Positions 1-64,000 of a stretch of DNA of 64,000 nt are shown in pieces. The stretch spans positions 1-64,000 of the forward strand of contig NZ_MSCV01000039.1 in assembly GCF_002005105.1 (NCBI RefSeq), read 5' to 3'. Below the pieces are notes generated by a model, which searched no databases, was not told the DNA's origin, and was given only the letters and a program-made list of their open reading frames with translations. Source of the stretch: Methylocaldum sp. 14B. Its GTDB lineage: Bacteria > Pseudomonadota > Gammaproteobacteria > Methylococcales > Methylococcaceae. The translations under genes and the position numbers were made by a program. How positions within the stretch are numbered: the stretch's first letter is position 1; each line of letters opens with the position of its first letter.

Positions 1-1
1 C

Positions 2-154
2 ACCGCCAGCGATGCGGCGTGGGAAGTCTATCGTTTGTCCGACATCATCTACGATCCGGACAGCCGCTTTGCCGGTCTGTTGTTCTTCTTTGACGATGCG
101 GGCGGCCGTCAGGTCACCCAGATCGACGCTCCGCTGATCCCGTCCTTCATGTAA
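2..154 (+). CDS. C-terminal end of an unrecognised protein (partial)
   Basis: An open frame enters from the left edge and ends at TAA 152-154, giving about 50 residues that finish in PLIPSFM. The residues are ordinary globular sequence with an aromatic patch (LLFFFDD). I do not recognise the family. The reading frame is supported by the strong rho-independent terminator that follows about 60 bases later. No start is visible inside the window. Confidence 0.6.
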   Translation, partial: TASDAAWEVYRLSDIIYDPDSRFAGLLFFFDDAGGRQVTQIDAPLIPSFM

Positions 155-216
155 GACCAAGGGGGCGCCGGGTCCCGGCGCCCTCGAGGCTTTACGACCG
201 ACGGTCGGCACTGAAA

Positions 217-247
217 AGCCCTCCTTCTCTGAAGGAGGGCTTTTTTC
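217..247 (+). terminator. Rho-independent terminator
   Basis: An 11-bp perfect stem (AGCCCTCCTTC / GAAGGAGGGCT) with a 3-nt loop is followed by a run of six T. It ends the transcript of the partial gene at the left edge. A second GC-rich palindrome with 10-bp arms lies just before it at 163-183 and has no T tract. Confidence 0.85.
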
Positions 248-365
248 TATTGATCAGGTATCAGATAGACTCGGATCTAGACCAAACATGCGCTGTCTAG
301 AGAAACAGAGATAGCTAATTTAGTTGACGTTCGCCCATTTCTTAAGAGGGCGCAGTATTTCCCTT

Positions 366-1145
366 ATGTTCATAGATTCTCATTGCCATCTTGATCGCCT
401 GGATTTAACGCCTTTTGAGGGTGAGTTCGCTTCGTTTATGAGAGAAGCGCGAGCGCAGCAGATCGAACACATGCTGTGTGTATCCATCGATCTTGACAGC
501 TACTCCGAAATGCGCCGTTTGGTGGATGGATACGACGATGTCTCAGTATCGGTTGGTGTCCATCCTAACGAGCAGGTTTCAAGAGAGCCGAGTGTCGAAG
601 AGCTTGTCGTCCTCGCGGAAAATGACAAGGTGGTCGCTATCGGTGAGACCGGATTGGACTACTACCGGAGTTCGGGCAGCCTGGATTGGCAGCGTGAGCG
701 GTTTCGGCAACACATCCGAGCCGCCAAAATCGTTGGTAAGCCGTTAATTATTCACTCGCGTGAAGCCAAGGACGACACAATCAATGTGCTGAAGGAAGAG
801 GGGGCAGATCAAGTCAGTGGTGTGTTCCATTGTTTTACCGAGGATTGGGAGACGGCGCGGCAGGTCCTGGATCTGGGGTTTTTTATCTCATTCTCGGGGA
901 TCGTCACTTTCCGGAACGCTCAATCGATACAAGAGGTCGCCAGAATGATTCCGGAAGATCGTTTCTTGATCGAAACGGATTCGCCATACCTTGCTCCGAT
1001 CCCGTTTCGTGGAAAACCGAATTATCCTTTTTATGTAAGACACGTGGCGCAGTGTGTCGCAGAACTGAAAGGAATTTCTATCGAGCGCGTTGCAGAGCTC
1101 AGCTCGGACAACTTCTTTCGGTTGTTTCCAGGAGCTCGAGCCTAA
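366..1145 (+). CDS. TatD family metal-dependent deoxyribonuclease
   Basis: A TIM-barrel metallohydrolase of the TatD family, 259 residues from this ATG. The metal ligands are visible: HxH at residues 6-8 (DSHCHLD), Glu94 (GETGLDYY), His130 (IIHSREA), His155 (FHCF) and Asp205 (ETDSPYLAP). Family members are cytosolic 3'-5' exonucleases or DNases linked to DNA repair. A longer reading frame starts at a TTG at 324, but the extra 14 residues are not family-like and the protein conventionally begins at MFIDSHCH. The stop overlaps tail-to-tail by 4 bases with the convergent aminotransferase gene. No clear ribosome binding site is seen. Confidence 0.92.
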   Translation: MFIDSHCHLDRLDLTPFEGEFASFMREARAQQIEHMLCVSIDLDSYSEMRRLVDGYDDVSVSVGVHPNEQVSREPSVEELVVLAENDKVVAIGETGLDYYRSSGSLDWQRERFRQHIRAAKIVGKPLIIHSREAKDDTINVLKEEGADQVSGVFHCFTEDWETARQVLDLGFFISFSGIVTFRNAQSIQEVARMIPEDRFLIETDSPYLAPIPFRGKPNYPFYVRHVAQCVAELKGISIERVAELSSDNFFRLFPGARA

Positions 1146-2260
1146 GCGCGTAGCACGATATCGACCGCTCGTTCGAGCGCATCTAGGGGCGTATAGAAAT
1201 GGGGCGAGAAACGGATGCCGCCGCCCCGCAATGCACAGACAACGCTATTTTGATTCAGGTGCTGATAAAGCCGTTGGTTTTCCAGAGATCGGTGGCGGAA
1301 CAGCACGATGCCTGAACGACGTTCGGAAACGCTGGATGAGAGAAGTTCCAGTGCCGGGTGATTCATGATCGTTTCGACCAAGTAAGCGGTTCGCTCCAAC
1401 AGTAAGGTTTCAATTCTTTCTATGCCGGTTTCCAATATCAGCGAGAGGCTGGCGGACAGCGCATGTATTCCCAGCATATTGGGGCTGCCGCATTCGAAGC
1501 GACGGGCGTTCCGTGCCGGAAGCCAAGACCGGTTATCGTAATCCCCAGCGTTCTCAACCATGTGCCAGCCGTATTGCATTAGACCCAGCAAGCCTCTCGC
1601 ACGCGGCGAGGTATAAAAAACACCTAGCCCTTCCGGTCCGAACATCCACTTATGACCATCAGCCATGACAAAATCTGCGTGGCACCTTTGTACGTCGAAA
1701 CGCAATGCCCCTAAGCTTTGAATGGCGTCAATGCAAAATAAAATCCCTTGGTCGCGGCAGAACCGGCCGATTTTGTCCATATCGAGGCGTAACCCCGAAG
1801 CGTATTGAACAGAACTGACGGTGATAAGCTTTGTGTGTTCGTCGGCTAGCTCAAACAAGGCATCTTCAGGCGTGCGAGCGGCATTTAGATCTGCCTCTTT
1901 GAACTCCACTCCTCGATCGCTTAGTGCTTGCCACGGAATTCGATTTGACGGGAACTCCTCGTTGCTGGAGACGATATTGTCGCCGGGTTGCCAGTCGAGA
2001 CCAAAAGCCACGAGCGAGATGGCCTCGGAAGTGTTCTTGACTAAAGCGATATCGTCCGTGGATGGCGCATTGAGCAAGTCCCTCAACTGTTCCCGCAATA
2101 AATCTTCTTGTTTCACCCATTCCAAGTAACGGGACGCACCGTATCGGGCGTTTTCCTCTGCGAACTGGCTTACCGCCAGGGCCGTCCGCAAAGGCCACGG
2201 TGCCACGGCCGCATGATTCAAATAGATTAAGTCCGGGGACAATGGGAATTCGGGGTGCAT
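1142..2260 (-). CDS. Class V aminotransferase (cysteine desulfurase-like)
   Basis: A PLP-dependent class V aminotransferase of 372 residues. It opens with the family-typical YLNHAAVAP stretch and carries the PLP-lysine motif in VMADGHKWMFGPEG. Members include cysteine desulfurases, isopenicillin-N-epimerase-like enzymes and kynureninase-like enzymes, and the substrate cannot be told from the motifs. The start at MHPEF (2260) is preferred: the frame extends upstream to 2428 but would then overlap uppP by over 130 bases. It is the last gene of a leftward kup-uppP-aminotransferase run with gaps of about 33 bases, suggesting co-transcription. Confidence 0.85.
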   Translation of the reverse strand: MHPEFPLSPDLIYLNHAAVAPWPLRTALAVSQFAEENARYGASRYLEWVKQEDLLREQLRDLLNAPSTDDIALVKNTSEAISLVAFGLDWQPGDNIVSSNEEFPSNRIPWQALSDRGVEFKEADLNAARTPEDALFELADEHTKLITVSSVQYASGLRLDMDKIGRFCRDQGILFCIDAIQSLGALRFDVQRCHADFVMADGHKWMFGPEGLGVFYTSPRARGLLGLMQYGWHMVENAGDYDNRSWLPARNARRFECGSPNMLGIHALSASLSLILETGIERIETLLLERTAYLVETIMNHPALELLSSSVSERRSGIVLFRHRSLENQRLYQHLNQNSVVCALRGGGIRFSPHFYTPLDALERAVDIVLRA

Positions 2261-2292
2261 CTGGTTGGAAACCGGGCAATGAAATCGTTGAA

Positions 2293-3117
2293 TCAGAGCG
2301 AAACAGTGAGTCCGGTCGTCGACAGAAAATAGACCAATACCAATGAGCCGAACAGTATTCGATACCAGGCAAACGCTTTGAAACTGTGTCGGGCGACGAA
2401 TGCCAGCAACGCTCGAATAACCAGCCAAGCGCTGAAAAAAGCCGCAACGAAACCGGCTGCCAACATCTCCAGATCTTCAGGTCTCATGATGTCGAGATTC
2501 TTGTACAGGTCGTAGAAAGTGGCGGCGAACATCGTCGGAATAGCGAGAAAGAACGAGAACTCCGTCGCAACTGACCGTGACATGCCACTTAGCAACCCAC
2601 CCATGATCGTCGCGCCCGCTCGAGATACGCCCGGAAACAAGGCAAGGCTTTGAGCTAAGCCCACTTTGAGCGCCACATGCCAGGTCAACTCGTCGACGTG
2701 CTCGACATGATGAGTCCGGCGCCGGCTTTCGATCAACAGAATCACGAGGCCGCCGAGTATCAGCGCCCCGGCTACGGTAATCGGGTTGAAGAGCTGAGTC
2801 TTGATGGTTTTGTGAAGAAAAAGACCGAGTAGAGCTGCCGGTAGAAACCCGATCAAGACATTAAGCGCGAAACGGAATGCGGCTGGATCCGAGAATAGCG
2901 ACCCGGACACGCGAGTAATGCGCTGCCGGTAATGCCAAACGATGGCACAAATCGCCCCAAGCTGAATAAATATGTCGAACGTTTTCGCCCGTTCCCCGGT
3001 GAAAGACAATAGATCATTGGCAATGATTAAATGACCGGTACTGGAGATCGGAAGAAACTCGGTGGCTCCCTCCAAAATACCAAGCACGATTGCCTTCAAA
3101 TAAAGGGGAATGTCCAT
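2293..3117 (-). CDS. uppP: Undecaprenyl-diphosphatase UppP/BacA
   Basis: An integral membrane phosphatase of about 274 residues that dephosphorylates undecaprenyl pyrophosphate to recycle the lipid carrier for peptidoglycan and other envelope polymers. The family signatures are present: EGATEFLPISSTGHL at residues 16-30 and the PGVSRAG motif in the second half, with about eight hydrophobic segments. The start at MDIPLYLKA (3117) is chosen over an in-frame ATG 33 bases upstream because it gives the standard N-terminus. It lies 33 bases after kup and 32 bases before the aminotransferase gene. Confidence 0.95.
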   Translation of the reverse strand: MDIPLYLKAIVLGILEGATEFLPISSTGHLIIANDLLSFTGERAKTFDIFIQLGAICAIVWHYRQRITRVSGSLFSDPAAFRFALNVLIGFLPAALLGLFLHKTIKTQLFNPITVAGALILGGLVILLIESRRRTHHVEHVDELTWHVALKVGLAQSLALFPGVSRAGATIMGGLLSGMSRSVATEFSFFLAIPTMFAATFYDLYKNLDIMRPEDLEMLAAGFVAAFFSAWLVIRALLAFVARHSFKAFAWYRILFGSLVLVYFLSTTGLTVSL

Positions 3118-3150
3118 AAACTTCCTTAAGTAAAAATGCTTAAAACTCAA

Positions 3151-5037
3151 TTACAGCATGCGTTGTACGCCCAGTTCAACGACGCGATCGGGCGGAATCC
3201 GGAAAAAACTTACAGCACTGCTCGTATTGCGGGACATGCCGATGAACAGCTTCAGGCGCCAAAGCGGCATTTTCGGAACCGTGCTGGGAATAATGGTTTC
3301 GCGGCTGAGGAAAAAGGTCGTATCCGAGATATCAATGTCAAAATCTCGACTGCTTGATTTAAGGACTCGTGGGATATTGGCCGCTTCCATGAATCCATAA
3401 TGTAGATTGATTCTAAAAAAGCCTGCGCCGAGGCGGCGGATTTCGCGGCGTTTTTCGGGAGCTACGCGGGGAACGTTTTCGGTAGTGACAGTCATAAGCA
3501 CGACAGTCTCGTGCAGTACCTTGTTGTGTTTTAGGTTATGCAGCAACGCGGGTGGAATGCCTTCGCGGCTGCTCGTCATGAATACGGCCGTGCCGGCGAC
3601 GCGCAACGGAGGATTATTGACGATTTCGGCTAAGAATTGATCAACTTGTACCGAGTCTTCGCGTAGGCTCTCCCGGAGAAGATCGCGGCCGCGTTTCCAT
3701 GTCGTCAGGAGCGTAAAGGCGATAAGCCCGATGACTAACGGGAACCATCCGCCTTCAAAAATTTTCGCTGCATTAGCGACCAAGAAGGCCAAGTCGACGG
3801 TAAGGAATCCAAAAGCCAGCATGCCGCTAATGATCGGATTCCACTTCCATAAGCTGTACACCACGACGAAAGCCAAAATCGTATCGATGGCCATCGTGCC
3901 GGTGACGGCGATGCCGTAAGCGGCCGCTAAGTTGGATGAAGACTGAAACCCTAGAACCAATCCGATGATAGCGACCATCAATGCCCAGTTGATCCAAGGA
4001 ATGTAGATCTGACCCTTTTCCTCTTCAGAGGTGTATTGAATGCCGAGCCTAGGGCAGAAGCCCAACTGAATCGCTTGAGACGTAAGGGAAAAGGTTCCAG
4101 AAATTACCGCTTGGGAAGCGACAATTGTGGCTATCGTAGCTAGGCCGATCATGAAAACCAGCGCCCCGCCAGGAACAAGGAAATAGAACGGATTTTGAAC
4201 CGCCGACGGATTTTGGATGAGAAGAGCCCCCTGGCCGAAGTAGTTCAGCATCAGTGACGGAAGGACGAACAGAAACCATGCCTTGCGAATCGGTTCGCGG
4301 CCGAAATGTCCCATATCCGCATACAATGCTTCGCCGCCGGTAACGGCCAGCACCACCGCTCCCAAGATCAAAACGGAAGGCCAGCCATGCGCTGCAAAGA
4401 AGTGAAAGGCATGTACCGGATTCACGGCAGCTAAAACGGCTGGACTTTTTATCAAACTGAGCGTGCCAAAAACTGCGAGACTACAGAACCAAATTGCCAT
4501 AATCGGCCCGAATAGCGCACCGACGCCCGCGGTCCCTTTTCGTTGAAAAGTGAAAAGCCCTATTAGGACTGCAAGAGAAATCGGAACCACATAGGAATGA
4601 AGCTCCGGCTGAAGGACTTTGAGTCCTTCGACTGCACTCAAGACCGAGATGGCCGGCGTGATCATCCCATCGCCGTAAAATAGCGATGCGCCTATCAATC
4701 CGAGCCCGATCAGTAAAAATCGGAAGCGGGTACTTATTTCCGCCTTCTGCTGGACAAGGGATATCAGGGCCATGATACCGCCTTCGCCTTTGTTATCCGC
4801 TCGCATGATGAAGATGACGTACTTCAACGATATGACGATCAGAATGGCCCAGAAAATAAGCGACAAGATGCCGAGGACATTTGCCGGCGTTGGTTCTAGC
4901 GCCAGAATGCCGCCGAAGCACTCTTTAAGTGTATAAAGCGGGCTGGTACCGATATCGCCGAATACGATGCCCAGCGCGGCGATCACCAAACTTTTTTGTT
5001 CTCGCGATTGAGATGGGGCTAGGGTTGCCGAATTCAT
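3151..5037 (-). CDS. kup: Low-affinity potassium uptake transporter Kup
   Basis: A KUP/HAK/KT-family K+/H+ symporter of 628 residues, the usual length. The N-terminal signature GIVFGDIGTSPLYTLKE is present, followed by about twelve membrane segments and a cytoplasmic C-terminal tail of about 150 residues. The ATG at 5037 is chosen because GGAGAAAATCT precedes it; the frame extends 11 arginine-rich residues upstream, which is not family-like. It is the first gene of the leftward run. Nearly 790 bases without a convincing gene lie upstream. Confidence 0.95.
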   Translation of the reverse strand: MNSATLAPSQSREQKSLVIAALGIVFGDIGTSPLYTLKECFGGILALEPTPANVLGILSLIFWAILIVISLKYVIFIMRADNKGEGGIMALISLVQQKAEISTRFRFLLIGLGLIGASLFYGDGMITPAISVLSAVEGLKVLQPELHSYVVPISLAVLIGLFTFQRKGTAGVGALFGPIMAIWFCSLAVFGTLSLIKSPAVLAAVNPVHAFHFFAAHGWPSVLILGAVVLAVTGGEALYADMGHFGREPIRKAWFLFVLPSLMLNYFGQGALLIQNPSAVQNPFYFLVPGGALVFMIGLATIATIVASQAVISGTFSLTSQAIQLGFCPRLGIQYTSEEEKGQIYIPWINWALMVAIIGLVLGFQSSSNLAAAYGIAVTGTMAIDTILAFVVVYSLWKWNPIISGMLAFGFLTVDLAFLVANAAKIFEGGWFPLVIGLIAFTLLTTWKRGRDLLRESLREDSVQVDQFLAEIVNNPPLRVAGTAVFMTSSREGIPPALLHNLKHNKVLHETVVLMTVTTENVPRVAPEKRREIRRLGAGFFRINLHYGFMEAANIPRVLKSSSRDFDIDISDTTFFLSRETIIPSTVPKMPLWRLKLFIGMSRNTSSAVSFFRIPPDRVVELGVQRML

Positions 5038-5824
5038 AGATTTTCTCCGTCGCCGACGCGAAAAGAGCATGTGCTTTGTTTAGGACACCTTCCGATACGG
5101 GTTGCGCTAATTCGTGCGTGGATCCTTCCTTCATAGATGAGACGGCCAAAGGCTATCGGTGTGCTGCCGGTAGGCAACTGGTGTGTTCGAGCGGGAGCGG
5201 GCACTAGCGAATGCGCCCGTGCGCGTCGGCTCAGGTTCAGCATCGGCAATCAAATTCGCCAAATAGAGAAAGAATAGCTTTCGTCATTCGGGAGAGGCGT
5301 TTTCCGCTTGAACGCAGTTCATGCACGACTACCTCTGCTATGGAAATGCAGATGCACGATCGCTCAGATTAGGCGGTGAAGTATAGGCAGGCAGGCGAAA
5401 TATCGTAGCTCAACAAGTTTGATCATGCCTCGGCTCCATCCAATCGCATTTTTCGAGCATAAAGATTAAGCGTTGGGGTAAAAAGCTGTAATGTCGCGCT
5501 AAAAGGCTTTAGAAAAAATAGCGAAACGTCTCTTGCCCATGTCCATTGGGCAATATCGGGGGATGTTACCTGAGGCTTTCGGTTTACTGAACCACCAGAG
5601 AGTCTCATCCAGTGAATAGCAATTTTCTATGAGCGAAATTCTGGGCTGGTTGTAAAAAGTTGTGGGAGCTTAATCCAATAGACCGAGAATGTTGAGTAAG
5701 ACTCTAGAATATTCTTATAACTTTTTGATAAGCGCAGGCACGCAGACCGAATATAGATCCTTTCAGCTTGAAAAACAGGCTCTGAGTCATTAAGCTTCTA
5801 CGGTTTTACAACAAGGAGCGCTCA
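5038..5824. other. Long intergenic region between kup and tpiA
   Basis: This divergent intergenic region of 787 bases must carry the kup promoter (leftward) and the tpiA promoter (rightward). The few short open frames have no family resemblance and no good ribosome binding sites. I recognise no RNA gene or riboswitch. The AT-rich right half holds the candidate tpiA promoter listed separately. Confidence 0.6.
5692..5721 (+). promoter_or_regulatory. Candidate sigma70 promoter of tpiA
   Basis: TTGAGT (4 of 6 to the -35 consensus) and TATAAC (5 of 6 to the -10 consensus) are separated by 18 bases, about 105 bases upstream of the tpiA start in an AT-rich stretch. Seen by eye only. Confidence 0.35.
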
Positions 5825-6577
5825 ATGGTTCGTCGTCCTCTGGTCGTCGGAAACTGGAAGATGAACGGCACTCGAGAAAGTAAAAAAACATTGCTGACGA
5901 ACATTCTTTCCGGCATTTCGGAAACCGCTCCGGCAGAGGTCGGTGTATGTGCGCCTTATGTATTCATACCCGAGGCAGCCGAACTGTTGGAAAACAAAGC
6001 GATTTTGCTTGGCGCGCAAAATGTAGCGGATGAGGACGAAGGCGCCTATACGGGTGAAATCTCCGCGCCCATGTTGCGTGAGTTCGGGTGTGACCTGGCT
6101 ATCGTCGGGCATTCGGAGCGGCGACTGCGGTACGGAGAGTCCAATCAACTGGTGGCTGCGCGTTATAAAAAAGCGCTCGATCACGGTCTTACGCCAATCT
6201 TATGCGTGGGTGAGACTCTGGAGCAGCGTGAACAGGGTAATACATTTACTGTCATAGACGAGCAGTTGGAGGCGGTGTTTGATATGGCTGGCGTTGAATC
6301 GCTGGCAAATGCGGTGATCGCTTACGAACCCGTCTGGGCTGTCGGGACCGGGCGAACCGCGACAGTCGAGCAAGTGCAAGAGATACACGAATATTTGCGG
6401 CGAAAGATTTCGGAGCGGGAACCCGAAGTATCGGCTTCAGTCCGGATTCTATATGGCGGTAGTGTAAAGCCCGAAAATGCCCGTACCTTGTTCGGTATGC
6501 CCGACGTGGACGGTGGATTAATTGGCGAAGCGTCCTTGGATGCCGAGTCCTTTCTCTCGATATGCCATTCGGTTTAG
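5825..6577 (+). CDS. tpiA: Triosephosphate isomerase
   Basis: A cytosolic TIM barrel of 250 residues interconverting dihydroxyacetone phosphate and glyceraldehyde 3-phosphate in glycolysis, gluconeogenesis and carbon assimilation. Catalytic Lys12 sits in NWKMN (10-14), His96 in VGHSERR, and Glu168 in AYEPVWAVGTG, which also holds the flexible loop 6. An AAGGAGC ribosome binding site precedes the ATG. secG follows 11 bases later, the common proteobacterial arrangement. Confidence 0.98.
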   Translation: MVRRPLVVGNWKMNGTRESKKTLLTNILSGISETAPAEVGVCAPYVFIPEAAELLENKAILLGAQNVADEDEGAYTGEISAPMLREFGCDLAIVGHSERRLRYGESNQLVAARYKKALDHGLTPILCVGETLEQREQGNTFTVIDEQLEAVFDMAGVESLANAVIAYEPVWAVGTGRTATVEQVQEIHEYLRRKISEREPEVSASVRILYGGSVKPENARTLFGMPDVDGGLIGEASLDAESFLSICHSV

Positions 6578-6588
6578 GTGAAGTTTTT

Positions 6589-6969
6589 ATGTATCAGGCA
6601 TTGACAATTATTCATGTCGTGGTCGCCTTGGCGGTCATCGGATTGGTGCTTCTTCAGCAAGGCCGGGGCGCCGATGCCGGAGCGGGCTTTGGCGGTGGAG
6701 CGTCTAATAGCCTGTTCGGTGCACGGGGCGCAGCTTCGTTTTTGTCTCGCACGACCGCGGTGCTGGCTACACTGTTTTTTGTGACCAGTTTGAGTCTTGC
6801 GTACTTGGCAGATAAACAGGATAATAAACAAGTTGATATCATTGATGGTCCTGGTTTGGACCCGTCTCAACGCGATCTTCCTCCGGTAGTGGAAGAGCCG
6901 CCAGCAACTGACAAGGCCGATTTGCCCGATAGCGCCGATACGCTTCCGCCGGCAGAGCAAGAGAAATAG
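6589..6969 (+). CDS. secG: Protein translocase subunit SecG
   Basis: A small inner-membrane subunit of the SecYEG channel, 126 residues. It has two hydrophobic segments (about 3-22 and 52-72) separated by the conserved cytoplasmic loop LLQQGRGADAGAGFGGG and a SLFGARG motif. The C-terminal tail is acidic, proline-rich and probably disordered. The start at MYQAL (6589) fits the family; an upstream ATG would overlap tpiA. An AGGTGAAG sequence lies just upstream. The tRNA-Leu gene follows in the same direction. Confidence 0.95.
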   Translation: MYQALTIIHVVVALAVIGLVLLQQGRGADAGAGFGGGASNSLFGARGAASFLSRTTAVLATLFFVTSLSLAYLADKQDNKQVDIIDGPGLDPSQRDLPPVVEEPPATDKADLPDSADTLPPAEQEK

Positions 6970-6992
6970 CCAACCTTGTTAGACCATGTTTA

Positions 6993-7077
6993 GCCGATGT
7001 GGTGGAATTGGTAGACACGCCATCTTGAGGGGGTGGTGACGCAAGTCGTGTCGGTTCAAGTCCGACCATCGGCACCA
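6993..7077 (+). tRNA. tRNA-Leu (anticodon GAG)
   Basis: An 85-nt class II tRNA with a long variable arm and an encoded CCA end. The acceptor stem GCCGATG pairs with CATCGGC. The D-loop contains the family sequence TGGAATTGGTAGACACG. The anticodon loop TTGAGGG places GAG at the decoding positions, and the T-arm is GTCGGTTCAAGTCCGAC. It lies 23 bases after secG, as E. coli leuU lies after secG. Confidence 0.97.
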
Positions 7078-7095
7078 ATTACGTCGATTCGAGAT

Positions 7096-8279
<1,184 letters not shown>

Positions 8280-8303
8280 AAGAAAGATAAGCAAGGACCA
8301 AAT

Positions 8304-8648
8304 ATGAGTTTCTTCATTTCCGACGCATTTGCTCAAGCCGCGCCGGCCCAGCAAGAGCCGGGGTTGGCTGGTCTTATTCTACCGCTGGCTATATTGCTGA
8401 TTTTCTTTTTCTTATTCGTTCTCCCGCAGCAAAGACGGGCGAAAGAGCAAAAAAGAATGATCCAGTCGCTGACCAAAGGGAGCGAAGTCGTGACCAATGG
8501 CGGGCTGCTGGGTAGAGTAGCGGATTTGGATGATAACTTCGTTCAGTTGGAAGTGGCTGATAACACCTACGTATACGTTCAGCGCCATGCCATAGCATCA
8601 CTGATGCCGAAGGGTACCTACAAGGCTAAGAAAAAGGCCGAAAAATAA
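8304..8648 (+). CDS. yajC: Preprotein translocase accessory subunit YajC
   Basis: A small inner-membrane protein of 114 residues that binds SecDF and the SecYEG holotranslocon. One hydrophobic segment (about 21-43) is followed by the family motif FFLFVLPQQRRAKE and a cytoplasmic basic domain with GSEVVTNGGLLGRV. It starts 24 bases after tgt and is followed by secD. Confidence 0.96.
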   Translation: MSFFISDAFAQAAPAQQEPGLAGLILPLAILLIFFFLFVLPQQRRAKEQKRMIQSLTKGSEVVTNGGLLGRVADLDDNFVQLEVADNTYVYVQRHAIASLMPKGTYKAKKKAEK

Positions 8649-8716
8649 AACGGCTAAGCAAGTTAATTCAACGGCGGATGCACTATACCGTGCATCACGC
8701 CTCATAGGCAGCTATC

Positions 8717-10561
8717 ATGCGAAACCGCTTTCCACTTTGGAAAAACCTTCTGATTATCGCCGTATTGGTGTTGGCGACGATTTACTCGCTGCCCAATTTT
8801 TTCGGCGAGGATCCGTCCGTTCAGCTTTCGCCTTTGCGGAGCGCTAAGCTGGACGAAGCTACTCGTGTTCAAGTCGAAAAACTGCTGACCGACGCCGGGA
8901 TGCAACCGAAGTTGTTGGAATTGTCTGAGAAGCGGCTTCTGGTGCGTTTTACCGAAACCGAGACCCAGCTCAAAGCGGCCGATTTGCTCACCGGATCGCT
9001 GGGAAATAACTATACGGTAGCACTCAACCTCGCGCCGTCGACTCCGGATTGGCTCAGAGCGATCAGCGCCCAACCCATGTATCTGGGATTGGACCTTCGG
9101 GGCGGCGTGCACTTTTTGATGCAGGTGGATATGGACGCGGCCGTCCGCCAGGCTGAAGAGCGTTATGCGGAAGACATTCGTTCACTTTTGCGCGAAAGCA
9201 AAATCCGTTATCTCTCCGTCGATAGAAGTAACCAGACCATCGAAGTGAAGTTCCCGGACGGCCAAACGCTGGCCCAGGCCAGGGATGTCATGCAGCGAGA
9301 ACTTCGCGGTTTGGAGCTCGGCGAGGACGGCACCGTGATGCGCGCCAGATTGTCGGAACCCGAACGCCGGGAGATCCGTCGTCTGGCTGTGGCGCAAAAC
9401 ATCACGACCTTGCGTAATCGCATTAACGAACTTGGCGTCGCCGAGCCGGTGATTCAGCAGCAGGGCGAAGACCGCATCGTGGTACAGCTCCCCGGCGTCC
9501 AGGATACCGCCCGCGCCAAGGAGATTCTGGGGGCCACCGCGACGCTGGAGTTTCGCCTGGTGGATACCGAGCACAGCGCCCAAGGCCTGGAAGAGGGCAA
9601 GACGCCGTTGGGCGCCAGGCTCTACCAGGATCGAAGCGGCAGGCCCATTTTGCTGCAGCGTAAGATCATCGTGACCGGCGATCAGATCGTGGATGCTTCC
9701 TCCGGGCTCGATTCTCAGTCGGGTTCTCCGGCCGTGTTCGTGACACTGAACGGCATAGGCGCGCGCAAAATGGCCGATGTTACGCGCGAGAACATCGGCA
9801 AGCCGATGGCGGTCGTCTATATCGAAACCAAGACGGAAACCAGAGAAGTGGAAGGCCGGAAGGTGGCCACCAAGAAAAAGGTCGAGGAGGTCATCAACGT
9901 CGCGACCATTCGGGACCGCTTCAGCAAGCGCTTCCAAATTACCGGTCTGGATAGTACCGAAGAGGCGCGTAATCTGGCCTTGCTGTTGCGTGCAGGAGCT
10001 TTGGCCGCGCCGGTGGACATCGTCGAGGAACGAACCGTCGGCCCCAGCTTGGGTAAGGAAAATATCGAGCAGGGTACCCGTTCGTTCATCATCGGTTTTG
10101 CCCTGATTGCTGCTGTGATGATCCTCTATTACAAGGTGTTCGGGATCATCGCCAATATCACCTTGCTCTTTAATGTCGCTTTGATTTTGTCGATTCTGTC
10201 GTTGCTCCAAGCGACATTGACCTTGCCGGGTATTGCAGGCATCACCCTGACCATAGGTATGGCAGTAGACGCCAACGTGCTCATTTACGAGCGCATCAAG
10301 GAGGAGCTGCGTAACGGCAATTCCATTCAGTCCAGTATTTACGCCGGATTCGAGCGCGCGTTCGGCACCATTTTCGACTCCAATATCACGACGCTTCTTG
10401 CGGCGATCATGTTGTTCAGTATCGGCTCTGGTCCCGTGAAGGGGTTCGCCGTGACCTTGACGATCGGGATTTTGACGTCGATGTTCACCGCGGTGATGTG
10501 TACGCGGATGCTGGTCAATTTCGTCTACGGCCAGCGGCGAGTCGCCAAACTGTGGATCTGA
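8717..10561 (+). CDS. secD: Protein translocase subunit SecD
   Basis: An inner-membrane RND-family subunit that uses the proton gradient to pull secreted proteins through SecYEG. It has 614 residues: an N-terminal membrane segment (about 8-27), a large periplasmic P1 domain with LGLDLRGGVHFLMQVD, and a C-terminal bundle of five membrane segments with the conserved GMAVDANVLIYERIKEE. Length and order are typical. secF follows 32 bases later. Confidence 0.98.
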   Translation: MRNRFPLWKNLLIIAVLVLATIYSLPNFFGEDPSVQLSPLRSAKLDEATRVQVEKLLTDAGMQPKLLELSEKRLLVRFTETETQLKAADLLTGSLGNNYTVALNLAPSTPDWLRAISAQPMYLGLDLRGGVHFLMQVDMDAAVRQAEERYAEDIRSLLRESKIRYLSVDRSNQTIEVKFPDGQTLAQARDVMQRELRGLELGEDGTVMRARLSEPERREIRRLAVAQNITTLRNRINELGVAEPVIQQQGEDRIVVQLPGVQDTARAKEILGATATLEFRLVDTEHSAQGLEEGKTPLGARLYQDRSGRPILLQRKIIVTGDQIVDASSGLDSQSGSPAVFVTLNGIGARKMADVTRENIGKPMAVVYIETKTETREVEGRKVATKKKVEEVINVATIRDRFSKRFQITGLDSTEEARNLALLLRAGALAAPVDIVEERTVGPSLGKENIEQGTRSFIIGFALIAAVMILYYKVFGIIANITLLFNVALILSILSLLQATLTLPGIAGITLTIGMAVDANVLIYERIKEELRNGNSIQSSIYAGFERAFGTIFDSNITTLLAAIMLFSIGSGPVKGFAVTLTIGILTSMFTAVMCTRMLVNFVYGQRRVAKLWI

Positions 10562-10593
10562 GTCCGATATAAAGAATTCAGGAGATTTGATCA

Positions 10594-11532
10594 GTGTCCG
10601 ATACTAATACTCGCGGCTACGCAATCGACTTCATGCGCTGGCGCGTGCCTGCGGTTGTCCTGTCCGCCGTGGTCAGCCTCGCGTCGATCATCGCACTTGG
10701 CTGGCAAGGCTTGAACTTCGCCATCGATTTTACCGGCGGCACCATTGTCGAAGTCGGTTATCAGGAACCGGCGAATCTCGAGGAGGTGCGTCAGCAGCTG
10801 AAAGAAGCCGGTTTCGCCAATCCGATAGTGCAACATTTCGGAACGTCCAAGGAGGTTCTGATCCGTCTCGCCCCGCAAGCGGAAATCACGAGCACCGATC
10901 TGAGGACGCGAGTCATGGAGGCGCTCCGCAAGAATCCGGAGGTTCAAGCCGAACTCCATCGCATCGAATTCGTCGGACCCCAGGTGGGCGAAGACCTCGC
11001 CGAAAGCGCCGTGGTCGCCTTGCTATTGGCGATACTCGGGATTCTGGTCTATGTCGCGTGGCGTTTCGAATATCGCTTTTCGTTCGGTGCGATTCTGGCC
11101 ACCATGCATGATATCACCGTAATCCTGGGCGTGTTTTCCATTCTGCAGTTGGACTTCGATCTGAGCGTACTGGCCGCCGTCCTAGCCATCTTGGGCTATT
11201 CGCTCAACGACACCATTGTGGTATTCGACAGAATTCGCGAAAACTTCCGGAAAATCAGGCGCGGCGAGGTTTTGGACGTCATCAACCTGTCCATCAACGA
11301 AACGCTGAGCCGTACCCTGATGACCTCCTTCCTAACCTTACTGGCCTGTATTTCGATGGCCATATGGGGTGGAGAAGTGCTTCGGAACTTCGCTCTGGCC
11401 TTGATTGTCGGCATCGCGGTGGGGACCTATTCGTCCATCTACGTCGCCAGCGCATTGGCCTATCGGTTGGGTATCAGCCGCGCGGATCTTCTGTTGCCGG
11501 AGAAAGAGGGCGCAGCCGATAACCGTCCGTAA
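10594..11532 (+). CDS. secF: Protein translocase subunit SecF
   Basis: The partner of SecD, 312 residues, with a first membrane segment, the periplasmic IDFTGGTIVEV motif and five C-terminal membrane segments including the YSLNDTIVVFDRIREN signature. It uses a GTG start at 10594, preceded by AGGAGATTTGATCA. It ends the Sec operon and is followed by a strong terminator. Confidence 0.98.
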   Translation: MSDTNTRGYAIDFMRWRVPAVVLSAVVSLASIIALGWQGLNFAIDFTGGTIVEVGYQEPANLEEVRQQLKEAGFANPIVQHFGTSKEVLIRLAPQAEITSTDLRTRVMEALRKNPEVQAELHRIEFVGPQVGEDLAESAVVALLLAILGILVYVAWRFEYRFSFGAILATMHDITVILGVFSILQLDFDLSVLAAVLAILGYSLNDTIVVFDRIRENFRKIRRGEVLDVINLSINETLSRTLMTSFLTLLACISMAIWGGEVLRNFALALIVGIAVGTYSSIYVASALAYRLGISRADLLLPEKEGAADNRP

Positions 11533-11550
11533 GTGCATTTGAATCAGACG

Positions 11551-11579
11551 AAAAAGGCCGCTTCGAGCGGCCTTTTTTG
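11551..11579 (+). terminator. Rho-independent terminator of the sec operon
   Basis: AAAAAGGCCGCT and AGCGGCCTTTTTT form a long stem with a three-base loop, followed by T residues. It lies 19 bases after secF. Confidence 0.92.
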
Positions 11580-11776
11580 TGCGCAACTTTTTGGAATTTT
11601 CTTCAATCGAATTGGAGAGGCTCCCGAGCGGCATGTCCTTCTCCACAAGGTGCCGCAAACGGCAACGGCCGATGCAGCCGAGGGACGTGACGCCCTTATT
11701 CGTTGACAGATAAGGGAAGCCTGATTTCAGGTTTTCGTGTCGTATGAGCCCCGTGGACCCGTTATAAGACACCCTT

Positions 11777-12667
11777 ATGAGGGGCCGGCAAGCGATGGAA
11801 AAGGTGGCCGATGCATTGAAAATGCACGTTTACACTTTGGCCGATCAAATAGGCGAGCGAAACCTGATGCTGCCGGAGGCCTTGCATGCCGCCGAGCGCT
11901 ACATCGCGGGGCAATGGGAAGCCCAGGGTTATCCGGTAAACCGGCTCGCCTATACGGTGAAAGGGATCGAATGCGCCAATCTTGAGGCAGAGCGGCATGG
12001 AACCCGTTATCCGCTCGATATCGTCTTGATCGGAGCCCATTACGACACCGTATTCGGAAGTCCCGGTGCGGACGACAACGCCAGCGGCGTCGCGGCGCTG
12101 CTGGAGCTGTCGCGCTTGTTCATGAGCTCCGAGCCGGAAAAGACCGTCCGCTTTGTGGCCTTCGTGAACGAGGAAGCGCCGTTTTTCGCGGGACGCCATA
12201 TGGGCAGCCTCATTTACGCCAAAGCCGCCAAGGAGCGGGGCGATCGGATCCGCTTCATGGTTTCGCTCGAGATGCTGGGATGCTATTACGATACACCCAA
12301 TAGTCAGCGATATCCGGTGCTGCTCAAGTACGTTTATCCCGACCGCGCCAATTTCATCGCCTTCGTGTCCAACCGACATTCTCGGAGCAGTTTGCTACGC
12401 CTCGTGCGTGCATTTCGCCGGAATTCGGAATTTCCGATCGAGCATCTCGCGGCTCCGTTCTTCGTGCCCGGCGTTGCGCTCAGCGACCACTTTTCCTTCT
12501 GGAGGCAGGGCTATTCGGCGATCATGGTGACGGACACGGCCTTTTATCGAAATCCCTGGTATCACACGGCTGGCGACCGGCCGGATAGGCTTCATTACGA
12601 GTCCTTTGCAGCGGTCGTCCGAGGCTTGTATCTGGCGCTGCTGGATTGTGCGAATGGCGCATCCTGA
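11777..12667 (+). CDS. M28 family zinc aminopeptidase
   Basis: A 296-residue M28-type metallopeptidase. Metal-site motifs are clear: HYD at 88-90 (GAHYDT), the bridging aspartate in GADDNASG (99-100) and the NEE motif at 131-133 (general base and ligand). A C-terminal YHTAGD supplies the usual last histidine. No signal peptide is seen, so it is probably cytosolic. An alternative ATG at 11795 (MEKVADALK) has a GAGGGG sequence upstream and may be the real start. The next gene begins 11 bases after the stop, so they are probably co-transcribed. The substrate is unknown. Confidence 0.88.
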   Translation: MRGRQAMEKVADALKMHVYTLADQIGERNLMLPEALHAAERYIAGQWEAQGYPVNRLAYTVKGIECANLEAERHGTRYPLDIVLIGAHYDTVFGSPGADDNASGVAALLELSRLFMSSEPEKTVRFVAFVNEEAPFFAGRHMGSLIYAKAAKERGDRIRFMVSLEMLGCYYDTPNSQRYPVLLKYVYPDRANFIAFVSNRHSRSSLLRLVRAFRRNSEFPIEHLAAPFFVPGVALSDHFSFWRQGYSAIMVTDTAFYRNPWYHTAGDRPDRLHYESFAAVVRGLYLALLDCANGAS

Positions 12668-12678
12668 GGTGGTAAGGC

Positions 12679-13389
12679 ATGACCGAATTGGCTCAAACGG
12701 AAACCGAACATTTGTCGCCCGCCGATTTGGTTGCCGCTCGCCGCGGCCGCTTTTCCGCCGAACTGGGTATCGATGTCGCCGGGCTGGATGACGGCGAACT
12801 TTTCAGATGGCTTCTTGCGGCCGTTTTGTTCGGAGCGCGCATTTCCGAACGGCTGGCGGCGCGCACTTACCGGGCTTTCGCGGAGAGGAAGCTGACGACT
12901 CCCGAAGCCATTATCGAATGCGGCTGGAACGGATTGGTGGCGGTATTGGATACGGGCGGGTATACCCGTTATGACTTTAAGACCGCCACCAAGCTCCTAA
13001 ACCTGTCGCGGTCCTTGCTGGAGGACTATCAGGGAAGTCTCAACAGGCTGCATGCGAAAGCGGAATCCGCGGAGGATCTCGAACGAAGGTTGATCGCTCT
13101 GGCGAAGGGTATCGGACCCACGACGGTCAATATCTTCTTGCGCGAACTGCGCGGAGTCTGGGCCAAGGCGGCACCGGCTCTATCCGATCTCGCTGTAGAT
13201 GCCGCCAAGGCGCTGGGTTTTCTGCCGGAGGGGGAATGCGAGAGCCGCTTCGCGGCAGCGCGATTGCAGGCGCTTTGGGCGAGGGCCGGCGGGTCTGCTC
13301 GCGATTTCCCGGACTTCGAAACCGCACTGGTCAGGGAAGGCATCTTATTGCGGCGGGCGAAGGCGCATAGCGGTAGATCGGCCCGTTGA
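12679..13389 (+). CDS. Helix-hairpin-helix (HhH-GPD-like) DNA-binding protein
   Basis: A 236-residue, mostly helical protein. The segment ALAKGIGPTTVNIFLREL (about 137-154) reads as a helix-hairpin-helix of the endonuclease III/DNA-glycosylase fold, and the preceding helices (WLLAAVLFGARISERLA) match the start of such domains. I see neither the catalytic lysine/aspartate arrangement of active glycosylases nor an iron-sulfur cysteine cluster, so it may be a non-catalytic relative. It is probably co-transcribed with the M28 peptidase. The family assignment rests on pattern only. Confidence 0.65.
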   Translation: MTELAQTETEHLSPADLVAARRGRFSAELGIDVAGLDDGELFRWLLAAVLFGARISERLAARTYRAFAERKLTTPEAIIECGWNGLVAVLDTGGYTRYDFKTATKLLNLSRSLLEDYQGSLNRLHAKAESAEDLERRLIALAKGIGPTTVNIFLRELRGVWAKAAPALSDLAVDAAKALGFLPEGECESRFAAARLQALWARAGGSARDFPDFETALVREGILLRRAKAHSGRSAR

Positions 13390-13490
13390 TGATTCATTGC
13401 TCAGTCGTTCGATTAGGCCTGGGGGAGTGAGTAATCGATATCACCTCGCGCGAACGATGGGAAGGTCGATTCCGCGAGTGGACCGGCTCT

Positions 13491-14528
13491 TCAGTTCGAA
13501 GGCAAGAACCTCTCGCTGAAGATGTGTTCATCGGAGATTCCGAAAGCACGCGCCGTCTCCGCCGCAGCATCGATTAGCGCGGGCGGACCGCACAGATAAA
13601 GATCCGGCGCCGGTCCGCCTTGTTCGAGGTCGCGCCGTAACGCATCGACCGGGGTGCCGCGAAATCCGGCCCACGACGGCTCCGGATGCCACACGCAAAG
13701 CTCGATTTTAAGCCGAGGCAGAGCCTCGGTGAGTTCCCGAAGCGTGTCCAGGCAGAACAATTCGGCTTCGCGATTGACGCCGAAATAGAGCCGCGCCGGT
13801 TGCGGTTCTTGCAACTCGGCCATATGGCGCAGCATGGACAGCAAAGGCGCCAAGCCGGTGCCGCCCCCGACGAAATAGCGAGGCCGTAGGCTCTGCGCCT
13901 GCAGCACGAAATGGCCGCTGGGGCCGCGCACGTCGATGCGCTGGCCGGTCTTCGCCTCCCGCTCCAGATAGGTGGAGAATGTTCCGCCCGGCTGCAGCCG
14001 GATCAGAAACTCCAGCTCTCCGGTCCAGTTGGATGTATTGGCGATGGAGTAGGCGCGGCTGATGCCGGAATCGGGAATTTCCAGACTCATGTACTGCCCC
14101 GGTTCGAATTCCGCGGCCTGTCCGCCGCTGCTGTCCGGTTGCAGCCGGAGCAGCAGGCGCACGGTGTTTTCGGCAATGGGCGCCAACTCGACGATTTCGG
14201 CGGGGCGGCTCGCCAGCGCTTCGAAGCGGATGCGGTCGAAATCGTAAGGCGCTTCGAGCGAAAGGTCGCTTTGCGGATGGGCCCGGCACAGCAGCAGGTC
14301 GCCGCGAGCCGCGGCGTCCGGGGGCAGCGCCTGCGGATTATAGCTGTCCAGATGGTAATCGCCGTCGACGCGGGTACAGAGACAGGCGCCGCAACCGCCG
14401 TCCCGGCACAAGGATGGAAGTACGATGCCTTCCTCCTCGGCGGCGGCGAGAAGATTCTGTTCGGTTTCGCAGGTGAAACGAACCTGCTGCCCGTCGCGGG
14501 TGGTGAGCGTTATGACGTGGTTGGTCAT
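13491..14528 (-). CDS. MmoC-like 2Fe-2S/FAD/NAD(P)H reductase, probable electron donor to Hcp
   Basis: A 345-residue three-domain reductase. The N-terminal plant-type 2Fe-2S domain has Cys41, Cys46, Cys49 and Cys81 (CRDGGCGAC and LLLCRAH). The FAD domain has RAYS at 158-161, and the NAD(P) domain has GGGTGLAPLLSML and YLCGPPALID. From memory, order and wording are close to the methane monooxygenase reductase MmoC, but no mmoX/Y/B/Z genes are near. Its neighbour is hcp, so it probably serves the role of Hcr, the NADH reductase of the hybrid cluster protein; E. coli Hcr has its 2Fe-2S domain at the other end. The start at 14528 has GGAGAACCC upstream. Confidence 0.85.
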   Translation of the reverse strand: MTNHVITLTTRDGQQVRFTCETEQNLLAAAEEEGIVLPSLCRDGGCGACLCTRVDGDYHLDSYNPQALPPDAAARGDLLLCRAHPQSDLSLEAPYDFDRIRFEALASRPAEIVELAPIAENTVRLLLRLQPDSSGGQAAEFEPGQYMSLEIPDSGISRAYSIANTSNWTGELEFLIRLQPGGTFSTYLEREAKTGQRIDVRGPSGHFVLQAQSLRPRYFVGGGTGLAPLLSMLRHMAELQEPQPARLYFGVNREAELFCLDTLRELTEALPRLKIELCVWHPEPSWAGFRGTPVDALRRDLEQGGPAPDLYLCGPPALIDAAAETARAFGISDEHIFSERFLPSN

Positions 14529-14584
14529 GGGTTCTCCAATGGAAAGTCGTGATCGCCCTGAGAGCAAATCGATGGGAGCGGGCT

Positions 14585-14702
14585 GTAGGGTGGGTTAGGC
14601 CGTGAGGGCGTAACCCACCGAGCGACCTCGAATCGGTGGGTTACGCGGAGCCGAGGGGCTAACCCACCATCGATGGGTTTCGCTTCGCTCTACCCATCCT
14701 AC
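14585..14702. repeat. Nested inverted-repeat (REP-like) block
   Basis: GGTGGGTTA (14589-14597) pairs with TAACCCACC (14611-14619). A second copy pairs 14635-14643 with 14660-14668. An outer pair GTAGGGTGGG/CCCATCCTAC spans 14585-14702 with one mismatch. It fills the space between hcp and the reductase gene and could attenuate or stabilise the transcript. Confidence 0.7.
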
Positions 14703-14752
14703 GATTAATGTCCATTCGAATGCTGAATGGAATAAGCCCTTTCTTCAAACGT

Positions 14753-16417
14753 TCAGGCTGCCCGGTGAAGCGCTGCCTCGATGTCCGCTTCGGCAGTAGT
14801 GATCGGTTTCAGGTCGAAGCGTGCCGATAGCTGCTCCAGGAGCGCAGGCGTCAGAAATGCGGGCAGGCTCGGTCCGAGTCGGATGCCCCGAATGCCGAGC
14901 GAAAGCAGGGTCAGCAGCACTGCCACGGCTTTTTGTTCGAACCAGGACACCATGAGGGACAGCGGCAAATCGTTCACGCCGCAGTTGAACGCTCCGGCCA
15001 GGGCACTCGCGATTTGAATGGCGGAATAGGCGTCATTGCACTGACCGATGTCCAAGAGGCGCGGAATGCCGCCGATAGCGCCGAATTCGTGCCGGTTGAA
15101 GCGGTACTTGCCGCAGCCCAAGGTGAGAATGACGCTGTCCTCGGGTACGTGGTCCGCCAGATCGGTGTAGTAATTGCGTCCCGGCACTGCGCCGTCGCAT
15201 CCGCCGATCAGGAAGAAGTGGCGGATGGCGCCGGTCTTGACGGCATCCACGACTTTGTCGGCGACTCCTAGCACCGTGTTGCGGGCGAATCCCACGGTAA
15301 TGGTTTGTTCCGGGGCATCTTCCTGAAAACCGGGGAAAGCCAGGGCCGCTTGAATGACCGGCGAGAAGTCGCCGTTGGCGATGTGACGTACGCCGGGCCA
15401 GCCCACGGGGCCTGCGGTGAAGATGCGTTGCCGGTAGCGGGGTTGGGGCTCGACCAGGCAATTGGACGTCATCAGGATCGCACCCGGGAATTCGGCGAAT
15501 TCGCGGGTTTGGTCCTGCCAGGCCCCACCGTAATTGCCGACCAGATGAGGATAAGCGCGCAGCTTGGGATAAGCATGGGCCGGCAGCAGTTCGCCGTGGG
15601 TGTAGACGTTGATGCCCATGCCCTTGGTTTGTTCCAGCAGCGCTGCCAGGTCTTTCAAGTCGTGGCCGCTGACCAGGATCGCCTTGCCTTTGACCGGCGT
15701 CATCCGCACGCTGGCCGGTTCGGGATGCCCGAAACTGCCGGTGTTGGCGGCGTCCAAGAGTTCCAGCGCTTTCAGATTCAGTTGGCCGACGGCTAGCGCC
15801 TGGTTTACGAGCGCTTCCGCGTCGATGGGTTCGCCGGCTAGAAAATCCAGGATTTCCTCGAAGCGGGCATAGAGTTCATCGCTTTCGTAGCCGAGCACAT
15901 GGGCATGGTGGGCGTAGGCGGCGACTCCTTTGAGCCCGTAAAGGATCATTGCTCTGAGGCCAATAATATCGTCGCCCACTTGTTCGCGGCCGGCGGTTAT
16001 GGCGGCCGATGCTGCCAGCATCAACAAGCCGTCCATGTCGTCTACCGGCTGCCAGGCGGCGGGGCCGGCCAGAACTTCCGGCGCAGTGCCTCGATCCCGA
16101 GCGGCTTCTTCGTAGCGAGCCTTGATTCGGTCGCGCAGGCGTGCGGCCTCCTGAATCATGGCGATGAACCGGGCAGGGTTGAAGTTGACGTTGGTCAGCG
16201 TCGTGAACATGGCATAGAGTATGAACCCGTCCGCCTCGCGGTCGGAGATGCCGAAAGCACGCGCGCGGCGGGCATACTGGGCGATGCCTTTTATCCCGTA
16301 AATCAAGAGGTCTTGTAGATCGGCAGTGACTTGATCTTTGCCGCAGACGCCTTTGGCGCTGGCGCAGCCGTTGCCGGAATCGGTGCGGGTGGTTTGTTCG
16401 CATTGATAACAAAACAT
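14753..16417 (-). CDS. hcp: Hybrid cluster protein (hydroxylamine/NO reductase)
   Basis: Cytosolic Hcp of 554 residues. The N-terminal cysteines are C3-X2-C6-X11-C18-X6-C25, the class II spacing of enterobacterial Hcp. The hybrid-cluster ligands appear in the C-terminal half ([37 protein letters not shown]). Hcp reduces hydroxylamine in vitro and is considered a high-affinity NO reductase that protects against nitrosative stress. AAAGGAAAAAAGCC precedes the ATG. A Dnr/FNR-like box centred 82 bases upstream and a divergent Crp/Fnr regulator indicate NO- or oxygen-responsive control. Confidence 0.97.
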
Positions 16418-16492
16418 GGCTTTTTTCCTTTGAATAGACGGTCAAATCGATTCGGACGGTGAACAACATAACGACCGCCCATTCGTTTCTCC

Positions 16493-16506
16493 TTGACCTA
16501 GATCAA
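16493..16506. promoter_or_regulatory. FNR/Dnr-type operator between hcp and its regulator
   Basis: TTGACCTAGATCAA differs by one base from the FNR/Dnr consensus TTGAT-N4-ATCAA. Read leftward, a TATGTT -10-like hexamer lies 30-35 bases from the box centre, the geometry of a class II (-41.5) activated promoter for hcp. Read rightward, the box is only 24 bases before the regulator start, so it may also autorepress. Confidence 0.75.
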
Positions 16507-16529
16507 GCGGTTTTTCGTGGGAGATTTGC

Positions 16530-17219
16530 ATGAAGAAATCCGTACCCGACTGGCTGTACAAGCACCTGCTGTTCGCCGAGCTGGAAGAACCTCAATTGAC
16601 CCAGGTGATCGCCGCCGCGCTTCCGGTTTGGCTAGAGGCGGGAGAGGAGCTTTTCAGCCACGGCCAACGGGCTAGCCGTTTCTATATCTTGGAAACGGGG
16701 ACGATTCAGCTTTACCGTCTTTCGGCGGCGGGCGAGGAGAAGGTCATCGAACTCATTCAGCCCCGCCAGTCTTTCGCCGAGGCGGTGATGTTCATGGAGG
16801 GCAATCTTTATCCGGTAAGCGCCCGCGCAATTGTTCCCAGCGAGCTTTGGGGATTCGACATGAAAGTCTTCCGGACCGTGTTGCAGACTTCGCCCGCCGT
16901 CTGCTTTCGACTGCTAGGCCGTATGAGCCAGCGCCTTCACCAACTGCTGCAAGAAATCGACGAGCTGACGCTGCAGAACGCCACGATGCGGGTCGCACAA
17001 TACCTACTCAGGTCCGCGCCCGACCAAAACTGCACGTGCTACAGCGTGCAGTGGGAAACGCCTAAGCAGGTGCTGGCTTCGCGACTTTCGGTGCGCCCGG
17101 AGACCTTTTCCCGCATCCTGCAGCAATTGGTGCAGGCCGGAATGATCCAGGTTCGCGGTAAAACAGTCGAAGTGCTGGATGCGGCGCGTTTGAGGAACTG
17201 GGCGGGACAAAGCGACTAG
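16530..17219 (+). CDS. Crp/Fnr-family transcription regulator (Dnr-like)
   Basis: A 229-residue activator with an N-terminal cyclic-nucleotide-type beta-barrel (about 15-115), a dimerisation helix (about 118-145) and a C-terminal winged helix. The recognition helix contains E191-x-x-S194-R195 (RPETFSRILQQL), the pattern that reads TTGAT half-sites. The N-terminal cysteine set of oxygen-sensing FNR is absent, pointing to the Dnr/NnrR NO-responsive group; heme binding is inference. GGGAGATTTGC precedes the ATG. It is divergent from hcp, its likely target. Its TAG stop coincides with the end of a dispersed repeat. Confidence 0.9.
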   Translation: MKKSVPDWLYKHLLFAELEEPQLTQVIAAALPVWLEAGEELFSHGQRASRFYILETGTIQLYRLSAAGEEKVIELIQPRQSFAEAVMFMEGNLYPVSARAIVPSELWGFDMKVFRTVLQTSPAVCFRLLGRMSQRLHQLLQEIDELTLQNATMRVAQYLLRSAPDQNCTCYSVQWETPKQVLASRLSVRPETFSRILQQLVQAGMIQVRGKTVEVLDAARLRNWAGQSD

Positions 17220-17530
17220 AGCATTTTCATACCTACTGTACGGGCATTCGCGCGTAGGTCGGGAATCCCTCCCAATTGCAAACGGTCGCTTTAGTCGCGA
17301 CCTTCCAATCGCAAACGGCGTCTTCGGGAAGGGGCTGGCCGGCGCTCCCGGCCAGGCCGTTTGCGATTGGAGCGCCGAAGCCGCCCTTCCCGACGCCACG
17401 TCCCGGCCGAGCGTCTTCGTCGGCAAAGGATTGCCGACCTACGAATGCTTGAATCCATTCACCCGAGCCGAAGGCGCCAACGACTTCGGCCAGGCCTGTT
17501 TTGCCGTACGAGCGAGATGAAAACGCTCTA
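17218..17530. repeat. Dispersed intergenic repeat, copy A
   Basis: About 313 bases bounded by inverted ends AGAGCATTTTCAT (17218-17230) and ATGAAAACGCTCT (ending 17530). It contains GTAGGTCGGGAATCCC, GCAAACGGTCGCTTTAGTCG and GGATTGCCGACCTACG blocks that recur, some inverted, near 43.0 and 48.0 kb. No coding sequence is seen. The left end supplies the last bases of the upstream stop codon. Confidence 0.75.
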
Positions 17531-17618
17531 ATCGCCCTCAAGGAACGGCCGAGTTCGGTTGGTAGTCTCACTCTCGGAGGCGCGGACTACCGGCGGATAT
17601 ACCACACGTGAGGCGGAT

Positions 17619-18512
17619 ATGGACGATGCGGCACTCGATTGTCTGATCGTAGGAGCGGGGCCCGCGGGCCTCACGGCGTCGATTTATCTCGCGCGCTTCC
17701 GCCGCAGGATCAAGACCGTTGATGCCGGTTTCAGCCGGGCATCGCTGATTCCGATCTCGCACAATTATCCGGGCTTCCCGGACGGAATTTCAGGGAACGA
17801 CCTGCTGATGCGGTTTCGTGCCCAAGCCGTACGATACGGCGCGAGCATCGATTCCGGTCTGATCACTCGGATCGAAAAGATCGAAGGCGGGTTTGCGGCA
17901 AGCTGTGGCGACGACCGGTTCACGACGCGGACGGTATTGCTCGCGACCGGCGTGGTCGATATCGAGCCGGTTCTGCCGAACCTGAAGGACGCGATTCGCA
18001 GCGGATACATAAGGCATTGTCCGATCTGCGACGGCTACGAGGTTATCGACAAAAAAGTTGCGGTGATCGGGTTCGGAAAAGGGGGGCTCAAGGAGGCGCT
18101 GTTTCTGAAGTGCTACACCGGTGATCTGACCCTGCTGACGCTTGGAAAGGATATGGCGCTCACCGACGAAGATCGGGAAGTTCTGCGAAATGCTCGAATC
18201 CGGGTAATCGAAGAACCTATCGAGGAGGTGTGCTTCGAGCAGGGGAAAATCGGAGCGATACGAATGGAGAGTGGCCGGACCTATAATTTCGATACCTTGT
18301 ATTCCGCATTGGGCGCGGCGATTCGGTCGGATCTGGCCGTTCAGGTCGGCGCGGAGTGCGACCCGGAAGGCCATCTCATCGTCGACGATCATCTCCGCAC
18401 TTCGGTGCCGGGCTTATATGCGGCAGGCGACGTGGTCAGCGCCCTCAACCAGATCAGCGTCGCCACGGGCCATGCGGCTATCGCGTCTACGACGATTCAT
18501 AACAGTCTCTGA
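17619..18512 (+). CDS. Thioredoxin-reductase-like FAD/NAD(P) oxidoreductase
   Basis: A 298-residue flavoprotein of the thioredoxin reductase/AhpF fold. The FAD motif GAGPAGLTA is at 12-20, a redox CPIC pair at Cys134/Cys137 (HCPICDGYE), a second Rossmann motif GFGKGGL and a C-terminal [12 protein letters not shown]. It should move electrons from NAD(P)H through FAD to a CxxC pair; the partner is not encoded nearby. The start at 17619 (MDDAALDCL) is chosen over an upstream ATG at 17559, which adds 20 low-complexity residues. Confidence 0.88.
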
Positions 18513-18561
18513 GGCGCGGCGTCGGCCATCTTCATTTGTCTCGCCTCCACCCGATTTTCGT

Positions 18562-21500
18562 TTAGCCGCCCACCGCGCCCAGTTCGAGCCGCGCAGGAAC
18601 TTTTCCGTCGATGTTGTCCGACGTGGATTCGGCTTTTCCGATGCCGATACGAGTGCGATCGACTCCGGGGAGGCCGATCAGCTCTTGCTGGATCGCTTTC
18701 GCCCGGCGATCTCCCAGAGCTTCGAGCTCGGACGTCGATATTGGGGCGGCGGTATTCACCAAATTCTCGAACAGGCGTTCATAGAAATCCTGGTCCTCGC
18801 TACCCCGGCCTAAAAGAGCCAATATTCTGCCGACTCGCTGAGGTTTCCTTCCGGTCTTCTTTTCGTAAGCGGCCTGAAGCTCTTCCAGCGCCTTGGGGCC
18901 TCCTCGCTCGATCGTGAGGTCTTCCAGAGCGCGCTGGGTCTTGGCATTGGTGAACGCCAGAGGTCCCGGATCTTCTCCAGGTTTAAGACCCAGATCCAGT
19001 TTCTCCGCGACGGCCTGCCGCACGTGTAGCGATCTTAGCGCCTCGCCGTCCCGTTTGGGGTCGAACCGGCCGTGTATGGTCAACTTGAGCATGGGGCGTT
19101 TTTCCATTGCTTCGGCGACCTTTTTGAGCCTTTCCCGCTCCGGAGGCGGCAAGGCATCGCTGCCGGGCTCGAACAGCACCGTGTCGGGGTGTTCCTCGCC
19201 GCCCGCGAACACCGAACCGATCATCCGAAAGGGTGCGGTTGCGGCTTTTTGCAGTACGGTGACGAAGGCCTCCCAAACCACTTTCCCGTAGCGGAATTTG
19301 GGACTGTCCACATCGCCTTCCACGGGGACCGAGACGTTGATTTGGCCTTGGCTGTCGGTAAGTACCGCTACCGCGAGATCCAGCGGCAAGGAAACGGCAT
19401 TGGGGCTTTCGATGCGTTCACCCAAGGTGAAATTGTCCAAAACGATCTTGTTCTCGCTTTTCAGCATGCTGTCTTCGATCTTGTACTCGAGATCGAGGTC
19501 GAGCTTGCCGGATTGTATTTTGCGTCCGGCGAATGTCGCGCTGTAAGGCGAGAGAGAGGTCATCGAGACGTTACGGAAGACCACCGTAATATCGCTGAAC
19601 TTTTTTTGCTGCATGGGATTCAGCGCACCGTCGACCTTGACCGATCCAAATTGATCGACGCGCCCGGTGAACGCCAGATGCGTCCGGCCGGAAGCCGCCG
19701 TCGAAATATCGGTGATCGTCCCGTCGAAGTCGTGGACGAGCGTGGAAAAGGGAATGACCAGGCTCAGATCGCTGAAGTCGACGACACCGTCGTTGACGCG
19801 GACGCGCTCCACCGTGACCGGAAACGGTTTTTTCGAATCTTGCTTCGATGTTGTCTTGGGCGAGGGCGCTTTCTTCGCAGGAGTCTTCGGACTTTGTTCC
19901 TTGAATATGGCGGCAAGATTCGTCGAGCGGTCCTCGAATATCGTGATCTTCGATCCCGGCTGATCGACTCGCACTTCCTGGATCGAAAGACGGTTCGGTT
20001 CGAGCGAAAAATCGATCTCGTTTGCCGAAAGCTTCTTCCATGACAGAAAAGGCTTTCGGCTTTCGGTCTCGATCAACAGAAGGTCGAAGACGCTGAGGAC
20101 GCCTTTGCTCTTGACCGACGGGCCTTTCGGAGTCCGGGTGAAATCCACGTCCACGGCGGTGGACAAGTCGCCGCTTTCGAGCTTGAGCTTAGCGAATTTG
20201 GCGACCACGGGGTGCAGCGCCTTCAGGTTTACCCGGTCGACCTGAATCTTGGCTTCCGCCCGATCGCCCGTGGGAGATGCGGTGCCGGTCGCCTTCAGCG
20301 CGCCACCTTGTTTGACCTTGAGGTTGGTATCGAACTCGACCGGTGTCTCGCCATCGTTGGTGATGCTCTTGAGGCCGATATTGATGTCCTCGAAATCGTA
20401 GGCGACTTCGGAAGAGAAGCTATGGTCGACGACGCCGAGATCGAATCCCTCCAGTGTGAATGTGTTGAGCGCGAAGTGCCACGGCTGTCCCTTGGATTCG
20501 GCAGGGGCTTCGGCAGCAGGCGTTTCCGCGCCGGTATCGCCCGACTTAGGCGCGAAGAGTTCGGCCAAATGAATGGTACCGGTCTTGTCGCGGACGACTT
20601 GAGCCTTGCCGCCTCTAAGTGCGGCCCGTCCAATGGTTGCCTCGCGCTTTTCGAGGCCCACTTGCCCTTCCGCCAGTTCGAACTGATCCCAAGCGGCCAA
20701 GGGATCGGAAGAATCAGGTTCGGTAAGGGCGATTCCGTTCAGAACGGCCGTCAGCCCGTCGAGATTTGCTTTGGGCGTACCCGCGCCGACTTCGGCCGTG
20801 GCCTTGAGATCGAGACCGAACCGGTCGACCGAAACGACATAAGGCGACCGGCGGCTGGCATCGGCATAAGCGAGACCGACATCGGCGATCTTGAAATTTT
20901 CGACCGCCAGCTTCCAGGGGGGGGCGGGCTCGGCGTCGGGCGGCGGATCGGCCGGATTCGAAGCGGTACCGTTCGCGTCCTCTTTCACCAGATTCTGCCA
21001 GTTCAACGACCCGGTTGCGTCGACCGATGCGTTGACCTGGCCGTTCTGGATGATGAAGGAGGGTACGTTAAGCGATCGGCTGGCCAGGTCGAAACTGGCA
21101 TTACCGGCTTCGATCTTCTCCAAAGCGAGGATCGGATCGGCCGTATCGGGCATGGCGAAGCGGAGCCCTGACAGCGTCAGCCCCAGATTGGTCACCGACA
21201 GATCGGTCTTTTCGGGGCTCTGGCTATACCGATAATGCGCCGACAACGCAGCCCGGCCGGACGGTTCGGCCAGATTGAGGCGGTCCCGGAGGAATTTCCA
21301 GGGGAGCGCCAAGTTGAAAGCGTCGAGCCGTACGTCGCCGTCGGAAAGAATCGGTTCCAGCGAAAGATTTCCCCGCCATTCGAGAGTTCCGCCGTCCGGA
21401 AGCTTGAAAGCGAGTTCATAAGTGCCGGTTTTCTCCGGCAGGGTCGTGAGCGTATTGAGCTCCAAATCGATCGGACTCACCGTTTCCGTTATGTCGGCGT

Positions 21501-21999
21501 CCTTCGAGTAATCGGCGTATTCCACCGAACCGCTCGTCAATGCGAGATGCTTGACCAGAAGGCGGGGCAGGGGCTCGTCGGGCTTTTCGGGTTCTTCGGA
21601 CTTTGGCGCGGCTTCGGCGATTTTGGCCAGATTGAGTTTTCCGTCTTGTTCGACTATCGCCCTCAGTGAAGGGGCTTCAAGGCGGAAATCGGCAAGCGTC
21701 CACGCACGCCGAAATATGCTTTCCAATTCGAAGTTGACGAACAATCGGGCAAATCGAAAGACGGATTGGCCATTCGAGTCATTCAGGTTGAAATCCTGGG
21801 CTTCGAAAGTGAATGTGAACGGATTGAAGGCGACTTTGCCGACGGAAGCATCGCGCTTAAGCTGCTCGGCGGCGATTTTGGGAACATAACGCTGCACGAG
21901 ATAGGGGACGAGTGAAAACCCGGCAAGCGCATAAAGCATGAGCGCTGCCGTGACAGTTAGTATCCACGGGTTTCTAGCAATTCGGACCAGCCGATTCAT
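18562..21999 (-). CDS. DUF748 (AsmA-like) giant envelope protein with OmpA-like C-terminus
   Basis: An 1145-residue protein anchored by one N-terminal membrane segment (about 12-33), followed by a long periplasmic region rich in beta strands. DUF748 blocks start with FTFEAQDFNLNDSNGQS and RLFVNFELESIFRRAW. The stretch near 905-985 (VLFEPGSDALPPPE, KLTIHGRFDP) resembles the OmpA-like fold often found at the end of DUF748 proteins. AsmA-like proteins are thought to bridge the periplasm for lipid transport; this is family knowledge. It converges on the flavoprotein gene. Confidence 0.85.
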   Translation of the reverse strand: MNRLVRIARNPWILTVTAALMLYALAGFSLVPYLVQRYVPKIAAEQLKRDASVGKVAFNPFTFTFEAQDFNLNDSNGQSVFRFARLFVNFELESIFRRAWTLADFRLEAPSLRAIVEQDGKLNLAKIAEAAPKSEEPEKPDEPLPRLLVKHLALTSGSVEYADYSKDADITETVSPIDLELNTLTTLPEKTGTYELAFKLPDGGTLEWRGNLSLEPILSDGDVRLDAFNLALPWKFLRDRLNLAEPSGRAALSAHYRYSQSPEKTDLSVTNLGLTLSGLRFAMPDTADPILALEKIEAGNASFDLASRSLNVPSFIIQNGQVNASVDATGSLNWQNLVKEDANGTASNPADPPPDAEPAPPWKLAVENFKIADVGLAYADASRRSPYVVSVDRFGLDLKATAEVGAGTPKANLDGLTAVLNGIALTEPDSSDPLAAWDQFELAEGQVGLEKREATIGRAALRGGKAQVVRDKTGTIHLAELFAPKSGDTGAETPAAEAPAESKGQPWHFALNTFTLEGFDLGVVDHSFSSEVAYDFEDINIGLKSITNDGETPVEFDTNLKVKQGGALKATGTASPTGDRAEAKIQVDRVNLKALHPVVAKFAKLKLESGDLSTAVDVDFTRTPKGPSVKSKGVLSVFDLLLIETESRKPFLSWKKLSANEIDFSLEPNRLSIQEVRVDQPGSKITIFEDRSTNLAAIFKEQSPKTPAKKAPSPKTTSKQDSKKPFPVTVERVRVNDGVVDFSDLSLVIPFSTLVHDFDGTITDISTAASGRTHLAFTGRVDQFGSVKVDGALNPMQQKKFSDITVVFRNVSMTSLSPYSATFAGRKIQSGKLDLDLEYKIEDSMLKSENKIVLDNFTLGERIESPNAVSLPLDLAVAVLTDSQGQINVSVPVEGDVDSPKFRYGKVVWEAFVTVLQKAATAPFRMIGSVFAGGEEHPDTVLFEPGSDALPPPERERLKKVAEAMEKRPMLKLTIHGRFDPKRDGEALRSLHVRQAVAEKLDLGLKPGEDPGPLAFTNAKTQRALEDLTIERGGPKALEELQAAYEKKTGRKPQRVGRILALLGRGSEDQDFYERLFENLVNTAAPISTSELEALGDRRAKAIQQELIGLPGVDRTRIGIGKAESTSDNIDGKVPARLELGAVGG

Positions 22000-22488
22000 G
22001 CGGATTAAAACTCCCTAGCTCAGGTTTGGCGGAGCGTGACGGCTAAAGTGTAGTATCAAGGATGTAAGCCGTTAATTTTCCGCCGCCGACAAGCTCTTTG
22101 TCTCGATTTGATAACACCTGCCTCCGAGAAGGTATTGTTATATTGGACCAGGATAAGCGAGAAGCTTCTTCCGGCGTCAGCGGGAAATTCGGAGCGTATT
22201 CTTGCTCCTCGCAGCCGCCAGGAAAAAGAGCTACGATTGACCTTCCGGCGAAGTAAATAACTTGCGGGAATATGAATTGAAAGACACCTATCCAGCCCTT
22301 TCGGAGTTGGCAGAATACTGCCGCGACACGTCTATGCGGACGTTTTTATAATAAGACGAGCGTTAAGAGCTTATGTTATATTTTTTCAGCCCATGTCTCG
22401 AGCATCTGCTGGAATCAGTTGCTAACTAATTAGGTGTTGCCGCGTGGTTGGACCTGTTGGTAACGCTAGACAGTAGAAAAATAAAGCC
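22000..22488. other. Intergenic region, 489 bases, no gene seen
   Basis: A divergent intergenic region between the DUF748 gene and the small rightward gene at 22489. It is AT-rich toward the right (TTATAATAAG near 22345, TTATGTTATATTTTTT near 22372), consistent with promoters. I find no convincing open frame or RNA. Confidence 0.5.
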
Positions 22489-22749
22489 ATGTATAAAGCT
22501 GATCGTGTCTTCTGGGAACGTAATAGTACAACCGGGAGAACCGAATGGTTCTTTCTGACGCGGGAAGGCGTAATGGGGCCTTATGAATCCGAGATATTCG
22601 CGAGAAAATCGCTCGACGAGTTTAAAGATCGCTGCGCACTGGTCGGAAATAATGTGCACAGAGCCGCCGATTCGAATAGTCATTTCGAACTCGTCCGAGA
22701 CGGAAACGGTTTAACGATCCGGAGAATGGAACCGGAAAAGTCAAGTTGA
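22489..22749 (+). CDS. Small DUF6316-like protein
   Basis: An 86-residue soluble protein. The pattern RVFWERN, WFFLTREGVMGPYES and a following amphipathic helix (ARKSLDEFKDRC) recalls DUF6316 proteins of gammaproteobacteria, which have no known function. No signal peptide or membrane segment is seen, and the C-terminus is charged. The ribosome binding site (AAATAAAG) is weak. It stands alone between the DUF748 gene and the end of the exopolysaccharide operon. The family call is from memory of the pattern. Confidence 0.6.
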   Translation: MYKADRVFWERNSTTGRTEWFFLTREGVMGPYESEIFARKSLDEFKDRCALVGNNVHRAADSNSHFELVRDGNGLTIRRMEPEKSS

Positions 22750-22887
22750 TATTGGCCCGTGAAGCTATTCGACTTTGGCACCCGTAAGCGTCAAGAAACT
22801 GCTTGAATAGCATTAGGCAAAAAACTCCTCTCCCTCGCCAGCCAAGGCAAAGGATATAAAGTCCGGCGTAAGCTTTGGTCTCGGCGA

Positions 22888-23676
22888 CTATTCCACCGAG
22901 CCGTTTTCCGCTTTATTCAAGACCAGACCGACCAGCGCGGTGTCTTGAAGAGCCGCTATGGCTTGGGAGAGTTCGTCCTGCGTCGTTTTCCCTTCCTCAA
23001 CGACTAATACCACGGCATCGACATAAGGCGTAAAAGACAACGCGTCCGCCGTTCCTAAGTGGGGAAGGTCGAATATGACAAATCGCGACGAATAGCGCTG
23101 CTTCAGTTCTTTCACCAGCTGTGCCATTTTCGGCGAGGCAACGAGTTCCGAAGAATTAAATATCGGCCGTTTCCCCGGCAGAATGACAAAACGGCCTATG
23201 CCTTTCGGATTGATCAGGATTTTCGATATGGGAACGTTGTCCATCAAGTGATCGCTTAAGCCCGCGACCGGGTCGATACCCAGATAACGATGAATGGTGG
23301 GATCTCTGAGGTTGGCATCGGCCAGCAGTGCGGTTTGGTGAGCCTCGAGGGCGATGCTGAGCGCGAGGTTGATGGCGGTGAGACTTTTTCCGCAGCCCGG
23401 CCCGGGGCTGGTTATCGCCAGGGTGTTCCAGCCCTGTTCGCGCATTTTATGTAGGACCCGGGTACGGAGGATTTTGTACGCGTCCACGAAGGCACAGGGG
23501 CTATAGCCGGCGATAACGCGTTGGCGGCGCAGCAACTCCCTCGAGAGCGTTACGGTTCTGGTTTGCGTGTACTGGATGTTTTCCAATGAAACCAGATCCG
23601 CCTTGGGGATTTGTGGGCTGGCCACTGCGGAATCCTGGTGCTGCTGTTGTCCGAATGCTCTACCGATGCTTTCCAT
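22888..23676 (-). CDS. CpsD/CapB-type tyrosine kinase-like ATPase of exopolysaccharide synthesis
   Basis: A 262-residue P-loop protein of the BY-kinase/ParA-like fold. The Walker A motif is SPGPGCGKSLTAINLA, the A' motif is ALLADANLRDP and Walker B is FVIFDLPHL. Such proteins act with a Wzz/Wzc-type membrane partner to control polysaccharide chain length; in XrtA loci this gene is called the tyrosine autokinase. The tyrosine-rich tail of classical Wzc is missing, so autophosphorylation is uncertain. GGGAAGGATATAACT precedes the ATG. It is last in the leftward operon, 109 bases after the chain-length gene. Confidence 0.85.
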   Translation of the reverse strand: MESIGRAFGQQQHQDSAVASPQIPKADLVSLENIQYTQTRTVTLSRELLRRQRVIAGYSPCAFVDAYKILRTRVLHKMREQGWNTLAITSPGPGCGKSLTAINLALSIALEAHQTALLADANLRDPTIHRYLGIDPVAGLSDHLMDNVPISKILINPKGIGRFVILPGKRPIFNSSELVASPKMAQLVKELKQRYSSRFVIFDLPHLGTADALSFTPYVDAVVLVVEEGKTTQDELSQAIAALQDTALVGLVLNKAENGSVE

Positions 23677-23785
23677 AGTTATATCCTTCCCTGGTTAGGT
23701 TGGTTTCGGGAACCGGCCGATCCGTCGTCAGTGTCGAAAGCGGCCGATTCGGGTGATGGTTGCAGCGCAACCGAATCTCAGAAGC

Positions 23786-25537
23786 TCAGCTTAAAAGCGA
23801 ATCCATCTTGCGTAAACCCCTGAACCACAGGACGTCCAGCGGTATCCAGAGCCAATGGACCAGAGCTAAAATCAGCAGGATAAAACCGAGGCCCGCCAAC
23901 ATGCCGACGCTCCTCATTTTCTGCTGCTGTGAGATATCCTCATCGGTTTCGAAGTAGGGGATGACGGCAAGCGGCGGTCCGCCGGCCAGCCCCGTTATCA
24001 ATTTCGCTCCTCGTATGGACTTGTCCATGTTTTCAATCAGCAGCACGTAACCGAATCCTCCCGCGATCGCCAGCATCACGCCAAGAAAAGCAATCGCAGG
24101 CCGGTTCGGTTTGATCGGTTTCTCGGGCAACAGCGGAGGCTCGATAATGGAAAACCGCTCACCCTTGCTTTTTTTCTCGAGCTGCTCGGCCACTTCGGCT
24201 TCCATCGCTTTGGCCCTCAGCTCGCGGTAACGGGCGGTGGCATTTTCATAATCCCTGACCAGCTCCAGGTATTGCCGTTCCACTTTGGGGCTTTGCAGCA
24301 ATCGGCTTTCGTATGCGCCGAGTTTTGCCTTGACTTCCTCGCGCCGCTGTCTCAGAACCCGCAAATCCTGAAGAGTGCCGTCACGCTGGGCTTGCAGCGT
24401 AATGTAGGCAGGATTTTCGGGCTGGCTGGCTGCAATGTCCCGGACTGCGCGGGTCGTTTGCGCCTTTCTCAGTTCCGCCTCCAATGCGGAAATCTGTTTT
24501 CTTAAATTGACGATGTCCGGGTGATTTTCGGAATATTTTTCCCGGAGCGACGCTAACTGACCGTCCAGCTGGGCGAGATGCTTGGCCATTTCCAACCCGC
24601 TGTCCGAGTCGCCTGCATCCATTTTGAGCGAAGCGATTTCCAAGCGAGCTTTGACGACGTCGGGGTGTTTGTCAGAATAGCGGCTTACCATGGCCAAATA
24701 CTCCGTCTTGAGACTCTTCAACCGGTCCTGAGGGCTCAGAATGCGCTCTCCGGTTGAAGAGATGACCGGAACATCGGGTTTTATTTGGGCCAATTGGCCA
24801 TCCAGATAGAATTTCCGATCTTCGAGGGAAAGAATTTCATTGTCAATCTGCATTAATTCGCGCTCGGTTCTATCCATGAGCTCGATATTGATTTGTTTCT
24901 GTTCGGGCAGGCTGTTCAGGTTCTGCTCCTTGAAGTCGGCCAGTTTTTTCTCCAAGACCGAAACATAATCCCCCATCTGCCTGGTTTCTTCCTTGAGGAA
25001 ATCCGAGGTTTCAGCGGTCCTTTGAGTGCGAGTCTTGAGGTTTTCCTCCAGGTAAAGCGAAGTGATTTCGTTGGCAACGCGCTGGGCGAGATCCGGATTG
25101 CGGCTATCGTAAGCCAGCGTGAAGGCAATCGTTGCGGTAGACGGCCTGCCGGTACGAGGGTCGATAATGTCGGCACTGATCGTGTCCAGTGCTATATCGT
25201 CACGCATTCGCTTGATGATTTCCTCTTCCGTTAGCCGGTGCCGCGCGTCGGCGTATAGGTCGAACTTCTCGATAATTTTGTTCAGGTTGCTGCGCGTCAT
25301 GACCCGCTGGCTGATCATTTGCAGCCGCTGCGTGGCATAGGTCGTGATGGTCGAGCGTACCAACTCGGGCGGTATTTCCTGTTCTTCGATCAGAATCGTT
25401 GCGGTGGAGCGGTAAGTCGGCGGAAGCAGGACGGCGAGCAAGAGGGTCAGAAACAAGATGCCGGTCAGAATTGCCGCAAATTGGGATTTGCTGCGCTTGA
25501 ACCCGGCCATGTAGTCGTGAAGTCCTTTTTCTTCCAT
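23786..25537 (-). CDS. Polysaccharide chain-length determinant (Wzz/GNVR, XrtA-type)
   Basis: A 583-residue inner-membrane polysaccharide co-polymerase. It has an N-terminal membrane segment (about 20-38), a Wzz domain (TYRSTATILIEEQEIPPEL), long periplasmic coiled coils (about 170-410), a proline-rich motif PLLPEKPIKPNRP, and a second membrane segment (about 475-495) followed by further hydrophobic C-terminal sequence. It probably sets exopolysaccharide length with the ATPase encoded next. GAGGGAATC precedes the ATG, and it starts 17 bases after the barrel gene. Confidence 0.9.
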   Translation of the reverse strand: MEEKGLHDYMAGFKRSKSQFAAILTGILFLTLLLAVLLPPTYRSTATILIEEQEIPPELVRSTITTYATQRLQMISQRVMTRSNLNKIIEKFDLYADARHRLTEEEIIKRMRDDIALDTISADIIDPRTGRPSTATIAFTLAYDSRNPDLAQRVANEITSLYLEENLKTRTQRTAETSDFLKEETRQMGDYVSVLEKKLADFKEQNLNSLPEQKQINIELMDRTERELMQIDNEILSLEDRKFYLDGQLAQIKPDVPVISSTGERILSPQDRLKSLKTEYLAMVSRYSDKHPDVVKARLEIASLKMDAGDSDSGLEMAKHLAQLDGQLASLREKYSENHPDIVNLRKQISALEAELRKAQTTRAVRDIAASQPENPAYITLQAQRDGTLQDLRVLRQRREEVKAKLGAYESRLLQSPKVERQYLELVRDYENATARYRELRAKAMEAEVAEQLEKKSKGERFSIIEPPLLPEKPIKPNRPAIAFLGVMLAIAGGFGYVLLIENMDKSIRGAKLITGLAGGPPLAVIPYFETDEDISQQQKMRSVGMLAGLGFILLILALVHWLWIPLDVLWFRGLRKMDSLLS

Positions 25538-25554
25538 GATTCCCTCGCTATCGG

Positions 25555-26874
25555 TCAGTACTGTAGCTTATCCCATCGATAGCGGATGGTCAGATAAGCG
25601 GCGTGTGATTCGGGAATATTCGAGATGACATCGATCTCCTGTCGACTGTACTGATACGACGCGATCACTGACCAATTTTCGCTCCAATTCCAGATCAGCT
25701 CGCTCCTGGCACGAAAAAGTTGGCGATTGAGCTCTACGTTGCGCTGATCGGCTGTCTTGCGGTCCGTGTAAGAAAATTGAGCCGATCCGGTCAGTGTCGG
25801 CGTAAATTTGTGCTTTCCAGTTAGCGTGACCGTATCAGCCTCGATCAAGTTCCCGTAAATGTTCGGGCTGACCGTGTGCGCATAGTCGAGGTTCAGTTCG
25901 TCCACTTCGAAGCGCTTGGTTGCGCGCGCGTCTATCAGATAAGTCAAAGAGCTGCTGCTGATGTGCTCAGCATCATCGAGTATCGGATCACCGAACGCAG
26001 TTCTGAAAATCGTTCGGGAGCCGGCTTCGGTCTTGTTGTATTGGCCGCCGGCGGCAAGGCTGACGTCGAATGTTTCGTCGATGGAATAGGAGAATCCGAC
26101 GATGGCCGTGGCGTAATCGATCATGATTTCTTCAGTGCGATTTTCATATGTTCCGGGAACACGGAATATTTGGAAATCCAAGGTTCCTGGGATGAAAGTC
26201 GTGCTTTCCGGTGCCGAATAGCTCGTGTAGGAGAACGAACCATTCATCTTTAAGTATTCGCTGTATTCATGAACCACACCGACCGAGCCGAAATGGATTT
26301 GATAATGAGGAAAGGCGGTATTGTCTTTGTTCCGATATTCGGTGTTGTCATATTGATAGTTCAGACCAAGCCGGGTGTCTTCGCTCAAATAATATGTCCA
26401 CGACGGGTTAATCGTTTGCCTGTTTCTCCTGACTTGCTCGAATACCAGATCGTTGGTTTCAATGAACGAAGTTCGGCTCGAATCCCTGATGTAATCGCCT
26501 CGAAGAGCGAATTGGCTACGCTCGGTGACGAAATAACTGCCGGTCAAGGAAACGAATTGATTCAGGGTATTCAAGCCCTTTTGATCGTAAAAATAATTGT
26601 CGAGACGGATACTTCCGTCGAGCTTCCATATTTCTTCAGCGGCTGAGAATTGTGTGTTCAGGCCGAGTTTCGTGCCCCAGACATCGGTATGTGGGCCGGG
26701 TGTGAGAAAGATATTGGTGTTGTACTCCTCTTCCACGTTGGCATCCGCTTGGAAGGTATATTCCACTGCATTGACGTCCGTTGCGATAAGTAATCCGATG
26801 ATCCACGTGATGTAGAGTGGAGGGTTTCCTCGTCCTTTATTGCTTATGGCGTTGACCGGTTTTGCGTTATGCAT
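25555..26874 (-). CDS. PEP-CTERM/exopolysaccharide-associated outer-membrane beta-barrel
   Basis: A 439-residue secreted protein with a signal peptide (hydrophobic ITWIIGLLIATDVNA) followed by repeated amphipathic beta strands and a C-terminal IRYRWDKLQY ending in an aromatic residue, as in outer-membrane barrels. Position and length fit the TIGR03016-type barrel of XrtA loci, thought to form or support the outer-membrane export pore. The ATG at 26874 is preferred to an in-frame TTG five codons upstream. It lies between the export-protein gene and the chain-length gene. Confidence 0.8.
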   Translation of the reverse strand: MHNAKPVNAISNKGRGNPPLYITWIIGLLIATDVNAVEYTFQADANVEEEYNTNIFLTPGPHTDVWGTKLGLNTQFSAAEEIWKLDGSIRLDNYFYDQKGLNTLNQFVSLTGSYFVTERSQFALRGDYIRDSSRTSFIETNDLVFEQVRRNRQTINPSWTYYLSEDTRLGLNYQYDNTEYRNKDNTAFPHYQIHFGSVGVVHEYSEYLKMNGSFSYTSYSAPESTTFIPGTLDFQIFRVPGTYENRTEEIMIDYATAIVGFSYSIDETFDVSLAAGGQYNKTEAGSRTIFRTAFGDPILDDAEHISSSSLTYLIDARATKRFEVDELNLDYAHTVSPNIYGNLIEADTVTLTGKHKFTPTLTGSAQFSYTDRKTADQRNVELNRQLFRARSELIWNWSENWSVIASYQYSRQEIDVISNIPESHAAYLTIRYRWDKLQY

Positions 26875-26949
26875 GGCTGTCAGAGCCAATCAAACGAGTC
26901 GGCAGCGTCAGGAATTTCGTCGATCGATACAGGGATAACTCGTGCGACA

Positions 26950-27537
26950 TCACGGAACCACTACAACGTCTCCTCTTTGCAGCAGGATGTCTTGCTCCAA
27001 CGCGTTTCCATTGGCGACTTCATCGTAGTCGAAGGGTAACGCCACCTCCTTTTCGCCTATCCGGCGTATGATCTTGATATCGTCATCGTCGGCAAAAGGC
27101 GTCAGGCCGCCAGCCATCGACAACGCCTGCATGACCGAAACCTGATTCGGGGTAATGAATTCACCAGGCTTGTTGACTCTGCCAACCACATAAATCTTGT
27201 GGTTCAAATTGATCAAAGCGACACTGACTTCCGGCTCGGCAAAGAAATCGGAGAGTCTTTTGGCGATTTCGGATTTGATCTGACGGACGGTCAGACCTCC
27301 CGCTGCCAACTCACCGATTAAAGGGAACGTAATTCCGCCATCGGGACGTACCAAGGTCTGCTTCGTTAGCCCGTCTTCTTTCCAGACGGAGATCTCCAGA
27401 ACATCCCCGGCGCCGACGATATAATCGGGAGGTACGGACGCCGATGAGTCGACCGATAAGGAGGCGGGAGCCTGAGCAGCGGATACCGAGAAGGCGAAGT
27501 GAAGGATAAGCGCAAAAGCCAAAAATCCATTTTTCAT
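26950..27537 (-). CDS. Polysaccharide export protein (Wza-like, SLBB domain)
   Basis: A 195-residue secreted protein with a signal peptide (about 1-21, FSVSAAQA), a polysaccharide-export domain (DYIVGAGDVLEISVWKEDGL, then TFPLIGELAAGGLTV) and a soluble-ligand-binding beta-grasp domain (IYVVGRVNKPGEF, LSMAGGLTPFADDD). No lipobox cysteine is present. It should form or gate the periplasmic/outer-membrane export channel. First gene of the leftward operon, divergent from prsT. Confidence 0.92.
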   Translation of the reverse strand: MKNGFLAFALILHFAFSVSAAQAPASLSVDSSASVPPDYIVGAGDVLEISVWKEDGLTKQTLVRPDGGITFPLIGELAAGGLTVRQIKSEIAKRLSDFFAEPEVSVALINLNHKIYVVGRVNKPGEFITPNQVSVMQALSMAGGLTPFADDDDIKIIRRIGEKEVALPFDYDEVANGNALEQDILLQRGDVVVVP

Positions 27538-27869
27538 ATGCGCATCTACACGATGTTACGAGAGACCGGACGGATGAATCGGTCCGTATCCCATGGACCA
27601 TGACCGTATGTAACGGTATAGTCGGAGAATACTACAGCTTATTACATTTTTCACGCCCGTAACAATCCAGATTGCGGAAGGAGATGGAGCCAAGGAGATG
27701 GCTGCGGTCTCCTTCGCGTTACAAAGCTGTTGTCATCAGGACTCTCGGAGCGGCGATGCGCCCGCACGCCCCAGGGGAAACCTGGCGAATTTCCGGAAGT
27801 CCGCTGTATCGTGCTCGAGATCGAGAAATCGAGCTGATTTCAACCGCAAATACATTAGGGACGATATCC

Positions 27870-30266
27870 ATGCTGATCAGGACATTAGCTTTCTTAGGTC
27901 TCTCACTGAGTGTAATCAACGTTCTGACCGGGTGCGGCGGCGCCGAAGAGCGCAAGGCGGAGCATCTGGAGCGAGGCAAAAAATACCTCGAAGAGCGGAA
28001 CTTCGATAAGGCCAAGATCGAGTTCAAAAACGTCTTGCAGATCGATCCCAAGGTCTCCAAGCCCTACTTCTATTTGGGGCAAATAGAAGAAGCGCAGAAG
28101 AATTGGCGAGATTCCTTTGCCCTCTATCAAAAGGCCGGCGAGCTCGATCCGAACGACCTGGACGTCAAAGTCAGGCTGGCGAAACTTTATATGCTGGGCA
28201 AGCAGCTCGATAAAGCCGACGCTCTGTTGAGTGCCGTTTTGAGTGTTAAGCCCGAGGATATCGATGCAAGAATGGTGAAAGCGGGTTTATCGACTCTCAA
28301 AGGCGATCAAGCCGCTGCTATCGACGAACTCAGCCGCATCACGGCGGAGCAGCCGTCCCGCGCCGAGGCGTTTTTCGTTTTGGCGATGCTTCACAGTCAA
28401 CGGAACAACCTCGATGAAGCCGAGAGAGTCTTAGAGCAGGGAGTAAGCGCCAATCCGGGCGATACCTCGCTGCAATCGGGGCTGGCCAAGCTCGCCGCTC
28501 AGATGAAAAAGCTCGAAAAGGCTGAAAATATCTATAAAGAGATGATATCCGGCGATCCCGCCAACCTGGAGCACCGGAAACTATTGTCCGAATTCTATAT
28601 TCGACAAAAACGCTGGAGCGACGCGGAGCGGGTCTATCGCGAAGCCATTCAGGCCAGCCGCGACGACAGTCAGCGTTACATCTTGCTTGCGGAATTCTTG
28701 GCAAAATCCGGCAAATCCGACGAGGCGGTCACCGAGCTTGCCGAAGCGATCGAGGCTTATCCAGAAAAACCGGACCTGCGCTTCGCCTTGGCGAGGCTTC
28801 ACGAGCAACGCAGGGAAACCGATAGAGCAGAGCGGCTCTATCGAGAGATCATTGCCTTGAAAAAATATGCTCCGGATGCCTTGAAAGCGAAAAACCGTTT
28901 GGCCTTGCTCGCTTTGGCCGAAGGACAAGTCGACAAGGCCGCTACATGGATCAATGAAGTTCTGGAGGCGAATCCGGGGGACCGCCAAGGGCTCTTGCTA
29001 CGGGGGCGCATTGCCTTATTCCGCAAGGATGGCCAAAAGGCGGTCGCGGCCTTTCGTTCGTTGCTCAAAGATCAGCCCGATTCGTGGGAAATACTCAAGC
29101 TGTTGGCCGCTGCGCATACGCTCGACGGTAAGCCGGTGCTCGCGCAAGAAAGTCTCGAGAAAGCCGTGGCGGCGAATCCCGATAAATTCGAGGCATACAA
29201 GAATCTGATCGACTTTTTGGCGGGGCAAAAGAATTACTCGTTAGCGCTGGAAAAGATCGACGAGTTCCAAAAACGGAACTCGGCTAGTCTGGATGCGCTG
29301 GTGCTCAAGTCGGAAATTTTGGCGGCAGCCGGGAGGACTGCGGAGCAGGAGACGGTTTTGAAGCGGATCAAAGCGGAGTTTCCGGAAAATCCAACCGGAG
29401 GCTTCCTTTTGGGCAAGCTTTATCAGAGCCAGAAAAAATATGACTTGGCGTTGGCCGAATATGAGGAATCGCTTGGAAAATCCAAAAACGATTATGAGAT
29501 TCTGAAAGCGATTTTCGGAAGTTATGTCGAAAAAAGGCAGGCCGAAAAGGGCGTGGAACGAATCACCAATGTTCTCAGCAACAATCCGAAACATGCGGGT
29601 GCCCACCAATTGCTGGGATTGTATTACCTGGGCGAAAAGCAAGAAATGGAAGCCGTCAAGTTTCTGAACATGGCCATTCAGTCCAACCCCCGTTGGTTGC
29701 TCCCTTATGCAAATCTCGGCGCTTATTACGAACAAACGGGCAGACGGGACCTGGCGCTCAAAACCTATCATCGGGCACTCGAAGCACTGCCTGGGGAACC
29801 CGCCGTCCTCATGAACTTGGCGCGGGTCTATGAAATTTCCGGGGACTATGAAAACGCGATCAAACAGTACGAAACCATTCTCAAGCTAAACCCCGGCAAC
29901 ATGCTCGCCCGGAACAATCTTGCCAGTTTGCTGAGCCTTGACCATTCTCGGAAAGACAAGCTCGATCGGGCTTTCGAGCTTGCGAAGGAGTTCGATAAGA
30001 CCGAGGAGCCGGTGTTTTGGGACACGCTGGCTTGGATCTATTACCAAAAGGGTGCGTACGAAAAGGCTTTGCCTTTACAGTTGAAAGCCGCCGAGAAATC
30101 TCCGGACGTGCCGATTTACCAATACCACCTCGGTATGATTTACCTCAAGAAAGGCGAGCGTGCGGCAGCTGTGGAGCATCTTCAAAAAGCGGTGAACTCG
30201 GGCAAGGAGTTCGTCGGTTTGGAAGATGCGCGAAGCGCATTGATCTTAGCCACAGACGGCGGTTGA
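27870..30266 (+). CDS. prsT: PEP-CTERM system TPR-repeat lipoprotein PrsT
   Basis: A 799-residue lipoprotein: signal peptide with lipobox LTGC near residue 20, then about twenty tetratricopeptide repeats to the C-terminus (for example YFYLGQIEEAQKNWRDSFAL, PYANLGAYYEQTGRRDLALK). PrsT is the TPR protein encoded in many XrtA/PEP-CTERM exopolysaccharide loci and probably scaffolds the assembly complex, as AlgK or PelB do elsewhere. The frame is open from 27672, but the ATG at 27870 has AGGGA upstream and begins exactly at the signal peptide. Divergent from the export operon. Confidence 0.88.
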   Translation: MLIRTLAFLGLSLSVINVLTGCGGAEERKAEHLERGKKYLEERNFDKAKIEFKNVLQIDPKVSKPYFYLGQIEEAQKNWRDSFALYQKAGELDPNDLDVKVRLAKLYMLGKQLDKADALLSAVLSVKPEDIDARMVKAGLSTLKGDQAAAIDELSRITAEQPSRAEAFFVLAMLHSQRNNLDEAERVLEQGVSANPGDTSLQSGLAKLAAQMKKLEKAENIYKEMISGDPANLEHRKLLSEFYIRQKRWSDAERVYREAIQASRDDSQRYILLAEFLAKSGKSDEAVTELAEAIEAYPEKPDLRFALARLHEQRRETDRAERLYREIIALKKYAPDALKAKNRLALLALAEGQVDKAATWINEVLEANPGDRQGLLLRGRIALFRKDGQKAVAAFRSLLKDQPDSWEILKLLAAAHTLDGKPVLAQESLEKAVAANPDKFEAYKNLIDFLAGQKNYSLALEKIDEFQKRNSASLDALVLKSEILAAAGRTAEQETVLKRIKAEFPENPTGGFLLGKLYQSQKKYDLALAEYEESLGKSKNDYEILKAIFGSYVEKRQAEKGVERITNVLSNNPKHAGAHQLLGLYYLGEKQEMEAVKFLNMAIQSNPRWLLPYANLGAYYEQTGRRDLALKTYHRALEALPGEPAVLMNLARVYEISGDYENAIKQYETILKLNPGNMLARNNLASLLSLDHSRKDKLDRAFELAKEFDKTEEPVFWDTLAWIYYQKGAYEKALPLQLKAAEKSPDVPIYQYHLGMIYLKKGERAAAVEHLQKAVNSGKEFVGLEDARSALILATDGG

Positions 30267-30271
30267 GGCGT

Positions 30272-30305
30272 ATCCGGGTTCGGGGTCAATGCTCCAAACC
30301 CGGAT
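30272..30305. terminator. Hairpin between convergent genes
   Basis: ATCCGGGTT (30272-30280) pairs perfectly with AACCCGGAT (30297-30305). It lies 6 bases after prsT and before the convergent gene end at 30355. Without a T tract it is only a likely terminator. Confidence 0.45.
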
Positions 30306-30354
30306 TCCCACCACGGTGGTCAAAGCCGAAACGTTCGGTCGGAATGCGAATGGG

Positions 30355-31176
30355 CTACCGCCAAAGCGTAAGCTCTTGCGGCTGATAACCGGAAGGCACC
30401 TGCGGACGATCGTCGGGGGATATCGAGTCGGTTATCCGGTTCAGAGCCATAACGGTGGGATGCTTGCCGGAAAAGTCCACCATTTCGACCGGAACGCCGG
30501 CCAAATCGCTGAGTTCGATCGGCGGTAGCGATATTCCGAACTGGCTCGCGAAGCCTTGTGCTTTTGCGGCTATTCGCTGAGTGAAAGCGAGGAGCGAGCG
30601 AATCGTTGCGTAATCATCCGTGGATAACTGCATCGATGATGGATTCGCGAGGCATACTTCTGCCAGCTTGGTCGCCCCCTTCAGTACGTCCAGCTGTTCG
30701 CAGCTGATGCCGGCCACTTGCTTGGCCCGTCCCGTCTTTACGAGGCGCGAGTCATTCGCCGGATTTTCGGCGGAACCGAGCTGATCTATGGAGATCCCTC
30801 CCAGCATGTCCTCCCATTTAGCTCGTTGCTTCGGTGACAGTTTCTTGAGTTGATCGCCCAAACCTTGAAGAACCGGTTGAAGATCCTGGGTTTGACGAGC
30901 AATCCGATCGATCTTTTCTTCGGTTATCGGCGTGAACTGCTGCTTCTTGTGGTCGATCAAGACCAGCTGTTCATTTGCCCGCTGATAAAAAATGTCCAGA
31001 TTGCGATCGCCGCCGGCGCCTTTGACCATAATTTGGCCATCTTTGACGACAACCGGTTGAACAGACCTCTTTTGTCCTTCTTCCACGTTGAATTCGATAG
31101 TGCTGTCCGCATTGGAAGGAGAGAGCCAAACGAGATTGGCTACTAGGGCCAGATTGAAAAATTTTCGATATTGCAT
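30355..31176 (-). CDS. Periplasmic DUF4412-like protein
   Basis: A 273-residue secreted protein with an N-terminal signal peptide (about 1-23, ending SNADS). A run of beta strands (VVVKDGQIMVKGAGGDRNLDIFYQ) and then YTPITEEKID-like and GISCEQLDV segments resemble DUF4412 proteins, which are uncharacterised periplasmic proteins. A central helical segment is charged. The family name is tentative. It converges on prsT and stands alone; no strong ribosome binding site is visible. Confidence 0.6.
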   Translation of the reverse strand: MQYRKFFNLALVANLVWLSPSNADSTIEFNVEEGQKRSVQPVVVKDGQIMVKGAGGDRNLDIFYQRANEQLVLIDHKKQQFTPITEEKIDRIARQTQDLQPVLQGLGDQLKKLSPKQRAKWEDMLGGISIDQLGSAENPANDSRLVKTGRAKQVAGISCEQLDVLKGATKLAEVCLANPSSMQLSTDDYATIRSLLAFTQRIAAKAQGFASQFGISLPPIELSDLAGVPVEMVDFSGKHPTVMALNRITDSISPDDRPQVPSGYQPQELTLWR

Positions 31177-31390
31177 ACGGAGATTCCGGAGGTGTTCGCT
31201 TACCGCTCGATAGACGAATCGAAGCTGTCGTGTCCTCGTCTAAATGCGGCAAGCAAATAATGGATGTCTAACTCAGGTTAGAATGGAACGGTAGAACGCA
31301 TTGTGACATGCGTATTCGACTTGCGACAATCGGCGGGGTGATTTTAGGATTGCGTCAAGACGTAACCAGTTCCATAAGGAAGATAACCAG

Positions 31391-31837
31391 ATGTTAAAAG
31401 AATTCAAAGAATTCGCCATGCGTGGCAATGCCGTCGATATGGCGGTGGGCATCGTTATCGGGGCTGCTTTCGGTGCCATCGTAAAATCGTTGGTGGACGA
31501 CGTCATCATGCCGCCAATTGGTTTGTTGTTGGGGAATGTCGATTTTTCGAATCTTTTCGTCGTACTCAAGGATGGTGCAACAACCGGCCCGTACGCGTCT
31601 CTGGCTGAGGCCAAGCGGGCTGGAGCCGTTACCATCAATTACGGCGTTTTCTTCAATTCGGTAATCAGTTTTTTGATCGTGGCTTTCTCGATTTTCTTGC
31701 TGGTCCGGAGCATCAACAAATTGCGGCGTGAAGCGCCGTCTGCGGCTCCGGCTACAAAAGAGTGTCCCTATTGCCTGTCGGCAGTCGCACTGAAGGCGAC
31801 ACGCTGCCCTCAATGCACATCCGAGCTCAAGTTATAG
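31391..31837 (+). CDS. mscL: Large-conductance mechanosensitive channel with C-terminal zinc ribbon
   Basis: MscL, 148 residues. The N-terminal signature [24 protein letters not shown], two membrane segments (about 15-48 and 84-107) and the intervening periplasmic loop are typical. The tail is unusual: after [13 protein letters not shown] it ends in a compact four-cysteine module, C125-x2-C128 and C139-x2-C142 (CPYC, CPQC), resembling a zinc ribbon. MscL opens under osmotic downshock to release solutes; the ribbon may bind metal. AAGGAAGATAACCAG precedes the ATG. The cation-exporter gene overlaps its last 25 bases. Confidence 0.96.
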
Positions 31838-32808
31838 GTCAGGCCGTGGCGGGCGGACACACGCATGTTCATGTCGATACGATCGGAGGGCGTGCAAAAT
31901 TCCGATTGGGACTCTCGGCCGCTCTGACCATCGCGTTCGTCGTCTTTGAAGTCCTGGCGGGGCTGATTGCGAACAGCTTGGCGCTATTGACCGATGCGGC
32001 ACACAACCTGACGGATGTTCTTGCATTGGTGCTGTCATGGTATGCGCTTCATTTGGCCGAGCAGCCGTCCCATGCCGGCAAAACCTTTGGTTATCATCGT
32101 GTCGGCATTCTTGTCGCCCTCATTAATTCCACGACGCTGACCCTGATTTCGGCTGGAATATTTTATGAGGCCTACGAACGTTTCGTGTCTCCGCCGCCCG
32201 TTGCCGCCGACATCTTGATCGCCGTCGGCGCTGCGGCGTTCGTCGTCAATGTCGTAACGGCATGGTTGGTCAGCCACGGCGCCGAGCACGATTTAAACAT
32301 CAGGAGCGCCTTTATTCACTTGCTGGGAGACGTATTTTCGACGGCCGGAGCGGTCCTCGCCGGCATCGGAATCTGGTTTACCGGCTTTTATTGGCTCGAT
32401 CCCTTGGCCAGTGTCCTGATCGGTCTGCTCATCCTCTGGAACGCTTGGGTGATCTTGCGAGAGACCGTCGACATTTTATTGGAAAGCACGCCTCGCGATA
32501 TCGAAATGAGCTCCATGGTGCGCGATCTTCTTCAAGTCGAAGGCGTAAAGGGCGTTCATGATCTCCATGTTTGGAGCATCTCGAAAAGTTTTCGCTTTCT
32601 ATCGGCGCATATCGTCATCGACGACGTTCTGATCAGCCAGGCCGCGTTAATACAACATGAAATCAAGGAGATGATCCGGAGCAATTACGGCATCGGTCAT
32701 TGCACCTTACAGCTCGAGTGCGAAGGATGCGATCCGGATTCCCTGTACTGTGACATCAATCATTACGGCCGCCATCAACACGCCGATAACCATCATGCCG
32801 CAAGGTGA
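31813..32808 (+). CDS. Cation diffusion facilitator (Zn/Cd efflux)
   Basis: A CDF antiporter of 331 residues with six membrane segments and a cytoplasmic C-terminal domain. Metal-site HxxxD pairs are seen in TM2 ([12 protein letters not shown]) and TM5 ([11 protein letters not shown]). The N-terminus has a small histidine cluster (GGHTHVHV). It should exchange Zn2+ or Cd2+ for protons at the inner membrane. The ATG at 31813 lies inside the end of mscL, in another frame, indicating translational coupling. The frame runs upstream to 31762 but gives a non-family extension. Confidence 0.93.
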
Positions 32809-32911
32809 GCGGATTGAATAAAGCCGCACCGCCGGTTTGAAACCAACTACGCGATCGGCGATTCTCGGATTTTGCTTAGAATTCATAAACGCGGTATTAT
32901 TGTCGCCTTCA

Positions 32912-32989
<78 letters not shown>

Positions 32990-32997
32990 TTGAATCA

Positions 32998-33030
32998 AAG
33001 GCTTATCGATCATGTCGGTAAGCCTTTTTT
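32998..33030 (+). terminator. Rho-independent terminator after tRNA-Pro
   Basis: AAAGGCTTA and TAAGCCTTT arms with an inner CGA/TCG pair are followed by TTT. It lies 10 bases after the tRNA. Confidence 0.8.
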
Positions 33031-33177
33031 CGTTTGGGACCAATTTTAGGAGCCTATCCCGTAAACCGGTGGCGTGCCCGGTGAGGTAAGCTGGAGCAAG
33101 TGGAGACCCAGGTTTCACACCATGAGACGGAATGTCGACGGGCAAAGTTACCAAATCGAACCTTTGGAGTAGGTGCC

Positions 33178-34275
33178 ATGGCGAAAGAGAAACGACCTTT
33201 GGAAAAGATTACGCTCTCGGGCTACAAGTCCATCCGCGAGCTGAAGGAGTTTCCGCTCGCTAGCGGCCTCAATGTGCTCATCGGTGCCAATGGCTCGGGC
33301 AAGACCAATTTCATTCGCTTTTTCGAGCTGCTCGGCCACATGATGGACCCGAACAAAGGCCTGCAGAATTATGTGGCGTCCCGCGGGCGTGCCGACGCCT
33401 TTCTATTCCGCGGCACGAAGGTGACGCCGGAATTGAGTGCCCATCTCAAGTTCGGGCTTAACGAATACCGATTCAGCCTTCGCGCCGCTGCTGATCGGTC
33501 GCTGTTCTTTTCGCAGGAATCGGCACCGTTCGATGGCCCTTATTTCGGGCATGTAGCCAACGACCAGGGGAGCGGCCACGTAGAAAGCGCGCTGGTGCGG
33601 AAGACCGGACGCAGCGCGAGTGAGCAATGGGTGGTGGATACCATTCAGGGATGGCGGGTATATCACTTCCACGACACTTCGCCATCCGCGCCGGTAATGG
33701 GGGTTTGCAACGTGGTGGATTCCGACGTGCTGCACAGCAATGCGGCAAACATCGCGGCGTTCCTCATGCGCATGGCGCGAACCCACGCTGATCACTATGC
33801 CCGGATCGAGGAGACCGTTCGCCAGGTTGCGCCGTTTTTTGGGACGTTCGTGCTCAAGGAGATTTCACCGGGTCAGACCCAGCTCTTGTGGAAGGATCGC
33901 TACTCCGACCTACTCTATTATCCGTATCAGCTCTCGGACGGCACGATCCGTTACATTTGCCTTGCCACGCTGCTGTTGCAGCCGGAGCCAGCCTCGACGC
34001 TCCTCGTGGACGAGCCGGAACTCGGTCTCCATCCCTACGCCATCAAGCTGCTGGCCAGCATGCTGCATGAGGCGGCGCAGCATACCCAGCTCATTATTTC
34101 CACTCAGTCGTCGCTGCTCATTGACGAGATGAGCCCGGAGGATGTCGTCGTCGCGAATCAGCGGGATGGCGAAACGGTACTGGACCGGCTGGACTCCGAC
34201 AGACTCGGGGAATGGCTGCAGGAATACACGCTGGGCCAGTTGTGGGAGAAGAACGAGCTGGGAGGCCAGCCCTGA
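33178..34275 (+). CDS. AAA (AAA_21/RecF-like) ATPase, first gene of a two-gene defence-like unit
   Basis: A 365-residue ABC/SMC-type ATPase. An N-terminal strand TLSGYKSIRELKEF leads into Walker A GANGSGKT (36-43). Later come the signature-like QLSDGTIRY (251-259), Walker B TLLVDEPELGLHP (274-286) and a switch region IISTQSSLLIDEM. The layout is that of AAA_21/OLD-like ATPases paired with an effector in phage-defence systems. The ATG at 33178 has GGAGTAGGTGCC upstream; the frame is open from 33100. Its stop overlaps the next start (TGATG), so the two are translated together. The defence role is inferred from architecture and position. Confidence 0.88.
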   Translation: MAKEKRPLEKITLSGYKSIRELKEFPLASGLNVLIGANGSGKTNFIRFFELLGHMMDPNKGLQNYVASRGRADAFLFRGTKVTPELSAHLKFGLNEYRFSLRAAADRSLFFSQESAPFDGPYFGHVANDQGSGHVESALVRKTGRSASEQWVVDTIQGWRVYHFHDTSPSAPVMGVCNVVDSDVLHSNAANIAAFLMRMARTHADHYARIEETVRQVAPFFGTFVLKEISPGQTQLLWKDRYSDLLYYPYQLSDGTIRYICLATLLLQPEPASTLLVDEPELGLHPYAIKLLASMLHEAAQHTQLIISTQSSLLIDEMSPEDVVVANQRDGETVLDRLDSDRLGEWLQEYTLGQLWEKNELGGQP

Positions 34276-34961
34276 TGGCGTGGCGGCGCCTCTATATCAC
34301 GGTCGAGGGCCAGACAGAGCGGAAGTTCGCGGACGAGGTGCTACGGCCCCACCTGGCGCAGTACTCGCTCGATGCGCGCACGCGGGTGGTGCTGACCAAC
34401 CGCACATTGGGCAAGCGCGGCGGCGTTCTGGACTTCGCAAGAATCCGCGATGATCTTCGCCGATTGATGCGCGAGGACGGCAATGACGATGCCCTGTTTA
34501 CGACCATGGTGGACCTTTACGCCTTGCCGGCTGAGTTTCCCGGCTGGGACGAAGCGCGCAAGAAGACGGTTCCGCTGGAGCGTGTTTCGGTTCTCGAAGA
34601 GGCATTCCGCGCGGAGATGGGGGACGGACGGTTTCATCCCTACATCCAGTTGCACGAGTTCGAGGCGCTGCTTTACTGCGATCTGACTCAATTGCAGCGG
34701 CGGATTCCCGAATCCGGGCAGGCGATTGCGGCCTTGGCGCAAGAGGTGGCAGGTTTCGCGCCGGAGGACATCAACGAAGGTGCCGCCACGGCCCCGAGCA
34801 AGCGGATCATCCGCTATCTCCCAATCTACGAGAAAACGAAAGTGCGCATCGGCGCTCCCGCCGCTGCCGCGATCGGACTGCCGACATTGCGGGTGCAGTG
34901 TCCGCATTTCGACGACTGGGTGCGCAAGCTGGAAGGGCTCGGCGAGCCGTTCGCCGGCTGA
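34275..34961 (+). CDS. DUF4276 protein (possible TOPRIM-like effector)
   Basis: A 228-residue protein whose N-terminus RLYITVEGQTERKFADEVL matches the DUF4276 family, with an early VEGxTE motif (Glu11), an acidic MVDLYALP strand (Asp80) and QLHEFEALLYCD (about 126-136). These spaced acidic motifs suggest a TOPRIM-like metal-dependent nuclease core, but this is a reading of motifs, not a demonstrated activity. The ATG at 34275 overlaps the ATPase stop. DUF4276 genes are commonly found beside such ATPases, supporting a two-component system in which the ATPase senses and this protein acts. Confidence 0.82.
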   Translation: MAWRRLYITVEGQTERKFADEVLRPHLAQYSLDARTRVVLTNRTLGKRGGVLDFARIRDDLRRLMREDGNDDALFTTMVDLYALPAEFPGWDEARKKTVPLERVSVLEEAFRAEMGDGRFHPYIQLHEFEALLYCDLTQLQRRIPESGQAIAALAQEVAGFAPEDINEGAATAPSKRIIRYLPIYEKTKVRIGAPAAAAIGLPTLRVQCPHFDDWVRKLEGLGEPFAG

Positions 34962-34971
34962 GGGCAAGGCA

Positions 34972-35106
34972 TAGCTCATCAGGTTTGCCTTCCTTCATGG
35001 CTGCAAATTCCGGATTGCAAAACAGCCCTCGCTCCTGAAAGTAACGGGCAAGCAGAGCATTGGGCATCTGCCGAAAATAATCCTTGGTGGAATAGTGCCG
35101 AGCCAT
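34972..35106 (-). pseudogene. Truncated 5' end of a conserved small gene
   Basis: From ATG 35106 (GGGGGG upstream) 45 codons read as a conserved start I have seen in uncharacterised proteobacterial proteins (MARHYSTKDYFRQMPNALLA, then RYFQERGLF). After KPDEL, at about 34972, the recognisable sequence stops. The frame runs on antisense through the DUF4276 gene as arginine-rich shadow. The 3' half of the gene is not visible between 33030 and 33178. It looks like a gene cut by arrival of the ATPase/DUF4276 unit or by a deletion. Confidence 0.6.
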
Positions 35107-35122
35107 TCTGTCCCCCCTTTGG

Positions 35123-35143
35123 CAAGTTCTTGTCAAGAACTTG
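35123..35143. promoter_or_regulatory. Perfect palindromic operator candidate
   Basis: CAAGTTCTTG and CAAGAACTTG form a perfect inverted repeat around a single T. It lies between the truncated leftward gene (start 35106) and the RHH gene (start 35206), where an operator for divergent control would be expected. Confidence 0.55.
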
Positions 35144-35169
35144 GTTCGTATCGGACTTTACTGTACAGT
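35141..35169 (+). promoter_or_regulatory. Candidate promoter of the RHH-hsd operon
   Basis: TTGGTT and TACAGT are spaced by 17 bases. The -35 overlaps the right arm of the 21-bp palindrome. The -10 lies within a second perfect palindrome ACTGTACAGT (35160-35169). This fits repression by a small DNA-binding protein such as the RHH product. Pattern only. Confidence 0.35.
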
Positions 35170-35205
35170 GCAGTACATTCACAGTCTACCCGTTGAGATG
35201 GAATC

Positions 35206-35421
35206 ATGGCTACCGGCAAGACCACCACACTGACTTTTCGCATTGAGCCGGCCCTGAAAGAGGCGTTGCGCATCGCCGCTGCCCGTGAGCATCGATCCCT
35301 GGCCAATATGGTGGAGGTGCTGATTCGGGATTATTGCGGGCGGAACGGGATTGCGATTCCGGAGCAGGATGACCTGTTCGATGACGCCGGAAACCGGACC
35401 GACACAGAAAATAAGGGCTAA
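35206..35421 (+). CDS. Ribbon-helix-helix DNA-binding protein
   Basis: A 71-residue protein. A basic beta strand TTTLTFRIEP precedes two helices (ALKEALRIAAAREHRS and LANMVEVLIRDYCGRN), the CopG/Arc ribbon-helix-helix pattern, and an acidic tail. Proteins of this type bind operators as dimers and often repress their own operon. GAGATGG precedes the ATG. hsdM starts 15 bases after the stop, so it is probably the first gene and regulator of the restriction-modification operon. Confidence 0.82.
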   Translation: MATGKTTTLTFRIEPALKEALRIAAAREHRSLANMVEVLIRDYCGRNGIAIPEQDDLFDDAGNRTDTENKG

Positions 35422-35436
35422 CGGAACGGAGCACTC

Positions 35437-37626
35437 ATGAATCTGAACGAACTTCTCGCCATGCTCGATGCGCCGATTGTGGTCCGCCCGACCCGGCGCA
35501 TGACCCAGAGCGAGTTGGAGAGCTATCTCGACAAGGCCGCCGATATCCTGCGCGGCAACGCCGACCATTCCGAGTTTCGCGGTTATGTGTTTGCCTTGCT
35601 GTTCTACAAGCGAATCAATGACTGCTATGAGGAGGAGGTCCGTACTCAAGCCGCGAAGTTGAAGCAAGCCGGGGTTGCGGAAGACCAAGCCGTCTACCTG
35701 GCCCGCCAACCGGAACTACACCATTTCGTGGTGCCTGAGTCCGCCGCTTGGAACAAGGTCGCGCGCACCGCCAAGGGGCAGCTCGGCCAGGCGCTGAACG
35801 ATGCCATGCTCGCCATCGAGCGGGCCAATGCCCACCGCCAGAACAACTTCGATGGGATTCTCACCGGCAAGATCGATTTCAACAAACAGGACGAGCTGCC
35901 GCGGGACAAGCTGGTCAACCTCATCAATCACTTCGGCAGTCAGACCTTCGACCGTGCCCATGTGTCCGACGACCTGTTCGGAAACGCCTACGAGTACCTG
36001 ATCCGAAACTTCGCCAGCAAGGCGGGCAAGTCGAGCGGCGAATTCTACACCCCGGCCGAGGTGGGTTTTCTCATGTCCGAGATGCTGGAGCCGAAGCCCG
36101 GCATGAGCATCTGCGACTGGGCCAGCGGTTCGGGCGGGTTGCTGCTCCAGTGCATCCGCTACGTGAAGAAACATGGCGGCGATGTGCGCCAGCTCTTCCT
36201 GCATGGCCAGGAGTCCAACGTCGCCACCTACAACATCTCCCGCATCAACATGATCCTGCACGGCGTGCCGGTCTGGGATCACAAACAGGGCGACAGTCTC
36301 CGCGATCCGCGCCAGCTCACGTCGGCCAACCGTTTGAAGCAGTTCGACCGCATCATCATGAATCCCCCCTTCTCGCTGGAGGACTGGGGGTACGATACCG
36401 TGGTCTCCGGCGACAAGTTCGGCCGTTTTTCCTTTGGACTACCGCCCGCGTCCAACGGCGACTGGGCTTGGTTGCAGCATATCGCCAAATCGCTCAGGGA
36501 CCACAATCCGGAAACCGGAGAGGCCGGCAAGGGCATGGTGGTGATGTCCCAAGGCGTGCTGTTTCGCGGCCAGCCGGAGCAGACCGAGGAAGAAGACGGC
36601 CAGAACCAGAAGGCCGACACCGAATACCTGATTCGGCGCGGCTTCGTGGAGGCGGACCTGATCGAGTGCATCGTGGTGTTGCCCTCCAAGCTCTTCTACG
36701 GCAACGGCGTGCCCGCCTGCCTGCTGTTGCTCAACAAGAACAAGCCGGAAGCGCGCAAGGGCAAGACACTGATGATCTGGGCTTCGCGCCATTTCCAGAA
36801 GTCCAACCCGCAAAACCTGCTGCGCCCCTCGGACCTGATGCGCATCCTCGTGCCCTGGCGCGCCTTCGGCGATCTGGAGCAAGCCAAGGCCCTGGTGGAC
36901 AGCCATACGGCGCAACTGATTCGCGAGGTGGAAGAAAACCGTGACCAGCGCCTGACCGATATCGAGGACGCCTACGGCCCGGTACTCGCTCCGCTGGCGA
37001 AGCTGGAAGCCGAGCAGGCCCAACTCGCGTTGCTGGATTTGAAGGCCAAGGCGGTGGATGAAGCGGTCAGCCCCGATCACTCCTGGTTTCACCCTTTGGC
37101 ACCGCTCAAGGCGGAGGTGGAGAAGGTGCATGCCGAGATCGACGCCGCAGGGCGCGGCGACAAGGCCGCCCTGAGGACAAAGCTTGCCAAGCCGAAAAAG
37201 GCCTACGACGACGCTCGCAAGCAACTCATCGACGCCATCAGGACGCACCTCAAGCATCTCAACAAGGCGGTGAAGGAGCTGAAAAAACTGCAAGAGGAGC
37301 GGGAAGCCCGCGAGCAGGAGATTCGCCTCGCTGCCGAGCGCGAGATCGACCATATCAACGAGACCGCCGCCGACCTGCGCCGCATTCTGAACGATCCGGA
37401 TGAAGCGCGCCGTTACTTCGCCGTGGTGGACAGAGCCGAGATCGAGGAGAACGAATTCAATCTCAATCTACCGCGCTATGTGGATACCTTCGAGCCGGAG
37501 AAGGTGGTGCCGTTGGATGAGGCAATGAGAAATCTCAGTAACGCTTCCGACGCTGCCAGCAAAGCACAATCAGCGTTGCAAGAAATACTTTCCGCCCTGA
37601 CGTCAACATCAGCGGAGGTCACCTGA
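35437..37626 (+). CDS. hsdM: Type I restriction-modification DNA methyltransferase subunit M
   Basis: A 729-residue HsdM, an N6-adenine methyltransferase that methylates the site specified by HsdS. An N-terminal helical domain (about 20-160) is followed by the SAM-binding motif I DWASGSGGLL (227-236) and catalytic NPPF (309-312), with FGNAYEYLIRNFASKAGK just before. The C-terminal third carries a long charged coiled coil (about 600-690) for subunit contact. Its TGA overlaps the hsdS start (TGATG), indicating coupled translation. Confidence 0.97.
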   Translation: MNLNELLAMLDAPIVVRPTRRMTQSELESYLDKAADILRGNADHSEFRGYVFALLFYKRINDCYEEEVRTQAAKLKQAGVAEDQAVYLARQPELHHFVVPESAAWNKVARTAKGQLGQALNDAMLAIERANAHRQNNFDGILTGKIDFNKQDELPRDKLVNLINHFGSQTFDRAHVSDDLFGNAYEYLIRNFASKAGKSSGEFYTPAEVGFLMSEMLEPKPGMSICDWASGSGGLLLQCIRYVKKHGGDVRQLFLHGQESNVATYNISRINMILHGVPVWDHKQGDSLRDPRQLTSANRLKQFDRIIMNPPFSLEDWGYDTVVSGDKFGRFSFGLPPASNGDWAWLQHIAKSLRDHNPETGEAGKGMVVMSQGVLFRGQPEQTEEEDGQNQKADTEYLIRRGFVEADLIECIVVLPSKLFYGNGVPACLLLLNKNKPEARKGKTLMIWASRHFQKSNPQNLLRPSDLMRILVPWRAFGDLEQAKALVDSHTAQLIREVEENRDQRLTDIEDAYGPVLAPLAKLEAEQAQLALLDLKAKAVDEAVSPDHSWFHPLAPLKAEVEKVHAEIDAAGRGDKAALRTKLAKPKKAYDDARKQLIDAIRTHLKHLNKAVKELKKLQEEREAREQEIRLAAEREIDHINETAADLRRILNDPDEARRYFAVVDRAEIEENEFNLNLPRYVDTFEPEKVVPLDEAMRNLSNASDAASKAQSALQEILSALTSTSAEVT

Positions 37627-38969
37627 TGCTGACCCACCGCCAGGACACCATAATCAGTGACATACCGGAAGATTGGCTGTCAAAACCATTGCGCTCGCTA
37701 CTGGAAAAGCAGTTCTCCGGCGACTGGGGATCTGATGAAGGTGAGCAAGCCGTTTCGGTGCTGCGGTCCACCAATTTCACCAGCAGTGGCGCACTCGATT
37801 TCAGCGATGTCGCAACCCGCTATTTCAACCAGGATAAAGCCGAGACCTTCGGGCTAAAAAAGGGTGATCTCCTTGTTGAGCGTTCCGGCGGCGGCCCCGA
37901 CCAACCCGTCGGACGCATCGGATTCATCGCGGACGATCTGCCCGGCAATACCGTCTCCAATTTCGTGCAGGTTTTACGACCCGATCCTGGGAAAGTCGAT
38001 CCCGAGTTTCTTGGCTGGGTTCTATATGAATTGCAGCGCACCGGGATTATCGAGCGCGTACAGCAGCAGTCTACGCAAATGCGCAATCTCAATTGGCGCG
38101 ACTATCAAAGGTTGCTGCTTCCGTGGCCCGAACCCAACGAACAACGCCGCATTGCCGCCGCGCTAAAACTAGCCGATGACGCCATTGCCAAGGCCAAGGC
38201 CGAGCTGGCGGCGACGCGGGAGTTGAAGGGGTCGCTACTTCGCTCTCTTTTCAGCGAGGGTTTGACGCAGCCGGATGGACTGCACAAATCCAAATGGATC
38301 ACTTGCCCAACACACTGGAATATCAAATCCCTCAAGGCTTTTGCCAAAATTAGCTCGGGGTTCACAATGGGGCGTGATTTGTCACGGTACGGGACTGTAA
38401 CAGTACCCTATGTCACCGTGGTGAATGTCCAAGATGGCCGATTTGAGTTGAGCGATATTTGCTCCATAGAAATAAAAGAAGAGGAACTTGAAACGGATCT
38501 GCTCCAATATGGCGACATTCTCATGACCGAAGGCGGTGACCGCGATAAGTTAGGGCGCGGCGGTATGTGGCGTGAGGAAATTACACCATGCAGCTATCAA
38601 AATCATATCTTCCGTGTTCGGTTAGATGCCGAAGAGTACAAACCTGAGTTGTTCCACTTCCTAATTCAAACCTATCAAGCAAAAAACTATTTCTACTCTC
38701 ACGCGAAACAAACCAGCAATCTTTGCACAATCAATTCACGAGAGTTGAAGAATTGGCCTGTTCCGATTCCTCCTATGGAAGAGCAGGAAATAATGGTCGA
38801 TGCTTTTCAGGCCGTAGAACGCCAAGAATCGGCAGCTGAAAAAAAAGTGGACGCACTCCAGCAGATCAAAAAATCCCTCCTGCAAAACCTACTCACCGGC
38901 AAAATCCGCCTGCCGATAGAACAGGGCGAGGCATTAGCAGCACCCACCAAAGAAGCCCGCTATGGATGA
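37626..38969 (+). CDS. hsdS: Type I restriction-modification specificity subunit S
   Basis: A 447-residue HsdS with the usual two-fold plan: target recognition domain 1 (about 1-165), a conserved helical spacer (RRIAAALKLADDAIAKAKAE), domain 2 (about 215-390) and a second conserved helix ending LLQNLLTGKIRLP. Each domain reads one half of a bipartite DNA site; the site cannot be read from sequence. It overlaps hsdM by one base and hsdR by eight. The second domain is more AT-rich than its surroundings, consistent with domain exchange. Confidence 0.96.
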   Translation: MLTHRQDTIISDIPEDWLSKPLRSLLEKQFSGDWGSDEGEQAVSVLRSTNFTSSGALDFSDVATRYFNQDKAETFGLKKGDLLVERSGGGPDQPVGRIGFIADDLPGNTVSNFVQVLRPDPGKVDPEFLGWVLYELQRTGIIERVQQQSTQMRNLNWRDYQRLLLPWPEPNEQRRIAAALKLADDAIAKAKAELAATRELKGSLLRSLFSEGLTQPDGLHKSKWITCPTHWNIKSLKAFAKISSGFTMGRDLSRYGTVTVPYVTVVNVQDGRFELSDICSIEIKEEELETDLLQYGDILMTEGGDRDKLGRGGMWREEITPCSYQNHIFRVRLDAEEYKPELFHFLIQTYQAKNYFYSHAKQTSNLCTINSRELKNWPVPIPPMEEQEIMVDAFQAVERQESAAEKKVDALQQIKKSLLQNLLTGKIRLPIEQGEALAAPTKEARYG

Positions 38970-41900
38970 CCTCGAAGACTTCTTGCCCGCCGGATACACG
39001 GCGCCCACCGTTTCACGCCTGTTCAACGAAGAAACCACCGTCGAGCGGGAGATCATCGAGCATCTGCAAACGCCTGCGCTGGGCTGGACCTACCGGTCCC
39101 GCGAGCAGGTGACGGAACTACGCCCGGATGAGCGCGAAGTGATGTTGCTGCCGTTGCTGCGGGAAAAGCTGAAACAGCTCAATCCCGGCGTACTGACCGA
39201 CGAGGCGCGGGTGGACGCCATCGTCACCAAGCTGCGCGCTTGCCGCGACAACCGGCAATGGCTGGACTGGCTGCAAAACGGCGTCAACTACAAATTCGAT
39301 CCGGCCGAGAATGCCCAGGATGTTAGGCTGATCGACTTCGATAACCTCGACGCCAACGACTGGTGGGTGACCAACCAGTTTCCGGTGGAGGGCAACTCGC
39401 CCCGGCGGCCGGATATCGTGCTCTTGATCAACGGCATTCCGGTAGTGGTGATCGAGGCCAAGACAGCCAGCCGCAGCAAGCCCGATTGGCGCGAGGGGGC
39501 CAAACAGCTCGGCATGTACGCCGAGGAGATCGACCAGCTCTTTTATACCAACGCCTACGGCGTGGGGGTTAACGAGACCCGCATGATGTATGGCGTGCCG
39601 GGGCGGCGCTTGCAGTTCTGGCTGCAATGGCGCGACCCCTGGCCGCACGACATCGACGAGTTCAACGAGATGAAGGTCTCGCTTTACGGACTGTTCGATC
39701 GGTCCAACATGCTGGACTTTATCCGTCACTTCATCGTTTTCGTCACCAAAGAGGGTAAGACCGAGAAGGTGGTGGTGCGCTATCAACAGTACCTGGCGGT
39801 AAAGGACATTCTCGGCCGCGCAACCGACCTGAACCTGCCGCCTGAGAAGCGACGCGGGTTGATCTGGCACACCCAGGGCTCCGGCAAGACTTTGACGATG
39901 ATTTATGCCGCCCGCAGCCTGTGGGAAGACCCGAAGCTGAACCAGCCCACGGTGATCCTGCTGGTGGACCGCGAGCAACTCGGCGATCAGATGGACCGCG
40001 AACTGATGGCGACCGGGACGGAGAACGTTCACGTGGCGGAGAGCAAGCGCGATCTGGAGGCCAAGCTGGCGGGCGACTACCGTGGAGTGATTCTCACGAC
40101 CGTGCACCTCTTCGAGGGCATGCCGAAGCGGATCACCAAACAGCGGAAGAACGTCATCGTGATGGCCGACGAGGCCCACCGCACCCAGGAGCGGGAACTG
40201 GGCACCTACATGCGCGCCGCGGTGGAGGGGGCATCGCTGTTCGGCTTTACCGGGACGCCCGTCGAGAACGACGACCATAACACGCCGGTAGCTTGGGGCC
40301 AGGTAAAGGACGACGGCACCATCGAGCGCTACATGGGCCGCCCCTACACCGTCACCGATGCGTTGCGCGACGGCGTGGTCAAGCCCATTCACTGGCAGCC
40401 GCGCATGACGGACTGGCAACTTTATGGCGCCAAGCTGGATGCCGCATTCAAACGCGAATTCGGCCATCTGCCCGAGGCCGAACAGAAAAAGCTGGTAAGC
40501 GGTTCCTCTACTCTGGATGTCTTGCTGAAACTGCCGAAGCGTATCGATCAGATTGCAGATGATGTGGTGAATCACTTCACCGCGCACGTCCGCCCCAATG
40601 GTTTCAAGGCCATGCTGGTATGCAAGGACAAGGAGGCGGTCAAGCTCTACACCAAGGCCTTGCGGGACCGGCTGGGTGATGAGACGGTGATGGCCGTCAT
40701 CTCCGAAGCTCCCCAAAGCGACTCCGCGGAGATTCAAGCCCTCTATCTCGGCGACGCCAGGCGCAAAAAGCTGCTGAACGAATTTCTCATCCCGGCCCGA
40801 TCCGAAGTGCAGGAGCACCAGGACAAGCCCTATCGCAAGGTGGAACTGTTGGTGGTGTGCGACATGCTGCTGACCGGCTTCGACGCCCCCATCCTGCAGG
40901 CGCTCTATCTGGACAAGAGCTTGCACGATCACGGTCTCCTGCAAACCATCGCGCGGGTGAACCGGCCCTATAACGAACTGAAGGGGTACGGTCTGGTCGT
41001 CGACTATTATGGCATTTTCGATCATTTGAACGAGGCGCTGAACTACCGACCCGAGGAACTGGGCGATATCGCGTTTCCCTTCGAGCGCATCCGCGAGCAT
41101 TTCCGCAAGCAATTCGATGCCCTTTGGGCGCTCTTTCCCACCGAGACCGTGCCGCGCGACGGCTCGCATGACGCCTTTATCGCCGCCATGAAAATCCTGC
41201 GCGACGAGGAAGGCGCGGAAAAGGAGTTCGACACCGGCTACCGAAATCTGCGCGTGTTGTACGAGGCCTTGCAGCCCGATGAGCAACTGCGCGACTTTGT
41301 GCGCCCCTACGCCTGGCTGACAAAGCTTTACATGCTGTACCGGAAGAAGTTTCATCCAGACGCGGCGCTGGAGGCGACGGAAGAGGATGCCGCCCGCACC
41401 AGGGAGCTGATCCGCCGGCATATCGATGTGGAGGAGCTGGAAAAAGAGTTCCCCACTTATGTGCTGGACGAGCATTTCCTGACCAAGCTGAAAGACAAGA
41501 AGCCCGACGCCAAGGCGCTGGACATCGAGGCCATGCTGAGCGCCGAGCTGCGCATCCGTCTGGATCAGGACGAGGCCTTCCGGCCGCTTTCGGAAAAACT
41601 GCAACGCATCATTGATGAAAAACGGGCCGGGACACTGGCAGGCATCGCCCTAATCGCGGAATTGGAATTGCTCACCGAGGCAGTGCGGGCGGCGGTTGAG
41701 GAATCCAAACGCCCCATCGGTCAACAGCTGGCGTTGAAGGTCAAGACTCGAAACGCCGCGTTGAGCGAGACGCAAGCGGCGGAAGTGGCTGCTGCCATAC
41801 TCGAAGAAGCTGACAAATACTGTTTCCCCGGCTGGTGGAACAGTAGTACGGTGGACCCGGAATTATCGAAGGCCCTGCTGTTCTTGATCGCCCAACGCTT

Positions 41901-42006
41901 TTCGGCCTTGGGGCTGCTGTCGGGCGATGCAATGGAATTTATTGTATCGCTCGTACAGGTGCTCAAGCGCAAGCATTACAAACCGGGAGGCAAGGACGCC
42001 GAATGA
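38962..42006 (+). CDS. hsdR: Type I restriction endonuclease subunit R
   Basis: A 1014-residue HsdR. The N-terminal PD-(D/E)xK nuclease has Asp151 in RRPDIVLL, and Glu165 and Lys167 in VVIEAKT. The SF2 translocase has Walker A GSGKT (306-310), DEAH (403-406) and FTGTP (about 429-433), and later RVNRPY in motif VI. It pumps DNA and cuts unmodified DNA at a distance from the recognition site. All key residues are present, so the system should be active. It overlaps hsdS by eight bases and the following gene by four (ATGA). Confidence 0.97.
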   Translation: MDDLEDFLPAGYTAPTVSRLFNEETTVEREIIEHLQTPALGWTYRSREQVTELRPDEREVMLLPLLREKLKQLNPGVLTDEARVDAIVTKLRACRDNRQWLDWLQNGVNYKFDPAENAQDVRLIDFDNLDANDWWVTNQFPVEGNSPRRPDIVLLINGIPVVVIEAKTASRSKPDWREGAKQLGMYAEEIDQLFYTNAYGVGVNETRMMYGVPGRRLQFWLQWRDPWPHDIDEFNEMKVSLYGLFDRSNMLDFIRHFIVFVTKEGKTEKVVVRYQQYLAVKDILGRATDLNLPPEKRRGLIWHTQGSGKTLTMIYAARSLWEDPKLNQPTVILLVDREQLGDQMDRELMATGTENVHVAESKRDLEAKLAGDYRGVILTTVHLFEGMPKRITKQRKNVIVMADEAHRTQERELGTYMRAAVEGASLFGFTGTPVENDDHNTPVAWGQVKDDGTIERYMGRPYTVTDALRDGVVKPIHWQPRMTDWQLYGAKLDAAFKREFGHLPEAEQKKLVSGSSTLDVLLKLPKRIDQIADDVVNHFTAHVRPNGFKAMLVCKDKEAVKLYTKALRDRLGDETVMAVISEAPQSDSAEIQALYLGDARRKKLLNEFLIPARSEVQEHQDKPYRKVELLVVCDMLLTGFDAPILQALYLDKSLHDHGLLQTIARVNRPYNELKGYGLVVDYYGIFDHLNEALNYRPEELGDIAFPFERIREHFRKQFDALWALFPTETVPRDGSHDAFIAAMKILRDEEGAEKEFDTGYRNLRVLYEALQPDEQLRDFVRPYAWLTKLYMLYRKKFHPDAALEATEEDAARTRELIRRHIDVEELEKEFPTYVLDEHFLTKLKDKKPDAKALDIEAMLSAELRIRLDQDEAFRPLSEKLQRIIDEKRAGTLAGIALIAELELLTEAVRAAVEESKRPIGQQLALKVKTRNAALSETQAAEVAAAILEEADKYCFPGWWNSSTVDPELSKALLFLIAQRFSALGLLSGDAMEFIVSLVQVLKRKHYKPGGKDAE

Positions 42007-42770
42007 CACGAATCGCACGAATCGATCTGCCCAACGGTCGGCAACTCGACTACGAGATCCGCTCCGCAGCCAAGGCCAAGACTCTGCGCCTGAAGATGAC
42101 GGCACGGGAAGGCCTGACAGTAATCGCGCCCAAGGGTTTGAGCGAGGAGCGGATTGTTGAACTGGTGACCGGAAAGCGGGAGTGGATCGCGGCGCGCCTC
42201 GATCAATTCGACGAAGTGCGTCACTTGTTGGGCACACAAGTAAGCGTCCGTCCCGAAGCCTTCGACCTGCCTGCGCTGGCAGAGTCCTGGCGCGTGGAAT
42301 ATCGGCAAACGAAGGGCAAGACTGTCGCGGCGTGCACCGATCGACAGGGCCGGGTATTGGTCTATGGTGCGGTGAGCGAGGCGGAACGCTGCAAGGTTGC
42401 TCTGCGTCGCTGGCTGGCCAGACGGGCCAAGGAATCACTGGTGCCTTGGCTGGAAACAATGTCGGCCGATACCGGTTTGAAGTTCAGTCGTATTGCCATC
42501 AAGAATCAGCGCACCCGATGGGGAAGCTGTTCCGCCGATAATGCCATCAGCCTGAACGCCAAGCTGTTGTTTCTCTCTCCAGCCTTGGTGCGGTACGTAT
42601 TGATGCATGAGCTCTGTCACACATTGGAACGAAACCACACGAGCCGTTTTTGGACTCATCTACGCCAGTTCGAACCACAAACCGATTTGCTACATGGACA
42701 GATGCGCGACGCCTGGAAGAGGGTGCCGGCTTGGGCGCATCCGGTGCAAGGCGGAAAGGAGGGAATTTGA
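42003..42770 (+). CDS. YgjP-like (DUF45) zinc metallopeptidase
   Basis: A 255-residue protein of the YgjP/SprT-like gluzincin group. The zinc motif HELCHTLERNHTSRFW holds HExxH and the third ligand, preceded by the family motif RTRWGSC and a domain starting RSAAKAKTLRLKMT. Genes of this family often sit at the end of type I restriction operons. The role is not settled; proteolytic control of the restriction subunits is a possibility. Start and hsdR stop overlap as ATGA. Confidence 0.9.
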   Translation: MTRIARIDLPNGRQLDYEIRSAAKAKTLRLKMTAREGLTVIAPKGLSEERIVELVTGKREWIAARLDQFDEVRHLLGTQVSVRPEAFDLPALAESWRVEYRQTKGKTVAACTDRQGRVLVYGAVSEAERCKVALRRWLARRAKESLVPWLETMSADTGLKFSRIAIKNQRTRWGSCSADNAISLNAKLLFLSPALVRYVLMHELCHTLERNHTSRFWTHLRQFEPQTDLLHGQMRDAWKRVPAWAHPVQGGKEGI

Positions 42771-43499
42771 TCTGAACTCGTTTCTGCCTGAATTCGCAGT
42801 TTCCAATAGCGGGGCTGTCTCTACGCGCTGGCTGCCGTTTCGTGCGCGAATATCCGGAATCCTCGGGAATGCACCGCCTCGCACGTGGGCTCCGCTACGA
42901 ATTCCGTCCTTGACCTCGCCCTAGAACGTTTTCATCTCGCTCGTACGGCAAAACAGGCTTGGCGGAAGTCGTTGGCGCATTCGGCTCGGGTGAATGGATT
43001 CAAGCATTCGTAGGTCGGCAATCCTTTGCCGACGAAGACGCTCGGCCGGGACGTGGTGTCGGGAAAGGATTCCCGACCTACTCGCGAGTGCCCGTACAGT
43101 AGGTATGAAAATGCTCTAGCCCTTCGGGCCGGCGTGCCGCGGTCGCGATTTGTTCCGGGCAAATTTGTCTTTGGTGTGGCCAAAAGAACGGAGTCAAAGA
43201 CGAATCGGCCGGGAGCCGATTTGGGCGCGCGGAGCGCGACCGCCAGGGAGGGTGCGAGTCAGCGGCCATCCGGCGAGCGTCCTTTTTCCTGCGCGTTTCG
43301 CCTTGGATCGGGGACGCTCGAAGGGAACAAAAGCTGTAGCGTCCACTCTCGCGGACACTACGCCCAATCAGAAAATGCTTTAATCGGAAGAGGTCTTTTA
43401 CTCCAGCTGGATTCGGCGCAAGTCCGATCAATACTCAGCCGGTGAATTTCCTGTAGCCGGGTGCCGATCGACGTCCGGCTACGGAAAATGCGCGTGTTT
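42771..43499. other. Intergenic region at the right edge of the defence island
   Basis: 729 bases with no supported gene. It contains dispersed repeat copy B (42923-43117), a GC-rich stretch with short degenerate frames, and an imperfect hairpin (GTAGCGTCC / GGACACTAC) near 43339-43364 before the 3' end of the convergent secreted-protein gene. No tRNA fragment or integrase was found here. Confidence 0.6.
42923..43117. repeat. Dispersed intergenic repeat, copy B
   Basis: About 195 bases with ends AGAACGTTTTCATC and GTATGAAAATGCTCT. It is the inverted equivalent of copy A: CGTACGGCAAAACAGGC, GGATTCAAGCATTCGTAGG, a TCGGCAATCC block and GTACAGTAGGTATG all match copy A in reverse, with a shorter middle. 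Confidence 0.78.
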
Positions 43500-46400
43500 T
43501 CAGTTGATGATGCAGCCGAGGATCAGATCGACTTCTTCCAGCCAAGGCGCCGTGATTTCCGGCGAAATTTTCTTTCTGGCCAGTGCCCTGATCTCGTGCT
43601 TCAGAGCCGTGAGAAGAGACCGAGCGGCTGCGGTATGTCCCCGATCGAGAAGCTTTCCGGCCGTCTTGATTTGAGCCAGGAGGCCCTTCTCAAGTCCGCG
43701 CGGCAGGCCGGCCGCTTGGATGGCCTGCCCGAGCGAGGCCAGCTCGGCGGGGAAGTCCGCAGTCACCTGGACCGTGGCCGTTCCGGTCGCGGGCTCGGCC
43801 GAGCCGTCGGTGGGGATGGCTTGGACAAAGATCTGGTGCGTCCCGCAGGTGCCCGGCCGATAGGGCACGGGCGCCACGAAGGTGTCGCTGGCGCGGACCC
43901 TCGGAATGAGTTCCTGATCGAACAGCATGGCCCCCGCCTCCGGATCGCCGTCATAGAAGAGCGTGAGCACCGAGTCGAAGCGGGGGCCGCCGCTCCGGTG
44001 GCTGGCCCGAATCGTCACAGGCTGGTGCAGCAGCACCGGTCCCGATGGAGCCGCCACGTGGTCGATGGTCAGCGCGCCACTCCCTGTGGCTGGCGCCGGG
44101 CTGGCGGACGCCACATGGAAGACCTGATTGTAGAAGCCCAGGTTGTTGCTGTAGGTCTCGATCGGCACATCGGCCAGGGAGTTCAGCAGGCTGGCCGGAA
44201 TCGATCTCAGGCCGTGGTCCTGGATCTCCGGCACGAGTTGTCCGCCCTGTTCCATCCAGGCCACCACCCAGAACTTCCAGTCGGTATCCGCCGCCACCGT
44301 GCTCGTATTCCAGGTGGCCTTCGCGTAGACCCAGTTCTGCGGCGGGCTGTCACCCGCACAGGGATCGACGTCTCCCTGCGAGCCTCCGCAGAAAGCGGGG
44401 ATCGGCGCCAACTGGTCTTCTCCGATGAGGACCGCCGGAGCGAAGGCATCGGGGTTGCCGGCCTGGCTCTGGAATTGGCCGGTGGCGCCATCCCAGGGCT
44501 GGGCGTAAAACAGCACGTGCACCACGGTGCCCGCGGGCATGTCCGAGAGGCTGTAGTTGTACACCCGCGCCTGGAGAGTCACTGTCTGGCCTTGGGGCGT
44601 CTGGGTGATTTGCGGGCCACCGGGGGTGGTGCCGGGGGTCACGAACAGTCCCTTCATCTGGTAGAAAGGCGCATCCGCGACGTTGGCCGGCGTCGGCGTC
44701 TGCGAAATCGAGGTGCAGGCCGGAGAGGTCTGCGAGGAGGTGAAGCCCACCGGACAGTTGAACCACACTTGCTGAGGATTGGTGCCGGTAGGTGTTTTCT
44801 GCAGCCAGCGTTGCGGATGATTCAGCGCCACGTCCGGGAGGATGGGGTTGCCGTTGGCGTCAGTGTGGGCGTAGGCCTGTTTCCACCAGTTGCCCGACTG
44901 GACGGTGCCGGTGCTCAGGGGATCCGAGGCGAACCCGACGGCCTGGAAGCCTTGGGCCTGGACGGTGGTGTTCGTTGTGAGGGTGTCGATGGTGCCGGTC
45001 GGGGCGGCCTGGCCAAAGATGAAGCTCTGCCCCTGGTAGAGATAGTTTTCCGAACTGGTGGGTCCGCCCGGAATGCCGCGGTTGACGATCACTCCGGTGG
45101 AATCGGAGAAGGTGCTGGCCGAGGTGTTCAGGGTGCTGACCGACTGGCTCTGGTTGTAATCGAAGCTGGCGCTGCCGCTCAGCCCGAACCCCTCGATGTT
45201 GGTGCTGCCTGAAACGCTCACCGAGGTGTCGAAGGTGTGGGTGCTTACCGAGCCGCTGGTTACGTTATTGCCTCCGCCCTGTGTCCAGGTGATGGAAACC
45301 TGCTCGGGTGACTGCGAATCCCAAACTTCGTTGTCGGGCGACAGAGGCTGCAGCGGGTTCGCCGCGGGCAGATTGGCTTTTAGCAGCTCGAGGCTCCCCG
45401 GATAGGAAAGCGCATTACCCGGCTCATGCACCGGCTGGTACCACTCGATGGCCGCTCCCTCGGCGAGGTCGAGATAGACGACGTTGTCCGGCCCTGAGAA
45501 CTGCACGTGGAGAGGTGCCGTGCCGGCCGGACAGCCGTCCAGCGGCGGCGCACCGCTCACCGGGACGCAGTGCCCGATGACCGGATAGCTGTAAATGTTG
45601 AATTGCTCGGCCGTCGCCGCCACGCGATCGTCGAACAGAGTCTGCGCCGTCAGTTTGAACGAGTTGCCCTGGTAGGTGTTGTAGGTTTTCGCGACGGTGT
45701 TCTGGTGGGTTTGTGTCGCGGCCTGCGTGAGCTTGACGCTCACGCTGTCGATTCCAGGTACGCCGTAGCTGACCTTTTCCTCCGCGGATTCCTTGAACGC
45801 GACCGTGTAGCTCGTGGTGCTCTTGCGGCTCGCCTGGGTGCCGGTGGTGTCCTGGAAGTTGTACTGGGTGTTGAACGTATTCGGGAAGACCGAGACGTTG
45901 AGTACGTCGGGCACCGATCCGCCGGCCGGGGTGATCCAGTCCACGTGCATGGGCGGGAGACCCAGGATGGTGTCGGGCTGGATGTGATTGGCTACGGTCA
46001 CCTTTTCGGGCGGCCCCAACAACAGTGATCGCCCTTGGGTGTCGCCGGCTACCAAAAGAAGCGGGCTGTTGAAGAAAGGCGGAAAGCCCAAGATTGACGT
46101 ATTCGAGGCAACGCTGAGGGCGAAGCTATTCGCCGGATCCGCCCGGAGGATCTCAAGGTACGGCTGGTTTTGGCTCATCGGAAGGCTAAATGACAGCACC
46201 CTGGCGATTTCCAGGTTGGGAGGGCTGTCAGGACCGAGGTCCTCGTCGAAGTTGCCTACGGCCAACCCCAGATTGACAGCGCCGCCGGTGTCGATGGAAG
46301 CCGCCTGGGCAATGTTGAGCTGGCTGTCCAGCGTGAAGACCGCCGCTTTCCACGAGAAGTTATTGCCAGTGGAATCGGTCAAATAAGTGTAGGCGGCAAC

Positions 46401-47543
46401 GACCTGTTCGGCGGGGTTAAACCAATCCAGGTGGCCGCTGGTGGCGAGGAGCGGATCTCCCGCCGTGTTCCCGTTCGTGTACAGCGAATCCGGCGAGACG
46501 AACGTGTTAATCAGGGTGATATCGAAGTTGAGGGGGTTGGTCGACTGGGGCTGCACACGGAAGGACTGCAGCGTAAGATTGTCTCCGTTGTTCACGACGA
46601 GGACGATCTCGTCCGTGGGAAGGCCGGTCGTCGCGTTGACATTCCCGTCGAAGTTACCGGCCACGACTTTGAGGCTCCAGATAACCTGCCCGGAAACCGG
46701 ACTATTCAGGACAACGGATGCGGCCTGCCGGAGCGCCTGGGACGCGATCTTGCCATCCTGGGTCGTGACGACCTCGTAGATCTGGAGGAGTAGTTGTGCA
46801 CCCCCGGAAGAAAATGGCTGCGCGATTGCCGCCTCGGGCTTTCCGTCGCCGTTGAAGTCCCCCGTCGTGATCGAAATGGGATTGGTGAAGTTGAATTGAA
46901 AGGGGCCAACCCCGTTGCTGGCAAACAGGCCGGCATCGAGATTATTGACGTCGTTGGCGGTGACGATCCGGAGCAGGCCACTGGTGCTGCCGACCGCGTC
47001 AGCGGTAAGCAGGGCGATGTCGGCGAATCCGTCCCCGTTGAAGTCGTCCATGGCCATCCCCTGAGGGTTGCCGGAAAGCGAAAATCCTTTCGTGATGAAG
47101 CCATTGGGGTCCTGGTCCCGCACATTGACGAGACCCTCCGTCATCGTCACGATGACATCGCGCGGCAGATTGAACATCCGCCCGGCACTGGTGGCGAACG
47201 ACGGAACGCCGCTGCCGGTGATTGCATACGGGAGTTGCGCGCTGACAGATGAATTGGCCGTTTGCAGCACCACGTTGCTGACCGCGGACCCTGGACCCTC
47301 TGGCTGGCTGGTGACCACCAGGTCGTCCACCGGCAGCAACCGGCGCTGCCCCTGTAGAATGTCGCTCACGTTCGCGAAACAGGGAGCACCGGAGTCACTT
47401 TGGGTGGCATTGTTGTTGCACCCGTCAGTTTGCGCCCAAACCGGAAGGCTGCCGAAACCCGCGGCAAAAACCACACCGGTCAATAGCCGGCTTGCCAGTA
47501 CGCCGGGATGTCGCGCTTTTGGCTGAGTTTTCCCTGTATTCAT
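43500..47543 (-). CDS. Large secreted FG-GAP repeat protein
   Basis: A 1347-residue exported protein. The signal peptide (about 15-37) ends LPVWAQ. Several FG-GAP/integrin-like repeats with calcium-loop patterns follow in the first 400 residues (MDDFNGDGFADIALL, TTGDFNGDGKPEAAIA, VVAGNFDGN). The middle is rich in Ser, Thr, Gly and Asn; a beta-sandwich-like region precedes a small helical C-terminal module (LLDRGHTAAARSLLTALKHE) resembling FIMAH-type domains. It is probably an extracellular or surface beta-propeller adhesin or enzyme; the exact function is unknown. ATG 47543 follows a GGGAG site. Confidence 0.8.
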   Translation of the reverse strand: MNTGKTQPKARHPGVLASRLLTGVVFAAGFGSLPVWAQTDGCNNNATQSDSGAPCFANVSDILQGQRRLLPVDDLVVTSQPEGPGSAVSNVVLQTANSSVSAQLPYAITGSGVPSFATSAGRMFNLPRDVIVTMTEGLVNVRDQDPNGFITKGFSLSGNPQGMAMDDFNGDGFADIALLTADAVGSTSGLLRIVTANDVNNLDAGLFASNGVGPFQFNFTNPISITTGDFNGDGKPEAAIAQPFSSGGAQLLLQIYEVVTTQDGKIASQALRQAASVVLNSPVSGQVIWSLKVVAGNFDGNVNATTGLPTDEIVLVVNNGDNLTLQSFRVQPQSTNPLNFDITLINTFVSPDSLYTNGNTAGDPLLATSGHLDWFNPAEQVVAAYTYLTDSTGNNFSWKAAVFTLDSQLNIAQAASIDTGGAVNLGLAVGNFDEDLGPDSPPNLEIARVLSFSLPMSQNQPYLEILRADPANSFALSVASNTSILGFPPFFNSPLLLVAGDTQGRSLLLGPPEKVTVANHIQPDTILGLPPMHVDWITPAGGSVPDVLNVSVFPNTFNTQYNFQDTTGTQASRKSTTSYTVAFKESAEEKVSYGVPGIDSVSVKLTQAATQTHQNTVAKTYNTYQGNSFKLTAQTLFDDRVAATAEQFNIYSYPVIGHCVPVSGAPPLDGCPAGTAPLHVQFSGPDNVVYLDLAEGAAIEWYQPVHEPGNALSYPGSLELLKANLPAANPLQPLSPDNEVWDSQSPEQVSITWTQGGGNNVTSGSVSTHTFDTSVSVSGSTNIEGFGLSGSASFDYNQSQSVSTLNTSASTFSDSTGVIVNRGIPGGPTSSENYLYQGQSFIFGQAAPTGTIDTLTTNTTVQAQGFQAVGFASDPLSTGTVQSGNWWKQAYAHTDANGNPILPDVALNHPQRWLQKTPTGTNPQQVWFNCPVGFTSSQTSPACTSISQTPTPANVADAPFYQMKGLFVTPGTTPGGPQITQTPQGQTVTLQARVYNYSLSDMPAGTVVHVLFYAQPWDGATGQFQSQAGNPDAFAPAVLIGEDQLAPIPAFCGGSQGDVDPCAGDSPPQNWVYAKATWNTSTVAADTDWKFWVVAWMEQGGQLVPEIQDHGLRSIPASLLNSLADVPIETYSNNLGFYNQVFHVASASPAPATGSGALTIDHVAAPSGPVLLHQPVTIRASHRSGGPRFDSVLTLFYDGDPEAGAMLFDQELIPRVRASDTFVAPVPYRPGTCGTHQIFVQAIPTDGSAEPATGTATVQVTADFPAELASLGQAIQAAGLPRGLEKGLLAQIKTAGKLLDRGHTAAARSLLTALKHEIRALARKKISPEITAPWLEEVDLILGCIIN

Positions 47544-48133
47544 CACGGCTCTCCCATTTTCAAAACGGCGCCATCGTCTTATCAATTATCACGCCAGATC
47601 CGTATCTATTTGTTTTTACGAACCGCTTTGAAATTACACAGTTTTTTTCTGTAAACTCCGCGAAACATTCGGCTCTCCCAGCGCTTCCCGTGAACCGAAT
47701 CTCGGCGATCGCCGGACCTTGCCAAAGACCATCCGACCGATTGTAGGGAATTGATCGACAAAACTTTTTTCGACAGCAAGTGCGCCACCGCCACTCGATC
47801 CGGGACACGTAAAATTTTCCGACACCAGGATGGCGCCGCCTTTGTCGTATCGGCGATTCAGTAGGACCAAGAGCAGACGCGACCGGTGGCCCGAACGATG
47901 CCTTGGGCGATCCGGCGCTCGGACGACCGCTCCAGGAACGCGGCTAGCCCGTTTTCCGAATCGGTGTAAGGGATTCGGATATGTAGGTCGGCAATCCCTT
48001 GCCGACGTATCGGCTCGGCGAAGGGCTTTGTCGGAAGGGTCGCGACTAAAGCGACCGTTTGCGATTGGGAAGGGATTGTCGACCTACGTTCTCCCCTCCT
48101 GGAACGAATCCGTACACCGGGATGGAAAACGCT
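47544..48133. other. Intergenic region with repeat copy C
   Basis: About 590 bases without a convincing gene. The first half is the AT-rich upstream region of the secreted-protein gene. The second half is dispersed repeat copy C (47946-48135), which runs into a MITE-like element at 48134. Confidence 0.55.
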
Positions 48134-48135
48134 CT
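47946..48135. repeat. Dispersed intergenic repeat, copy C
   Basis: It contains GTAGGTCGGCAATCCCTTGCCGAC, the CGCGACTAAAGCGACCGTTTGCG block (inverse of copy A) and a right end GGAAAACGCTCT. The left end (AGCCCGTTTTCCGAAT) has diverged. Confidence 0.65.
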
Positions 48136-48238
48136 AAGTACATTCAGGGAAGTCTTGCGGCATAGGCAACCTGCAGGACAACCCCGCCAATCAAGCCAAT
48201 CTGTCGAGAGTCCGCAAATATTTGCGGAATGTACTTAG
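48134..48238. repeat. Short MITE-like element with 12-bp terminal inverted repeats
   Basis: Ends CTAAGTACATTC (48134-48145) and GAATGTACTTAG (48227-48238) are perfect inverted repeats 105 bases apart. Just inside the right end is a perfect 18-bp palindrome TCCGCAAATATTTGCGGA (48211-48228). No coding capacity. Confidence 0.6.
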
Positions 48239-48327
48239 CCCGGATATTTCACCAAGAAGAGGTCGGCACAGCGTTGAAATCCCCATAAAATCAAATTGCG
48301 AAATCAATTTTGTGGGGAGCTGTGCCG

Positions 48328-48985
48328 ATGCCAAAGCGTACCGCGGAAACGATAGAATTTGGGCGTCTCGGACGCCGGGTGATCGAGGCGAATTTTTCGG
48401 GGGGTGCCGTCAGTTCGGATGGCGGGTTGCGGCTGTTGCGCCAAGTAGACCAGTACCTCGGCTTGTCCAAAGCCGTGGCAGAAGTTCTGACGGATCCCCG
48501 CGATCCGGAGCGGATTGTTCATTCCTTGCGCGACCTCGTTGCCCAGCGGCTCTATGGCCTGTGCTGTGGGTACGAGGACTTGAACGATCACGACCGGCTA
48601 CGGCACGATCCGTTGCTGCAAACGGCCTTGGGCAAGGTGACGGCATTGGCCAGCAGCCTCACGTTCTCCCGCTTGGAGACCCGTGCGACGCGTGCCGATG
48701 TGGTGGCCTTGAACCGGGTGCTGCTCGAGCAGTTCATCGCCGGCCAATCTCGAGCGCCCCGTGAACTAATCCTCGACGTCGACGCCTCCGACGTGCCGCT
48801 GCACGGGGGCTAGGAACTGGCCCAGTTTCACGGCTACTACGACCACTACTGCTATTTGCCGTTGTATGTTTTCTGCGGCCAGGCCCTGCTGGCCTGCTTG
48901 CTGCGCCCGAGCCGGATCGATGGCGCCGAGCTTCGGCCGCGGTGATCAAGCTGCTGGCGAGGCGCTTGCGGCAGGCGTGGCCGAT
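48328..48985 (+). pseudogene. Degenerate IS1380-family transposase fragment
   Basis: From ATG 48328 the frame reads like the N-terminus of IS1380 transposases (ANFSGGAVSSDGGLRLLRQV, then LYGLCCGYEDLNDHDRLRHD and [15 protein letters not shown]). A TAG at 48811 replaces a likely CAG: family-like sequence continues ([16 protein letters not shown]). A frameshift follows near 48930, then [16 protein letters not shown], and homology stops at about 48985 against a group II intron fragment. CCCGGATATTTCACC at about 48239 may be the left end of the element. Non-functional. Confidence 0.85.
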
Positions 48986-48986
48986 G

Positions 48987-49421
48987 TCTCACGGGCTTCT
49001 GCCTTCTTTGACTTCATCGAGGTCTGTTCGCCTACTCGCGTTCTACCAGGTTCGACCCTTCAGTCTACCGACCTACTATGGCTTCGGCTGACTTCTGGCA
49101 GACCCTCCCACGATCTCTCGACCGCAGTAGCACAAGGCAGACTGCCAGATCTCCCCGGGTATGACGCACCCGCCTTCACGCTTATACCTGTCGGATCTAC
49201 GACACGGCGTTCCGTGCAAGTTTCGGGCTTTGACGATAATGGCCGCCTCACCCCACCGTGCCGCCTCCTATCCGCTTCCTGTGCGTCAGGCCACCGCTTT
49301 GCCTTCGGCTTCCTTCAGATTCGCGGTCACCCGCGAAACCCTTGCCGTTCGGCTAACTCTTCCCCTTGCCCGGCGAGTAGAGGACTTTCACCTCCAAATG
49401 AGTGTGCTCTGCCGGGCGCAC
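48987..49421 (-). mobile_element. 5' fragment of a group II intron (domains I-III), ORF and 3' end lost
   Basis: On the minus strand the sequence starts GTGCGCCCGGCAGAGCAC at 49421 and continues with wording typical of bacterial group II introns: GGAGGTGAAAGTCCTC, GAAGGAAGCCGAAGGCAAA, GACGCACAGGAAGCGGATAG, CATACCCGGGGAGATCTG, AGAAGTCAGCCGAAGCCATA and GAAGGGTCGAA. It breaks off at about 48987, where the reverse-transcriptase gene would follow. No domain V or intron-encoded protein is present. The 5' end lies four bases after the T tract of a terminator. Confidence 0.82.
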
Positions 49422-49425
49422 CATA

Positions 49426-49456
49426 AAAAAAGACCTACTCGAAAGTAGGTCTTTTT
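49426..49456 (-). terminator. Rho-independent terminator of the small lipoprotein gene
   Basis: AAAAAGACCTACT and AGTAGGTCTTTTT form a 13-bp perfect stem with a 4-nt loop, T-rich on both strands. On the minus strand it follows the lipoprotein stop by 21 bases, and the group II intron fragment begins immediately after it. Confidence 0.9.
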
Positions 49457-49477
49457 GAAGGGAGGATCACGTACTAG

Positions 49478-49600
49478 TTATAGCTGTGGGGATACGGCTG
49501 TATTCGATAATTTCTGGGAATCCCCGTCAGGCGAACTTCCACATCCCGTTAGGCCAATAGCGGCAACGACGAGACAAACCGCAGCAAGTAGCTTCTTCAT
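49478..49600 (-). CDS. Tiny entericidin-like lipoprotein
   Basis: A 40-residue lipoprotein precursor: MKKLLAAVCLVVAAIGLTGC, then a Gly/Ser/Asp-rich tail ending AVSPQL. The lipobox LTGC predicts cleavage before Cys20, leaving a mature lipopeptide of about 21 residues. A strong GGAGGGAATC site precedes the ATG at 49600, and a strong terminator follows, so the unit is complete. Size and layout recall entericidins, but no sequence identity can be claimed. Confidence 0.75.
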   Translation of the reverse strand: MKKLLAAVCLVVAAIGLTGCGSSPDGDSQKLSNTAVSPQL

Positions 49601-50037
49601 GATTCCCTCCGCATTAAGTATCAGTAATTAACTAAATTAGCCATTAATGACGCTACTTATATCGCCTATTTCAGGCGTAATTTGTTTACCAGTTCACGGC
49701 CACTTCCGTCAAGACGATATTTTCGATCAGATGGCTGTCCCAAAGTTCCTTCGTCAAGCATCGCGCTGGCGAACGGTCTTCTCTTGGAAGGCTTTCTCCT
49801 TGGAGCCCATCCCAGTAAGCCGTTCGCCCTGAGCCCTTCGACTCCGCTCAGGACAGGCCGGTCGAAGGGTTTCTTGAGCCTACTGGGATAGGCTCTTGGT
49901 CCGGAAGACATATGAGACTGCCTTTCTTCCTTTCGGTACGACCGTCATCAGTCGGGCATTCGGCCGAAAAGGGCGTAGTGCTTGCCAGAACATGGCTACG
50001 GTGGGTTGAATCGTCCGATTTTCATTACCCGGAATGT
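49601..50037. other. Intergenic region with a REP-like inverted repeat
   Basis: 437 bases between two leftward genes. It includes the AT-rich promoter region of the lipoprotein gene (49605-49660) and an inverted repeat at 49810-49888: outer arms TCCCAGTA/TACTGGGA and inner arms CCCTTCGAC/GTCGAAGGG around a TTCGACTCCGCTCAGGAC core common in bacterial REP sequences. No gene is supported. Confidence 0.6.
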
Positions 50038-51402
50038 TCATTGGCTCTGATATTTCTTAACCAGATCTTGGATCTCGTCCACTTCTTCTCTATGAGCTTG
50101 ACGATAAAGCTGATGAGCTTCGCGGATACTCGCCAGGTGCTTTTCGATATTCTCGGAAGTCAGCAAAACGCCGAAATCGTCAGCGATCCGACGATTCGGA
50201 TCCGAGTAATTCAACACGCGATCGAGCACCAGGTCACCCAGCTCTTTCCGATAGTGAGAAGATTCCCAAAACCACCGCATCATGGTTTCCTTGTCACCCA
50301 AGGCCGGTACAGCCTCCATGGTATAGGTATTGAAACCGGAAAAGTCCCATAGAGGGAAGGGATTGCGTCTGCGTTCCCGTGCGACCTCTTCATTAAGTCG
50401 GACGATCTCTCTTTTCCAAGTCTCCCATTCATCCCAAAGCCCCGTGCCGGCCGTCAGTACCCATTGGCGTGCGTGAGCCGGGGAAATCAGAATATGGAAT
50501 TCAATCTTGCTCCGGTGAGCCTCTTCAAGAATCCTTCGAAAGTAATCAAACGTATTCGTGCTTCCGTCTTCCGAAACAAAATCGAATTTCTTGTGTGGCC
50601 TTGGGAAATACAGGTGCGTCACGTAATTCAGTTCGCTATAAAGAGCCGCTTCGTGCCGTCCTCCGTGCATCATCATGATCGCTTCTTTATCGGGCTGTTC
50701 CACTTGTCCGCGCGGCAGAATCACATTATCCCGATTGGTCTGTTGAAACAGGGTCTTGAGGCTTGCTGTTGTGGCATCAACCGATGCCAAGGTTTCCAGC
50801 AGGTCCGTGGTTATAGCGATATTCCGTTTGGCCCCGTGAACATCCGACGAGAGTCGTTCCTCAGTGAAATCCGGAGCATTAGGTCTATAGGCATTGAATT
50901 GGAAGAAGTCGACGGCCAATACGACTTTCTTTAATCGTCGTTCTGCATTGGCGTGCTGAAAGTAGCGCAAATTTTCATAGATAGTCGCTCCATTCAACGC
51001 GAGGTTGTAGGTGTTAAATTCGGGGAACAGCGCCGGATGCTCCGGATCAAGGCCGTGTTCGGTGCGAGAGCTGCCGATGACCAGTACGTCGGGTTTTCGT
51101 GCTCTAACGGCGTGGGCCTTGGTCAGCCGCAGTTGCTTGAATAACTCCGGCTTATTGGCATTTATCCCTTCCCAGCTTGGAGACCCGAAAATGGAATAAG
51201 GGTCTACCAGGTAATTCATCAGGATGATTACAGTCAAAAGAACAACGGCACCGATACCGATCGTATCGAGATAAGCCGCGAATTGGCGTTCGCTTGGCGT
51301 CACTGGGCCCTTGCCCAAAAGCCGTGAAGAAATCGTAGCAGGCCCGGCAGATCGGAGTCGGGATAAAAGGGAGGAATCGGGCTTCGCGGCGGGTTTATTC
51401 AC
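50038..51402 (-). CDS. Membrane-anchored SGNH-like protein, partner of the MBOAT acyltransferase
   Basis: A 454-residue protein with one membrane segment (about 48-66), then a large extracytoplasmic domain. VLVIGSSRTEHGLDP (about 104-118) resembles block I (GxSx) of SGNH-type esterases and transferases such as AlgJ/AlgX or DltD. It is encoded six bases after an AlgI-like MBOAT protein, the usual pairing in which the MBOAT carries the acyl group across the membrane and the SGNH partner adds it to a polymer. It starts at GTG 51402. The substrate is unknown. Confidence 0.75.
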   Translation of the reverse strand: MNKPAAKPDSSLLSRLRSAGPATISSRLLGKGPVTPSERQFAAYLDTIGIGAVVLLTVIILMNYLVDPYSIFGSPSWEGINANKPELFKQLRLTKAHAVRARKPDVLVIGSSRTEHGLDPEHPALFPEFNTYNLALNGATIYENLRYFQHANAERRLKKVVLAVDFFQFNAYRPNAPDFTEERLSSDVHGAKRNIAITTDLLETLASVDATTASLKTLFQQTNRDNVILPRGQVEQPDKEAIMMMHGGRHEAALYSELNYVTHLYFPRPHKKFDFVSEDGSTNTFDYFRRILEEAHRSKIEFHILISPAHARQWVLTAGTGLWDEWETWKREIVRLNEEVARERRRNPFPLWDFSGFNTYTMEAVPALGDKETMMRWFWESSHYRKELGDLVLDRVLNYSDPNRRIADDFGVLLTSENIEKHLASIREAHQLYRQAHREEVDEIQDLVKKYQSQ

Positions 51403-51408
51403 GGATTC

Positions 51409-52971
51409 TCAGAATTGAAAGTAGAGAAACTCGCTCACCTTGGTGAGGCTGAGCACGTCGAACACGAAGAGCAGCATGGTGAGGTTGGCCCAGATTACCG
51501 TCGGCCGCCATTCCATCCATCTCCAGCGAAGGCGCTGGATCTCGCCTTTATAGGTTTCGAATGCCGGGTGATAGTTGCGCATGAGTTGCTGGGTGTTGGG
51601 CAAAAACAGAACGAATATCGTCAATACCAACAGCCATGCACCAGCCATCTCGGGTTTCGCGCCGGCGACGTGCGCGAAGACCCCGTCGAAGGTGACTCCC
51701 AGTCCCTGCAGCCACTCGCCAAAGCGCCCGAGAACCCGAAGGGCTTCGGGTTCCAGGGACACGCCGTTGGCTCCGATCATTCCGAGCCATATGCTCTTCG
51801 TACCCGTAATCGTCTCCGCGCGAAAGGGCACCCAGGCGGCGATCACCGCGACGAATGTCAGCGTCCAGCCGAATGCCTTGCCCATCCGGCTGGCGGCTGC
51901 CCGACCGCCGAACAGCGATCGCCAAACATGATTGACGATGAGAAAGAATCCATGCAGCCCGCCCCACACCACGAAGTTCCAGCCGGCGCCGTGCCACAGG
52001 CCCCCGAGCAACATTGCGATCATGAGATTGGCATGGCGTCTTGTCGGGCCCTTCCGGTTGCCGCCGAGAGGAATGTAGATATAGTCCCGCATAAAACGGG
52101 AGAGCGTTATGTGCCAGCGCCGCCAGAAGTCGATGATATTGGTCGACTTGTAGGGCGAATTGAAGTTGAGGGGTAGCCGAATGCCGAACATCCGGGCTAA
52201 TCCGATAGCCATGTCGGAATAACCCGAGAAGTCGAAGTAGAGCTGAAGGGTGTAGGCCAGGGCGCCCGCCCAGGCCTCGAAGAAGGTCAGCGCAATGCCG
52301 CTATCGGCCGCATGGAATGCCGGCGTGGCATAGGCGGCGACGCCATCGGCCAGCACCACTTTCTTGAAGAGGCCGATGGTGAAGATGGTGAAGCCGACGG
52401 CATGGCGTCGGACGCTCAGTTGATAGAGGTCATTCCGGGCGAATTGCGGCATCATTTCCCGGTGATGCACGATGGGACCCGCGATCAGCTGGGGAAAGAA
52501 GGTGACGAAGAGACAGAAGTGGAGAAAGTTATACTCCTTGGTTTCCCCTTTATAGGCGTCTACGAGATAGGCGATGGTCTGAAAGGTGATGAAGGAAATG
52601 CCGAGGGGCAGGATGATGGTCTCCACGCCGAGAATATCGCCGAATATGAAGTTGATGTTGTCGACGAAGAAGTTCGCATACTTGTAATACCCGAGGAGCG
52701 ACAAGTTGGCGGCAATACCGAAAATCAATAGCCATTTTTTCTCAGAGGAATGACCTTCGCCGCTCAGGGAAACTCCAAGCGCGTAGTTGAACAAAATGGA
52801 GGCCAAGAGTAAGCCCAAGTAGGCCGGATTCCACCACGCGTAGAAAAAGAGCGACACACCGATCAGCCAGGCGATGGCAACCCGGTGGTGGCCGCGGCTT
52901 CCGATGGCAAAGAAGACGAACAGAGAAATGGGGAGTAATAAGAAAATAAACGGATAGGAGTTGAAGAGCAT
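51409..52971 (-). CDS. MBOAT family O-acyltransferase (AlgI-like)
   Basis: A 520-residue polytopic inner-membrane protein with about ten hydrophobic segments. The family core is seen: YSDMAIGLARMFG, LSRFMRDYIYIPLGGNRKG and GGLWHGAGWNFVVWGGLHG with the catalytic histidine. AlgI-type MBOATs transfer acetyl groups toward periplasmic polysaccharides such as alginate. It forms a two-gene leftward unit with the SGNH-like protein. No alginate biosynthesis genes are nearby, so the acceptor may be the exopolysaccharide made elsewhere. Confidence 0.92.
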   Translation of the reverse strand: MLFNSYPFIFLLLPISLFVFFAIGSRGHHRVAIAWLIGVSLFFYAWWNPAYLGLLLASILFNYALGVSLSGEGHSSEKKWLLIFGIAANLSLLGYYKYANFFVDNINFIFGDILGVETIILPLGISFITFQTIAYLVDAYKGETKEYNFLHFCLFVTFFPQLIAGPIVHHREMMPQFARNDLYQLSVRRHAVGFTIFTIGLFKKVVLADGVAAYATPAFHAADSGIALTFFEAWAGALAYTLQLYFDFSGYSDMAIGLARMFGIRLPLNFNSPYKSTNIIDFWRRWHITLSRFMRDYIYIPLGGNRKGPTRRHANLMIAMLLGGLWHGAGWNFVVWGGLHGFFLIVNHVWRSLFGGRAAASRMGKAFGWTLTFVAVIAAWVPFRAETITGTKSIWLGMIGANGVSLEPEALRVLGRFGEWLQGLGVTFDGVFAHVAGAKPEMAGAWLLVLTIFVLFLPNTQQLMRNYHPAFETYKGEIQRLRWRWMEWRPTVIWANLTMLLFVFDVLSLTKVSEFLYFQF

Positions 52972-53327
52972 CGGAGTTGCTTGATTCGACGTGCGGGACT
53001 AAAGGGCTTTGATCGGTGATCGACTCCCTACTCGATGTCCACATCCCGCTGGATCTCCCCGGACGAAGGCGATCCCGGAATTCTCTACAAATAAATACTG
53101 CTTGTAAGACGGCAAAAGCCATCAAAGTTCCGCCTGCTGCTCAAGCGATGCCTCCCCAAGCATCGCTTAACGGAAACCTAGCCTATCCGGAGCTCAGCCC
53201 GAGAGCAAGACCGATCGGTGTGCCTTATAAGAGCAAATTAGAGCGGTTTTCCTGGGGTCGTAAGGCATAGCGCACTATCTGGACCAACCGCCCACATCGG
53301 AGGCGGTGATCGTGTCGAGGGACTCCT
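52972..53327. other. Intergenic region, decayed sequence
   Basis: 356 bases with no supported gene. It holds a hairpin with 9-bp perfect arms (AAGCGATGC / GCATCGCTT, 53143-53168) and TAGAGCGGTTTTCC at 53239, resembling the end of the dispersed repeat family. The lost part of an aldehyde dehydrogenase gene would have lain here. Confidence 0.5.
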
Positions 53328-53405
53328 TCAAAGCCGCTCGTAGCGGGATTTGAAGCGCACCGGGCTTCCGGGCTGATTGGGGTCAGCGTAGCGGGTGGTT
53401 ATCAT
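53328..53405 (-). pseudogene. N-terminal ghost of an aldehyde dehydrogenase gene
   Basis: From ATG 53405 on the minus strand 25 codons read MITTRYADPNQPGSPVRFKS, then RYERL and TGA. This resembles the start of ExaC/AcoD-type NAD-dependent aldehyde dehydrogenases, where a YGNFIGGEW segment would follow; instead the frame stops. An operator-like palindrome lies 12 bases upstream, placed like the one upstream of the EthD gene. The rest of the gene (about 480 codons) is gone. Confidence 0.55.
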
Positions 53406-53416
53406 CCTCAAATATA

Positions 53417-53434
53417 GTTGATCGATCGTTCAAC
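53417..53434. promoter_or_regulatory. TetR operator candidate 1
   Basis: GTTGATCGATCGTTCAAC is an 18-bp inverted repeat with one mismatched pair. Its minus strand contains TGAACGATCxxTCAA, shared with the site at 53895-53913. It lies upstream of the aldehyde dehydrogenase ghost. Confidence 0.55.
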
Positions 53435-53442
53435 AAAAGTGG

Positions 53443-53471
53443 CAAAAAAGGGGCGCCTGCGGTCGGCGCCC
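53443..53471 (-). terminator. Rho-independent terminator of the EthD gene
   Basis: GGGCGCC (53451-53457) pairs with GGCGCCC (53465-53471). On the minus strand the stem is followed by TTTTTT. It lies 10 bases past the EthD stop. Confidence 0.8.
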
Positions 53472-53481
53472 TGACCGGGTT

Positions 53482-53814
53482 TTACGGGGCATCGAAGTGG
53501 AAGGTCTCACTCTCTGCAATCAGAAAGATCGGCGCGCCGCCGGTCGAGATGTCGACGGCATGGGCGAGTGTTTCCTTGCCGCCTTCCGACTGCGCGCAGG
53601 CTTCCAGCGCCGCCATGGACGGAAAGAACACCTCGGCAATACGGTAGAAGGGCGCTGCGCCCTGGGGTGATCCCAGTACCCGGGTGGCGATGAACTTGGT
53701 TTTTCCGCCGAGCTTTTCCACGGCCATGGGAACATGCTCCTCTTGATAGCGCTTCTCGAAAGCAGCGATATCGGCGGGCGTTGGATAAATCACCATGAAT
53801 TTGACTTCGGACAT
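53482..53814 (-). CDS. EthD-domain protein
   Basis: A 110-residue protein of the EthD/dimeric alpha-beta barrel type: an opening VKFMVIYPTPADIAAFEKRY, a conserved EEHVPMAVEKLGG segment and a C-terminal PSMAALEACAQSEGG helix. EthD proteins accompany oxidative degradation genes (first described with ethyl tert-butyl ether oxidation), but their reaction is not settled. The start at 53814 has AAGGAGAACGAC upstream; the frame extends 33 unlike residues further. A TetR gene lies upstream in the same direction with a palindrome between. Confidence 0.85.
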   Translation of the reverse strand: MSEVKFMVIYPTPADIAAFEKRYQEEHVPMAVEKLGGKTKFIATRVLGSPQGAAPFYRIAEVFFPSMAALEACAQSEGGKETLAHAVDISTGGAPIFLIAESETFHFDAP

Positions 53815-53894
53815 GTCGTTCTCCTTGAACTGAAGTTGGAAAAAAAGATTATCGAAATCTAGGGTTGCTGATTGGCGATTTCCTCCTCGGTATA

Positions 53895-53913
53895 TTGATG
53901 AACGATCAGTCAA
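53895..53913. promoter_or_regulatory. TetR operator candidate 2
   Basis: TTGATGAACGATCAGTCAA has TTGA/TCAA ends and contains TGAACGATC, shared with the site at 53417-53434. Read leftward, both sites are followed by an AT-rich ATATA stretch that could be a -10. It lies about 80 bases upstream of the EthD start. Confidence 0.55.
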
Positions 53914-53929
53914 AAATAGGCCGAAAAAA

Positions 53930-54511
53930 TCAGTCGAGCACGGAGAGGCCGACGGCGACGATGTCGGCCAGGACTTCCCGTTCCGGCCGCACTTTGCCGA
54001 TAACCAGGAGTCCTTGCAAAACGCTGGTCAGATAGCGGGACAGCGCTCGGATATCCGCCTCCTCCCGCAGTTCGCCCGCCTTCCGCATCCGTTCCAACGT
54101 GCGCCGAAAGCCTTGTTCGAGCCGCTCCAGGCAACCGCCCACCTTGGCCGCCGTGTCCGGGCAGGACAAGCCACGTTCCACCGCGGAGTTGGTCACTAGG
54201 CACCCGCGCAGGGGGCCGGCCGTGAGGATGTGCTCGATCACGGTGGCGAAGAAAAAACGGATCGCGGACTTGCCTGAAGGTTCGCTGTCGAGTAATTCCA
54301 GCAGGCGCTGGACCACCACATGGTTGTAGCGGTCCAGAACTTCCAGGAACAGCGCCTGCTTGTTGCCGAAGGCCGCGTAGAGGCTGCCTCGATGCAGTCC
54401 GGTGGCATCGACCAGGTCCTGGATCGAGGTGGCTTCGTAACCTTTCGACCAAAAGGTCTCCACGGCTTTATCCAGGACGTGCTCGTAATCGAATTCGCGG
54501 GGTCGGGCCAA
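53930..54511 (-). CDS. TetR family transcriptional repressor
   Basis: A 193-residue regulator. The N-terminal helix-turn-helix is typical (VLDKAVETFWSKGYEATSIQ, then DLVDATGLHRGSLYAAFGNK). The C-terminal ligand domain is helical and has the AcuR/RutR-like LRGCLVTNSAVE patch seen in aldehyde- or acrylate-responsive repressors; the ligand is inference. It uses a TTG start (54511) with AGGAG at a good distance. It lies upstream of the EthD gene and probably controls it and the lost aldehyde dehydrogenase. Confidence 0.92.
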   Translation of the reverse strand: MARPREFDYEHVLDKAVETFWSKGYEATSIQDLVDATGLHRGSLYAAFGNKQALFLEVLDRYNHVVVQRLLELLDSEPSGKSAIRFFFATVIEHILTAGPLRGCLVTNSAVERGLSCPDTAAKVGGCLERLEQGFRRTLERMRKAGELREEADIRALSRYLTSVLQGLLVIGKVRPEREVLADIVAVGLSVLD

Positions 54512-54551
54512 AGGAGACTCCTCGTATTCAGGTTGTAGCTAAGGCTAGTCT

Positions 54552-54573
54552 TTATTGAATAAGTGGTCAATAA
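54552..54573. promoter_or_regulatory. Inverted repeat upstream of the TetR gene
   Basis: TTATTGA and TCAATAA are perfect 7-bp arms around an 8-bp spacer, about 40 bases upstream of the TetR start. A possible autoregulatory operator, although its core differs from the two sites near the EthD gene. Confidence 0.4.
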
Positions 54574-54745
54574 CAATCGACCGGTATATTGCCATAGGCG
54601 ATGTGAAATTCGGAACGATCCGGGCGTAAGCTTCTGATCATCGGCCTCCTGGAAATGAGGCTGAACTTGCTGCTTCCGAACCGGAGGCGAGGGAGGAGGG
54701 GATTACTGTGGCACGGGAAGCCATAATAAATTTCTCTAAGCTCGT

Positions 54746-55306
54746 GTGTTCAAATTGGAAACTCTCCCTTCGGAAAAGGGCGAAAATGAAGAGACCGATG
54801 CGTCCGACTATATTGCTTGGCGTGGTGATTGGATCTTTAGCATGGACGGCGCGGCAGACGTGAATCACACGCTTGCACTCAGCGTCGTCCAGGTTCATGC
54901 CTATCCAAGGGACGGCAAGGCCTTTATCGGCTCCGGCGTGGTCCTCGATCAAAATCTGGTGGCCACGAACTGCCATGTCACGCGGCACGCCAACGCGGTC
55001 GTCGGGAAGGATGCGTTACGCTTTCGCGCCGCCAGCCAGCGTGCCGATTTGAAACACGAGCCGTGCATTCTCGATGCGCCGGGAATGCAGCTGTCGGCTG
55101 CGAGCCTGGGGACCGCATCCGGACTCTCCGTCGGCGACCCGATATATCGGTACGGTTATCCGCGGGCTATCGGCATCGCCTTCTACTTTCACGCCGCGTC
55201 CACGCTTGCCGACCGACCTCGATCCATCGCAGGTGCGGCATGGGGACCGGAAGTATTGAAAACTGCGGTATCCTGTCGTTCTCTCATTGCCGAAGGCATT
55301 CCTTAA
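54746..55306 (+). pseudogene. Serine protease gene truncated by a MITE-like element
   Basis: A 186-codon frame whose centre reads like a trypsin-type fold: AFIGSGVVLDQNLVATNCHV gives the catalytic histidine (NCHV), followed by VVGKDALRFRAA and VGDPIYRYGYPRAIG. The catalytic serine motif (GxSGG) and C-terminal barrel are missing. The frame ends at TAA 55304-55306, which lies inside the terminal inverted repeat of the element at 55303-55402. The true start is uncertain (ATG 54842 is also possible). Probably non-functional. Confidence 0.6.
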
Positions 55307-55402
55307 GGAAGCTCTGAACAAGTTGATTCCGTTCATGCCCTTCGACAGGCTCAGGAGAGCGTTCGACAAGCCTGTCGAAGGACTTAATCAGAGCTTCCTT
55401 AA
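55303..55402. mobile_element. 100-bp MITE-like element with 15-bp terminal inverted repeats
   Basis: TTAAGGAAGCTCTGA (55303-55317) and TCAGAGCTTCCTTAA (55388-55402) are perfect inverted repeats. Inside, CCTTCGACAGGC (55339-55350) and GCCTGTCGAAGG (55370-55381) form a REP-type hairpin. The element has no coding capacity and terminates the upstream protease frame. Confidence 0.75.
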
Positions 55403-55430
55403 CGCCGTTCACCGCCGAAACGGGGACCTC

Positions 55431-56225
55431 ATGACTATCAGTAATTTCCGGCGTTTTGCCCGCTATATCGGCATCGACTATTCCGGCGCTCAAACGCCGA
55501 CCGCTAGCCTGAAGGGGTTGCGCGTCTATCTGGCGGAACGGGAAGCGCTGCCCGTGGAAGTGCTGCCGCCGCCGGGCCCGCGCAAATACTGGAGTCGGCG
55601 CGGCATCGCCGAGTGGCTGGTCGAGCGCCTGTCGGAAGGCCAGCCAACGCTGGTCGGCATCGACCACAGCTTTTCCTTTCCGCTCCGTTATTTCGAGGTT
55701 CATCACCTGCTGCCCGATTGGCCCGCCTTCCTAGACGATTTTCAGCGGCATTGGCCGACCGACGAGGACCACACTTATGTCGACTTTATCCGCGACGGCC
55801 TTCGCGGCGATGGCGCCGCCCGCACCGGCAGCCCCCGCTGGCGCCGTCTTTGCGAGGAGCGCGCCAGGGCGAGGTCGGTGTTTCATTTCGACGTGCAAGG
55901 CTCGGTCGCCAAATCCACCCATGCAGGCATTCCCTGGCTGCGGTACCTCCGGCGGCAACTGGGCGAGCAAGTGCATTTCTGGCCTTTCGACGGCTGGGCC
56001 ATCCCGACCGGAAAGTCCGCCATTGCCGAGGCATATCCCTCGTTGTGGAAGAATGTGTATCCAAGCGAGGGCCGCACCCCCGATCAGCACGACGCTTATA
56101 CCATCGCTGCGTGGCTACGGGAGGCCGACGACGATGGCCGCCTGCAAGGTTTGCTCGAACCCGTGTTGACACCCCCGGAGCGTGCCGTCGCTGGAGTGGA
56201 GGGTTGGATTCTCGGAGTAGGATAG
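55431..56225 (+). CDS. DUF429-like predicted nuclease (RNase H-like fold)
   Basis: A 264-residue protein. YIGIDYSGAQ near the start, TLVGIDHSFSFP (about 85-96), IAEAYPSLW and DQHDAYTIAAWL (late) give acidic residues in the order expected for a DUF429-type RNase H-like fold. DUF429 proteins are predicted nucleases of unknown biological role. The ATG at 55431 is chosen; the frame is open upstream from 55287, but that part lies inside the MITE-like element. It is convergent with zwf and shares a bidirectional terminator. Confidence 0.7.
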   Translation: MTISNFRRFARYIGIDYSGAQTPTASLKGLRVYLAEREALPVEVLPPPGPRKYWSRRGIAEWLVERLSEGQPTLVGIDHSFSFPLRYFEVHHLLPDWPAFLDDFQRHWPTDEDHTYVDFIRDGLRGDGAARTGSPRWRRLCEERARARSVFHFDVQGSVAKSTHAGIPWLRYLRRQLGEQVHFWPFDGWAIPTGKSAIAEAYPSLWKNVYPSEGRTPDQHDAYTIAAWLREADDDGRLQGLLEPVLTPPERAVAGVEGWILGVG

Positions 56226-56302
56226 AGAGTCAGCTCAGGGGCTAACATCACCCACTTTGGCGATGTTGCTTTACGAAGGTCGCCGACGACGGCATCCCCT
56301 GC

Positions 56303-56329
56303 GAAAGCCGGAATTTCGTTCCGGCTTTC
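56303..56329. terminator. Bidirectional hairpin terminator between the DUF429-like gene and zwf
   Basis: GAAAGCCGGAA (56303-56313) pairs perfectly with TTCCGGCTTTC (56319-56329) around TTTCG, followed by TTC. It lies 78 bases after the DUF429-like stop and between convergent genes. Confidence 0.7.
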
Positions 56330-56509
56330 TTCATTCGAAACGGATGTCGTCGCTGGCCGGGAAAATCACCCAACTTGCTCTGCAAGCCGTTCATTCGGCA
56401 GCCTTTGCGGCTTTGCCGTCCTTGATGGCGGTGCATCGCCGTGGAATTCGCCGGAATCGTTTGCAAGCACGGGGGCTCGCATCCGCAAAGCGGTTCTTCA
56501 GCCCCGGTC

Positions 56510-57985
56510 TCAATCGTCCTCGTGCCAGCGATGGCCGCTGCGCGACAGCAGTTCCGCAGAGGCGGCGGGGCCCCAGGTGCCGGCTTTGTAGGCTTCCGGA
56601 CCTTTGGGATCGGCGGCCCAGGTATTGAGGATCGGTTCGACCCAGCGCCAGGCCATCTCCAATTCGTCCTGGCGCACGAACAGCGATTGGTTGCCTCGGA
56701 TGATATCGAGCAGGAGACGTTCGTAGGCTTCTTCGCGGCGTTCGCTGAATTTGCTGGTGAAATCGAGGTCCAGGGAGACCGGCCGCAATTCCATCGAATG
56801 GCCTGGCCGCTTGGCGTTCAGATAAAGGCGGATCGATTCGTCAGGTTGAAGGCGGATGACCAGTTTCGCCGGGGCGCGGGACCCGTTGCGGGGCAGCGGA
56901 AAGATGTGGTGGGGCACATCGTGGAAATGGATCACGATGTCGGCCAGGCGGGTGGGCAGGCGTTTGCCGGTGAACAGGTAAAACGGAACCCCGGCCCAGC
57001 GCCAGTTGGCGATTTCCGCCTTGATGGCGACGAATGTTTCGGTCTTGCTGCCGGCGGGGACGCCGCTTTCTTCGAGATAGCCGGGCACCGCCTGGCCGCC
57101 GCAAATGCCGGCGCGGTATTGGCCGCGCACCGTGTTGACCTGGACATCCTCCGGGGTGAAGGGTACCAGGCATTCCAACACCTTGAGTTTTTCGTTTCGG
57201 ATCGCGTCGGAGTCGAGGCTGGAAGGCGGTTCCATGGCCACGAAGCAGAGCAGCTGCAGCAGATGGTTCTGCACCATGTCGCGCAGCGCGCCGGTACCGT
57301 CGTAGAATCCGGCGCGACTGCCGATCCCGACTTCCTCGGCGATGGTGATTTGGACGTCAGTGATCCATTGCCGGCGCCACAGCGGTTCGAACAGTGCGTT
57401 GCCGAAACGCAGCGCCATCAGGTTTTGTACCGATTCCTTGCCCAGGTAGTGGTCGATGCGGTAGATCTGCTTTTCCTGATAGTGGCGGCCGACCGCCACG
57501 GTGATGGCGTTGCTGGAAGCGAGATCGTGGCCCAGGGGTTTTTCCAGCACCACCCTGGAATTTGGCCCGTTGAGTTTCTGCCGTGCCAGGCTTTCGCAGA
57601 TCATGGAGAACAGCGACGGCGCCACCGACAGGAAAAAGACGTTCACTTCGGCCGGGGTTCTTTCGAGCAGGGCCTTCAACGCGGCATATTCTTCCGGATT
57701 CTCGGCGTCGATCCTTTCGTAGATCACCCGCCGACGGAAGGCTGCCCAGATTTCGTCGTCCCAGTCGGCCTTCGGCAGGAATTGTCGGGCCTTTTCCTCG
57801 GCGATCGCGCGATAGTCTTCCACGGTATAGTCTCGCCGTCCGAGACAATAGAAATAGCCGGCATCTCCCAGCTGGCCGTTCTTATAGCTCTGGTACATCG
57901 CCGGCAACAACTTGCGCATCACCAGATCGCCGGTGCCGCCGAAAAAAACCAAGTTGAAGGATTGGGGGAAAGGGAGCTCACTCAT
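56510..57985 (-). CDS. zwf: Glucose-6-phosphate 1-dehydrogenase
   Basis: A 491-residue cytosolic enzyme oxidising glucose 6-phosphate to 6-phosphogluconolactone with NAD(P)+, entry to the oxidative pentose phosphate pathway and, in RuMP methanotrophs, the dissimilatory hexulose phosphate cycle. The coenzyme motif is FFGGTGDLVMRKLLPA (14-29) and the active-site signature RIDHYLGKESVQNL. The start at MSELPFPQS (57985) is the family start; 20 further residues upstream are in frame but unlike. Transcribed leftward as a single gene. Confidence 0.97.
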   Translation of the reverse strand: MSELPFPQSFNLVFFGGTGDLVMRKLLPAMYQSYKNGQLGDAGYFYCLGRRDYTVEDYRAIAEEKARQFLPKADWDDEIWAAFRRRVIYERIDAENPEEYAALKALLERTPAEVNVFFLSVAPSLFSMICESLARQKLNGPNSRVVLEKPLGHDLASSNAITVAVGRHYQEKQIYRIDHYLGKESVQNLMALRFGNALFEPLWRRQWITDVQITIAEEVGIGSRAGFYDGTGALRDMVQNHLLQLLCFVAMEPPSSLDSDAIRNEKLKVLECLVPFTPEDVQVNTVRGQYRAGICGGQAVPGYLEESGVPAGSKTETFVAIKAEIANWRWAGVPFYLFTGKRLPTRLADIVIHFHDVPHHIFPLPRNGSRAPAKLVIRLQPDESIRLYLNAKRPGHSMELRPVSLDLDFTSKFSERREEAYERLLLDIIRGNQSLFVRQDELEMAWRWVEPILNTWAADPKGPEAYKAGTWGPAASAELLSRSGHRWHEDD

Positions 57986-58413
57986 TGTTTGAATCCTCGT
58001 AGGCCGGGTAGGGTTACAAGAGGGACACGCAAAAAAGTCGGTCAAAGCAAATCCCGCCCCTTGCCAGCCGGGATCGGGGGTCTGATGCGACTTTCAATCT
58101 ACGAGCGATGGCCAAAATGCGCTTTCGCGATTTTGCGCCAGGCACAATGAGTATACCGCGCATGGCACCGCTCCCTGGCGGACAGCGTCGGCAAGAAATT
58201 ATAAGAAATTCAACCGTCTAATGCGGAGTCTGGGCCTGGATGGTAAGGGGCCTTGCCGTAGATGTCAACGTAGCTTCCGGTTTGACAGATTCGCGCTCGA
58301 ACCTTCTGCAGCCGTTGAAGTCGTATTTCTAACTTGGCTCATCCCCAGTCCGGGGAGTCAAGCGGTCCTGATATTGCGGCGGCAGCAGGTCGCCCGGTTG
58401 TTGGAGAATCGTC
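57986..58413. other. Intergenic region, 428 bases, no gene seen
   Basis: A divergent region carrying the zwf promoter (leftward). No convincing open frame, hairpin or RNA gene is recognised. Confidence 0.5.
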
Positions 58414-58662
58414 ATGGCTCATGAAGAACGACCGAAGTCACCTGAATCCACGGAGTCGAACGGTCCGGGTGGAGCGGGGGCGGGTAGGCAGCCCGTTGAA
58501 CCGGCGACGGAGCATGAAAAGAAAGAGGAAACTGCCTCTTCGCCGGCAGGCAAAGCCGATTCGTCCGGTCGGCAGACTCGCAAGGCTGACGTCAACATCG
58601 CACCCGAATCGCGTGTCGGGGCGGCCGGGGCGCGCGAGGACAGCGAAGCGGGAGGCGCTTAA
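58414..58662 (+). CDS. Small disordered hypothetical protein
   Basis: An 82-residue frame starting MAHEERPKSPESTESNGP, made almost wholly of Glu, Ala, Gly, Ser, Pro, Lys and Arg, with no hydrophobic core, so it would be intrinsically disordered. GGAGAATCGTC precedes the ATG, which supports translation. No family is recognised. In GC-rich DNA such a composition can arise by chance, so confidence is limited. Confidence 0.4.
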   Translation: MAHEERPKSPESTESNGPGGAGAGRQPVEPATEHEKKEETASSPAGKADSSGRQTRKADVNIAPESRVGAAGAREDSEAGGA

Positions 58663-58770
58663 ATGTCGGGCAAGTACCGCTTCATCGACCGACGCACCGC
58701 GTCTACGGCGGTTTCAGGTCTCGGACCAAGCGTTCCTCATCATCCGCATCGGGCTGTGTTGCGAATTCCT

Positions 58771-59484
58771 TTAGGCGGACACTTTGGGAACACGAGTGGC
58801 GGACTTCTCTTGCGGCAGCCCGCCCAGCCGAAGCAGGGATGAAGCCGAGGGAAAAAAGAACGGTGTTCCGCTCGATCGATACTCTTCATAGGGTTCGCCG
58901 TAGGCCGCTAGCAAACGGGCTTCCTCGTGTCGCGAACCCAGATAGGCATAGGCTGTGGCGACCAGATTGAATGCAAGGCCGTTCGCCGTCAGACGCGGTG
59001 TCAGCCAAAGGACCGGCACGGCCAAGGCATTGAGCGGATGCCGCATCAAGCGGAACGGGCCTTCTGCCTGCATTCTCCCGTCCGAACCGAGAATGGGGCC
59101 TTGAGCTTCGGGTTCCGGCGGCAATAGGTGAGCTCCGTTCCACCAAGCCTTCAGGCCCGGCAGACCCAGCATTCTCGCGGGACCGATCTGACCGACGGCG
59201 GCAGCGGCGTAAGCGCTGATTCCGAGGCGGAGCAGCCGTATCAAGGTGGCTGGAGGGCCTTCCAGGGCATAGAGGGTCCTGTCGGGGAGTCGCTTGATGT
59301 ATCGAGCGAGCATGGCCACCGAGGCGAACGAGGTCGCCACGTAAAAGGGACGATACCAGACCCGTCGCCGGCGTTCGCCGATGAGGTTTGCCGCTGTTCG
59401 CTTGGCGGGGTGGCTGGCTAAGAGGCTGTGCACCGCACAAAATGCCAGCGTAGCGACCGCTGTTCGTGCAACGTGTTTCCACAT
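58771..59484 (-). CDS. Membrane protein of the isoprenylcysteine methyltransferase/NnrU-like fold
   Basis: A 237-residue integral membrane protein with about five hydrophobic segments. The C-terminal pattern GPFRLMRHPLNALA, then SRHEEARLLAAYGEPYEEY matches the SAM-binding end of ICMT/PEMT-like membrane methyltransferases, and NnrU proteins share this fold. The ATG at 59484 is preferred over 59490 because AGGAGGAATGCGT gives correct spacing. It lies 27 bases after the alpha/beta hydrolase gene in the same direction, so they are probably co-transcribed. Substrate unknown. Confidence 0.72.
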   Translation of the reverse strand: MWKHVARTAVATLAFCAVHSLLASHPAKRTAANLIGERRRRVWYRPFYVATSFASVAMLARYIKRLPDRTLYALEGPPATLIRLLRLGISAYAAAAVGQIGPARMLGLPGLKAWWNGAHLLPPEPEAQGPILGSDGRMQAEGPFRLMRHPLNALAVPVLWLTPRLTANGLAFNLVATAYAYLGSRHEEARLLAAYGEPYEEYRSSGTPFFFPSASSLLRLGGLPQEKSATRVPKVSA

Positions 59485-59511
59485 ACGCATTCCTCCTGTC
59501 GGTGTTTCATT

Positions 59512-60420
59512 TTAGGCGCGGGAATTCGCCGCACGGGTCGGCTCCGGTCGTTCTGCATCTGCCATTTGCAGAAACCGGTTCAAGGCCGCCGCCACACGTT
59601 GCGGTTGCTCGACTTGAGCGGTATGGCCGCAGCCGGGTAGAACTTCCAGCCGCCCACAGGGTAGACGTTCCACTGCGGATTTGCCGTGCCGAACCGGGAA
59701 AATCCGGTCGCCATCGCCCCACAGCACGAGTGTCGGCATTTTCAGCCTATGGAGTTGGTCGAGCACGATTTCGGATTCGCGCTGCCCCCATAAGGTATTG
59801 GCGGCCCGGAGGGTGAGCAGAGTAGCCTCCAAATAGCCCGGGAGCAGGGCCATCCGAAAGAGCCGGTCGTACCAGGCCCGCGGTATCGACCAAGGCTTGG
59901 CGAACAGCAGTTGCGACAGTCCGACCGACCACTGCCACGCCCCGAGAGGAGTCTTGCACCAGGCTGTGAGGAATTCTCCGGTTCCGGGCACGATCTGACC
60001 GCATATCAAGGGGTTTATCTCATGCCCCAATCCGGCGCTGCTGATGAGCGCCAAGGTGGATACGCGTCCCGGATGTCGAAGCGCCAAGTTCACGCCAATC
60101 AGCGCGCCAATCGAATTACCGATGATGCTCACGCGCTTCAGGCCAAGCTGATCGAGAAAGGATACGACGAATGCCGCAAGACAAGCGGGCGAATAATCGA
60201 TGCGCGGCTTATCGCTGCCGCCGAATCCCGGCAGGCTTGGCGCGTAAAGGGTATGGGCGGATGCCAGGAACGGCATGATCCAGCGCCATGTATGAGCACT
60301 GTCCGCCGTCCCGTGGAGCAATAACACCGGCGAACCCCGCCCCGCCGCCAAATATTCGGTGGCAATAGGTCCGTGGGAGGTGCTGACGGTCAGCTGGTAT
60401 TCCTGAGGGGTTCCATCCAC
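59512..60420 (-). CDS. Alpha/beta-fold hydrolase
   Basis: A 302-residue hydrolase. The oxyanion segment is LLLHGTADSAHTW (34-46), nucleophile Ser103 is in GNSIGA, the acid in LWGDGDRIFP (about 245-254) and the histidine in GCGHTAQ (about 270-276). The lid helices suit a small ester or lactone, but the substrate is unknown. It uses a GTG start. It is followed closely by the membrane methyltransferase-like gene. Confidence 0.88.
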   Translation of the reverse strand: MDGTPQEYQLTVSTSHGPIATEYLAAGRGSPVLLLHGTADSAHTWRWIMPFLASAHTLYAPSLPGFGGSDKPRIDYSPACLAAFVVSFLDQLGLKRVSIIGNSIGALIGVNLALRHPGRVSTLALISSAGLGHEINPLICGQIVPGTGEFLTAWCKTPLGAWQWSVGLSQLLFAKPWSIPRAWYDRLFRMALLPGYLEATLLTLRAANTLWGQRESEIVLDQLHRLKMPTLVLWGDGDRIFPVRHGKSAVERLPCGRLEVLPGCGHTAQVEQPQRVAAALNRFLQMADAERPEPTRAANSRA

Positions 60421-60910
60421 GATGACGAGCCTAGGTCTAAATCGTCTAATTTACGCGATGGCTCCATCGCTGCCCATTCGGAGTAATTCCTATAGCGGCG
60501 GAGAGCATTGTGCGAAGAGACCCTGATCCAGGGCCGCTCGATGGCGAATCCGCCGATCCCGCCACATAAGCTAAAGAGCAAAGACGCAAGCGGTTCGGTA
60601 TCGAAATTGCGGCCGAGTAGGAGGGGATTTTTCCCGCGGAGACCGTGTCAGATTTAGGATCAGGCACGGCTATCCGGAAATCGATCGGGATAAACACGGA
60701 GGATGATGTGCCGACCGTGCAAGCAGCCGGTGTTCATCGCAATGGTGTTCACGGGATTCTGATCGATGAGGAAGCGCCGCTGACTGGGGCAAGCCGGTAT
60801 AGGAAAAGGTTGCTCCCAGCCGCAAGGCCAGGCACGGACTGCGCCGTCAGTGTTTGCTGTCGCACCCAGCCGAGCATGTTGAAAAACCCGTAATTATCAG
60901 GAGTGAAGTT
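60421..60910. other. Intergenic region, 490 bases, no gene seen
   Basis: A divergent region between the hydrolase and the PRC-barrel gene. Short frames here lack family resemblance and good start sites. Promoters for both sides must lie here. Confidence 0.45.
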
Positions 60911-61339
60911 ATGGAACTCAAACTTGCAAGAACCCTTGTCCTGTCCACACTTTGCGGCTTCGTGTGGGCCGCCGGATCTACCGCACAGCCACAGGAGGGC
61001 GCGCCGGTTGCGGGCGAGGCCACGTTTGGCACGACGGTCATCCAGCATGAACTCATCGCCAGGGGCTGGCGGGCCTCGAAGCTGATGCGCGCGAATGTCT
61101 ACAACGAGAACAATCAGAAAATCGGCGCAATCGACGATTTCATCGTGAGCCCCGATGGATCTTTATCGGTCGCGATCGTGGATGTCGGCGGTTTCTTGGG
61201 TATGGGGGCTCATCGTGTCGCCATACCGGTACAACAGTTTCAACCTATCGGGGACAAAACCGACGTATCCAAACTCGTTCTGCCTGGAGCCAGCAAGGAC
61301 GCGTTGAAGGCGTTGCCCGAATTCAAGTACACCCGGTAA
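60911..61339 (+). CDS. Secreted PRC-barrel domain protein
   Basis: A 142-residue protein with a signal peptide (about 1-26, ending GSTAQ) and one PRC-barrel domain: SKLMRANVYNENNQKIGAID, then DFIVSPDG, LSVAIVDVGGFLGMGAHRVA and IPVQQF. Exported PRC-barrel proteins of this size are common near stress genes; their role is unknown. The ATG at 60911 has AGGAGTGAAGTT upstream. The HdeD gene follows 110 bases later in the same direction. Confidence 0.85.
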   Translation: MELKLARTLVLSTLCGFVWAAGSTAQPQEGAPVAGEATFGTTVIQHELIARGWRASKLMRANVYNENNQKIGAIDDFIVSPDGSLSVAIVDVGGFLGMGAHRVAIPVQQFQPIGDKTDVSKLVLPGASKDALKALPEFKYTR

Positions 61340-61449
61340 CCGCAATACCGGCGCGGGAGCGGTGTTCCAGCCGCGGATGACGCTGGATTGCCGATATCCG
61401 CGGCCTTCCGCGCGATCTTTTGAATCGGCAGCCTGAGTGAGGACACATC

Positions 61450-62007
61450 ATGAGGGAATTACTTGAGCAAGCTTGGTGGATGCTCGCCGTAAGGGGGATC
61501 ATTGCCATTCTCTTCGGCGTTCTCGCCCTTATCTGGCCCGGCCTGACGCTATTGTGGCTGGTTGTCCTGTTTGCGGTTTATGCGTTTATCAGCGGCGGGT
61601 CGGCGGTCGCCGCCGCCATGACGAACAGGAAAAGGGACGAAACCTGGTGGTTGATCCTGCTGTTGGGTCTGGTCAGCATCGGCGCCGGGGTAATCGCCGT
61701 TATTCATCCGGCCCTGACGGCGCTGGTGCTCGTGCTCCTCATCGGCGCAAACGCGTTGGTGACGGGCGTGCTTGACGTGGCGACGGCTATTCGTTTGCGC
61801 GAGGTGATCGAGGGCGAGTGGTTGCTGATCCTGGAGGGGGTTGTCTCCATCCTGTTTGGCGTTCTGGTGTTCCTGTTTCCCGGAGCCGGCGCATTGGCTC
61901 TGATCTGGCTCATCAGTTTTTACGCGCTCGTCACCGGAGCTCTGTTGCTCACGCTGGCTCGTCGTGCGCGTGCGTGGGTGAGGAGCGAGGCCTTGCGGCA
62001 CGCCTGA
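61450..62007 (+). CDS. HdeD family membrane protein
   Basis: A 185-residue protein with six hydrophobic segments in three similar pairs, each ending near a small loop: RGIIAILFGVLALIWPGLTL, LVSIGAGVIAVIHPALTALV and EGVVSILFGVLVFLFPGAGA. The repeated xFGVLxxxxPG motif identifies the HdeD/DUF308 family, linked to acid resistance in E. coli. Probably an inner-membrane stress protein. Confidence 0.9.
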   Translation: MRELLEQAWWMLAVRGIIAILFGVLALIWPGLTLLWLVVLFAVYAFISGGSAVAAAMTNRKRDETWWLILLLGLVSIGAGVIAVIHPALTALVLVLLIGANALVTGVLDVATAIRLREVIEGEWLLILEGVVSILFGVLVFLFPGAGALALIWLISFYALVTGALLLTLARRARAWVRSEALRHA

Positions 62008-62330
62008 TCGATGCGCCTGTTGAAACCCGCGCATCGTCTCGCCGGCTTCCGTAACGCCGCACCTAAGCAAGCCCCGACAAGCAATGTCGCCGTTCTTTGA
62101 GAAATGTCGATCAGTTCGATGGACTTCGCACTTTCGGTTCCGGGGCGCGCCATGGCTGATCGGCTTTTCCGGCTTGAACGGACCGATCAATCTCTTACCG
62201 CGCAGCGGCTATCCCTGATACGCGGAATCCTCTCCGGGAAATGCAGATGGCGTTCCTATTGACCTGCACTTTTGTGTGTTTGTAGCATCGGTCAATCGTT
62301 TCGGGTAAGTGCAAGCTTTCGGAGGGATCC
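62008..62330. other. Intergenic region, 323 bases, no gene seen
   Basis: It holds the upstream region of the secreted protease gene. No gene, repeat or terminator is clear. Confidence 0.45.
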
Positions 62331-63968
62331 ATGACATCGCGGCTCAAGTCGGTCCTATTGGCTTTAGGAATGGGGACTGCGGCATTTTTTGCGGCATCCG
62401 TCGAGGCGGATGAGTCCAACCGTGGTTCGGTGATCGAGGCATCGACCGCTCTGACCATCGACGCGAATGGACTCCATCTCGCAGCGCACAATCGCAGGTT
62501 GGATACGCTCCTGGCCGAGCTGGCGCAGAACAGCGGGATTGAGTTCGTTCGTCCGCAGGGCTTGGAGGATCATCCGGTCACGGCAAGGGCCGATGCGGCC
62601 GACTGGGCGTCGATTATTCGGGCGGCGTTGCAGGGATTCAACCATGTGGTCCAGTTGAACCGGGCCGGGACGATCGAACGTGTCGTCATCACCGGGCTCA
62701 ACGGCGACGGGGCGGATTCGGCGGTGCCCGGTCCGAGCCTTTTCACTGAGGTCGGCGCGGTGAAGAATTCGACCCGGAACACTCTTCCCCCCGACTTGGC
62801 CCAACTGCCCCGGAAAGCAGTTCGACCTATCCGCCTCGATCGGGCGCGAATGATGGCGATGAAGTTTGGCGAGGAATTGCCGTTGAGCCTGCCGAGCGGA
62901 CAGCAGGCGTTCGTTCACGACAACCGCTACGCCCACGAAAACGGTGATATTACCTGGGTCGGATATCTCAAGGCCGACGGTCAGGCTTTTCGTGCGGTGA
63001 TGACCTTCGGGGAGACTGGTGTCCAGGGGCAAATCTCGACGCCCGAGGCGCTTTATCAGATCGAGCCCGGCAGCGGGCTGCACCAGTGGCTGGTCGATAT
63101 TCAGGCGGCGGGACTGAGCCATTCGCCGCATCACAGCCCGGAACCGGTTCCTGCTTGGACGTCTGGGCCGGCTATCCAAGGCGACAAACCCGAAGACCCA
63201 GAGGCCGCCCAAGCGGCAGACGCCGCGTCCGGCGGACCAACGGCAAATCCCGACAGCGGCGCTTCGACGCCGACGACCATCGACCTGCTGGTGCTTTACA
63301 CTCCCAAGCTCGCCTCGGGCAAGGCGATCACCCGCATTAACCAGTTGATCGCGCTGACCAATCAGTCCTTTGTCGATAGCCGAATCGCAATCAGTCTGCG
63401 GCTGGTGAAATCTTTGCGGGTCGATTATCCCGAAGCTGTCGACAATGGGACGGCATTGCGCGATCTGACGCTCGGCCGAGGCGTTTTTCGGAACGTCGTC
63501 ACCTGGCGGCGGGAATCCGGCGCCGATCTGGTCACGCTGATCCGACCGTTCGAACACACTGCCCAAAAGGGCTGCGGCAGCGCCTGGCTGAACGGGGCCG
63601 ATGGACAGCCGCTTTCGTCGAATCACGCGTTTTCGGTCGTCAACGATGGCCGAAGCGGCCTGTATTACTGTTCGGACTACGCGCTGGCGCACGAGTTGGC
63701 GCATACCATGGGAAGTGCGCATGACCGCGTCCATGCGGGTGTCGGAGGTGTTTTCCCCTATTCCCATGGGCATAGCGTTCCGGGATCCTTCGGGACGATC
63801 ATGAGTTATACCCACCCCCGGTTGGGTCTTTTCTCCAATCCACATATCTCGCAGTGCAGGGGCGCGCCGTGCGGGCTGGACGCCTCCGGTCCCGCAGCGG
63901 CCGACAATGCCCAATCGCTAAACGCGGTGCGCGCTCTCGTGGCGGGCTTCAGGCCGGCCGTTCGCTAG
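62331..63968 (+). CDS. Secreted zinc metalloprotease (metzincin, reprolysin-like)
   Basis: A 545-residue exported protease. The signal peptide (about 1-26) ends SVEADES. A propeptide of about 280 residues begins with a segment resembling a secretin N-domain (LDTLLAELAQNSGIEF). A Pro/Ala-rich linker (PEAAQAADAASGGPT) precedes the catalytic domain. The zinc site H454-E455-x2-H458-x5-H464-D465 (HELAHTMGSAHD) is the extended metzincin motif, with a Met-turn in TIMSYTHPRLG. It should be autoactivated outside the cell. The TAG stop coincides with a repeat end. Confidence 0.9.
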   Translation: MTSRLKSVLLALGMGTAAFFAASVEADESNRGSVIEASTALTIDANGLHLAAHNRRLDTLLAELAQNSGIEFVRPQGLEDHPVTARADAADWASIIRAALQGFNHVVQLNRAGTIERVVITGLNGDGADSAVPGPSLFTEVGAVKNSTRNTLPPDLAQLPRKAVRPIRLDRARMMAMKFGEELPLSLPSGQQAFVHDNRYAHENGDITWVGYLKADGQAFRAVMTFGETGVQGQISTPEALYQIEPGSGLHQWLVDIQAAGLSHSPHHSPEPVPAWTSGPAIQGDKPEDPEAAQAADAASGGPTANPDSGASTPTTIDLLVLYTPKLASGKAITRINQLIALTNQSFVDSRIAISLRLVKSLRVDYPEAVDNGTALRDLTLGRGVFRNVVTWRRESGADLVTLIRPFEHTAQKGCGSAWLNGADGQPLSSNHAFSVVNDGRSGLYYCSDYALAHELAHTMGSAHDRVHAGVGGVFPYSHGHSVPGSFGTIMSYTHPRLGLFSNPHISQCRGAPCGLDASGPAAADNAQSLNAVRALVAGFRPAVR

Positions 63969-64000
63969 AGCGTTTTCAGATCGGATGTAGGGCGACTTGG
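63967..64000. repeat. Dispersed intergenic repeat, copy D (partial, runs off the window)
   Basis: AGAGCGTTTTCAGATCGGATGTAGG begins within the stop codon of the metalloprotease gene, as copy A does behind the Crp/Fnr-family gene. Only 34 bases are visible. Confidence 0.5.

What the first reader, a model, noticed from the sequence alone, without database searches (positions are those of the whole stretch)
48987..49421. Group II intron remnant seated right behind a transcription terminator
The intron 5' end (GTGCGCCC) lies four bases after the T tract of the lipoprotein terminator, the placement known for group IIC introns, although I cannot assign the class from this fragment. The intron has lost its reverse transcriptase and 3' domains and is fused to a dead IS1380 transposase in the opposite orientation.
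Basis: partly seen in the sequence, partly recalled or inferred. Interest (0 to 1): 0.52.

Follow-up and report, generated by a model that had tools for sequence, protein, structure and literature searches.

The report
Decayed group IIC intron behind terminator
The front 430 bases of a class C (IIC) group II intron, a self-splicing jumping RNA, still sit directly behind the transcription terminator they once jumped to, cut off by a broken insertion sequence; this is a clean but ordinary remnant of a known kind of mobile element.

Summary
On the minus strand, window 49421 to about 48990 is the 5' part of a group II intron (Rfam RF02001 135.6 bits, RF01998 55 bits), starting three bases after the T tract of the terminator of a 40-codon lipoprotein-like gene. 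Intact relatives, up to 85% identical over the whole remnant, encode a reverse transcriptase nearest GsI-IIC RT without an endonuclease domain, and their domain V carries CGC: class IIC. All 118 sampled copies with this 5' end lie behind a terminator-like hairpin, against 43 of 354 random positions. Two species of the same genus carry the same gene and terminator without the intron. The remnant ends about eight codons into the reverse transcriptase gene and abuts the N-terminal half of an oppositely oriented IS1380 transposase pseudogene. No other copy of this subfamily was found in the genome. Domain V is gone, so it should neither splice nor move. It is a dead member of a known kind; interest is low.

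The parts
49478..49600 (-). 40-codon lipoprotein-like gene (5' exon side), kept with its neighbour in two species of the same genus
   Evidence: Reading frame seen in the sequence; 77.6% DNA identity over window 49760-49425 to G001 and G002; no Pfam match. 'Lipoprotein' rests on a signal peptide and Cys read by eye.
49425..49456 (-). intrinsic terminator: hairpin GACCTACT-TTCG-AGTAGGTC extended by A/T pairs, T tract 49431-49425
   Evidence: Fold of the 45 bases before the intron -16.0 kcal/mol, 10 nt from the last G-C pair to the intron; similar hairpin and T tract in G001 and G002
49422..49427 (-). IBS1 (TTTATG), last six bases of the 5' exon
   Evidence: Register found by IBS1-EBS1 covariation over 27 copies
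48990..49421 (-). group IIC intron remnant, nt 1 to about 430 of a roughly 1,890-nt intron
   Evidence: Aligned to nt 426-430 with 74.7-85.1% identity in the eight best-covering relatives; eight intact copies are 1,873-1,930 nt
49165..49336 (-). domain I core, Rfam group-II-D1D4-3
   Evidence: RF02001 135.6 bits, full model; four intact relatives 134.2-141.6 bits
49236..49241 (-). EBS1 (CATTAT)
   Evidence: Mean 3.59 of 6 pairs against 2.84 +/- 0.13 when exons and introns are shuffled, reached by 0 of 2000 shuffles; the window's own copy pairs at 4 of 6 (counted by eye)
49055..49130 (-). stretch before domain IV, Rfam group-II-D1D4-1
   Evidence: RF01998 55.0 bits; four intact relatives 53.4-68.6 bits
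48993..49017 (-). first eight or so codons of the intron-encoded reverse transcriptase
   Evidence: MKSKKAEA against MKPMKTEA of L170; the start codon is inferred
48328..48982 (+). N-terminal half of an IS1380 transposase pseudogene (TAG at 48811-48813, apparent frameshift near 48930-48940)
   Evidence: PF13701 2.9e-48 on 48337-48810; tblastn with ISPosp7 56% over residues 1-205 of 441

Best explanation
It is the 5' part of a mobile class C (IIC) group II intron. An intact ancestor retro-inserted at the hairpin and T tract of the lipoprotein-like gene's terminator, guided by the hairpin and a short IBS1-EBS1 pairing (placement and covariation shown here; the chemistry is taken from the IIC literature). 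Later an IS1380 in the opposite orientation came to lie near by, and a deletion removed most of the reverse transcriptase gene, domains V and VI, the 3' exon junction and the C-terminal half of the transposase, joining the two stumps at about 48982-48993 (inferred). Without domain V and the reverse transcriptase the remnant should neither splice nor move, and behind the terminator it should be rarely transcribed (inferred).
For: Rfam scores as high as in intact relatives. Up to 85% identity to relatives from nt 1 to about 430. Ten of 11 relatives printed have a stop-to-stop frame of 469-531 codons with YADD (the eleventh 269); RVT_1 and maturase domain and no endonuclease model in 3 of 3 scanned; L170 nearest GsI-IIC RT, 477 bits, against 145 (6me0) and 128 (LtrA). 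118 of 118 copies stand behind a hairpin plus T-rich stretch, against 43 of 354 random positions in the same loci. Seven of 7 copies in relatives found by similarity follow a hairpin (by contig, five of these are also among the 118). IBS1-EBS1 pairing exceeds all 2000 shuffles at one register of five. Intron-free loci in G001 and G002 keep gene and terminator up to the boundary. Truncation is common in the family: 14 of 33 other copies with at least 500 nt downstream stop before the intron 3' end.
Against: Domain V, the best class marker, is absent from the window, so the class rests on relatives, and no tree was built. The window's 3' flank does not match that of the intron-free loci; the gene that follows there has its counterpart on contig C30, so the locus was rearranged further and the order of events cannot be recovered. 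Beyond the outer end of the IS1380 fragment lies a dispersed repeat, not intron or the expected 3' exon, so whether the IS entered the intron or its flank is unknown. The window's own IBS1-EBS1 pairing is only 4 of 6.
Confidence: 0.95

Rival explanations
1. The 3' part was lost during insertion (incomplete reverse transcription) and not by a later deletion.
For: Copies without the 3' end are frequent in the family (14 of 33).
Against: Target-primed reverse transcription starts at the intron 3' end (established knowledge), so an incomplete copy should lose the 5' end. Here the 5' end is perfect and the break meets a second truncated element, the IS1380.
Confidence: 0.04
2. The intron/IS1380 fusion is an assembly chimera.
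For: Draft assembly of 84 contigs; introns of this family break assemblies in relatives, as seven G002 contigs begin or end in the intron 5' end.
Against: The junction is inside a 65-kb contig. No second copy of this intron and only partial copies of the IS1380 stretch (275 bases at 88%, 178 bases at 70%) were found in the genome, so no repeat is known at the junction that could cause a misjoin.
Confidence: 0.03
3. The retained 5' half is kept because it acts, for example as a structured RNA at the end of leaked lipoprotein-gene transcripts or by trans-splicing with another intron's domain V.
For: Domain I scores as high as in intact copies.
Against: No other copy of this subfamily was found in the genome, so no matching domain V is known there. 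It lies behind a terminator. High scores are also expected after a recent truncation.
Confidence: 0.02

Closest known systems
Bacterial class C / group IIC introns inserted after intrinsic terminators (Robart et al. 2007, known to me here only through citations in PMC8919778, PMC4424553, PMC7161350)
   Same: 5' end directly behind a terminator hairpin; endonuclease-less reverse transcriptase in intact relatives; short EBS1-IBS1; about 1.9 kb when intact
   Different: Reverse transcriptase and 3' half lost; joined to an IS1380 fragment
GsI-IIC intron reverse transcriptase (PDB 6ar1)
   Same: Best solved relative of the L170 protein, 477 bits over residues 84-492
   Different: The window keeps only about eight codons of the gene
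IIC-like intron on contig C12 of the same genome (L026)
   Same: RF02001 136.1 bits; reverse transcriptase also nearest GsI-IIC RT, 466 bits; behind a hairpin
   Different: Another subfamily (not found with the remnant's DNA); 464-codon frame; its hairpin has no T tract

Membership tests
Group II intron | Domain I structure | tested here: met
   RF02001 135.6 bits and RF01998 55.0 bits, both full models above the cut-off
Group II intron | Domain V with catalytic triad | tested here: not met
   None in the window; present in intact relatives (RF00029 46.6-48.6 bits in 4 of 4 intact loci scanned). Hence filed as a remnant, not as an intron able to act.
Group IIC / bacterial class C | Insertion directly after an intrinsic terminator | tested here: met
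   Window, and 118 of 118 sampled copies; intron-free sites in G001 and G002
Group IIC / bacterial class C | Class C intron-encoded protein without endonuclease domain | tested here: met
   In relatives only: L170 nearest GsI-IIC RT; RVT_1 and GIIM and no other Pfam model in 3 of 3 relatives of this subfamily. No tree was built.
Group IIC / bacterial class C | CGC in place of AGC in domain V (that CGC marks IIC is recalled; [quoted passage not shown]
   In relatives only: 10 of 11 loci printed read TGAACCGCCG where domain V starts; the eleventh (L163) is truncated before it
Group IIC / bacterial class C | EBS1-IBS1 pairing | tested here: met
   27 of 39 copies usable; 3.59 of 6 pairs against 2.84 shuffled, 0 of 2000
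Group IIC / bacterial class C | EBS3-IBS3 pairing to the 3' exon | not tested
   The 3' exon junction is deleted in the window; not examined in relatives
Class C-attC introns | Insertion at an attC site of an integron | tested here: not met
   Target read directly: a terminator hairpin with T tract behind a lipoprotein-like gene. No attC model was run.
IS1380 family | DDE transposase of group 1 (PF13701) | tested here: met
   2.9e-48, model positions 4-153 of 435 only; C-terminal half missing

The most novel reading that the evidence does not exclude
Decayed 5' halves of IIC introns behind terminators, of which the window is one, may be kept because the folded 5' domain modifies the 3' end of transcripts that leak through the terminator, so that the truncated forms are a stable end state and not debris.
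Probability: 0.02. Interest if true: 0.4.

Novelty: new member of a known kind. Interest (0 to 1): 0.13.

Why it matters
It is a tidy example, with intron-free sister loci, of terminator-targeted insertion by a class C intron followed by decay. It adds one host (probably Methylococcaceae-like, judged from the record titles of two relatives in its family) to a widespread, mostly proteobacterial subfamily in which all sampled copies obey the rule. It changes no view of how these introns work.

Tried and rejected
Class outside IIC: rejected on reverse transcriptase scores and placement. The lost 3' half: not found near the remnant or in the stretch before the displaced 3' gene on contig C30. Another copy of this subfamily in the same genome: none found. 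Ends of the IS1380: no inverted repeat could be fixed with ISPosp7 (one search gave only 6-7 base chance matches). The weak STnc370 and MIR848 rows are below their cut-offs and taken as chance; STnc370 covers the terminator hairpin. Papers: I saw search listings (one search found none) and passages found by term in PMC8919778, PMC4424553, PMC7161350 and PMC12350094; I read none in full. Robart et al. 2007 is not held.

The IBS1-EBS1 test used 27 of 39 copies long enough; 12 gave no match to the anchor, and one of the 27 (L072) was anchored at a wrong place because its domain I is partly deleted. The control used random positions, not intergenic ones. The distance count depends on the fold and reads 0 in 20 of 118.

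Full report
What is there. On the minus strand the window shows a small lipoprotein-like gene (49600-49478), its terminator, and then the start of a group II intron at 49421. Rfam finds two domain I-IV models at full length, RF02001 at 49336-49165 (135.6 bits) and RF01998 at 49130-49055 (55.0 bits), above their cut-offs of 32 and 35. The lax Rfam scan of 47600-50100 gives no domain V. Folding of the strand is only mildly better than shuffled (z -2.16, 2 of 100 shuffles as good), so the case rests on the family models and on homology.

Relatives. Among the 80 listed titles most hosts are beta- and gammaproteobacteria. Of the 33 copies with at least 500 nt of downstream sequence, 12 reach the intron 3' end (8 of them without a large deletion), 7 are intron to within about ten bases of the end of the stored DNA, and 14 stop earlier. 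The 8 intact ones are 1,873-1,930 nt long. The window remnant aligns to L170, L108 and L173 at 83.7-85.1% up to nt 429-430, that is to about the eighth codon of the reverse transcriptase gene.

Class. The L170 reverse transcriptase is nearest GsI-IIC RT (476.9 bits), then 7uim (359.6), with 6me0 at 145.3 and LtrA at 127.9 (that 6me0 is a IIB and LtrA a IIA maturase is recalled). Pfam shows RVT_1 and the maturase domain only. Domain V of the relatives begins GAACCGCC in 10 of 11 loci printed, that is CGC where most group II introns have AGC (that CGC marks IIC is recalled; one search gives a passage saying AGC or CGC). Passages in PMC4424553 and PMC8919778 state that class C proteins lack the endonuclease domain and that class C introns insert after terminators.

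Placement. All 118 pattern copies follow a hairpin with a T-rich stretch (fold below -12 kcal/mol and at least 4 T in 8), against 43 of 354 random positions in the same loci; with at least 5 T in 8 the counts are 117 of 118 against 20 of 354. The 118 upstream 45-mers give 117 distinct sequences. The distance from the last G-C pair to the intron is 9 or 10 nt in 51 of 118 and 10 in the window; 20 of 118 read 0, where the fold pairs beyond the stem. Copies in relatives found by DNA similarity follow hairpins in 7 of 7; by contig five of these are also among the 118, and the G003 copy has CC in place of the first GT. EBS1-IBS1 covariation appears at one of five registers tried: 3.59 of 6 pairs against 2.84 +/- 0.13, 0 of 2000 shuffles, 27 copies.

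Intron-free sites. In two species of the same genus (G001, G002) the gene, its terminator and the neighbouring 454-codon gene are kept (77.6% identity over the last 340 bases, 82-83% over the larger gene), and the match ends at window 49425. Both read TTTTTTTGTTG where the window reads TTTTTTTATG followed by the intron. So the terminator site was there without the intron. In both relatives a gene on the other strand follows (a GGDEF/EAL-type regulator by eye, not searched); its counterpart in the window's genome is on contig C30, behind a dispersed repeat of the kind that also lies left of the IS1380 fragment. The locus was therefore rearranged beyond the fusion itself.

The fusion. The IS1380 fragment on the + strand matches residues 1-205 of the 441-residue ISPosp7 transposase at 56% identity, with an in-frame stop; by eye the similarity goes on in another frame for about 15 codons and then meets the intron. 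Its DNA recurs in the genome only in part (275 bases at 88%, 178 bases at 70%). Two truncated ends meeting within about ten bases are best explained by one deletion. The order of IS arrival and deletion is inferred.

Verdict. The class can now be named IIC, by relatives. It is a dead member of a known kind, and its interest is that of a well-documented example.

Noticed in passing
window 47940-48238: Dispersed repeat; the query that holds it has 89 matches in the window's own genome and 87 in G003.
   Followed up: partly
window 49802-49896: Another dispersed repeat; the query that holds it has 46-67 matches in each of the four genomes of the genus, most of them to this stretch.
   Followed up: no
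L026 about 876-2810 (G000 contig C12): Intact IIC-like intron of another subfamily, behind a hairpin that has no T tract.
   Followed up: partly
L027 (G000 contig C30) and L028 (G000 contig C51): Two more reverse transcriptases in the genome: one beside group II models D1D4-7 and domain V, one in a 1,048-codon frame not examined.
   Followed up: no
L177, first 178 nt of the intron; L072, first 448 nt: Internally deleted copies that keep both intron ends; L177 joins nt 1-108 to the last 74 nt, L072 keeps nt 1-148 and about the last 300 nt.
   Followed up: partly
L136, L160, L174, L114: Copies whose similarity ends after the first 50-83 nt, from draft assemblies; real decay and misassembly were not told apart.
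   Followed up: no
G002 contigs C78, C63, C76, C47, C81, C88, C84: Seven contigs begin or end within the intron's first 70 nt, as expected if this genus-mate holds many near-identical copies.
   Followed up: partly
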